From: Candidatus Thorarchaeota archaeon
GTDB lineage: Archaea; Asgardarchaeota; Thorarchaeia; Thorarchaeales; Thorarchaeaceae
Direction of reading: 5' to 3'
Length of the DNA: 34,617 nucleotides
NCBI GenBank assembly: GCA_013388835.1
Contig: JACAEL010000045.1
Coordinates: forward strand, 1 to 34,617
Part shown: one piece after another, positions 1 to 34,617 of the stretch
How the letters are laid out: each line of letters opens with the position of its first letter
Numbering within the stretch: position 1 is the first letter of the stretch
The notes under the pieces: model-generated
Seen by the model: the letters and a program-made list of their open reading frames with translations, nothing else
What the model was told of the DNA's origin: nothing
Databases searched by the model: none
Translations under genes and position numbers: made by a program

Positions 1-221
1 AGGGTTGTCTTGCCAGAGCCAGAGTCGCCTCTGACGACCACATAGTCGCCCGGTCGGATATCAAGACTCACATTGATAACGGCGTTGATCTTTCTTGTGC
101 CCACTGTATAGACTCTTGATACATCGACCAGACGGACCGCAAACTCAACTCTGTCAGCAGTTGTACCCTCAGCTTCCACAAGGTCTTCCTCGATGTCTAG
201 AGTCTCGTCCCTTTCACTCAA
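1..221 (-). CDS. ABC transporter ATP-binding protein, N-terminal part (cut by window edge)
   Basis: Only the first ~73 codons are visible; the gene runs off the left edge. The reading frame gives a typical ABC ATPase start: an A-loop-like stretch LVDVSRVYTVGTRKINAV, then a beta-strand ending in the Walker A motif GDSGSGKTT. The spacing and the VYTVG..KI.AV pattern resemble the LolD/MacB group of ATPases that work with FtsX-like permeases (family knowledge, not proven here). There is no ATG. I chose TTG at 221 because GGAG lies about 9 nt upstream; TTG at 227 and GTG at 179 are alternatives. An in-frame TAG just before 227 limits the N-terminus. It would energise export or lipoprotein/peptide handling at the membrane; the substrate cannot be told. 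Confidence 0.8.
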   Translation of the reverse strand, partial: MSERDETLDIEEDLVEAEGTTADRVEFAVRLVDVSRVYTVGTRKINAVINVSLDIRPGDYVVVRGDSGSGKTT

Positions 222-375
222 CTTCAACTACTCCGAGCAGTCACTCGACACTACTGCTGCCTTCGAGAACGGGACTCTTAATGGCTCCGATGGTAACATG
301 AATGGACTAACGAGGCCAGTACTGTTATCGTTAGGGGAGATTGTCGCAGTCTTCGCGTGTGACAGCAGAAGGACT

Positions 376-1125
376 CTAGAGGCCCACAACAGGCAGGACT
401 GAGAGAGCCCAGTCAGATAGCATCAGAGGACGCTCTCTTCCAAACACGCGAATCGTCCTCAAGACACCTGCCTCGACTAGGATGTTGGTGTAGTAGGATA
501 CTAGGCTCTTCTCGATGTTGAGGTTGCGACTCAGGGTGGCCTGAGTGACCATGGAAGTAGCGGAGCACTCACGCACGATAGCGTTCACAACAGGGTTCCT
601 AGCCAGTGCAGTAAAACGCATCAGCTGTTCGTCCATGGAGTAGTCAACCGGGAATATGTGACGGGTGTTACCGATTCTTAGAGAGGTCACTGCCCCCTCA
701 GTCTCAAGATTCTGAAGATGATATTGTAACGCACCCATCGCACAGTCCAGAGTGCGTTGCAGCTCTCTCAGATGAATCCCAGGGTTGCTCTCTATCTCCA
801 TCATGACACGGTCTCTCAGCTTTATGTTCCTCTCGCTGCGTTTCTCGGCCGCGATCGTTGTCATCGAGAAGAGGATGAGAAGTGAGGGGGTGACAACTTC
901 GCCCGATGGATGGAAGACAAGTGCTAGTGTCCCGATCTCAAGTAATCCCGAGATGGTCATGTTAGTGAACACGGAGCCACTCGGGGTGGAAAAGGTCAAG
1001 TCCTGAACAGCCAGTACATCTGAGGGGCGATCCAGTTGTCCGGACATGTGGAGACTGAAGAGGCCAGACAGTGTGAGCACTAGAGCGAATAGGGCAACTG
1101 CTCTTCCGAGTCCACTCTGCTTCAT
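376..1125 (-). CDS. Membrane-anchored regulator with two winged-helix domains
   Basis: A 249-residue protein. Residues ~8-28 form a hydrophobic segment (signal anchor) and ~56-91 give one or two further membrane segments. The rest is cytoplasmic, with two winged-helix folds. The first (~103-150) contains IHLRELQRTLDCAMGALQYH, the typical ArsR/MarR-like pattern, and the second (~180-232) contains TQATLSRNLNIEKSLVSYY. Membrane-bound double winged-helix proteins of this shape are common in Euryarchaeota and Asgard archaea. They are thought to couple an envelope signal to transcription, but no target can be named. It lies upstream of the ABC ATPase on the same strand (about 150 nt apart), so it may regulate that transporter; this is inference. 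Confidence 0.75.
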   Translation of the reverse strand: MKQSGLGRAVALFALVLTLSGLFSLHMSGQLDRPSDVLAVQDLTFSTPSGSVFTNMTISGLLEIGTLALVFHPSGEVVTPSLLILFSMTTIAAEKRSERNIKLRDRVMMEIESNPGIHLRELQRTLDCAMGALQYHLQNLETEGAVTSLRIGNTRHIFPVDYSMDEQLMRFTALARNPVVNAIVRECSATSMVTQATLSRNLNIEKSLVSYYTNILVEAGVLRTIRVFGRERPLMLSDWALSVLPVVGL

Positions 1126-1188
1126 CTGTGTTCCAATCTCTTGTGACGCCCGTAGTAAATTAAGCGATGCGTTCGAGCAACAATCGTA

Positions 1189-1749
1189 CTAACCCGGGCC
1201 TGAACCCTTCGACGGGTAAGAGAGCGTTATCTTGAAAGTGCAAGACTTCGCACCTGTCGCCATGCATGTGTCTTCAATCACAACAAGCTTCTCAAACTCC
1301 ATGCGGTTCCAGTCAGTCAGGTACTCCAAGACCGCTTCTATGAAACCCTTTAGGAAGTAGCATGAGGGTTCCTGACTCTGCATACCCGCCGCATATGGGT
1401 TCTCAACAATCTCGATTACCGCCTCTTCATCCAACCAGAGCTTGTACAGCTTGGCTATCCTGACGTCACCAAAGGGAACAATCAGAGTCCCGAGCGCCAT
1501 CCTGATGAACTCGATGATGCCTTTGAAGTCTCCCGGAGGCTTCTGCTTGCCCAGTTTGAAGTACTCTCTCTGAGCTTCCAGTCCTGCAAGCCGTCCTGCA
1601 CTGTAGTATAGGTCTCTGACACGGTCAGGAAACATGACCTCGATTCTGCTTCCAATCTTGGTCCATGTCTTCGCAAAGAAGGCACGCATCAGCTCACGTT
1701 CTCTGAGCTTGCCTTGCCACCACGGAATGACTTCGGGTTCCTTGGACAT
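1189..1749 (-). CDS. V4R-domain protein
   Basis: A 186-residue soluble protein ending in the characteristic C-terminal half of the V4R (4-vinyl reductase) domain: SCYFLKGFIEAVLEYL, followed by VVIEDTCMATGAKSCTFKI. Cys130, Cys162 and Cys170 match the usual cysteine positions of V4R proteins. V4R domains are small-molecule or metal sensing folds, related in structure to the Bet3 family of TRAPP subunits. The N-terminal ~80 residues are helical and basic. The start ATG has GGGAG about 7 nt upstream. It is the last gene of an apparent three-gene unit, 57 nt after the Bet3-like gene and downstream of the roadblock gene. The ligand is unknown; a scaffold role with its neighbours is plausible. Confidence 0.75.
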   Translation of the reverse strand: MSKEPEVIPWWQGKLRERELMRAFFAKTWTKIGSRIEVMFPDRVRDLYYSAGRLAGLEAQREYFKLGKQKPPGDFKGIIEFIRMALGTLIVPFGDVRIAKLYKLWLDEEAVIEIVENPYAAGMQSQEPSCYFLKGFIEAVLEYLTDWNRMEFEKLVVIEDTCMATGAKSCTFKITLSYPSKGSGPG

Positions 1750-1806
1750 CGTTTCTCTCCCAGTCCTATTCGCAGGCGAAGAGAGTGTTAAGTGCTTTGC
1801 TATTAC

Positions 1807-2280
1807 TTATGCAAGCCGGACATTCCAGATGCAACTCGAAGCTCCTGATGCACGGCAGATCTCTTCGTAGACCTTGGACTCGACACCCTTGAACTGCAAG
1901 ATTGCCTCAAGAATCCCACTGAAGACCTCGCAGTATCCGAATCCTCTCATGCCCTCCAAATGGACCTCTTGGCACCAGATGCAGGACGCGTCGGAGATTC
2001 GTATCGACCCTCTTGCAGTCTCCATGTCAATCTCAGTAGGCCGCCGGTCGAAGAGTATCTTGAAGACGACCTCGATCAACTTGGAGACATCCTCACGGGT
2101 GGTCAGGGTCTCTTTTGTCTTGTCCACAATGTCGGTGTTCAGGTAGATTTGCCGGCCAATCTCCCGGCCGATATCTCTCAACCGGGCATTGGCCTCCTCC
2201 ACATTTGAGGTCTCAGACAACACACGGTCGACGGTCTGCGAGTACATGCTTAGCAGTAGGGGGTTCTCTATCTTAGGCAT
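1807..2280 (-). CDS. Bet3/TRAPP-like V4R protein
   Basis: A 157-residue protein. Its order of elements resembles eukaryotic Bet3 (TRAPPC3). There is an N-terminal helix pair (YSQTVDRVLSETSNVEEANARL..G..IG), then a helix with KLIEVVFKILF, a strand region, and a helix YCEVFSGILEAIL, which is where Bet3 has its lipid-channel helix. It ends in a GASSCIWNVRL strand. Unlike eukaryotic Bet3 it keeps cysteines (100, 103, 117, 142, 150), including a CIWC pair, so a metal or thiol site is possible. The V4R assignment is fairly secure. The specific Bet3 kinship comes from pattern reading without an alignment. The start has GAGGGATT close upstream. It lies 29 nt after the roadblock gene, which suggests joint expression and perhaps a complex. 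Confidence 0.7.
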   Translation of the reverse strand: MPKIENPLLLSMYSQTVDRVLSETSNVEEANARLRDIGREIGRQIYLNTDIVDKTKETLTTREDVSKLIEVVFKILFDRRPTEIDMETARGSIRISDASCIWCQEVHLEGMRGFGYCEVFSGILEAILQFKGVESKVYEEICRASGASSCIWNVRLA

Positions 2281-2309
2281 CTCAATCCCTCAGGATGTCT
2301 TGCAGCCGA

Positions 2310-3299
2310 CTAGATAGTCTTTCCGACCATCTTCATACCAATCTTCCTGTACACGGCGATTATCTGAACCACTCTCGGCTCAGGTATGCCCGCAAGTCCT
2401 GCAATCTCCGCGGTGGTCTTGTCACCCTTACACAGCTCGACCACAGGACGGTCTTCAGGTCTGACCTTGGTTATATCGCCCTCGAACAGGGGCAGTTTGA
2501 CGAACCGCCCCATTGGAGCTTCGGCAGACTTCGTTCCTTCTGCTACCGCCACTTCAGGGACGGATACAATCTTCTTGAAAGCCGCCCACTTCAAGAGCTC
2601 GACGACCCGTTCAGTGGGCTGGAACATCGACTCCGCAATCTGCCCAACTGTTCTCACACCATCGACAAGCATAAGGACATCAAAGCCGAAGTTCCGATAG
2701 ATCTTTTTCATCTCCTGATGAAGATCGGAGTCTAGTGACAGTCCACGAGAGTACTGCTCACCCTTCGTTGGCACAGTTGACGGAATGACATAGAAGTCAT
2801 CAGGCGTCAGTTCTTTCTTCGGGGGAGGCACGACAACCTCCACCCTTTCTTCTTCGACCGCTGTGGGCGCAGCAGCCGAGGGGATTTCCACAGCAGTAGA
2901 TGCAGCCTTGATAGCCACACTCTCTAACACCTGAAGATTGCTTTCGACGGACTCCTCGAAGTCAGCAGGGGGCGGAGGTAGCTCAATACCCTCTAGAAGG
3001 CGCAACACGTTCTTCGTCTTCGCAATCGCAAGACCAAGCTGGAGTTCCGGTACGTACAGAACGGTCAGAATCCAGTTGTCATCAACGGGAGCCAGTACCA
3101 CAAGTCCCTTGTCTGTGTCGATGGTCATCAGTCGAAGGTCGGTCTTGTAGAGTTTGATGCTGTCTTTCACACGTGGAAACAGCTCATCGGGAAACGCGAA
3201 GCTGACAAACGGTCGACCGGCCTTAGTCATGAGCGAATATCCCAGTACTTGATCATCAAACCTGAGTTTTGAGAGTGCCCGTTCCAAGTCGCTGGTCAT
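2310..3299 (-). CDS. Roadblock/LC7-like protein with two C-terminal winged-helix-like domains
   Basis: A 329-residue protein. Residues ~1-105 look like a roadblock/LC7 (longin-related) domain: an N-terminal helix LERALSKLRFDDQVLGYSLM, then GRPFVSFAFP, helix LFPRVKDSIKLYK, strand LRLMTIDTDKGLVVLAP and the final helix. A Pro/Ala/Val-rich linker (~110-165) follows. Then come two repeated helical domains, each with the pattern 'hhpG.pT..eIa......ppRVV.hh': VDGVRTVGQIAESMF and CKGDKTTAEIAGLAG. These resemble winged-helix or PqqD-like domains. An upstream GTG at 3338 opens the same frame but has no Shine-Dalgarno. ATG 3299 has GAGG 9 nt upstream and a TATA box 54 nt upstream, so it was preferred. 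Roadblock proteins serve as GTPase platforms or regulators. First gene of the cluster with two V4R genes. Confidence 0.7.
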   Translation of the reverse strand: MTSDLERALSKLRFDDQVLGYSLMTKAGRPFVSFAFPDELFPRVKDSIKLYKTDLRLMTIDTDKGLVVLAPVDDNWILTVLYVPELQLGLAIAKTKNVLRLLEGIELPPPPADFEESVESNLQVLESVAIKAASTAVEIPSAAAPTAVEEERVEVVVPPPKKELTPDDFYVIPSTVPTKGEQYSRGLSLDSDLHQEMKKIYRNFGFDVLMLVDGVRTVGQIAESMFQPTERVVELLKWAAFKKIVSVPEVAVAEGTKSAEAPMGRFVKLPLFEGDITKVRPEDRPVVELCKGDKTTAEIAGLAGIPEPRVVQIIAVYRKIGMKMVGKTI

Positions 3300-3348
3300 A
3301 TTGTCCAACCTCGCTTCGCTATGCTCGACCCGGCTCACTGTCTACATC

Positions 3349-3356
3349 TATACAAA
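3349..3356 (-). promoter_or_regulatory. TATA box of the roadblock/V4R unit
   Basis: The minus strand reads TTTGTATAG about 54 nt before the chosen ATG at 3299. Transcription would start ~25 nt downstream (near 3327), inside the GTG-initiated extension. This supports the shorter start of the roadblock gene. Confidence 0.4.
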
Positions 3357-3501
3357 CGACGCTTGAATCTGAAAAGGATTGTGGTGACATCGGAGAGTAT
3401 GTTGCTCATTCAGGAGTGAGCACAATCAGAGGGCAATCAGGAACAATTATGAGCTGTTCGCCTACGTGACAGTAGGTCAAGTCAGACAGGAATGATAAGA
3501 T

Positions 3502-4068
3502 ATGAGAAACTCTGCGGGAGGGTTCCTCTCCACTATTGCAGGGGCAGTGCTGCTGAGCCGAACTGTGAGCAGTGGGCACTACTACCAGCCGCCATATGAC
3601 CTGCTCTCACCACTGCTCCAAGGCTGCGAGTTGCTGGGCCGAACACCACAGGGCCTTCTCAACAGCACTACCACATTTGCATATTTGGTTGTATGGGCAG
3701 TCACTGGTGCACTCATGGGGCTCTTTTCAAGACCGGGCTGGAACACATGCAGAACGACACTCTGGATGGGGTTCTTTGCGGCCCTCTTCGCTACTGTATC
3801 AAGACTGCTCGTCGACCCGGCATTCTGGACTTCATCTGGACGAAACCTCGAACTCCTGCTCACATTCGTTACTTTCAGCATGATTACACAGATAGGGCTG
3901 ATTGGAGCACTGCCGGTATCCACGCTGCTTAGCCGCCTGATGCTAGGGCACGATGCACCACTGCCGACCAAGATAGAGACTGTATGTACTTGCGGCGCAG
4001 TCTTCAGATCAATACCAATCCTCTGCTCGGAATGCGGAAGGACACTTCGCACAGGACATGAAGAGTGA
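3502..4068 (+). CDS. Small membrane protein with C-terminal zinc ribbon
   Basis: I do not recognise a named family. The 188-residue protein has about four hydrophobic segments (~8-20, 58-75, 87-105, 118-147). It ends with a cytoplasmic zinc-ribbon-like motif CTCG...(10)...CSECG, whose four cysteines could bind one zinc. A purine-rich GGAATGA sits just before the ATG. It is convergent with the next membrane gene (4250-4750, minus) across a 181-nt gap holding a tandem repeat. Archaeal genomes carry many such membrane proteins with a C-terminal zinc ribbon, usually of unknown role. Confidence 0.6.
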   Translation: MRNSAGGFLSTIAGAVLLSRTVSSGHYYQPPYDLLSPLLQGCELLGRTPQGLLNSTTTFAYLVVWAVTGALMGLFSRPGWNTCRTTLWMGFFAALFATVSRLLVDPAFWTSSGRNLELLLTFVTFSMITQIGLIGALPVSTLLSRLMLGHDAPLPTKIETVCTCGAVFRSIPILCSECGRTLRTGHEE

Positions 4069-4133
4069 TGACGTCACCGGCGCCATGAAACACTCTGGGC
4101 ATGAGCAGGGATGGAAGCCTCAGGACTCATCAA

Positions 4134-4179
4134 GCTCAGCCCAGGTCAGCTCGGCTCAGCCCAGGTCAGCTCGGCTCAG
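4134..4179. repeat. 20-bp tandem repeat, 2.3 copies
   Basis: The unit GCTCAGCCCAGGTCAGCTCG occurs twice in perfect tandem (4134-4153, 4154-4173), followed by a partial third copy GCTCAG. The unit itself contains internally similar GCTCAG/GGTCAGC steps. It lies between the convergent genes ending at 4068 and 4250, so it may act in transcript 3' ends or be simple slippage. Nothing else was recognised in 4069-4249. Confidence 0.85.
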
Positions 4180-4249
4180 GGAACTAGTGCTAGATCAGTC
4201 TAGGAGTGTCCAACCTTGAGGCAGTTGCTGTAGACCCACAGTGCTCTTT

Positions 4250-4750
4250 TCAGCGCTCCCGTGTTATTGCACCTCCAAGAGCCCCACCAATTCCTGCAGC
4301 AATGACTGGGTACAGACATCCTTCCAAGACGAACTGCAGCAGTAACAGAGACTCACCACCGAAGATGGCAGCGAAGTCAAGGGTGTTGATGAAGAACACA
4401 AGCAGCCATGTCAGAAAGGCCCCGATGATGACCGAGAAGACCGCCGCAAACACAGCTGGAGGGACGTTGCGGGTCATGAGACCTGCAATCAGACCACCTG
4501 TGCCCCATGCCAAGAACATGAGCACCGTGCTGCTCTGCGCGCCCACTCCCAGTTGCGTGCCGAGAAGAGGAGGGTAGAGCACAGTGCCGACAACAGCCAG
4601 CCGAATCTCAAGGTCTGTACTGCTCAGGAAGTCAAGCACTGTGGCAGCGTCAATCAGCTGAGATGGCATCAGTGCACCAAACGTGAGTAGTAGAAAGCAC
4701 ATGACAAACGCAACAATCAAGCCAGTCAAAGTGCCAAGTATCTGACCCAA
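4250..4750 (-). CDS. Four-span membrane protein, unknown function
   Basis: A 166-residue, very hydrophobic protein with about four membrane segments (~4-28, 52-68, 74-90, 99-122) and a Gly-rich C-terminal helix (IAAGIGGALGGAI). No enzyme motif is visible. The start is TTG at 4750, supported by a perfect GGAGG 7 nt upstream (4758-4762) and by a TATA box 54 nt upstream on the same strand. The composition resembles small archaeal membrane proteins of unknown function. It is transcribed alone. Confidence 0.6.
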   Translation of the reverse strand: MGQILGTLTGLIVAFVMCFLLLTFGALMPSQLIDAATVLDFLSSTDLEIRLAVVGTVLYPPLLGTQLGVGAQSSTVLMFLAWGTGGLIAGLMTRNVPPAVFAAVFSVIIGAFLTWLLVFFINTLDFAAIFGGESLLLLQFVLEGCLYPVIAAGIGGALGGAITRER

Positions 4751-4757
4751 CAGATGG

Positions 4758-4808
4758 CCTCCATGTTCGGTGATTCATCAGAAACTTCACCTCGAGAGCA
4801 TTTATAGC
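4758..4808 (-). promoter_or_regulatory. TATA box and Shine-Dalgarno that fix a TTG start
   Basis: On the minus strand CTATAAA (4801-4808) is followed ~54 nt later by TTG at 4750. GGAGG at 4758-4762 lies 7 nt before that TTG. Both signals agree on the TTG start of the four-span membrane protein gene. Confidence 0.55.
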
Positions 4809-4925
4809 TATGCAGTCAGACATAGGCAACTGGACCTCGGACCGACAACCGAGCTGAGAAGAGACATTACGAACCCGAGTTCAGTGATGTGTCGCATCCT
4901 GTAGCCTCTCTCGGCCAGTCAGGCA

Positions 4926-6035
4926 CTACTGTATGCCCAGAAGACGTTTTCCTTGATGGGACATGCTGGGGGACGAACGCAGGTATGTCATCACCTCTTC
5001 TCGGGTGGGATGTCTCGCATCTGGTGATGACACATACTTGGCAGCTACTGCGTTGGCCAGCACCAGACGGTCTTCGACCTCGAGACTCATCAGCGTGCCG
5101 AGTATGTCACCAGCGTTCCACGAGTCGCCAGCACCACACACCACCCTGCTGACTTCACTGAAGGTGGGTACTGCCACCGAATGAGAGCCTTTCACTGAGG
5201 CAGAGAAGTGTGGTGTGTGAAGGTCAACTCTTATACCGGTCTCCGCGGATATTCGCTCAGCTGCACCAAGCCACAGTTCAGGCTCCCCAATTAGCCGACT
5301 CCAGTCCCTCGTGCTGTCTTCTAGAGCGACGAGGAACCATCTTGCCTCATTCTCATTCATGCTGACTATGTCCACAAGCCCCTCTCTAATCACATTATCG
5401 ACGAGCGGCTTGACAATGCCGGGGTTGCCAGAGGGGTCGCCCATGTCCATGAATGTCAAGGCTCTGGACTCCTGATGAACCATCTCAAAGAGATTGGAGG
5501 CGAGGTCAGCGGCAGCCCGGTTGTGGTTTAGGCACAGGAGTGCTACAAGGCTCGAGTCACGTATGCATCTCAAGTCAGCATCACTCAGGTCCGAGTAAGA
5601 AAAGTCCGCTGCAGACCCGCTATCGCTCACCATGAGATTCACTCTTCGCCCATTGTATTCAGCCTCAATGGATACTGTGGCTGCCAGTCTGCCATCGCAA
5701 TGTACGTGACTCAGGTCCATCGTGGGGTCTGTGAGCGCACGAAGTAGAGCGGCCCCTTGGGGGTCCGTCTTTGTGATCAACACGGGCGCAAGCCCGAGAG
5801 AGAGCAGCGCAGAGGCAGTGTTGGGCGAGTTCCCACCCCGACGAATGAGATGCCTCGTCCCCATGAGATTACCGCCACCCTGTTCAGCAACAACCCTCAT
5901 CTCTCTGAATAGTGCCTCCAGACCCCCAGCAATAACAAAGTGGTCAACAAAGAAGTCAGGGAGTATGACGGGGGGTCTCATGGTCAGGGACCCATCAAGA
6001 GCATGGATGAGCCGGTCGAACTCCAGCTCAAACAC
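4926..6035 (-). CDS. PfkB-family carbohydrate kinase
   Basis: A ribokinase/PfkB-type sugar or nucleoside kinase that phosphorylates a hydroxyl group using ATP. The substrate side shows GGNSPNTASALLSLGL (residues ~67-82), the family's first signature. The anion-hole and catalytic signature is VCGAGDSWNAGD (~299-310), with Asp304 as the expected base. A NENEA element (~227) is the usual phosphate/Mg region. At 369 residues it is longer than the usual ~300-330, with an N-terminal extension of ~25 residues. The start is a GTG with a weak Shine-Dalgarno; ATG 5981 is an alternative. It lies 31 nt downstream of the L13e gene and is probably cotranscribed with it. The substrate cannot be assigned from sequence alone. 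Confidence 0.8.
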   Translation of the reverse strand: MFELEFDRLIHALDGSLTMRPPVILPDFFVDHFVIAGGLEALFREMRVVAEQGGGNLMGTRHLIRRGGNSPNTASALLSLGLAPVLITKTDPQGAALLRALTDPTMDLSHVHCDGRLAATVSIEAEYNGRRVNLMVSDSGSAADFSYSDLSDADLRCIRDSSLVALLCLNHNRAAADLASNLFEMVHQESRALTFMDMGDPSGNPGIVKPLVDNVIREGLVDIVSMNENEARWFLVALEDSTRDWSRLIGEPELWLGAAERISAETGIRVDLHTPHFSASVKGSHSVAVPTFSEVSRVVCGAGDSWNAGDILGTLMSLEVEDRLVLANAVAAKYVSSPDARHPTREEVMTYLRSSPSMSHQGKRLLGIQ

Positions 6036-6066
6036 CTTCTCGCAGATTTGAAGTGGACTGGTTCAA

Positions 6067-6519
6067 CTAAATCTTCTTGAGAGCCGCGCTTATCATGCTC
6101 TTCAGCTTCGCCTCATCGATGCCAGTCTTCTTTGTCACCTTGGCGACGTCACAATAGGCCAGCTGGTCAATGCTGCGAATCCCGGCCTTCACAAGGAGCT
6201 TGGCATCGTCCGCACTCACCGCACTCAGCGAAGACAGGACAGTCACAGGGTCTGTCGAATCAACATGTGGAGTCTCGGCCTCAGTTGTGGCAAGGGACTC
6301 TGCCATCTTCTGAATATCCTCAAGGAATCTCTTGAGAGCCTCTACGTTCTCAGGATAGGAGCTGCGTCTGCGAATGTCTATCATGAGACCCATTCGCCTG
6401 CATTCCACAACAGTGAGACCCGCCTCACTTACCTCGCCTCTGCTGAATCCGCGACCGATTCGCGACTTTAGGTCCTTGGGCGACTTCACAGTAGGTTCGG
6501 CAATTGTTATGAAGCTCAT
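6067..6519 (-). CDS. Ribosomal protein L13e homologue with C-terminal helix-hairpin-helix domain
   Basis: Residues ~8-65 match the L13e core: KSRIGRGFSRGEVSEAGL, then GLMIDIRRRSSYPENVEALK, which corresponds to the eukaryotic GRGF..EEL..AG and G..VD.RRRN..ES....V..LK pattern. L13e is a large-subunit protein shared by eukaryotes and some archaea and missing in Bacteria. After an acidic linker the C-terminus (~95-150) is a helix-hairpin-helix domain (SAVSADDAKLLVKAGIRSID..), as in RecA/Rad51 N-termini; such a fusion may add RNA binding. A GTG at 6546 extends the frame, but ATG 6519 has GGTGA 7 nt upstream and a TATA-like CTAATAAG ~43 nt upstream, so it was chosen. It heads a unit with the sugar kinase. 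Confidence 0.75.
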   Translation of the reverse strand: MSFITIAEPTVKSPKDLKSRIGRGFSRGEVSEAGLTVVECRRMGLMIDIRRRSSYPENVEALKRFLEDIQKMAESLATTEAETPHVDSTDPVTVLSSLSAVSADDAKLLVKAGIRSIDQLAYCDVAKVTKKTGIDEAKLKSMISAALKKI

Positions 6520-6618
6520 ATGCTGGTCACCTGACTCGGCTCCCACCCCTGAGGTTCACTTATTAGCCTTTCGAGATGGCCCTCAGACGGGGATGCGTGA
6601 AGCGGTTGCACCGGCATG

Positions 6619-7443
6619 TCAGAAGTCCTCCAGTGACGACTGCGACATGGCAGAACCGGTGAGCATCCTCCGCAGTTTGTCCTGCTGCTCAGGGGTGCTC
6701 ACCTGCAGCAGCTGAAGCATCTGAAGGGCATTGACAGGCGCGTTGCCCGAGAAGTGATTGTTGAAGTAGCCATATATACAGTCAGTCTGCTCCTGCAACT
6801 CACGAAGTCTGGGAACCCACTCTCGCAGTTCTGCCTCAGAGTATCGGTATTGATACCAAGGCTTCGAACCACGTCCATGCCATCGAATGTAGGCAAAGTC
6901 GGTAGTCAGTCTCAGTGTGATTGGAAGCTTGGGCTCATCCACAATGACTGAACTGACATGGTATCTCTCGAGCAAGGAGAAGACAGGCTCCTTTAACCAG
7001 CTCTCATGACGAAACTCTATGGCGTATCGAAAACGCGAGTCGAGAGCGGACAAGAAGGTTTCCAAGTCAGACATCTCGTCAATGTCCCAAGGAGGGAGCT
7101 GGATTAGCAGTGCTGCAATCTTGTTCACAAGCGGAGAGAGGATCTCAAAGAACCTCTGTAGCGTCTGACCACCTTCGCCATCAGTGTTCAGCCGGCAGTC
7201 GTGGGTGACCTTCTTGGGCAGCTTTGCTGTAAAGAACTTCCGCTGATCTCTCAGCTCCGCAAGATGCGACACGAACTCAGGACGCGGCAGGGCATAGAAA
7301 GTCGAGTTGATCTCAGAAGTGTCAAAGTAGGTGAAGTACTGTTCAAGCATGTTTGCCTTAGACTCATAGAACACGCCGGTCCAGTCCGTTGCATAGGACC
7401 ATCCACTTGTACCTATGAAGAGACCTGCCCGCACCTGTTCCAT
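6619..7443 (-). CDS. DUF72 (YecE-like) family protein
   Basis: A TIM-barrel protein of 274 residues with all DUF72 landmarks: FIGTSGWSY at the N-terminus, EINSTFYALP (~44-53), FTAKLPKKVTHD, AIEFRHESW (~141-149), YIRWHGRG and the terminal YGYFNNHFSGNAPVNALQ. Length is typical of the family. The biochemical function is not established; an endonuclease-like or sugar-related TIM-barrel role has been suggested from its fold. It is on the same strand as L13e and the sugar kinase, separated from L13e by about 100 nt, so probably its own transcript. Confidence 0.88.
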   Translation of the reverse strand: MEQVRAGLFIGTSGWSYATDWTGVFYESKANMLEQYFTYFDTSEINSTFYALPRPEFVSHLAELRDQRKFFTAKLPKKVTHDCRLNTDGEGGQTLQRFFEILSPLVNKIAALLIQLPPWDIDEMSDLETFLSALDSRFRYAIEFRHESWLKEPVFSLLERYHVSSVIVDEPKLPITLRLTTDFAYIRWHGRGSKPWYQYRYSEAELREWVPRLRELQEQTDCIYGYFNNHFSGNAPVNALQMLQLLQVSTPEQQDKLRRMLTGSAMSQSSLEDF

Positions 7444-7536
7444 GTTGTGTTCTGCACGTTTTTGTCTTGCGGAAGAGGACTGTTGAAATGACGAGATTCA
7501 TAAGAAACCTGAATGAGGTTCCAGGATGAAGCAACT

Positions 7537-7857
7537 ATGAGGACAGAGAAGGTCAAGGCAGAGCTGAGCAATCTGGAGGTGCACATGGGCCCCTTCAGAC
7601 AGAGTGCACTGAAAACGAAGGCAACCGCGGTCTATGAGGACCTTCTACTCACGGTCACTGGCGAGAAGCTGGTCGTCAAACTCCATGCACGCAACATGGG
7701 CAATGTCCATTTGGAGAAGAAGGCAGTCAGGATAGCAGCCATGAACTTTGAGATCACTGAGAGAGACGGCAATCCGAGCGTGGTCAGTGGGTCCGTCAGG
7801 CTCGAGTTCGAGAGTCAGGCAGATGCCGATGCATGGTACAAGGAACTGTGGCAGTAG
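7537..7857 (+). CDS. Small protein, possible PH-like fold
   Basis: A 106-residue soluble protein of no family I can name. Alternating strands (AVYEDLLLTVTGEKLVVKL, VRIAAMNFEITERDG, SGSVRLEFES) end in a helix QADADAWYKELWQ. That order, with the conserved-looking Trp in the last helix, resembles a PH or GRAM domain. This is a fold guess from pattern only. ATG 7537 has AGGATGA 8 nt upstream; an earlier ATG at 7513 lacks one. It is followed 65 nt later by the glutamine synthetase gene, which has its own TATA box. Confidence 0.6.
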   Translation: MRTEKVKAELSNLEVHMGPFRQSALKTKATAVYEDLLLTVTGEKLVVKLHARNMGNVHLEKKAVRIAAMNFEITERDGNPSVVSGSVRLEFESQADADAWYKELWQ

Positions 7858-7865
7858 AGGAGCGC

Positions 7866-7872
7866 TTTTAAA
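7866..7872 (+). promoter_or_regulatory. TATA box of glutamine synthetase gene
   Basis: TTTTAAAC lies about 55 nt before ATG 7923. The same spacing is seen for other TATA/start pairs in this window. Confidence 0.4.
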
Positions 7873-7922
7873 CAAGGGCATATCCGAGCACGTCATCCTA
7901 GCCCTAGACAGAGATGAAGTCC

Positions 7923-9221
7923 ATGTCTGAGAAGATAAGGTATGTAGAGTGTATGTTCACCGACCTGTTTGGTAGACTCAAGTCGATGGTGATTCCATGT
8001 CGACCAGTGGACAGTATTGATGAACTGAGGAAGGACCCGGCCTTGAAACAGGGCGCCAGCGTTGATGGCAGTTCGGTGACCGGGCTCGCCAATGTGGAAG
8101 CATCAGATCTCAGACTCGAACCGGACGTGTCCAGTCTGATAGAGCTGCCGTATACGAGTCAAAGAACCGCCGGAGTGATGTGTTCAATACGCAAGAAGGT
8201 CATTCCGGGTCAGGACTCGTTGTACCCACTTGACGCAAGAAGTGTGTTTCTCTCAGTCTATGAGAAGTGTCTTGGAACAAGACAGCTCAAGGTGAAGATA
8301 GAACCCGAGTTCCATTTCATCACGATGGAAGGCGAGCTGTTCGACTATGGAGAATACGCAGACACGTATCCCCAAAACCCCGGTGCTGACACATTGCTTA
8401 GAATCGCTTCCACTATCCAAGACGCCGGGATGGGTGTCAAGGTGGCACATCACGAACACGGACACTCCCAAGTGGAGATTGAGATTGACTTCGAGGATGC
8501 AAGGAAGGCTGCAGACAACATAGTCCTGTTCAAGAACATCGCACGGGCAATCGCTCGGGAAGACGGATTTGATGTGACCTTCATGCCGAAGCCCTTTGAG
8601 GGAGCGGCTGGCAACGGGCTTCATTGTCATCTTCAGTTGTGGGATGGTGACAAGAACCTCTTCGGTCACGGTGGGTCAGAACTCTCGGAAACGGCCATGA
8701 TGTTCGTAGCTGGCCTGATTCAGCATGCCCCTGCAATCACTGCCTTTGCAAACCCGACTGTCAACTCATACAAGCGGCTGGTGCCCCATCACGAGGCGCC
8801 GGTCTATGTCTGTTGGGGACCAACCAATCGCACGGTGCTGATAAGAGTCCCACTCTTTGTCGATAGTCAGAAGGCCGCAGTCGAGTTGAGGTCTCCAGAT
8901 CCTGCGTGCAACCCGTACTTGTTGTTCGCGGCAATCATTGCGGCAGGCATGGACGGCATCAGCCGAAAGATGAAGCCTCCTGAACCATGCACGAGGGACG
9001 TCTTTGCAATGAGCGACGAACAGAGGGAGAGCCTCGGCATCACAACGCTACCTTCGAATCTAGGGGCTGCACTGGACGCGCTGGAGCATGACAGCGTGCT
9101 TATCGAGGCGCTCGGACAGCAGCTAGTGAGGAAGTACGTCAGCCTGAAGCGAAGAGAGTGGAGTGACTACTGCAACCATGTAGTCACCGAGTGGGAGTGG
9201 GACACGTACTCTGGGACCTAG
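7923..9221 (+). CDS. glnA: Glutamine synthetase type I
   Basis: Makes glutamine from glutamate, ammonia and ATP in the cytoplasm. Seen in order: an N-terminal beta-grasp with FTDLFGRLKSM, the metal-binding IEPEFHF, HHEHGHSQVEIEI (family: HHEV..GQ.E), TFMPKPFEGAAGNGLHCH (ammonium/Glu site), NPTVNSYKRL, then the Arg-bearing NRTVLIRVP and VELRSPDPACNPYL. At ~432 residues it is a GSI-alpha size. The adenylylation tyrosine region is DVFAM here, without the Tyr of GSI-beta, so adenylylation control is unlikely. ATG 7914 is an alternative start; 7923 has GAGATGA upstream and better TATA spacing. Its TAG overlaps the stop of the convergent aminotransferase. GSI homologues that use other amines exist, so substrate is likely but not certain. 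Confidence 0.88.
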   Translation: MSEKIRYVECMFTDLFGRLKSMVIPCRPVDSIDELRKDPALKQGASVDGSSVTGLANVEASDLRLEPDVSSLIELPYTSQRTAGVMCSIRKKVIPGQDSLYPLDARSVFLSVYEKCLGTRQLKVKIEPEFHFITMEGELFDYGEYADTYPQNPGADTLLRIASTIQDAGMGVKVAHHEHGHSQVEIEIDFEDARKAADNIVLFKNIARAIAREDGFDVTFMPKPFEGAAGNGLHCHLQLWDGDKNLFGHGGSELSETAMMFVAGLIQHAPAITAFANPTVNSYKRLVPHHEAPVYVCWGPTNRTVLIRVPLFVDSQKAAVELRSPDPACNPYLLFAAIIAAGMDGISRKMKPPEPCTRDVFAMSDEQRESLGITTLPSNLGAALDALEHDSVLIEALGQQLVRKYVSLKRREWSDYCNHVVTEWEWDTYSGT

Positions 9222-10372
9222 TGTCCAAGATAGCGTTCCAACCTGTCTAGGGCATCGTCAAGTACCTCTGGTGTCAAATGGCCAATGGAGATGCGGACAT
9301 GCCCCTCTCCAGCGGCACCAAAGATGGACCCCGGCAGAAGAAGTAGATGTGCCTTCGCAAGGAGGTCAAGTGTGAGTCGTCTGGAGTCCTTGCAGTCTCG
9401 TATACGCGGGAACAGATAGAACGTCCCCTTGGTTCTGACACACTCCAAGCCATCAATCCTCGCCAGTCGCATATATGCATGCTCGCGCAGTCTCTCAAGT
9501 CGTTTGAGTTCCCGCTCAACAAAGTCGCTGCCCTGCCTCAGCACATCAAGTGCAAGTACCTGAGACACTGCCGGTGCACAGACTGCCATGGTGTCATGGA
9601 CTTTCAGGTACTCCTGTATGAAGCGCTCACTTCCTACGACAAACCCTACCCTCCAGCCCGACATACCGAAGATCTTTGAGAAACTCCCAATCATGACCAC
9701 ATGCTCGCGTAGATCCCTCCTGGTGGCGGGACTGTAGTGACGGGCATCCTCAAAGACCATTCGCGAGTAGGTCTCATCTGAAATGAGTATGATGTCATGT
9801 TCAACACATATGTCTAGGATCTCATCGATTGCACGTTGGTCGTAGACGGCACCCGTAGGATTATTCGGAGTCACCAGAAGCACCGCCCTTGTGTTCGGTC
9901 GAATTGCCTTTGCAATCTCGTCGACCATTGGCTGAAACTCATGATTCAAGGGCACCTCAGCTACATGTCCTCTGCACAGCTGAACCGCCATGACCGAGTT
10001 GAAGTAGTATGGTGAGGGCATGACTACCTCGTCACCAACGCCAACAATGGTCAAGACTGCCCCGAGAAGAGCCTGGTTCGCCCCACCCGTTATGACGACT
10101 TCCTTTTCCGGGTCGACATCGATACTGTGAGTGCCGCGAAGATACAGTGACAGGTCCTCTCTGAGGTCAATGAGTCCGTGGTCAGCAGTGTACTGGTGAA
10201 TATATGGAAGCTCAAACTGCTCCGCGGTCAACTTCAGGGATTCTGCAGGTGGCACATGCCCCGGAAGGCCCTGACCGAGGTTGATATAGTCAGAAAATGC
10301 CGAGTACCTCCGTGCCACCTCGCCAAGCTCTACGATTGGAGGAGGTCTTATGTGTTCGGTCTGATACTTCAT
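9218..10372 (-). CDS. PLP-dependent aminotransferase, class I/II
   Basis: A fold-type I aminotransferase (aspartate/aromatic aminotransferase-like), transferring an amino group from an amino acid to a 2-oxoacid with pyridoxal phosphate. Seen: YTADHGLIDLREDL near the N-terminus, the VTPNNPTGAVY segment, the cofactor Asp in ISDETYSRMVF, the Schiff-base lysine in GSFSKIFGMSGWRVG (Lys233) and the C-terminal carboxylate-binding Arg in GHVRISIG. Length ~384 residues is normal. The frame opens at TTG 10387, but GGTGG sits 6 nt before ATG 10372, so I use that start. Its pairing with glutamine synthetase suggests amino-group metabolism; the exact substrate cannot be read. Confidence 0.88.
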   Translation of the reverse strand: MKYQTEHIRPPPIVELGEVARRYSAFSDYINLGQGLPGHVPPAESLKLTAEQFELPYIHQYTADHGLIDLREDLSLYLRGTHSIDVDPEKEVVITGGANQALLGAVLTIVGVGDEVVMPSPYYFNSVMAVQLCRGHVAEVPLNHEFQPMVDEIAKAIRPNTRAVLLVTPNNPTGAVYDQRAIDEILDICVEHDIILISDETYSRMVFEDARHYSPATRRDLREHVVMIGSFSKIFGMSGWRVGFVVGSERFIQEYLKVHDTMAVCAPAVSQVLALDVLRQGSDFVERELKRLERLREHAYMRLARIDGLECVRTKGTFYLFPRIRDCKDSRRLTLDLLAKAHLLLLPGSIFGAAGEGHVRISIGHLTPEVLDDALDRLERYLGH

Positions 10373-10611
10373 ATACATTCCCACCAAGCATGATACAGAA
10401 CAGGATTTGCAAGCAGTATGGTTGGCATATCACGACGACCGCTCTTAACCAAGATGGTCTGCGACACTGGAGGACTCGGCCTAGTCAAGGGAAGCATACC
10501 ATGCTCAGTTCCAAGACCAGTCACATGATGTGCAGCATATCTGACACTGGGTGATTTCCAGCACAACCATTAAAGGTGGAGCCGAGAAAGCGCATGGAAG
10601 GCCTGCACACC

Positions 10612-12015
10612 ATGAGCGCACGACAAGAAGTTCGGCGAGCGGCAGTCTTCTCAGTTGCAGCAGCAGCAATGTTGACTGCAATCAAGCTCGTTGTGGGAAT
10701 TGCCACTAACTCGATAGGAATTGTTTCTGAGGCCCTGCACAGCGGTCTCGACTTGCTGGCGGCAGCCATCACACTCGTTGCTGTGAAGAAGGCAGCTGTC
10801 ATTGCTGATGGCGAACACCACTACGGACACGGCAAGATTGAGAACTTTGCAGCACTGGCCGAAACCATCATACTCTGGGTGACAGCGGGTTGGATAATAT
10901 ATGAGGCTACGCGGAGGATAGTTGAGGGGACTGTCATCGAAGCATCAGTCACGGGCATCGCAGTAATGATTACGAGCATCGTGATTGACTATGAGAGAAG
11001 CCGGATGCTCATGAAGACTGCAAGGACACACGGGAGCCAAGCACTCGAGGCCGACGCACTGCATTTCAGTACAGACATGCTCAGCTCTGTCGTGGTGCTT
11101 TGCGGACTGGGACTTGTGGCTGTCGGCTTTCCAATTGGGGACTCGCTGGGAGCACTTGGCGTCTCAGTGGTCATACTGCTCGTGTCATATCGACTAGCGC
11201 GCAGGTCGTATGACTATCTCACTGATCGAGCCCCCGATGGGGTCAGAGAAAAGATCAGGGAAGTCTGCGCAGACATTCCATCTGTGGTTGACTGCTCAAG
11301 AATAAGGACTCGGATGGCGGGCCCAAAGCTCTTTGTGGACATCATAGTGACCGTGGAGAGCAATACGGGATTGGAGAGGGCTCATGCAATTGCAGACATG
11401 GTCGAAGCCAGAGTGTCGGCACTTGCGGCCCATGAAGCAGACGTCATTGTTCATGTTGAACCTACCAACGCGACAGTTGCACATGGACGGGGTTCGAACC
11501 TATACGAGAGAGTTGAGTCGGTTGTCAGGAGACACCCAAGCAAAGTCAACATGCATAATGTGCGGATGAGGACCATGTCAGACGGGGTGTATCTTGTGGC
11601 AGACTTGGAAATGTCATCAGAGCTGACACTAGAGAGGGCTCACTCTGTGAGTGAAGTTCTGGAGGCCGCCTTGAAGCGCGAGATTCCGGAACTTAGGAGT
11701 GTAGTCTTCCATCTCGAGTCGGATGAGTACGTCACGTCAGCAGAGGTCGTAACTGCAAGTACCGAGAGGATAGTCGAATACGTCAGAGCTGTCGTAGATG
11801 AAGTCAAAGGAGCTGACAACTGCCGTGATGTCATCGTGACAAAGGACCGACACGGATTCGCAGTATGTCTGACCTGTGAGGTCGACGGCAACACATCTCT
11901 GGCAGACAGTCACGAGCTTGCAGAGGAGATAGAACGAAGGGTGAAGCAGGGGATTCCTGAAGTCCTAAGTGTCACTGTGCACTTGGAACCATCACAAAGC
12001 CGTCCAATACCATAG
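10612..12015 (+). CDS. Cation diffusion facilitator transporter with three cytoplasmic domains
   Basis: A CDF-family divalent metal/proton antiporter in the plasma membrane. The first ~200 residues hold six membrane segments with the two metal-site motifs: HSGLD in TM2 (His43, Asp47) and DALHFSTD in TM5 (His151, Asp155). HYGHGKIE lies in the loop after TM2. HxxxD in TM2 is typical of zinc transporters. The C-terminus is unusual. Where most CDFs have one ferredoxin-like cytoplasmic domain, this one has three (~206-284, 294-371, 383-460), ending alike in VIVHVEP, VVFHLES and VTVHLEP. GTG 10576 and ATG 10594 open the frame earlier, but a TATA-like CATTAAAG at ~10568 and GGAAGG before ATG 10612 favour this start. 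Confidence 0.85.
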   Translation: MSARQEVRRAAVFSVAAAAMLTAIKLVVGIATNSIGIVSEALHSGLDLLAAAITLVAVKKAAVIADGEHHYGHGKIENFAALAETIILWVTAGWIIYEATRRIVEGTVIEASVTGIAVMITSIVIDYERSRMLMKTARTHGSQALEADALHFSTDMLSSVVVLCGLGLVAVGFPIGDSLGALGVSVVILLVSYRLARRSYDYLTDRAPDGVREKIREVCADIPSVVDCSRIRTRMAGPKLFVDIIVTVESNTGLERAHAIADMVEARVSALAAHEADVIVHVEPTNATVAHGRGSNLYERVESVVRRHPSKVNMHNVRMRTMSDGVYLVADLEMSSELTLERAHSVSEVLEAALKREIPELRSVVFHLESDEYVTSAEVVTASTERIVEYVRAVVDEVKGADNCRDVIVTKDRHGFAVCLTCEVDGNTSLADSHELAEEIERRVKQGIPEVLSVTVHLEPSQSRPIP

Positions 12016-12044
12016 AGTGTCGGAAATCACTGCAAGCAAGATAG

Positions 12045-12050
12045 TTTTTT
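12045..12050 (+). terminator. Oligo-T terminator after the CDF gene
   Basis: A run of six T (GATAGTTTTTTCTCC) follows the CDF stop by 30 nt. Archaeal polymerase stops at such U tracts. The next gene begins 25 nt later. Confidence 0.45.
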
Positions 12051-12074
12051 CTCCGGTAGGAACAAGTCCAGACT

Positions 12075-14342
12075 GTGTACAGTCTAGTAGGCACTAGGAG
12101 AGACATCGCGAAGGTCCTACTGATAGTCCCACTCACACTCGGGTCCACGCTATTGGCAATCGGAGGCGTCAGCATTGTCTCTCTATCGCACGCGACAAGA
12201 GTAGGAGTGCATACACTACTGGCCTACTGGGCATCAATACCTGCTGCAGCTGTCATTGTCACACTGTTTAGAAGATTCTCAAGAGCCCGGATGATACTTG
12301 CCTCTGCGTTTCTGCTCGTTGTGGTGAGCAATGTCGAAAGAGCACTGAGGCATATCGTTCCAGTCACTGAAGTGCCAGCCCAGATACATGATGGTATGCT
12401 TGTAGCCCAGCAGTTCGGACTGATGCTTGTCGTCCTCCTTCTAGTGGTTGCATCTGTGACTAGGGATGAACCGCAAGATTCCCTGTCACGCGGCTATAGT
12501 AGGGTGTTTGGACTGGCCACTACGCTGACCCCGCTCGTGGTCTATGTCTATGTGGATTGCTTCGTGGCTTCGGAACCGAGTCCCCTTGCGACTGCCATAG
12601 GCATTGTGGCATGCGCGGTTGCGGTCTCAGGACTCCTCGTGATGCCTCGTCTGGCTTACAGACTGAGAAGAGAATACCTGCCTCTAGACTGCGGCTACTT
12701 TGTCACCGCCTGCGTTCTACTGATTGGTTCAAGCCTGCTCCTCACAGAGTCTTTCATCACATCGTCATTGTTATGGATATACGCAGAGAACCTTCAGACA
12801 GCTGCCCTCCTGCTGTTCGGAGTTTCTCTAGGGGTTCCGTTGCTGAGGCGGACTGGCTATGGCCGTCGCGCCAGTTATGGAATGGTAGTCTTCCTTGCTC
12901 TCTCCGCATACCTTCCACTACTGGTCACCACAATCTTGGAGTCGGCCTCAAGGACTGAGCCCTTCGAGGCAGGGAATGTCCTCGCTTATGCAATAGTACA
13001 TGTGGGAATGGCTTCACTGTCAGCCATAATGGCAGCACTTCTCACAGTCTATTCACGTGTCAGACCTTCGCGCACGCAGTACCCACTCAGTATGGTATTC
13101 ATAGTCTGGACGGGAGTGGCATTCATTTCCATTGTGCCTGCCTTCACGGCTAGCCCGATTCCGCTCGGCACTTCGAACGCACCGTATCTGGTAGGTTCGA
13201 TTGTCACACTCTTCTTTCTCTACCTTGTTCACAAGTGGTACTGGGAAAACAACAGTGCATCCTTGGTCATGAGTCCAAGGCGTTTTCTGGCATCGGCATC
13301 ACTCGTCCTATTGGCAGTTGGCGTCGCTGAAGGTATGAACCAGATCATATGGGCGTACGGTCTGATTCAGCACGGGAATCTTATCGGAAACAGGATGCTT
13401 CTCGGTTTTAACTCCCTCGTCATGTTCGGTATCGCATATCTGGTCTTCATGCTCTCCTCTAGTAATGCAGACGCAGTTCCATTTGAGAGTTTCATCACAG
13501 GTTTTCTGGTAGTCTGGATAGTCCCCTATACACTCAAGAGCTACTATCTGCCTTTCACCCCCGGCTGGTGGGTCTCAGAACTTGTGATGTTTCTGGGTCT
13601 TCTGACTGGTCCTGCACTTGTCGGCTTTCTATACATGCGAGCGATGCAACAAGCTGAGGAGTCCCACAAGAGAGCAGCAATGTATGCAGACCTGCTGATG
13701 CACGACATCACCAACCACAATCAGATCACGTTGACCACTCTGGAGCTTCTGTCATCTGAGAGTATGAACAGTGATACCAGAGAGAGACTGCTGAGGGACG
13801 CACGCCATGCTGTTTCGATGGCCGACCAGCTCATAGGCAACGTGCGGTTGTTGAATGATACAGAGATTTGGCAGCGCTTGACTGAGACAAGGACGGACCT
13901 CGTTTCAGAGGTTGTCCACGCGCTAGACACAGTCATGCAGAATCTGAGCATTCCGGGGCTGGTCATCAACATAAGTACAGAAACCAGCCGTGCGTATGTG
14001 CTAGGAAACAACCTCCTCCGGGCAGCCATTCTCAACCTACTCTACACAGCAGTAGAACTTCCCAGAGAGACCGAGGAAATGTGGATTAGTGTAGTTCCCA
14101 TTGTAGCGATGGGAAGGGACTGGTGGCAAGTGAAACTTGAGATTCCCAAGACAAGGATGAATACCGGTTTGATGACGTCACCGGACCCTGAAACTGTCAC
14201 CCATGGCAGGAGCTCACTGGGATTCTTGGTGGCCAAGATAGTGGTGAACCAGCTCGGTGGCTATATGGAGAATGGGCTTGGAAGCCGAGATGACTTCGGA
14301 GTCGTGTCGTACATTGCGCTGAACCTGCCTATTTGTCACTAG
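12075..14342 (+). CDS. Multi-span sensor protein, histidine-kinase-like with degenerate ATPase domain
   Basis: A 755-residue protein whose first ~515 residues contain roughly 14 hydrophobic segments, followed by a short coiled stretch (MQQAEESHKRAAMYADL). The His-box is LLMHDITNHNQ, with His543 as the expected phosphate acceptor, then a second dimerisation helix. The C-terminal domain resembles a HATPase_c domain, but the N-box reads NLLYTAVE (Thr658 where the Mg-binding Asn is expected). No DxGxG box is visible, though a G-like SSLGFLVAKIVVNQLGG is kept. It may therefore be a pseudokinase, a receptor phosphorylated by another kinase, or simply a diverged kinase. No response regulator lies nearby. 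GTG start; GGTAGGAA lies upstream. Confidence 0.65.
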   Translation: MYSLVGTRRDIAKVLLIVPLTLGSTLLAIGGVSIVSLSHATRVGVHTLLAYWASIPAAAVIVTLFRRFSRARMILASAFLLVVVSNVERALRHIVPVTEVPAQIHDGMLVAQQFGLMLVVLLLVVASVTRDEPQDSLSRGYSRVFGLATTLTPLVVYVYVDCFVASEPSPLATAIGIVACAVAVSGLLVMPRLAYRLRREYLPLDCGYFVTACVLLIGSSLLLTESFITSSLLWIYAENLQTAALLLFGVSLGVPLLRRTGYGRRASYGMVVFLALSAYLPLLVTTILESASRTEPFEAGNVLAYAIVHVGMASLSAIMAALLTVYSRVRPSRTQYPLSMVFIVWTGVAFISIVPAFTASPIPLGTSNAPYLVGSIVTLFFLYLVHKWYWENNSASLVMSPRRFLASASLVLLAVGVAEGMNQIIWAYGLIQHGNLIGNRMLLGFNSLVMFGIAYLVFMLSSSNADAVPFESFITGFLVVWIVPYTLKSYYLPFTPGWWVSELVMFLGLLTGPALVGFLYMRAMQQAEESHKRAAMYADLLMHDITNHNQITLTTLELLSSESMNSDTRERLLRDARHAVSMADQLIGNVRLLNDTEIWQRLTETRTDLVSEVVHALDTVMQNLSIPGLVINISTETSRAYVLGNNLLRAAILNLLYTAVELPRETEEMWISVVPIVAMGRDWWQVKLEIPKTRMNTGLMTSPDPETVTHGRSSLGFLVAKIVVNQLGGYMENGLGSRDDFGVVSYIALNLPICH

Positions 14343-14523
14343 CAGACGAGTCTCAACAAGCAGGAGCCAACAACAGTCCCTAAGCGAGCAACAGTGGAGT
14401 ATGAACGGATTCGTTTCTCTTCCAGCAGGTCAGCGTCAAGTCAACATCAGTGGTGAGTATGCATGAGAGTGGTGCGGGAGGTCATGTTTCATGCGTCAAA
14501 GTTCGGTAGACGGAAGAACAAGA

Positions 14524-14764
14524 ATGAGCGAAGAAGTCAGACCTGTGACGGCCACCCCGGAACAGAAGCCAGAGGGAAATGGACCTGTGTCGGCAAACGT
14601 TCTCTGGGCGATCAGTACTATACGGATATGGCAGGTCCTTGTCGTTCCTGCTGCGACTGGAGGTACTCTGGATGCCTCTTGTTCTCTACCTATTGTCCGG
14701 TGTCTTCGCTGGACTCGCCTATGTCTATCTGAAAACACGGAGGGCCGCTGCATTACCGCCCTAA
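14524..14764 (+). pseudogene. Probable small membrane protein gene with one frameshift
   Basis: Frame one from ATG 14524 (GGAAG 7 nt upstream) gives MSEEVRPVTATPEQKPEGNG, then the hydrophobic LWAISTIRIWQVLVVPAATG. Near 14665 the coding character moves to another frame, which reads VLWMPLVLYLLSGVFAGLAY followed by VYLKTRRAAALPP and a stop at 14764. Removing one G from GGAGG near 14665 joins both halves into a ~79-residue protein with a hydrophilic N-terminus, one or two membrane helices and a basic tail. This could be a true decayed gene, a programmed shift or an assembly error. No family recognised. The rest of 14343-14523 shows nothing I can name. Confidence 0.4.
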
Positions 14765-14798
14765 GACTAGAACGCACTGCACTGTGATGACAGAACAC

Positions 14799-16178
14799 CT
14801 ATGATAGCCTTTCGCAGTCGACGGATGAATAGACCTCAGTGAGCGGACCGCTATTACTGGACGAGCCTGGTGGAGCACAGGACTCGACTGATGCAGCGTT
14901 TCGTTTCGTCTTCAGCAGGGACTGGTACAGGAGGTAGAGAATAGTGAGCCACACAGGAATGACCGGGTCAAAGCCCAGAATGAGGTAGTGGAGGACCACG
15001 CCGATAGAGAAGAACGCCAAGAGGTTGTTCGCCCCTGACCACAACAGGTCAAGCCGCTTTGTCGCGTCTGACAAGAACACACAACGTTGGTACAGGAGCA
15101 GCATCGAAGGCGCCAGAAACGAGTACCAGATGGCTAGAAAGAGAAACCATGAGTCTGAATACACAAGGAGCACCAAGAACATCATGTCCGAGAAGTGGGA
15201 GAGATAGTCCTTTTCGCCAGCCGGCGTCATGATGAACCGGGAGAAGCTCTTGGCGAAGATGAGCACACCGAGTGCGAGGCTCAACAGGAACCTCGGGTAT
15301 GCCTCTGCCAACTGCGGCAATAGATGGATGACAAGACTCGTAATGCTCGTGCTGTGATGACCATCCAAGTAGTGAACGAAGTTGACCTCTAGGAAGTCTG
15401 TCACTGAAGTGGGCCACATCAGGAAGAACAACACACTGGGAGCCAAGGCCGTTGAAAGCCCTGCTGTCGTGCCTGCCAGTGGTACCAGCTGTCTTCTCAG
15501 TGTGGAGCGCACAGGGTGCGAAAGAGGAATGAGGAAGGGGACAAGGAGCAGCATGAAAGGTTTCATGCTGGAGACCAGCCCCACCAACAGGCCCACCCAG
15601 AAGTGAGGAAGTAGTCTGTCTGTCTTCATAGTCCTCAGCAGGAAGAGGACCACCAGTGCCATCAACACAACGAGCTGTGAGATCTGTCCGAGAACGAGGT
15701 TGACAATGTGGGGAGGAGCAATAGACAGGACGGTCAGCGACTTCTCGAAGTTCTTGGTCTCGACCGAAACACCATAGGTGAGACAGACATGGAATGCCAT
15801 GTATACTGTGCCACAGTTGCACACCATCATCAGCGAGATATCGAGAATGTACAAGACCTCGACTGGGAAGGACACGAACAGGGACATAATCATGCCAAAG
15901 AGTGGAAAGTACCTGTAGGGGAGGCCGTTCGGACTGACTGTGTACAGGTCAGCGGGAGAGACCCGGATCATCTGTCCTGCCGCATAGAACACTTGGAAGT
16001 CTAACATGAGTATCGTTGATTCAATCCCGCCTGTTCCGAGGTGGAAGAGAAAGAGGAGGACGACCGCCACATAATAGGCCACATTGAAGACGAGAGCAGC
16101 CTTCAAGAGTCGAGAACTCCGGAAGTACACCCAGAAGGGGCTTGTGCGTACCAAGTTGCCAAGGGGCAGCGTGGTCAC
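14799..16178 (-). CDS. GT87 (DUF2029)-type membrane glycosyltransferase
   Basis: About 459 residues with ~11 membrane helices. The first loop carries LDFQVFYAAGQMI..SPADLYTV..GLPYRYFPLF, which matches the D..vfy.aG......dlY......yRY.P pattern of the GT87/DUF2029 family. These polyprenyl-phosphate sugar-dependent mannosyltransferases (GT-C fold) act on the outer face of the membrane. The later segments VLGQISQLVVLM and SMKPFMLLL are also family-like. The aspartate after TM1 is the expected catalytic residue. ATG 16196 opens the frame. GTG 16178 overlaps the upstream stop as GTGA and has GGGGTG 10 nt before it, so translational coupling favours it. Likely works in surface glycan or lipid glycosylation. 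Confidence 0.7.
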   Translation of the reverse strand: MTTLPLGNLVRTSPFWVYFRSSRLLKAALVFNVAYYVAVVLLFLFHLGTGGIESTILMLDFQVFYAAGQMIRVSPADLYTVSPNGLPYRYFPLFGMIMSLFVSFPVEVLYILDISLMMVCNCGTVYMAFHVCLTYGVSVETKNFEKSLTVLSIAPPHIVNLVLGQISQLVVLMALVVLFLLRTMKTDRLLPHFWVGLLVGLVSSMKPFMLLLVPFLIPLSHPVRSTLRRQLVPLAGTTAGLSTALAPSVLFFLMWPTSVTDFLEVNFVHYLDGHHSTSITSLVIHLLPQLAEAYPRFLLSLALGVLIFAKSFSRFIMTPAGEKDYLSHFSDMMFLVLLVYSDSWFLFLAIWYSFLAPSMLLLYQRCVFLSDATKRLDLLWSGANNLLAFFSIGVVLHYLILGFDPVIPVWLTILYLLYQSLLKTKRNAASVESCAPPGSSSNSGPLTEVYSSVDCERLS

Positions 16179-16816
16179 CAGAGCGGAACACCCCATATCA
16201 GTACTTGAGCGAGGGCCATCGCGACCGAGGACGACCCGACTAGTAGTATCACGATTGGTGCTTGTGGCCAGTTGTAGCGGTCAGTCCAGCGGGCATCGAA
16301 CAAGAAGAAGGGGACGTACAACAAGACCGCGGCAGCAAGTATGAAGAGCAGGTTAGGAACACGGATGAGAGGCTCCGCGCCGAGAAGAATCATGGCAAGC
16401 CCTAGTCCAAAGACAGGGGGATGAAGTGTGAGGCGTTCCAAGATCAACCAACGCCGGTTCTTCTTCCAGTAGTCGCGGCTTCGGAAGCGACGATAGAAGT
16501 TGACGTCCCAGCCCGTCGTCACGAGCAGTATTGGAAAGCTGATCATCACTATGAGATTGAGCACTATTGAGCTGAGCGAGAACGCGAACGAAAGAGCCGT
16601 ATAGTAGTTTATCACGCGGCTCAGATAACGCCGCCGGAACTGCAGCTCGTCGGGGAGCTTGATCTCTACCAACCACACACGGAAGAGCAGAAAGACGATG
16701 CCAATGACTGCCATCAGCTCGGTCATTGTAGCTGCACCTGTGTCTAGCGCAACATGCCATGTCAACAGGTCCTGCACAGAGTCCGGGAGCTTCTTATGCT
16801 CATCTGTGATGGCCAC
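16175..16816 (-). CDS. Membrane protein coupled to the GT87 gene, unknown function
   Basis: A 213-residue protein with about five hydrophobic segments (~31-48, 70-98, 130-147, 152-171, 187-210). Between them are basic cytoplasmic loops, such as RRFRSRDYWKKNRRW. No motif recognised. It may be a second half or partner of a multi-span glycosyltransferase, since its stop overlaps the next gene's GTG start and the gene order is tight. The frame starts at GTG 16816 with GGAG too close to it. ATG 16726 has AGGTG 8 nt upstream and would remove the first 30 residues. Confidence 0.6.
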   Translation of the reverse strand: MAITDEHKKLPDSVQDLLTWHVALDTGAATMTELMAVIGIVFLLFRVWLVEIKLPDELQFRRRYLSRVINYYTALSFAFSLSSIVLNLIVMISFPILLVTTGWDVNFYRRFRSRDYWKKNRRWLILERLTLHPPVFGLGLAMILLGAEPLIRVPNLLFILAAAVLLYVPFFLFDARWTDRYNWPQAPIVILLVGSSSVAMALAQVLIWGVPLW

Positions 16817-17075
16817 ACTCCGCTACTATGTGTGGACACACCAAATGTGACCAGACGACTCCCTTGAAGGGAGAAGCATGACATGGAAGCGATGTGTTGC
16901 AATGCACAGGCTAATAAGGGATGGTTCAGACACACTATGTGCAGGAAAAGCAAGTATACGCGCCTTCTTTGAAAGAGTAAGTGAGTGGGGTTCCCATGTC
17001 GCACCTCCCCAGAGGAACACGCTGTTTTTGATAGTCCTGCTATTCGTGCACGAATGCACATGAGAGAGATACGAA

Positions 17076-17624
17076 ATGACTTATGACAGTGAGCCCATTC
17101 AGGCCACAGTGGCTGAACTAAAGCCACGCATGAAGAACCTGACAATATCCTTCAGAGTCTTGGAGGCAGGTCAGGAACGCGAGGTTTCATCTCGCGACAG
17201 TGGTGATACGCACCGTGTACTAGACGCAGTGGTTGGTGACTCGACCGGAACCGTTCAGATGCCCCTCTGGGACGATCATATCGACTCGGTCAAGGTCGGT
17301 ACAACTTACACACTGAAGAACGGCTATTGTGGCCTCTTCAGAGGAAACTTGCGACTGAACATCGGCAAGTATGGTGAATTGACCGAAGCAGAAGTGCCAA
17401 TCGAAGAGGTCAACAGGGAGGTTGACATGTCTGCTGAAGAACACGATGATGACCGACGACCAAGACGGGACTTCGGCAATCGTGATGGAAACCGAGAGGG
17501 CGGCTATGGCGGCGGTAGCGGCCGCAGCTATGGCGGCGGTGGCTACGGCGGCAGAAGCAGCGGCGGATATGGTGGCCGCGGCGGCAGAAGTGGCGGCAGT
17601 TACGGAAGGCGCGACAGGCGCTAG
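17076..17624 (+). CDS. OB-fold single-stranded DNA-binding protein with Gly/Arg-rich tail
   Basis: Residues ~6-115 form a single OB fold of the archaeal SSB/RPA type. ISFRVLEAGQEREV, the strand VLDAVVGDSTGTVQMPLWDD and GTTYTLKNGYCGLFRGNLRL..GKYGEL match the pattern of the crenarchaeal SSB and the RPA OB domains. An acidic linker (EEHDDDRR) follows, then a ~45-residue tail of GGY, RGG and SGG repeats ending RRDRR. Such tails bind nucleic acid weakly and promote condensation in other proteins. Length 182 is a bit above the ~150 of Sulfolobus SSB. GAGAG lies before the ATG. It is a single gene followed by two hairpins and a T-run. Confidence 0.8.
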   Translation: MTYDSEPIQATVAELKPRMKNLTISFRVLEAGQEREVSSRDSGDTHRVLDAVVGDSTGTVQMPLWDDHIDSVKVGTTYTLKNGYCGLFRGNLRLNIGKYGELTEAEVPIEEVNREVDMSAEEHDDDRRPRRDFGNRDGNREGGYGGGSGRSYGGGGYGGRSSGGYGGRGGRSGGSYGRRDRR

Positions 17625-17654
17625 TCCGGGAAACCGACACAACTACCATGTAAT

Positions 17655-17724
17655 GGTGAGTGGACGACACTCACCCTGTACATTCCTGAGCTGCGTCCAC
17701 TGGGCGCAGTTCATCTTACTTTTT
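17655..17724 (+). terminator. Two hairpins and a T-run after the SSB gene
   Basis: A perfect 8-bp stem, GGTGAGTG (17655-17662) with CACTCACC (17668-17675) and loop GACGA, comes first. A second stem CTGCG/CGCAG (17691-17709) follows, and then TTTTT (17720-17724). This order looks like an intrinsic terminator with an extra stabilising stem. The remainder of the 336-nt convergent gap up to 17960 holds nothing I can name. Confidence 0.55.
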
Positions 17725-17960
17725 CCAAATGCGTTTTCAACCAAGAGTACCTCTTCAACGAGGCGTGTAAGGACTGACTAGAGAAGGACAAGACGCTCGC
17801 CATGCAGAGGCCCCACTCTCGTTCAGTCTTACGCTTGTCAGATTGAGGTGAGCTTCTACTGGTGGAATCGGTTGGGGCACAATAGGGGGATACCAGAATG
17901 GGGCCGGCGACACAGTCGAAACCGATGCTGCGACGATGGGAGTTCAGGCAACAACTGGAC

Positions 17961-19166
17961 TCACTTCTCACTTACTGGGCTTGGCGCACCCGCCTCGAGG
18001 TCGCCACTGAACGACAATGCCATCTTGGAGAACAGAGGAAGAACGAGTAAGATTGAACCGATGACCATCACGGTCGTGAGGGCAAGGAACTCCATTCCTA
18101 GTACACCAAGAGAGACAGCCTCTCTAGCGATGATGAGCGACATCTCTGCCCTGACGCTTAGACCTAAGACAATCACGGGAAGGGCTCTTCGCTCTGCCCT
18201 TGTGATGCAGCCACCGAGGAATCCCCCAGACAGCCGTGATACCATTGCTACAGCCAGAACCACCAGCGCGATAGGCAGGACAGATGGAATCCCATATGGA
18301 TTGATGCTCAGTCCGATGCTGGCGAAGAAGAGGCCAGCGAATAGATCCTTCATAATTGCGACCTGTCTTGCCAGTTCCTCACCAATCGGTCTGTGGGGAA
18401 TGACAGCTCCCAATATGAATGCTCCAGTTATGGCGGAGAGTCCAACAAGCGTGGCAGCAAATGCGAACAGCAGGCCGAAGCCAATCAGCACGGTGAATAG
18501 GGTGTCCCTGCCAACTGACAGCTCGAACCGCTCAATGATGCGTGGGAGGAACTTGTCGCCCAAGAGAAGCGACCCCATTATGAACACAATCGAGAAGACA
18601 GTGCTCTGTGCCAGACTCGATGGCGAGAATACACCACCTGCAAGGAAACTGAGGGCGATTGTGAGCAGTACTATCCCCTCCACATCATCAACAACACAGG
18701 CAGTAAGCAAGGTTGAGCCAGACTTGGTCCCCACTAACCTGTTAGTGGCAAGTACTGCCGCTACTACACTTGTTCCACTTGGAGCTATCACTACTCCTAG
18801 AATGAAAGATGCAGGACCAGACCAACCAAGCGCGATGCCGAGAGCAAACCCACACAGGACTGACAGCATGACGCCAGCCGTTGTGACCGAGAACGCAGTT
18901 CTGCTTGACCTCCAAAAGTCCGCGACATCAAACTCGAGACCAGTGACGAAGAGCAGGAGTACGATACCAAGGACTGCAAGCACATTGACGGTTGCAAGGT
19001 CGGTAACGAGTCCCAGTCCGCCGGGACCGCCAATGAAGAAGCCCACAACGACTGCTCCTATGAGACCGGGAAGGTGCGCTCGCCTGAACAGAGCGGTCAC
19101 CAGCGACACCACTACAATGAGAAGCCCAATCTGATAGAGGAAGAGGACTCCAGGATCACTGACCAC
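17961..19166 (-). CDS. CPA2-type cation/proton antiporter
   Basis: A 401-residue integral membrane protein with about 12 helices. It has the Kef/NapA-like pattern: LPGLIGAVVVGFFIGG near the N-terminus, LLLFVTGLEFD, an unwound helix region LGVVIAPSGTSVV, and the ion-binding pair Asp160-Asp161 in CVVDDVEGI. Two adjacent Asp residues are the mark of electrogenic Na+/H+ exchangers of this superfamily. Later come AITGAFILGAVIP and LFFASIGLSI. No RCK/TrkA-N domain is fused, so it is a Na+/H+-type exchanger more than a Kef K+ efflux system; ion choice is uncertain. GTG start at 19166. It is transcribed alone, convergent with the SSB gene. Confidence 0.85.
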   Translation of the reverse strand: MVSDPGVLFLYQIGLLIVVVSLVTALFRRAHLPGLIGAVVVGFFIGGPGGLGLVTDLATVNVLAVLGIVLLLFVTGLEFDVADFWRSSRTAFSVTTAGVMLSVLCGFALGIALGWSGPASFILGVVIAPSGTSVVAAVLATNRLVGTKSGSTLLTACVVDDVEGIVLLTIALSFLAGGVFSPSSLAQSTVFSIVFIMGSLLLGDKFLPRIIERFELSVGRDTLFTVLIGFGLLFAFAATLVGLSAITGAFILGAVIPHRPIGEELARQVAIMKDLFAGLFFASIGLSINPYGIPSVLPIALVVLAVAMVSRLSGGFLGGCITRAERRALPVIVLGLSVRAEMSLIIAREAVSLGVLGMEFLALTTVMVIGSILLVLPLFSKMALSFSGDLEAGAPSPVSEK

Positions 19167-19339
19167 AACTCTACAATGGCAATCTGACTATTATGTCCTA
19201 CCAATGGTTCGATGCTCCACGGGAGGCGCCCCACAGTCCAGAGAGCGGACCAGGCTTCAACTCTGCACAGTGTCACCGGGTTCGAAGTCGCCCGAAGGTC
19301 GGATGGACTTGGATTTCACTGATGGAGCATGCATGAACG

Positions 19340-19440
19340 GGCATACATGCATCAATACTGTCGTTCAACATCCCGACTGGGCGGGTTCAGATGTCTGTAC
19401 AGGTAAGGCATACATGCATCAATACTGTCGTTCAACATCC
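19340..19440. repeat. Two-copy 34-bp direct repeat in a gene-free stretch
   Basis: The 34-bp sequence beginning GGCATACATGCATCAATACT is present twice without mismatch (19340-19373 and 19407-19440), separated by 33 bp of unrelated sequence. ATGCATG at 19329-19335 and CATGCAT at 19346-19352 also form an inverted pair next to the first copy. No third copy lies one period upstream or downstream. The whole interval 19167-19649 (483 bp) holds no convincing gene. Apart from these repeats and a possible TATA (AATATAC) near 19640 for the PAC2 gene, I see nothing in it. Confidence 0.85.
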
Positions 19441-19649
19441 GACGACTGTTCACTTGGCACTCGGCCGAGTCTGTTGCATGAAACACTGCACTCTCTCAAG
19501 GCAGGGCTGTGAACGTTACACAGGTCAAATCCCAATCGATACATCCACAGTCCACCGGTCCTTAGTGCCACGCAAGCCCACGACACCTGCGTATGCCCTA
19601 GACACTGAAGTGGCCGCAGAATCCAGCACATAGTAAACAATATACGCAG

Positions 19650-20459
19650 ATGCGCCTTAGTGGTCACTCGGAGCCAAGCAATTTGAGAGACGGGTGCGAA
19701 GCAAGAATACTCGGGTCGCCGGAAGCCAGCGTGGTCCAGACCAAGAAGGTTGAGATGGAGCACCCACTGCTGGTGTGCTGTTTTCCGTCGGCTGGCGTCG
19801 TAGGAACGATAGTAGCAAACACTATGATTGACCAGTTCAAGATGGAGGAGGTTGCACATGTCCGTTCGAGATATATGCCCTCGGCAGCTGTATTCCTAGA
19901 AGGAAGGCTTAGACACCCATTCAGGATATACTCAGCTCCGGCGAAGAACCTCCTCGTGGTGACAAGCGAGCTTCCCATTCAGGAAGAGGGGATGTACATG
20001 GTCTCCTCGGCCCTGCTGGATTGGGCAGCTGAGAAAGGAGTCAAGGAAACCGTCATACTTGATGGAATACCAGTGCAGGGTCTGCCGTCTGAGAGGAAGG
20101 TCCTCTTTGCCGCAGAGGAAGAGAAGCTAGTCGAGCTCAGGAAGTATGCGGAGATGGAGATGTTGGACAAGGGAATAATAACAGGCATTGCCGGCTCCAT
20201 TCTCAGTGAAACCCTCTGCCGGTCAATGGTTGGTTTTGCGCTCCTGACTCCGGCAATAGCAGTGATTCCAGATCCGGACGCCGCTGTTCAGCTACTTGAG
20301 ATTCTAAACAAACTCTATGGATTTGGGGTTTCGGTTGAAGAGCTCAAAGCAAGCGGGCTGATGATTCGCCAGAGGATGGAAGAAATGGCACAGCAGGTTC
20401 ACGGGATGCAGAAGCGGAGTTCCGCGCCGGGACCCACATATGACGGGATGTATGCCTGA
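19650..20459 (+). CDS. PAC2-family protein (proteasome assembly chaperone-like)
   Basis: About 240-269 residues of the PAC2 fold. HPLLVCCFPSAGVVGTIVAN is the family's N-terminal G-P-G-x-G-like signature. It is followed by MPSAAVFLEGRLRHPFRIY, LLVVTSELPI, a WAAEKGVKETVILDGIP segment and the Gly-rich GIAGSILSE. The C-terminus is a helical hairpin with MIRQRMEEMAQQVHGM. Archaeal PAC2 proteins are related to eukaryotic Pac1/Pac2 proteasome chaperones. Role in archaea is inferred from that kinship. The N-terminus is uncertain. ATG 19650 lies only ~10 nt after a TATA-like AATATAC, so TTG 19683 (GGAG 9 nt upstream), GTG 19731 or ATG 19755 could be the true start. Confidence 0.82.
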   Translation: MRLSGHSEPSNLRDGCEARILGSPEASVVQTKKVEMEHPLLVCCFPSAGVVGTIVANTMIDQFKMEEVAHVRSRYMPSAAVFLEGRLRHPFRIYSAPAKNLLVVTSELPIQEEGMYMVSSALLDWAAEKGVKETVILDGIPVQGLPSERKVLFAAEEEKLVELRKYAEMEMLDKGIITGIAGSILSETLCRSMVGFALLTPAIAVIPDPDAAVQLLEILNKLYGFGVSVEELKASGLMIRQRMEEMAQQVHGMQKRSSAPGPTYDGMYA

Positions 20460-20530
20460 GCCGAAGGTCCAGCCGCTATAACAGAGACAGTGACGGAGAG
20501 TTCGCCACAACATGTGACCACAGTCCGTGG

Positions 20531-21082
20531 TCAATCGCTACAGGTCTCGTAAGCTTCCTTGGCGCCCTCAGCGTTCCTCTCACCGAGCTTCCCCGGCCAC
20601 TTCTCGGCAATCACTTTCTGCGCGGTCTCCAGCTTTATCAGGCCTGTCGCCTTGGCGAACGCACCCAGCATTGTCGTATTGACAACGGGCAACCCACCGA
20701 CTAGCAGACCGTACTTGAGGGCAATTCCGGTCCCATCATATGTGAAGACATGACCTCGACTGAGACCGACCTCCTTCGCCTTCTTGTGAGTGTTGATTAT
20801 GACAATACCGTTCTCCTTCAGTCCCTCGGTCACGTCAATGATATCGACTATCTGTGGGTCGAGCACAGCTACAATGTCAGGCGTGTATATCTGGCTCCGG
20901 ACGTTGATCTCCTTGTCAGAGATTCTTGTGAAGGCCTTTACAGGGGCACCTCGTCGTTCAGCTCCAAAGTACGGAAATGCCTGAACACCCTTGTAGCCAT
21001 CGTAGTGCGCAGCCTTCGCCAGTAGTTCAGCGGATGTGACGCCACCCTGTCCGCCTCGACCGTGCCATCTGATCTCAATCAT
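20531..21082 (-). CDS. 2-oxoacid:ferredoxin oxidoreductase gamma subunit (orphan)
   Basis: A 183-residue gamma subunit of the pyruvate/2-oxoacid:ferredoxin oxidoreductase family, which forms acyl-CoA and reduced ferredoxin. The N-terminus shows IRWHGRGGQGGVTSAELLA, the family's signature. FGAERRGAPVKAFTRIS follows, then VLDPQIVDI, and the C-terminal LPVVNTTMLGAFAKATGLI. Length is normal. AGGG lies 7 nt before the ATG. The alpha, beta and delta subunits that usually sit next to it are not here: the flanking genes are PAC2 (convergent) and an FAD oxidoreductase. Partner subunits must be elsewhere; which oxoacid is used cannot be read. Confidence 0.9.
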   Translation of the reverse strand: MIEIRWHGRGGQGGVTSAELLAKAAHYDGYKGVQAFPYFGAERRGAPVKAFTRISDKEINVRSQIYTPDIVAVLDPQIVDIIDVTEGLKENGIVIINTHKKAKEVGLSRGHVFTYDGTGIALKYGLLVGGLPVVNTTMLGAFAKATGLIKLETAQKVIAEKWPGKLGERNAEGAKEAYETCSD

Positions 21083-21267
21083 GTTTCAACCCTGCTGGTC
21101 GGACTGAAGCCGCGGGGTCTGTCCCAGTACCATTGTAGATAAGTGTGATGGTATTCACCTCCCATGGTGTTCCCATGGTGTCTTGAGTGCATTCGTATGC
21201 GCATCTGATAGCGCTCCTCGATGACCAGCACCAGACGACAGTCAGATCCATCAGCTCAGGAGAAGAC

Positions 21268-22641
21268 TCAGGAATAGTAGTCCGCTCTTAGAGCCTTCAG
21301 AACCCCTTCCGCCGAGTTGGCCGCCTGCTGAAGACCCACACCTGCGCCCGCGGTGTCAGTGCCGACCAGATACAGTCCTCTCACTGGCGAGCGGGGACCC
21401 GGCCGGTCAAGGTCCGTCTGACCGGGAATGAGCGCGGCCCGAGTGGCGTACGATGACTGCACATGCTCCATCTCAATGTGCTCAAGGACCTCTGGATAGT
21501 ACTTCTCCATGCCATTGCCCTTCATCAGCTTCACATGCTCCTCGATGGTCTTCCCCTCTTGATACACCATAGCGATGGCGACAAGCTCCTTGCCCTCTGG
21601 TGCGCATGTGGGGTCAAAGCTTGAAACTGAGAGCATCCAACGGTTTGGATTGGGGTGGACAATCACTCTTGACTTCCGGTCCCCGAGAACAACCCGATCC
21701 AGTCCTAGCCACAGTGTGACACCATGAGTAGGCACCATATGGCTCCACCGGTCAAAGAAGGAGATGACCTCGGGTCTGGAAGACTCCACTATGGCAGGCA
21801 TTGACCACAGAGGTATATTGCTCACCACTGTTGTGTGTTCAAGCCGCTGACCATTCACGACCAAGGCGGTGACTTCTCCATCCTTCTCGATAATTCTCTG
21901 CACGTCTGCATTCAGTACAAGGTCGCCATCAATGGCATCCACCACCCGCTCAACCAGCCCAGCCATACCGCCTATCGCAATTCCCTCATCATACTCCACT
22001 CCGGTCCCCAAGAGCAGTTTCTTTGCACTGGAGAGCTTCGATGACTCCTTGTCGGTGTCCTTAAGGGTTCTGAGAGCTTCATATGCCGAGGCTTGCTCGA
22101 TGCCTACACCAGCAGCCATGTAGATGGCGCTCTGCATGACATCCAGCATCACTTGGTTGGTGGCTTTCCTCGCGGTCATGAACTCCAAGAAGGAGATGTC
22201 CTTGTAACGCTGCATCTCCTCGAGGCGCATGGTCTTGATCTTGGCCCCAATCTTCGCTAGACCAAGTCTTCCCCGCATGTCTGTCAGCGGCCAGCGCAGG
22301 GTCTGCCCAATGCTTGCCGGGATCGTCCCCTCCCGGTCATAGACCCGAAAATGCCAGCCCTCATGAAGCACGAACTCAGGAGGAGGCTCAAGATACGTCC
22401 TGAGGAAGCGGGCAAAGGCGCCTCGTTTGACTCGTGTGACCACATGAAGACCTTGATCCACACGGTAACCATTGATATGGTAACCATGCCAGACGCCACC
22501 AACACGCCCTGCCTTATCAAGAATCAGCGGACGTTTTCCCTCAGCAGACAATGCCAGAGCAGTAAGGAGACCGCCAGCTCCAGAGCCAGCTATCACCGCA
22601 TCGTATCGAGACATATCAAGATTTTCAATGGAGAGCTGTCG
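21268..22641 (-). CDS. FAD-dependent oxidoreductase, phytoene-desaturase-like
   Basis: A ~457-residue flavoprotein with the Rossmann dinucleotide motif YDAVIAGSGAGGLLTALALS near the N-terminus, then LILDKAGRVGGVWHGY (the NAD(P)/FAD-binding second motif). A C-terminal GLYLVGTDTAGAGVGLQQAA segment completes the FAD site. This order is typical of CrtI-type amine oxidase/phytoene desaturase-like enzymes. In archaea such proteins may act on isoprenoids or lipids, but the substrate is not predictable. The frame opens at 22797, which would overlap the divergent TPR gene. ATG 22641 has AGG 8 nt upstream and places the Rossmann motif ~17 residues from the start, so it was chosen. 21083-21267 has a short CCCATGGTGT double repeat and nothing else. 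Confidence 0.82.
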   Translation of the reverse strand, partial: RQLSIENLDMSRYDAVIAGSGAGGLLTALALSAEGKRPLILDKAGRVGGVWHGYHINGYRVDQGLHVVTRVKRGAFARFLRTYLEPPPEFVLHEGWHFRVYDREGTIPASIGQTLRWPLTDMRGRLGLAKIGAKIKTMRLEEMQRYKDISFLEFMTARKATNQVMLDVMQSAIYMAAGVGIEQASAYEALRTLKDTDKESSKLSSAKKLLLGTGVEYDEGIAIGGMAGLVERVVDAIDGDLVLNADVQRIIEKDGEVTALVVNGQRLEHTTVVSNIPLWSMPAIVESSRPEVISFFDRWSHMVPTHGVTLWLGLDRVVLGDRKSRVIVHPNPNRWMLSVSSFDPTCAPEGKELVAIAMVYQEGKTIEEHVKLMKGNGMEKYYPEVLEHIEMEHVQSSYATRAALIPGQTDLDRPGPRSPVRGLYLVGTDTAGAGVGLQQAANSAEGVLKALRADYYS

Positions 22642-22814
22642 CATGGCTGAAACCTGACGAGCGTCAGTCCGAAACAACTTAAGACTGTTCTCACGCAGCA
22701 AGGATGTAGGCAAAACCCTATTCAATAGGTATGTGTGTACTACGCTGCGGAAGAGCGAATCAGGTCCGAACGGTCTAAAAGGACCATCCAATGTCAATTC
22801 GCAGGATAAGCAAA

Positions 22815-24617
22815 ATGCCTTCTCTCGAAGACGTGCTCAATGCAGCAAAGGCGAAGCTGGCAAGAGGGGACAGGGCAGATGCTGCAAAGCTAATCATGAC
22901 CGCAGCAAAGGCCGTCGGGTCAAGGGGGATGAACTTGCGTGCGGCACGACTCTATGAGGACGCAGCCGATGTATACCGGGAAGGAAGGATGGCACAGGAG
23001 TGCTATGATGCTCTTGAGAATGCAACATTGATGCTCATAAGGCAGGGGGCCAACAACTCTCAGAGTGAGATTGCACGGGTCAGTGAGAAAGCCGGAGACA
23101 TAGCTCGGGAGTTCTCAGACTACAAGAGGGCTGCTGACTTCTATTCTAGAGCAGGAGACTATGCATCTGAAGACGACAGACGTCGTCTTTCCGCGCGGAC
23201 GGCTGAGGTACTGCTGAACATGGCAGATGCAAGTGAGGAGAAGGACAACTACGAAGAAGCCCTTGCAGTGCTTAAGAGGATCGGCAGGCTCTACTTCGCG
23301 GGAGGGGAGGTGGAGCTGGGCAGACGCATAAACTCCAGAGCTGAGAGAGTGGCAAACAAGTGGGCCGAGAAGGCCAAGAAGAACGGGGACTATCTGTCTG
23401 CGGGCAATGCGCTGGCGGAGGCTGCACAGCTGAAGCAGAACGAGGGGGATTTCAATGGAGCCGCCCGTCTGATGCTCATGGCAGGTGAGCTCTATGAGAC
23501 AGCAGGCCTCTTTGAGAAGGCAGGAAACATCTATGACGCCGCTCAAGAGGTGCTCAAGGCTCAGAGGCTGACATCGGCATCTAGAAGCGCCATGGCCAAG
23601 GCCTCAGAAGCCTATCTGAAGATGGAGGGGAAACCAGAGGTTGTAGCGCCATTGCTGGTCAGAGCAGGAAACATGTTCACTGAGATTGGATTGGGTGTCA
23701 AGGCCAAGTGGGCATTCAAACGCGCGGCAGACATCTTTGCAGAGCTCGCAGAGAAGTCCATTGCGGAGGGAGACCCTGAATCTGAGAAGAAGTACCTGAG
23801 GTTCAGAGCCATGTGCCTGAAGCGCTGGGGGGCGGAGGATGAAGCAGCCGACATCTACAGGGCGGTGACAGACTACTACCTTGGACAGGCATCCAATCCG
23901 GGAGCCCAAGACAACATGGAGGCACAGGCATTGGCCCTTGAAGAGGCTGCTGCGGTCCTTCATGAGTCGGATAACAAGCAGGAGGGGAATGCACATCTTG
24001 AGAGAGCGCTCCAGATCTATGTAGAGCTTGCAGACAAGAGCCAGGTTGCTGGTCAGGCAGACGAATGCTCAAAGTTCTACACCAAGGCTGCAGAGGTCGC
24101 GATGAAGTTGGGGGACCTGAAGAGGTCGGCCTCGTTTCACTGGATGGCATGTCAGAAGGCAGAGGGTGCAGCCGAGTACTATTCACAGACAGGGGTACCC
24201 GAACTTGCCACCATCTGGTTGAGGACTGCAGGAAATGAAGCGCTTGCCACCCAGACGGAGAACATGGTCAGGAAAGGCATCGAGCTCCTTCGGCAGTCTG
24301 CTAAGGGCTTCCGCCAGATAAACGAGATGAGAGACGCGTTTGAAGACCTCTATGTGGTCCTTGAAACGCTATTAGAGCGCTACCCCGAGAACACAGCCAA
24401 CATACGCGAGGTTCTGGCAGAGATGGAGGAGATTGCCATTACCACCAAAGACGAGTACATGACCAGTATGTTGACGGTACTCAAGGCGATTGAGAAGAAG
24501 AGCTATGTAGCATCCGTTCTGATGTTGCAGGAGCACGAAGATGCCCTCCAACAGAAGCGTGACAGACTTGGAAGACTGATTGAGAGCATCAGGACACCTC
24601 AGAGTGTTCAGACGTAA
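22815..24617 (+). CDS. TPR/SNAP-like helical solenoid protein
   Basis: About 600 residues of repeated helical hairpins with the Ala-rich TPR spacing: AARLYEDAADVYREGRMAQE, RAADFYSRAGDYASED, EALAVLKRIGRLYFAGGEVE, NIYDAAQEVLKA, WAFKRAADIFAELAEK, and more. No catalytic motif. The arrangement of A..ly..AA..y..a units recalls alpha-SNAP and other TPR scaffolds. Whether it is a SNAP relative cannot be judged by eye. ATG 22791 is an alternative start. A TATA-like TCTAAAAGG centred near 22778 is too close to 22791 but suits 22815, which also has AGGAT upstream. Divergent from the FAD oxidoreductase and 63 nt before YjbQ. Confidence 0.75.
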   Translation: MPSLEDVLNAAKAKLARGDRADAAKLIMTAAKAVGSRGMNLRAARLYEDAADVYREGRMAQECYDALENATLMLIRQGANNSQSEIARVSEKAGDIAREFSDYKRAADFYSRAGDYASEDDRRRLSARTAEVLLNMADASEEKDNYEEALAVLKRIGRLYFAGGEVELGRRINSRAERVANKWAEKAKKNGDYLSAGNALAEAAQLKQNEGDFNGAARLMLMAGELYETAGLFEKAGNIYDAAQEVLKAQRLTSASRSAMAKASEAYLKMEGKPEVVAPLLVRAGNMFTEIGLGVKAKWAFKRAADIFAELAEKSIAEGDPESEKKYLRFRAMCLKRWGAEDEAADIYRAVTDYYLGQASNPGAQDNMEAQALALEEAAAVLHESDNKQEGNAHLERALQIYVELADKSQVAGQADECSKFYTKAAEVAMKLGDLKRSASFHWMACQKAEGAAEYYSQTGVPELATIWLRTAGNEALATQTENMVRKGIELLRQSAKGFRQINEMRDAFEDLYVVLETLLERYPENTANIREVLAEMEEIAITTKDEYMTSMLTVLKAIEKKSYVASVLMLQEHEDALQQKRDRLGRLIESIRTPQSVQT

Positions 24618-24680
24618 GACAGAAGAGAGTGGATGCCAAAAGCCGGCATCAATCAAAGGCGTCAATCGGGGATAGGCGAC

Positions 24681-25100
24681 ATGGGCACATACCACTCTCA
24701 GATACATCTTCAAAGTAAAGGCAACACGGACATAATCGACATCACTGACGAGGCGTCACGACATGTCGCCAAGAGCGCGCTGCGGACGGGAACATGCACT
24801 CTGTTCTGTGCTGGATCTACCGCTTCAGTAATGACAATCGAGTACGAGGATGGGCTGCTAAAGGACTTCCCTGATGCAATGGAGCGGATAGCTCCTCAAG
24901 GCGCGGTATATGAGCACCACTTGCGATGGGGTGATGGCAACGGACACTCGCATGTCAGGGCATCAGTGATTGGTCCTAGTCTCACTATACCGTTTGTCAA
25001 TGGAAGGCTGACTCTGGGGACCTGGCAACAGGTGGCATTCGTGGACTTTGACATAAGACCCAGGTCAAGAACCATAGAGGTGCTGATTCTCGGCGAGTGA
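24681..25100 (+). CDS. YjbQ/UPF0047 family protein
   Basis: A 139-residue protein of the widespread YjbQ family. Seen: DIIDITDEASRHVAKS (the DIT..v...v..S signature), LFCAGSTASVMTIEYEDGLL (family: F..HTTaal..NE), YEHHLRWGDGNGHSHVRASVIG with the conserved His cluster, and GTWQQVAFVDFD. The usual THTTAA is CAGSTAS here. The three-histidine site is thought to bind a metal, and some members show thiamine-phosphate synthase activity in vitro. ATG 24681 gives the normal family length and has GGGATAGG upstream; ATG 24633 would add 16 residues. Its stop abuts the stop of the convergent gene. Confidence 0.9.
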   Translation: MGTYHSQIHLQSKGNTDIIDITDEASRHVAKSALRTGTCTLFCAGSTASVMTIEYEDGLLKDFPDAMERIAPQGAVYEHHLRWGDGNGHSHVRASVIGPSLTIPFVNGRLTLGTWQQVAFVDFDIRPRSRTIEVLILGE

Positions 25101-25367
25101 CTACTGCCATTCTGCGTCCGGCTTCAGGTCCCACATCATCTCATTGATGGCGCTCGGTACTGGATATGATTCACGAATCTTCAATGCAAGATAGTGAATC
25201 CGCAATGCCCGCTGCAACCTGTGCACATGGAAGGGGGCATTCCAACCGGCTGCAGAGTCTCGATAGCCGACCTCACTCAGCAGGTCGTGAATTGTCGCCA
25301 GTTCTCTCTGCACCTGTGCCTTCACATCTTCAATCTCTCGGTCCAGAGTCAGGTTGGTCTCGAGCAT
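25101..25367 (-). CDS. Small helical protein, unknown
   Basis: An 88-residue, mostly helical protein (LDREIEDVKAQVQRELATIH, then HVHRLQRALRIHYLALKIRE). No family recognised. The open frame continues upstream to 25568, but that part lies inside the Nob1 gene on the same strand and is not credible. ATG 25367 is preceded by a TTAATA TATA-like element at about 25410 and GAGG. The stop is directly adjacent to the YjbQ stop. Confidence 0.5.
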   Translation of the reverse strand: MLETNLTLDREIEDVKAQVQRELATIHDLLSEVGYRDSAAGWNAPFHVHRLQRALRIHYLALKIRESYPVPSAINEMMWDLKPDAEWQ

Positions 25368-25446
25368 AGTATGCAGCAACCTCAGTGAGAACTCTCCACC
25401 TCGCCAAGGTATTAACAAGCTGTATAGTCCCCGTAATACACACAGC

Positions 25447-25959
25447 TCAGATTGTGCTGCGCTTTGCTGCCCTTCTGCGGACCTTGGTGCCACAGACGTT
25501 ACAAGCCATGTCCGGGGGGGCCATTCTCTCTTTATTCCCGCAGGCAGGACAGACATACACCCATTCAATTCTCCGCTTGAGTCGCTTCATTGGGTCGAGA
25601 ACACGGACTCCCAGATGGCTAGCTGTATTCAGGACGGCAAGGTCCGTAGACACGAGAGTGGCGCCGGGCATATTTCTATGGATACAGAGGGCCACAGCAA
25701 TGAGACCGAGATCGGTTCGGGATAGACTACTGGAGTCGCCCACCTCGTCCGCCCGGCGAGTGACCTCTTCCAGTACAGACAGGTCAGGCGAGTCCACTCG
25801 AAGACGTCCTGCGGCCATGAGAGACTCGGCTCTTCGCCCACTCCTGCTATTCAATACCTCTGCCAGTACATCCTCAGTGGTGACGAACTCGGCATTAGGA
25901 TGTCTCTTGTCCCAGTCTGAGAAGAGAACACCGGCATCCAGCACATGTACCTGCGTCAT
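25447..25959 (-). CDS. rRNA maturation endonuclease Nob1
   Basis: A PIN-domain RNase with a C-terminal zinc ribbon, the architecture of archaeal/eukaryotic Nob1, which cuts the 3' end of pre-16S/18S rRNA. PIN residues: Asp8 in HVLDAGVLF, the acidic TTEDVLAEV (Glu29), Asp83 in LSRTDLGLIAVAL and Asp106 in LVSTDLAVLNTA. The zinc ribbon is CPACGNK...MACNVCGTK with Cys137, 140, 153 and 156, followed by a basic tail RRRAAKR. ATG 25959 has GGTG ~8 nt upstream and lies 15 nt past the NAD kinase stop. TTG/GTG at 25974/25971 are alternatives. Cotranscribed with NAD kinase in all probability. Confidence 0.88.
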   Translation of the reverse strand: MTQVHVLDAGVLFSDWDKRHPNAEFVTTEDVLAEVLNSRSGRRAESLMAAGRLRVDSPDLSVLEEVTRRADEVGDSSSLSRTDLGLIAVALCIHRNMPGATLVSTDLAVLNTASHLGVRVLDPMKRLKRRIEWVYVCPACGNKERMAPPDMACNVCGTKVRRRAAKRSTI

Positions 25960-25974
25960 CCTCTCTGACACCAA

Positions 25975-26883
25975 CTAGAGAATCCTGGGGACCAGTCGTG
26001 TACTCAACCGGTCGTAGTAGTTGTCGTACATACGGATGAACCGGGTCACGGACTCGGACTTCTTTATCCACACCCTGTCGCGGGGCTCAACATCCCAACG
26101 TGTCTGACCGTCTATCACTGCAACACAGCAAGCACCCGGCTTGACAAGCTCAAGCTCCATGGTGCAGGTGTCGGGAATCACAAGGGACTTCATCTCAAAC
26201 CTGGGTGGGCATACAGGGACAAATATGAAAGCGTGGACACCGGGGGTCAAGATGGACCCGCCTGCAGCCAGAGCGTAAGCAGTCGAACCACAGGGAGTCG
26301 CTAGCATACACCCATCGGCACGGACATAGTCCACACGATTGCCATCTATGTAGACCTGAAAGGTGAGAAGTCGACCTGGGACACACGACGCGACGTAGAC
26401 TTCATTGAGCGCGTCGGGAAACCGCTGTTTGCCGACACCAGACGCTAGGTTCGTGCACCGCTCAATCACGCAATTGCCTTCTAGAATGTCCTCCAGCAGA
26501 CTCAGGGCAGTCGTCGTACTGCTCTCCGTGAGGAAACCAACCGTTCCCCGGTTGACACAGAAGAGAGGTGTCTCGCGGTTGGAGAGGTGCTGCAGAGTGT
26601 GAAGGATTGTTCCATCCCCTCCAATCGTAATCACAAAGTCAACGTCCATGTCCTCGATGAGTGTTGGAGTCACTCCCTTCTCCGCCACGTTGCAGGAACC
26701 GGGGTCGACTTTCACCTCATAGTCCCTATCAAGTAGGTACTGCGCGACTGCTGCTGCCAGTCGCTCAATCTCAACACGACCCGGCTTGCAGACAAGCCCT
26801 ACTGAACGCCGCTCGGTGACTATCTCTGGGGAGGTTTCAATGCTCAATCCTTGCACCGACAGGGTTGGACCACATCGTCCCAT
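25975..26883 (-). CDS. nadK: NAD kinase
   Basis: Phosphorylates NAD to NADP. The NAD kinase/diacylglycerol kinase fold signatures are GGDGT (88-92), FCVNRGTVGFL (108-118) and the NAD-binding segment ADGCMLATPCGSTAY (190-203) followed by ALAAGGSI. The usual motif is TPTGSTAY; here Cys replaces the second Thr. CPPRFEMKSLVIP and the late VAVIDGQTR are as expected. At 302 residues it is of normal length. ATG start with purine-rich AGAGTGAA before it. It heads a tight unit with Nob1 and is divergent from aIF5A. Confidence 0.93.
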   Translation of the reverse strand: MGRCGPTLSVQGLSIETSPEIVTERRSVGLVCKPGRVEIERLAAAVAQYLLDRDYEVKVDPGSCNVAEKGVTPTLIEDMDVDFVITIGGDGTILHTLQHLSNRETPLFCVNRGTVGFLTESSTTTALSLLEDILEGNCVIERCTNLASGVGKQRFPDALNEVYVASCVPGRLLTFQVYIDGNRVDYVRADGCMLATPCGSTAYALAAGGSILTPGVHAFIFVPVCPPRFEMKSLVIPDTCTMELELVKPGACCVAVIDGQTRWDVEPRDRVWIKKSESVTRFIRMYDNYYDRLSTRLVPRIL

Positions 26884-27071
26884 TTCACTCTTACTAGAGC
26901 GGCTAGGCGCCGTCAGAGATGATTGATATCCACATGAGCACCCGTCTCTCTCAGTTCAGAGGAGTGCGGCTCACACAATGTTACCATGAGGGAACGAACT
27001 CTAACAGAAAAAAAGGTCATGTCGAACATCCGAGATGCTGGTGCAGGCCGAAGAGAATTGGTGACTGCACA

Positions 27072-27081
27072 AAGTATATAG
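27072..27081 (+). promoter_or_regulatory. TATA box of the aIF5A gene
   Basis: AAGTATATAG is one of the best TATA matches in the window. It lies about 59 nt before ATG 27136; the transcript should begin near 27104. This excludes the upstream start at 27085. Confidence 0.55.
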
Positions 27082-27135
27082 AGAGTGTGCGTTCATCCTC
27101 GCGAAACGCGTCTATTAGACCGGTCGGTGGTTCAC

Positions 27136-27531
27136 ATGAGCATCAGGAAAGCAGAGGCGAAGAGCCTGAAGCCCGGAAGCTATATGATGATTGACGAAGA
27201 ACCATGCCGTGTTGTTTCCCTTGACAAGTCCAAGCCGGGAAAGCATGGTGCTGCTAAGGCCAACATACTTGCCGTTGGATTCTTTGATGGCAGAAAAAGA
27301 AACGTCATAATGCCCGCAGACAGAATGGTTGATGTGCCGGTCATAAACAAGAAGAGCGCCACTGTTGTCGCAGACCTAGGCGAGAATCTTTCAGTGATGG
27401 ACTCTGAGACCTATGCAACCTTTGAAGTCCCATGGCCTGTCGACGAGGAGCTCAAGGGACAGGTCAAACTCAACTCAGAGGTTGAGATCTGGGAGATCAT
27501 GGGCCGTCATGTGATAGTCCGTGTGAAGTGA
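27136..27531 (+). CDS. Translation initiation factor 5A (aIF5A)
   Basis: A 131-residue archaeal homologue of eIF5A, which helps ribosomes through difficult peptide bonds. The hypusine loop reads SKPGKHGAAK, with Lys36 as the residue expected to be modified by deoxyhypusine synthase. The N-terminal SH3-like barrel (LKPGSYMMIDEEPCRVVSL) and the C-terminal OB domain (ETYATFEVPWPVDEEL) are both complete. The frame runs back to 27085, but ATG 27136 follows a GGTGG and gives the family length. Single gene with its own strong TATA box, divergent from NAD kinase. Confidence 0.95.
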   Translation: MSIRKAEAKSLKPGSYMMIDEEPCRVVSLDKSKPGKHGAAKANILAVGFFDGRKRNVIMPADRMVDVPVINKKSATVVADLGENLSVMDSETYATFEVPWPVDEELKGQVKLNSEVEIWEIMGRHVIVRVK

Positions 27532-27658
27532 TTCGTGACATCGTCTCCAGTCGTCAGATGACACTGCCGCACAGACATGTCGAAGCTTTGCTTATCTGGA
27601 ATGTACCCAAATCAATGGTACAAAGACTGGGACGGATCCCACGGCAGGACATAGCAGA

Positions 27659-27961
27659 TTGACAGATGATGCAGGTTTATCGCGTGGCAGTCCGGAAGAG
27701 GTTGTAGTCCCGCCCGGTGTAAAGGTGAGCCTGTACAAGAGCCTCTGCGAGATTCAGCGACGGTATTTCGAACTCATTCGAAACCTCAGAGCAGAGAAGG
27801 ATGCGGTCCTGATGGAGAGAGAAGCGGGAAGGCTTGGCTTTCGCGAGTACTGGAGCAAGAGGATGGAGGTTGAGGGGAGAATCCAGAAGGTCATAGAGAG
27901 GCTCGCACGCGTAACGAAGGAGATGAGCCGCATCAAGAAGAGCTCGGCAGGCTGCGAGTGA
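27659..27961 (+). CDS. Short coiled-coil protein
   Basis: A 100-residue, charged, helical protein. After a flexible N-terminus (EEVVVPPGVKVSL) nearly the whole chain is heptad-like: YKSLCEIQRRYFELIRNLRA and the later VEGRIQKVIERLARVTKEMS. No family named. Frame opens with TTG 27659 (AGGA ~10 nt upstream); GTG 27725 is a shorter option. Convergent with the subtilase, with a strong hairpin between them. Confidence 0.55.
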   Translation: MTDDAGLSRGSPEEVVVPPGVKVSLYKSLCEIQRRYFELIRNLRAEKDAVLMEREAGRLGFREYWSKRMEVEGRIQKVIERLARVTKEMSRIKKSSAGCE

Positions 27962-28046
27962 CAGTAAGTGGCTTTCGTATGAGCGGCCATACATACATTG
28001 CGCCTGTGCAGAGTCAATTGCAGTCTGTGAGGACTGAGAAAGAAGG

Positions 28047-28082
28047 GAGTGAGACATCCAGGTTGGTCCTGGGGTCTCACTC
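28047..28082. terminator. Perfect 9-bp hairpin between convergent genes
   Basis: GAGTGAGAC (28047-28055) pairs with GTCTCACTC (28074-28082). Inside, CCAGG pairs with CCTGG around TTGGT. It lies between the 3' ends of the coiled-coil gene and the subtilase gene and could end transcripts from both sides, though no strong T-run follows. Confidence 0.55.
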
Positions 28083-28104
28083 TTGATTCGCGACACGCTT
28101 CAGT

Positions 28105-30381
28105 CTATAGGTCCACTTCTCGAGTGTCACCACTGAGGTTCATGGATGGGTCATAGGTGTAGGCTGAGTGAGAAAGGTTGGTGACCTTGAAGACCCAGTG
28201 GCCTCGTGAAACAAAGCCGAGGTCGAAGAGCGCCACACCCGTCGAGCTGGTGGTGGCAGTATAGGTTGTCACCTTGTTGGAGGGACTTGTCGCACTCAGA
28301 TACACTGTTGCATCAGCAAGTGCTGTGTAAGACGACGGTGTTCCAGATACGACTGTCACCTCGACCTGGCAGTAGGCCCAGAGCCAGAACGTGAAGGAGT
28401 AGACCTTGATGTCTGCTATGAACATCGCGGGAGGAGCAGGGGCGTTCTCAACAGTGACACTCACCGAAGCAGATGCTGTCTGTGCCACTGTGTCATGTGC
28501 ACGAGCTTCAATCGTGTGGCCACCATCAGCCATCGCGGTCGTGTCCCAGTCATAGTAGTAGTATGCGCCATCGATGTTCGCAGTGATGTCAATCCAGCTT
28601 CCGCCGTCTATCCGGACTTCCACCAGGGTGACACCATGGTCATCACTGGCAGACACCTGAATCCGAACCGTACCGGACACTGTTGCACCTTGGGACGGTG
28701 CGACGATGCTGCACGTCGGAGGATTGTCGGTGGGCTGTTGGTTATTCACTACAACAGACCTCTCGTCAGTCGCAGTCTGGTCTATGCTGTCAGTCGCTCG
28801 CGCGGTCAGAGTGTGTGACCCATCGGCCACTGTGGTCGTATCCCAGTCGTAGTAGTAATTCGACCCATCGTAGTTAGACGTGACATCCACGAAGACTCCG
28901 TCCACAGCTATCTCTACTGAGGCAAGTGAGGTGTCATCACTGGCACTCACAAGCACTCTACAGACTCCCGACACTGTGCTTCCTGAGGCGGGATAGTTGA
29001 TTGCTACTGTCGGCGGGTTGTCTGCACCGCCCGTGATCTCATCGAGTGCTGCCTTAGTCTGTATGATTCCTGAACCGTAGGTGTTGTCCTTGCCGACTGT
29101 GCCCTTGTCCAGTGCTGAGCTCTCAAGAACCTGCTTTATCTGTGCTGGGCTCATGTCAGGATTGGCTTGGCGAAGGAGTGCTCCAATCCCGGCGGCTGTC
29201 GGAGTCGCCATGCTCGTCCCTGAATACTGCACATACTGGTTCGTCGTTCCGGCCTTTGCAGCTGTGACAGCTGCTCCTACAGCCATAACATCAGGCTTGA
29301 TACGGTTGTCAAGTGTAGGTCCCTCATTACTGAAGGAAGACCATGTGCCGTCATCATTAACAGACCCCACTGTGACAGCCTTCTTCGATGCGGCTGGCGA
29401 ACAGATCTTGTTGTAGCCGTACAGCCACTCTGGGGAACCATGGTTGCCTGCAGCTACAAACAGGAGAAGACCTGCGTCCATCACTGCATCTGCCATCTGG
29501 CAGAGGGCATCAGTCCCATCAGATGCAGTAGCGCTGTTGGAGCCTAGACTCATAGACACAACATCAATGCCATAGACGTCCTTGTTGTCGATCACCCATT
29601 GCATACCATCAAGAATCTGCTGTTCGGAGCCGCTACCCTGAGAATTAAGCACCTTGACCCCGACCAACTGGGCTGCGTATGCAACACCACGATACTGGCC
29701 GTTGCTGGCCTCACCTGTACCAGCTGCGATACTGGCGCAGTGAGTCCCATGTCCGTGGTCATCATATGCGGCTATTGGCACGGTGTAGTCATTCCTGTCG
29801 TTGATTATGTCCCTGAATGCAATGACTTTGTAGGTGTTGTAGGGGTCGGTGTCATCAAGGTCCATGTGGGCGTTGTCAATGCCTGTGTCCACAATGGCAA
29901 TCACCATGCCCTCACCGTGATACGGATAGGCAGCATATGCCTCAGGGACTTGGGTCGCAACCAGCGAGCTGTCCAAGAGCGCAAACATCTCAAGACTTGC
30001 GTCTTCAAGGTGATGTATCCGCGGGTCTTCGCTGATTACAAAGACCTGTTCAGTCATCATTTCCATTACGACTGAGTTGATTGCAGGATAGCGAGAAGTG
30101 ATTCGGCAACCGTATTCGGCAGCCATTCCCTCAAGCGCATCGATTGAACTGCCGACCACTACCACGCTCACCCGCTGGCCGATTCTCATCTGGCTCAGTC
30201 TACTGTCAAGGTCATCATGAATCCTGTTCAGATCTCTGTCCCACAAGGGGGAGTAGGCCAGTTCTTGAGACTCGTACATGACGATCTGGGTATGTACGGG
30301 CGCTGCATAGAACTGCCCACTGACACTCAGGAAGGCGGCTACTAGCAACAGAGCCACCACCATCTTTCGTTCCAGATTCAT
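28105..30381 (-). CDS. Secreted subtilisin-like serine protease with two Ig-like repeats
   Basis: A 758-residue extracellular S8 protease. Residues ~6-26 are a signal peptide, followed by an I9-like propeptide (~70-125). The catalytic triad is complete: Asp165 in AIVDTGIDNAH, His211 in DDHGHGTHCA and Ser390 in SGTSMATPTAAG, with oxyanion Asn313 in AAGNHG. Two repeated Ig-like domains follow (~455-546 and ~554-646), both containing YYYDWDTT...ADG.HT. The C-terminal domain (~650-758) is beta-rich. No membrane anchor is visible at the end. TTG 30411 opens the frame; ATG 30381 has a GAGTG Shine-Dalgarno and a TATA box 62 nt upstream. Likely digests proteins outside the cell. Confidence 0.92.
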   Translation of the reverse strand: MNLERKMVVALLLVAAFLSVSGQFYAAPVHTQIVMYESQELAYSPLWDRDLNRIHDDLDSRLSQMRIGQRVSVVVVGSSIDALEGMAAEYGCRITSRYPAINSVVMEMMTEQVFVISEDPRIHHLEDASLEMFALLDSSLVATQVPEAYAAYPYHGEGMVIAIVDTGIDNAHMDLDDTDPYNTYKVIAFRDIINDRNDYTVPIAAYDDHGHGTHCASIAAGTGEASNGQYRGVAYAAQLVGVKVLNSQGSGSEQQILDGMQWVIDNKDVYGIDVVSMSLGSNSATASDGTDALCQMADAVMDAGLLLFVAAGNHGSPEWLYGYNKICSPAASKKAVTVGSVNDDGTWSSFSNEGPTLDNRIKPDVMAVGAAVTAAKAGTTNQYVQYSGTSMATPTAAGIGALLRQANPDMSPAQIKQVLESSALDKGTVGKDNTYGSGIIQTKAALDEITGGADNPPTVAINYPASGSTVSGVCRVLVSASDDTSLASVEIAVDGVFVDVTSNYDGSNYYYDWDTTTVADGSHTLTARATDSIDQTATDERSVVVNNQQPTDNPPTCSIVAPSQGATVSGTVRIQVSASDDHGVTLVEVRIDGGSWIDITANIDGAYYYYDWDTTAMADGGHTIEARAHDTVAQTASASVSVTVENAPAPPAMFIADIKVYSFTFWLWAYCQVEVTVVSGTPSSYTALADATVYLSATSPSNKVTTYTATTSSTGVALFDLGFVSRGHWVFKVTNLSHSAYTYDPSMNLSGDTREVDL

Positions 30382-30437
30382 TCCACTCACTCTCTCTTGA
30401 TGTACAAGCAAGAAAGCGATGCGGGTGCATTCGAAGA

Positions 30438-30448
30438 GTTATATAAAT
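30438..30448 (-). promoter_or_regulatory. TATA box of the subtilase gene
   Basis: The minus strand reads ATTTATATAAC about 62 nt before ATG 30381. Because it is nearly symmetrical it could also serve the plus strand. Confidence 0.5.
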
Positions 30449-30485
30449 CCACCGAATTCTTCCGCAGACTCCGTGTTCTGAAAGC

Positions 30486-30494
30486 ATTTAAAAG
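30486..30494 (+). promoter_or_regulatory. TATA box of the small secreted protein gene
   Basis: ATTTAAAAG is centred only ~22 nt before ATG 30512, so the mRNA would be leaderless or nearly so. Most other genes here show Shine-Dalgarno sites. Confidence 0.4.
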
Positions 30495-30511
30495 CCGCCG
30501 AACTTTTCCCT

Positions 30512-31006
30512 ATGTCCATGACGTCGTTGAAGAGCAGGTCGATTGTAGCTGGAATACTACTGATACTCATGCTGTGTGTGCTACCTCAGCCAGTAGCAGC
30601 ATACTCCACCAACAGCTCACTGTTGTCAATCACGCATGCGGACTACTGCGACCTAGATGGGGACGGGTTTGCAGACGATGTCCTGACGAAGGTGATAGTG
30701 GGCACACACAGCGGGCTCCCAGAATTCGTGTTCTGCTGGACCACACTTAAGCTCACATTGCCATCTGGGACCGAGTCGTACACGGACGTGTGGATCTGGG
30801 GCATCTACTCCTCAGTGGAGATAACTGTGGAGTGGTATGACCATGCCACAGAGTCCGGATGGTACAGCCTCCATGTGACGATGGACTCCATGACGATGTT
30901 GGACTCCTTTGCAGCTGAGGCCCACATGGTGTTTGACCCTCCGGATGAGGGACCCCCGGGCACTCCATGGGTCAGAGTCATGCTCTCCAGTCCTTCGTGC
31001 ATGTGA
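30512..31006 (+). CDS. Small secreted protein with a Ca-binding-like loop
   Basis: 164 residues. A signal peptide (SIVAGILLILMLCVLPQPVA, cleavage near residue 30) is followed by a beta-rich domain. ADYCDLDGDGFADDV is a DxDxDG-type calcium-binding loop of the dockerin/EF-hand style. Aromatic strands such as SYTDVWIWGIYSSVEITVEW follow. No family recognised. It is transcribed away from the secreted protease from a shared ~130-bp region. That makes a functional link (substrate, partner or inhibitor) conceivable, but nothing in the sequence proves it. Confidence 0.65.
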   Translation: MSMTSLKSRSIVAGILLILMLCVLPQPVAAYSTNSSLLSITHADYCDLDGDGFADDVLTKVIVGTHSGLPEFVFCWTTLKLTLPSGTESYTDVWIWGIYSSVEITVEWYDHATESGWYSLHVTMDSMTMLDSFAAEAHMVFDPPDEGPPGTPWVRVMLSSPSCM

Positions 31007-31037
31007 GACATCGGTTCGTTAGGAGGACACCACCTCA

Positions 31038-32147
31038 TTGGATCATGGACTCACGCCAAACCACCTCCGCATTCTTGTTGCTCTTCAACAGTGCCCCCTT
31101 GGTACCTACGAGGAACTCTCTGAAAGGGTCGGCTTGGCAAAGTCAGTAGTACACGGATACGTACAGGAGCTCGCGTGTTGGCCTCAGACCAATGTAGCAT
31201 ACTATTCGGTGGTGGCGAACCCGAACCTTGTCAACCTCGGGCTTGAACTGGTTGACGTGTTAGTTGAGGCTGACAGCGAAGCCAAACTCCAGGGTGTAGA
31301 GGCAGTCTGTCAGAAACACCCGTACACTGTCTACCGCGCCCGCTGCTTTGGTGACATCAATGGGGTACTAGTTCAGTTCAGGGCACCCATGGGGACCTCG
31401 ATCAAGATATCAATGCTCTTCGAAAGGGCTGCTCGCGAGGGAATATGCAACGGCCATCGAGTGCTGCCATTCAACAAGGCGAGTGTCTGCTACACGACAA
31501 TGAACCTTGACAATTGGAATCACGAGACCGGCAGTTGGGAGTTCGACTGGGCTGAGTGGTTCTCGGCCAAGGGCACATTTCGAACCGAGAAGGAGCAGCC
31601 TCAGCCGGTCGCTGCGGACAAGGAATGGCTGATGCGCCCGGATATGCTTGTCATCCGCGAACTCACACGCAATGCAAGACAGAAGAACAAGGACATCATG
31701 GACACACTCGCAAGAGCGGGCTTCCAAACGACTTCGCAAGCATTCAGCAGAAGACTGGAGCGCATCAAGGAGAGATGCATTAGCGGTTACCGGGTCCAGA
31801 TTAATCCTTATGCATTCGACTCGTATAATCCTGTTCTGATATGGGGTGAGGGAGAGGAGAATGAGATCAGAGACCTGTCACACAGAGTCACGCAGAGGCC
31901 AATACCATTCACGTCCACCTTCAAGTCGTTCCAAGACAAGGTCTTCTGGTATGTCCATCTGCCAGCCACTCACCTCTCAGATCTACTCTTCTACCTGAGG
32001 CCAATCCTTCATGACCTCCGGTTCCATCATATCGACTACACACGGAGCAGGACCTACTACCTGTGGCCCGAGACTTTCGACGACTCTGCTCATGAGTGGA
32101 AGACTGACGATTCATTCATGATAGACGGTGTTCTTAGTGACATGTGA
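31038..32147 (+). CDS. Transcription regulator with two helix-turn-helix / Lrp-like halves
   Basis: 369 residues in two similar halves. First: winged helix HLRILVALQQCPLGTYEELS..VGLAKSVVHGYV (~8-47), then an alpha/beta domain of Lrp/RAM type. Second: winged helix DMLVIRELTRNARQKNKDIMDTL...TSQAFSRRLERI (~203-248), then another such domain. Tandem AsnC/Lrp-like proteins of this size occur in archaea. Ligand and targets are unknown. TTG start at 31038, supported by AGGAGG 11 nt upstream. It lies 32 nt after the small secreted protein on the same strand, so cotranscription is possible. Confidence 0.7.
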   Translation: MDHGLTPNHLRILVALQQCPLGTYEELSERVGLAKSVVHGYVQELACWPQTNVAYYSVVANPNLVNLGLELVDVLVEADSEAKLQGVEAVCQKHPYTVYRARCFGDINGVLVQFRAPMGTSIKISMLFERAAREGICNGHRVLPFNKASVCYTTMNLDNWNHETGSWEFDWAEWFSAKGTFRTEKEQPQPVAADKEWLMRPDMLVIRELTRNARQKNKDIMDTLARAGFQTTSQAFSRRLERIKERCISGYRVQINPYAFDSYNPVLIWGEGEENEIRDLSHRVTQRPIPFTSTFKSFQDKVFWYVHLPATHLSDLLFYLRPILHDLRFHHIDYTRSRTYYLWPETFDDSAHEWKTDDSFMIDGVLSDM

Positions 32148-32257
32148 CACGCCATGACAGCCGACTCTGCAGCCTGTGAATAGTCCCAGACGGACAGTCC
32201 AAGACACGCGCTGGCAGATTATGCTTAGAGAAGACGGAGGGAAGATGGAATTAGGAA

Positions 32258-32375
32258 TGGTGCGGAGGGCGAGATTTGAACTCGCGAATCCCTACGGAAC
32301 ATCCCCTGCCGCAAGAGGCTTGCGGCTGATAGGGACCTGAACCCTACGCCTTTGACCAGGCTTGGCAACCTCCGC
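32258..32375 (-). tRNA. tRNA-Leu(CAG) with an intron after the anticodon stem
   Basis: The minus strand folds to a complete tRNA: acceptor GCGGAGG/CCTCCGC, D stem GCC/GGC, anticodon stem TAGGG/CCCTA with loop TTCAGGT (anticodon CAG at 32337-32339), variable arm TTCCGTAGGGATTC, T stem GCGAG/CTCGC with loop TTCAAAT, discriminator A, and encoded CCA. All stems are perfect. The long variable arm fits Leu. The 118-nt gene contains ~30 extra nt between the anticodon stem and variable arm (see intron). Removing them leaves 88 nt, the expected size. CAG reads CUG codons. Confidence 0.93.
32300..32329 (-). other. Non-canonical tRNA intron (~28-30 nt)
   Basis: Located right after CCCTA, the 3' strand of the anticodon stem, and not at the usual 37/38 position. 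It folds as GCCGCAAG-CCT-CTTGCGGC. Exon CCCT and intron GGGG form a 4-bp helix flanked by unpaired ATC(A) and ATG, which resembles a relaxed bulge-helix-bulge for the archaeal splicing endonuclease. Exact ends may shift by 1-2 nt because flanking bases repeat. Confidence 0.75.
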
Positions 32376-32670
32376 ATTCGCAACGCAACAACAAGGCGTC
32401 TGTATGCCTCGGCGGGTTGATACGCTTCCAATGAGAAATGCGAAGGGGTGATAAGCATTTCCATGAAGAAACAGATTCACACACCTTTCTAGCCGAGTAT
32501 TACATGACTTGTACAACGGAGTCAACTCTAGATACAAGCTTATCAGCCAATCCGTTTTCCATATGGATTGACGGCGGGAGGTTGAACAGATCTCCGCTGA
32601 ACTCGCAGGAGGATTGGATGCCAACGATGAGGAACCAAAGTAGCATCAAGGGGACTGAAGGAGGCCCTAG

Positions 32671-33418
32671 GTGAACACAGCCATTGAGAGGGGCACTAGG
32701 GAATCTGGTTCGGCAGAATCATAGAACTGCCGGGAACTCATGCGAGGTCCAGCACTAGCGACGGACTTCTGGCAGAGCTGGAGGCAGAAGTGCGCTATCA
32801 CATTGAATGGCTGAAGCATCACCGAGGGAGACTCCGAATTCCCAAGAACAAGTCACTACAGGTCGCCGAAGAGATTGAGGAGTCGTTGGGCTGGGGGAGT
32901 CAGGCGGACAGGTCGCCCTGTTTGCCTTTGAAGGAACTCATGTCGATGAAAAACTCTTGGAAAGGATTTTGCGGTACATGACCTACAATCGCGATGATCT
33001 GATGACCACCGTCCGTGGACTCGATGACCTCACCATGGACCGCATTCCGACGGGTAAGAGCAGGAGCATCCGGGACATCCTGAGTCATGTGCGCAATGCC
33101 GAGGAGTTCTACGTGTCGAAACTCGGTCCTGAGGCAGACGCAGTGTATGAAGGACATCTCGGAATGCCGGTTTCCAGATGCGACAAGCTGCCAGTCGTTG
33201 AAAGACTGCCAGTCGTGAGAAGCAGCTGCATCCAGACACTGAGAGATATGATTCCTAAGAGAGGCAGTAGTGTATTCCGGAGAAAAGAGTACACGCTCCA
33301 TCCAGAAGAGGAGTGGACCGGATACAAAGTGCTGCGAAGGTTTCTGGAGCATGAGCAGGAGCACATATACAACATACGGGGCTACCTTGGGTGTTTCCCA
33401 AGAGGATGCATCGCCTGA
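32671..33418 (+). pseudogene. HicB/DinB-type two-domain protein gene broken by two single-base shifts
   Basis: GTG 32671 has a perfect GGAGG 6 nt upstream and starts VNTAIERGTR. Coding then jumps to another frame near 32699: GIWFGRIIELPGTHARSST, then LAELEAEVRYHIEWLKHH and VAEEIEESLGW. It jumps again near 32895: GESGGQVALFAFEGTHVDEK, then ERILRYMTYNRDDLMTTVRG. Adding one G to each of two G runs (AGGGA near 32699; TGGGGGA at 32893-32897) joins all pieces into a ~249-residue protein. The N-part has a HicB-like ELPG.....T..L..L......Y..WL pattern; the C-part is DinB-like (R.DLL, SIRDILSHVRNAEEFY, FLEHEQEHI). Either a young pseudogene or homopolymer errors in the assembly. From ATG 32957 the C-terminal DinB-like part alone (153 residues) is open. 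32376-32670 holds nothing I can name. Confidence 0.7.
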
Positions 33419-33479
33419 AGATACTCCACTGTACAGGACTTGGACTGTGTTTTCTATGAGTGCAGCAGAATGAATGCTG

Positions 33480-33674
33480 ATTCTCAGGGAGCTGGCGTTC
33501 GGTCATTTGGTAGTCGATTTGCTCCTTCGCAGCCCTATCCATACTCGCAGTTCTGGGCCTTGAGTAAACGACTCCTGCGACAGCGAGTGCAGAGGAGTTA
33601 ACGAGGGCCATTGTGGGGGCGAAAGCTCTTGGCTTGAGCATTCCCATCAGGAAACCACCGAACAGGACGGGGCA
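33480..33674 (-). pseudogene. Possible remnant of a duplicated membrane protein gene
   Basis: A minus-strand frame open from 33674 reads LFGGFLMGMLKPRAFAPTMA, then LVNSSALAVAGVVYS and a charged stretch SMDRAAKEQIDYQ. It resembles the C-terminal part of the next gene upstream (LFMPRIAVRGMLLVNSIALV). P-R, M-x-LVNS-x-AL and GV are shared, and the DNA is also alike (GTTAACTCC.. against GTCAACTCC..). The N-terminal part is missing, so this may be a decayed tandem copy. The frame continues across the DinB-like gene, where it is not credible. Confidence 0.3.
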
Positions 33675-34093
33675 CTAGGCCCCTGTCCATCCTTGAATCT
33701 GTGGTCACTCATGCAGAAGTATCTGTGGAACTGAAAGAGGACTCCAATTAAGACCAGTGCAATGGAGTTGACTAGAAGCATTCCGCGAACTGCAATCCGC
33801 GGCATAAACAGTGCGGCCAATGAGTCACTGAAGACTAGCAGGACTCCGATGCCTAACACACCTGAGAACAGCAGTACGTATCCCACCAACCGTCTTCCTC
33901 CGCCGGAGCGCAGCAGATAGGACTTCAGCACAAGGATGCTTGCCGGGTATATGATGATACAGGACACTTGCGTATCCCAGGACAACGATACACTGGGGTC
34001 TGTCTGTCGAGCCAGGGCAACTATCTGTACAGTCAGACCGAGTATCCACATCAACAGTCCAATAACCAATATTCTTGACCAAGTGAAGCCCAT
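33647..34093 (-). CDS. Small four-span membrane protein, unknown
   Basis: 148 residues with about four hydrophobic segments (~8-28, 43-60, 69-87, 100-118) and a short soluble tail. No motif named. The ATG has a textbook GGAGG 8 nt upstream. It sits 47 nt downstream of the partial gene at the window edge on the same strand, so cotranscription is likely. Confidence 0.6.
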   Translation of the reverse strand: MGFTWSRILVIGLLMWILGLTVQIVALARQTDPSVSLSWDTQVSCIIIYPASILVLKSYLLRSGGGRRLVGYVLLFSGVLGIGVLLVFSDSLAALFMPRIAVRGMLLVNSIALVLIGVLFQFHRYFCMSDHRFKDGQGPSAPSCSVVS

Positions 34094-34140
34094 TCAAGAA
34101 ACCTCCTTCAAGGTAGAGATCGTGTCGAATCCAACAACAG

Positions 34141-34617
34141 TCATGGGTCACCCAGCCCCTGTCCGTCCCAGAACGTATAGCTTCCTGCCCGATAGTAGCC
34201 AATGGACTTGAATGCCAATGCGGCAGCTCCAACACCCACTTGGAACCACAACACAAGCCACCAGAGGTTGGTCATCAACCAGTTCTGATAGTCATTCCCC
34301 CACCACCACCAGATGCAGCCCGCCTCGTCGAGCAGTACAGCTTGGGTGACGTATCCAAATACCAGGCCCAGCACCGCTGCCACTAGTGCTGCGCCAGCTG
34401 CAGCCAAACCACCAGCTCCTGCAGTGAGGTAAGCTCCAATCGCTCCAAAGAAGACAGCCCAACCAGCTATAGCCAGATAACTCGACTTCTCTTCTTCTAT
34501 CTGATTGTGGGAACACTCGTAGCCATTCCTGCTCCAGTCGTTCCAAGTCGCAATCTGGTAGTAGTCGCGGTCAGGATGGTGATACTTGACCTGATAGGAC
34601 GGCCCAGTGATCTGGTA
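34141..34617 (-). CDS. C-terminal part of a membrane protein (5' end beyond the window)
   Basis: The minus-strand frame is open from the window edge for ~158 codons: YQITGPSYQVKYHHPDRDYY at the edge, TWNDWSRNGYECSHNQIEEE, then an Ala/Gly-rich membrane stretch (AIAGWAVFFGAIGAYLTAGA and AALVAAVLGLVFGYV). Next is an aromatic loop CIWWWWGNDYQNWLMTNLWW, another membrane segment, and a short tail ending FWDGQGLGDP. The first visible part is hydrophilic and aromatic and may be extracytoplasmic. Family unknown. Confidence 0.6.
   Translation of the reverse strand, partial: YQITGPSYQVKYHHPDRDYYQIATWNDWSRNGYECSHNQIEEEKSSYLAIAGWAVFFGAIGAYLTAGAGGLAAAGAALVAAVLGLVFGYVTQAVLLDEAGCIWWWWGNDYQNWLMTNLWWLVLWFQVGVGAAALAFKSIGYYRAGSYTFWDGQGLGDP

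Follow-up and report, generated by a model that had tools for sequence, protein, structure and literature searches.

In eukaryotes, the Rab-binding centre of the TRAPP complex is made of TRAPPC1 (Bet5) and TRAPPC4 and is flanked by two TRAPPC3 subunits (PMC10152722, PMC8204870). Homology between V4R domains and Bet3 was proposed in 2008, with M1 and M2 motifs carrying two glycine pairs as the mark of the family (PMC2253512). The closest archaeal proteins described so far are the TRAPPC3 proteins of Thorarchaeota, which crystallised as zinc homodimers with internal cavities, are closest to TRAPPC3, and bind zinc through four cysteines (7YH2, 7YH3; PMC10933270). That study deals with the protein alone, with no mention of adjacent roadblock and V4R genes, of the paralogous gene pair described below, or of a pairing in other Asgard archaea. 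It also reports that Asgard roadblock and TRAPPC3 proteins showed no membrane localisation in HeLa cells and that a Heimdall archaeon encodes a longin-TRAPPC3 fusion (MBD3190748.1), presented as a single case and unconnected to adjacent-gene pairing (PMC10933270). Two further systems bear comparison, namely the MglB roadblock protein with its GTPase MglA and the GATOR1 subunits NPRL2/NPRL3, of which the yeast counterparts Npr2/Npr3 combine a longin domain with tandem winged helices (PMC3521125).

In the thorarchaeal locus described here, a TRAPPC3 homologue (gene B) lies between a gene for a predicted roadblock and winged-helix protein (gene A) and a V4R gene (gene C). The unit is like the eukaryotic TRAPP core in bringing together Bet3-family subunits and a roadblock/longin-fold subunit, the partner being Bet5-like in two other Asgard families (f27 and f28) and fused in f28; it is like MglB/MglA in its roadblock platform and link to small GTPases, and like GATOR1 in that A has a longin/roadblock-class N-terminal domain followed by tandem winged helices. 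Compared with the TRAPP core, which uses the longins TRAPPC1/C4 with TRAPPC3/C5/C6, the window has a roadblock instead of a longin, C-terminal winged helices, a zinc site, and no cysteine at the palmitate position; to our knowledge, the eukaryotic core contains no winged helices. MglB, for its part, is not known to have a Bet3 partner or winged helices, and no GTPase gene lies inside the A-B-C unit, whereas A differs from NPRL2/NPRL3 in having two rather than three winged helices and in being paired with a Bet3 homologue. In the window, the neighbour of B is not a longin like that of the TRAPP core, Bet5-like longins being found in f27 and f28 only, and because the partner in the window is a roadblock and the assembly is inferred, the unit is not filed here as a TRAPP complex. 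The Bet3 likeness of B and its zinc site are already published (PMC10933270); the neighbourhood appears to be new, provisionally, as no report of a Bet3-roadblock/longin gene pairing was found in the mostly open-access literature searched.

Organisation of the unit and its products

The window, that is, the whole stretch of 34,617 nucleotides analysed, comes from a contig (C45) of a 3.0 Mb genome that is 97.6% complete. Its relevant features are as follows.

1189..1749, minus strand: gene C, V4R-domain protein with predicted Bet3/V4R fold, 186 aa (Pfam V4R, 43.7 bits; AlphaFold2; Foldseek)
1807..2280, minus strand: gene B, TRAPPC3/Bet3-like protein, 157 aa (Pfam TRAPP, 40 bits; 7YH2/7YH3, E 6e-76; profile to eukaryotic TRAPPC3, 8.5e-16)
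1831..1983, minus strand: zinc-site cysteine region of B, C100, C103, C117 and C150 (conservation in 39 homologues; zinc-binding cysteines in orthologue crystals, PMC10933270)
2310..3299, minus strand: gene A, 329 aa, predicted roadblock domain and two winged helices (20/20 family loci with an orthologue)
2316..2510, minus strand: predicted second winged helix of A, residues 264-328, common to TRAPPC3 partners across Asgard families (AlphaFold2 and winged-helix profile searches)
2550..2732, minus strand: predicted first winged helix of A, about residues 190-250 (AlphaFold2)
2988..3299, minus strand: predicted roadblock domain of A, residues 1-104 (AlphaFold2 element order; Foldseek)
3368..3386, minus strand: conserved element CACCACAATCCTTTTCAGA ahead of A, probably the promoter (BRE/TATA-type) of the unit (recurrence with few changes in all ten compared loci)
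4751..4925, no strand: site of the paralogous A'-B' pair, present in 19 of 20 family loci and empty in the window (locus comparison; genome-wide search)

Open reading frame calls agree with the preliminary description that A, B, and C follow one another on the minus strand with gaps of 29 and 57 nt. The ATG of A is preceded by a conserved, Shine-Dalgarno-like GAGGT. A TATA box had been thought to head the unit, but the TATA-like GTTTGTATAGAT is not conserved among the orthologues compared and was dropped as promoter for that reason. Another element, CACCACAAT[C/G]CTTTTCAGA, is kept with few changes roughly 70-90 nt before the ATG of A in 10/10 compared loci, and this sequence recurrence makes CACCACAATCCTTTTCAGA the likely BRE/TATA-type promoter. 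A fourth gene, for a winged-helix regulator of HVO_0163 type with apparent membrane segments, begins 63 nt past C and is accompanied by genes for an ABC ATPase and an FtsX-type permease (window 1-1125; L036:9211-12674), hinting at an envelope or lipid context.

Gene B matches TRAPP (PF04051) at 4.2e-10 with 40 bits against a cut-off of 27 and gives no Pfam match to V4R. Its closest solved structures are those entitled 'TRAPPC3 from Thorarchaeota' (7YH2, E 6e-76; 7YH3, E 6e-75; ~70% identical), of which B is by sequence an orthologue, so that its Bet3-like nature was already known. The proteins crystallised in that work (PMC10933270) are encoded by B in AB25 and SMTZ1-45, and the locus comparison made here shows B flanked by A and C, in the same operon, in both genomes. 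When compared with solved structures, a profile of the Asgard B family reaches TRAPPC3 (8.5e-16), yeast Bet3 (5e-10), TRAPPC6 (2e-6), and TRAPPC5 (1e-4) and no V4R structure at E<=1. The TRAPP match, the lack of a V4R match, and the reach of the profile to TRAPPC3 support the earlier view that B resembles Bet3 and not merely a generic V4R protein. The cysteine cluster proposed at positions 100, 103, 117, 142, and 150 stands in part: across 39 homologues, C100, C103, and C150 are invariant and C117 is more than 90% conserved, these four being the zinc site, whereas C142 is not conserved. Regarding the glycine motifs, the G38-G42 pair is present with only G38 invariant in the family, and the second motif keeps G122 with an alanine four residues on. 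The fly TRAPPC3 cysteine that we take to be the palmitate carrier of animal TRAPPC3 aligns with a non-cysteine residue in B, and the palmitoyl-accepting cysteine is a mark of eukaryotic TRAPPC3 function rather than of the fold family. A pattern scan of GTDB contigs with B alone returned 31 records, titled Thorarchaeota except for two labelled 'archaeon' and one labelled Lokiarchaeota.

The N-terminal domain of A is a roadblock by its predicted fold, although by Pfam sequence score it is not a member, the match to Robl_LC7 (PF03259) staying below threshold at 13.3 bits against a cut-off of 23. The AlphaFold2 model, based on 39 sequences and with a mean pLDDT of 84, comprises a roadblock domain, a disordered linker, and two winged helices. 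Residues 1-104 are predicted with high confidence in the order H-E-E-H-E-E-E-H, as a five-stranded sheet flanked by N- and C-terminal helices, and Foldseek matches A to Asgard roadblocks, LAMTOR2/3, and MglB. The assignment is made on the predicted fold because a profile of the A family gave only weak roadblock matches; PDB searches with the single A or C protein returned nothing useful. Gene C matches V4R (PF02830) at 2.9e-11 with 43.7 bits against a cut-off of 31, and its AlphaFold2 model has the full Bet3/V4R fold, to which phenol sensors and TRAPPC3 are about equally near in Foldseek. Fold prediction and Foldseek thus bear out the initial reading of A as a roadblock protein with two winged-helix-like domains and, together with a Pfam score above cut-off, that of C as a V4R protein. 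C occurs in 40 of the 47 genomes of the window's family, with few weak, mostly partial matches elsewhere. As a separate observation, the window's genome also holds three roadblock genes clustered inside 1.9 kb (G000:C21:8590-10413).

Conservation in the family and pairing across Asgard archaea

Conservation of gene order in relatives, on which the preliminary description had made its reading depend, is found throughout: all three genes occur in the order A-B-C in 20/20 related loci from 12 other genera. A paralogous A'-B' pair lies two genes upstream of A in 19/20 loci, A' being about 35% identical to A and B' about 27% to B. In the window's genome, no such pair separates the PfkB-type kinase gene (4926-6035) from the membrane-protein gene (4250-4750), and neither A' nor B' was found elsewhere in that genome; both are also absent genome-wide from the single-contig genome G214. 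In the tree, B and B' group in a single clade with full support, and the A-B pair was therefore duplicated as a unit inside the family; the inner order of this clade is uncertain because the branch to B is long. That the two genes were duplicated together, and that the copies are missing together, is good evidence that A and B work together. Between the A'-B' site and A-B, every family locus examined carries two conserved genes for apparent membrane proteins (window 4250-4750 and 3502-4068), whose products have no significant Pfam match, the second ending in a weak zinc-ribbon match. A 159-aa protein matching ribosomal protein L13e and a helix-hairpin-helix (window 6067-6546) is conserved next to the PfkB-type kinase gene.

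The B-family profile finds a match in 107 of 228 Asgard genomes at E<=1e-6. Most families with a strong TRAPPC3 homologue have a co-directional neighbour that combines a C-terminal winged helix (signature like LCDG..T..EIA) with a variable N-terminal domain. Judged, except for A, by sequence pattern and weak profile matches, this domain is roadblock-like in f2, f4, f14, and one f24 partner, a longin or probable longin in f27, another f24 partner, and f25, and a zinc ribbon in f12. The best match of the roadblock-like partners is a roadblock structure (E 0.007), and that of the f27 and f28 longin partners, in the whole PDB and with a query free of eukaryotic sequences, is the yeast TRAPP subunit Bet5 (5e-4 and 0.0076). 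Across the phylum, Sybindin (PF04099) exceeds its threshold in no more than four genomes and does not detect the longins next to TRAPP genes. Direct fusions also occur: f28 encodes a longin-TRAPP fusion of 296 aa (L058), of the kind known from the Heimdall archaeon, in which no winged helix was detected, and in f29 a winged helix is fused to a TRAPP/V4R domain (L093). Tandem TRAPP genes without a winged-helix partner occur in f3 and f13, and such a partner is likewise missing beside some of the copies in f14 and beside the strong copy in f29.

The all-lineage winged-helix profile was trained on the partners, with possible circularity, and the neighbour test was therefore repeated with a profile built from the window's family only. 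In 35 other Asgard genomes, chosen mostly for having TRAPP matches, this profile gave 49 matches at E<=1.2e-5, of which 13 (in 13 genomes and seven families) lay within 300 nt of a TRAPP match, against ~0.03 expected from the number of TRAPP matches in each genome. With a direct fusion and Bet5-like longin partners, the proposal that an archaeal unit pairs the Bet3 fold with a fold of the roadblock/longin class is supported far beyond the window. Genomes G081, G082, G083, and G084 (f15-f17) hold many matches to the same winged helix, several per protein, that are not beside TRAPP genes.

GTPase genes occur in related contexts. In the f27 loci L060 (4812-8432) and L063, the pair of Bet5-like longin and TRAPPC3-like genes is directly preceded by two or three genes for Ras-family GTPases. 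A sibling operon in the window's genome (L002:1402-3058; G000:C78) and in seven relatives encodes first a Ras-family GTPase, then a zinc-ribbon/winged-helix protein, and last a V4R/TRAPP-like protein. This order is kept in 9/9 copies from eight genomes, which lie mostly beside a convergent gene for an FAD enzyme resembling geranylgeranyl reductase.

Possible assembly and alternative readings

Our results favour, with some reserve, a reading in which A and B belong as subunits to one TRAPP-core-like module, which probably serves as a ligand-responsive scaffold for a small GTPase. A physical complex of A and B is fairly probable, whereas regulation of a GTPase by the module, for which the sibling operons with a GTPase are the main indication, is put forward tentatively. 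B would form a zinc-stabilised homodimer of Bet3 type with a hydrophobic cavity, as in the orthologue crystals, and A would provide a roadblock platform of the small-GTPase-binding kind followed by two C-terminal winged helices, the last of which is probably a contact or targeting part because it is a constant feature of the partners of B. C, as a second subunit of Bet3/V4R fold, could take up a hydrophobic ligand or associate with B in the way that TRAPPC5/C6 associate with TRAPPC3. The assembly would most likely sense a lipid or other hydrophobic ligand and scaffold or regulate a Ras-family GTPase at a membrane; the cavities seen in the orthologue crystals and the relationship to V4R point to ligand binding, and the folds and the sibling operons to GTPase regulation. 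Counting against this reading are the lack of a GTPase gene in the unit, the roadblock in place of the TRAPPC1/C4 longin, the winged helices that are not known from the eukaryotic core, the families and copies that have no such partner, the zinc-ribbon N-terminal domain of the partner in f12 and in the GTPase operon, the basic second winged helix of A, and the failure of Asgard roadblock and TRAPPC3 proteins to reach membranes in HeLa cells (PMC10933270).

The unit might instead be a ligand-responsive transcription regulator, in which the winged helices of A bind DNA, the roadblock only dimerises A, and B and C take up a hydrophobic effector, in the manner of the V4R sensors PoxR and MopR, and switch A on or off. 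We consider this unlikely, but it stays alive because A has a basic second winged helix (pI about 9.5, with a net charge of +3 to +4 over the 14 residues of the last helix in A orthologues), as in DNA-binding proteins. Also in its favour, a winged helix is the only part that all partners share, C is as close to phenol sensors as to Bet3, genes for a winged-helix regulator and for ABC/FtsX proteins come after C, and fusions of V4R to regulatory domains are frequent (PMC2253512). Against it, the corresponding helix of A' is much less basic, winged helices can also mediate contacts between proteins (Npr2/Npr3 being an example), none is seen in the f28 fusion, the sibling operons contain GTPase genes, and the partners have roadblock or longin domains, some of the latter Bet5-like, that are absent from known V4R regulators.

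It is improbable that B and C act on their own as lipid- or ligand-binding V4R/TRAPPC3 proteins, forming no common complex with A, whose operon they would share only for the sake of expression. Such a role would suit the crystallised B, a homodimer by itself with internal cavities (PMC10933270), but A and B are jointly duplicated and jointly absent, the pair recurs in several Asgard families far above chance, and fusions occur in f28 and f29. That A is the archaeal counterpart of GATOR1 NPRL2/NPRL3, a GAP for a Rag-like GTPase to which the neighbourhood of B is secondary, is very improbable, and NPRL2 was set aside as a true homologue: NPRL2/Npr2 heads the whole-chain Foldseek matches of A (E 3e-6) with the same domain order, but only that order agrees, the chains superposing poorly (TM about 0.2 at an rmsd of about 21 A), the AlphaFold2 N-terminal domain of A beginning with the roadblock N-terminal helix and so having roadblock rather than longin topology, and no sequence match to NPRL2 being seen in the PDB search with A or with the A family profile.

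Relation to the eukaryotic TRAPP core

For the TRAPP-core-like module, the pairing of Bet3 with roadblock or longin proteins in Asgard archaea suggests a combination older than eukaryotes. A further step, which is doubtful but of wider consequence, would be that an operon-borne minimal TRAPP core of Asgard archaea, with a Bet3 homologue, a roadblock or Bet5-like longin, and a winged-helix tail, comes together as a complex with action on its cognate Ras-family GTPase and that the TRAPP core was inherited from archaea. If this were true, the TRAPP core would be an archaeal machine passed on to eukaryotes and not one built during eukaryogenesis, which bears on the origin of the Rab-activating TRAPP machine. 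The recurrent pair, the two fusions, and the sibling operons with a GTPase provide concrete protein pairs for co-expression, with some of the single proteins already crystallised. As an observation in its own right, gene trios of the order TRAPP/V4R-TRAPP/V4R-longin are found in L062, L066, L067, and L071, and in the first three of these loci a small gene comes next and then a large one encoding about 800 aa, the latter without a Pfam match where tested (L062).
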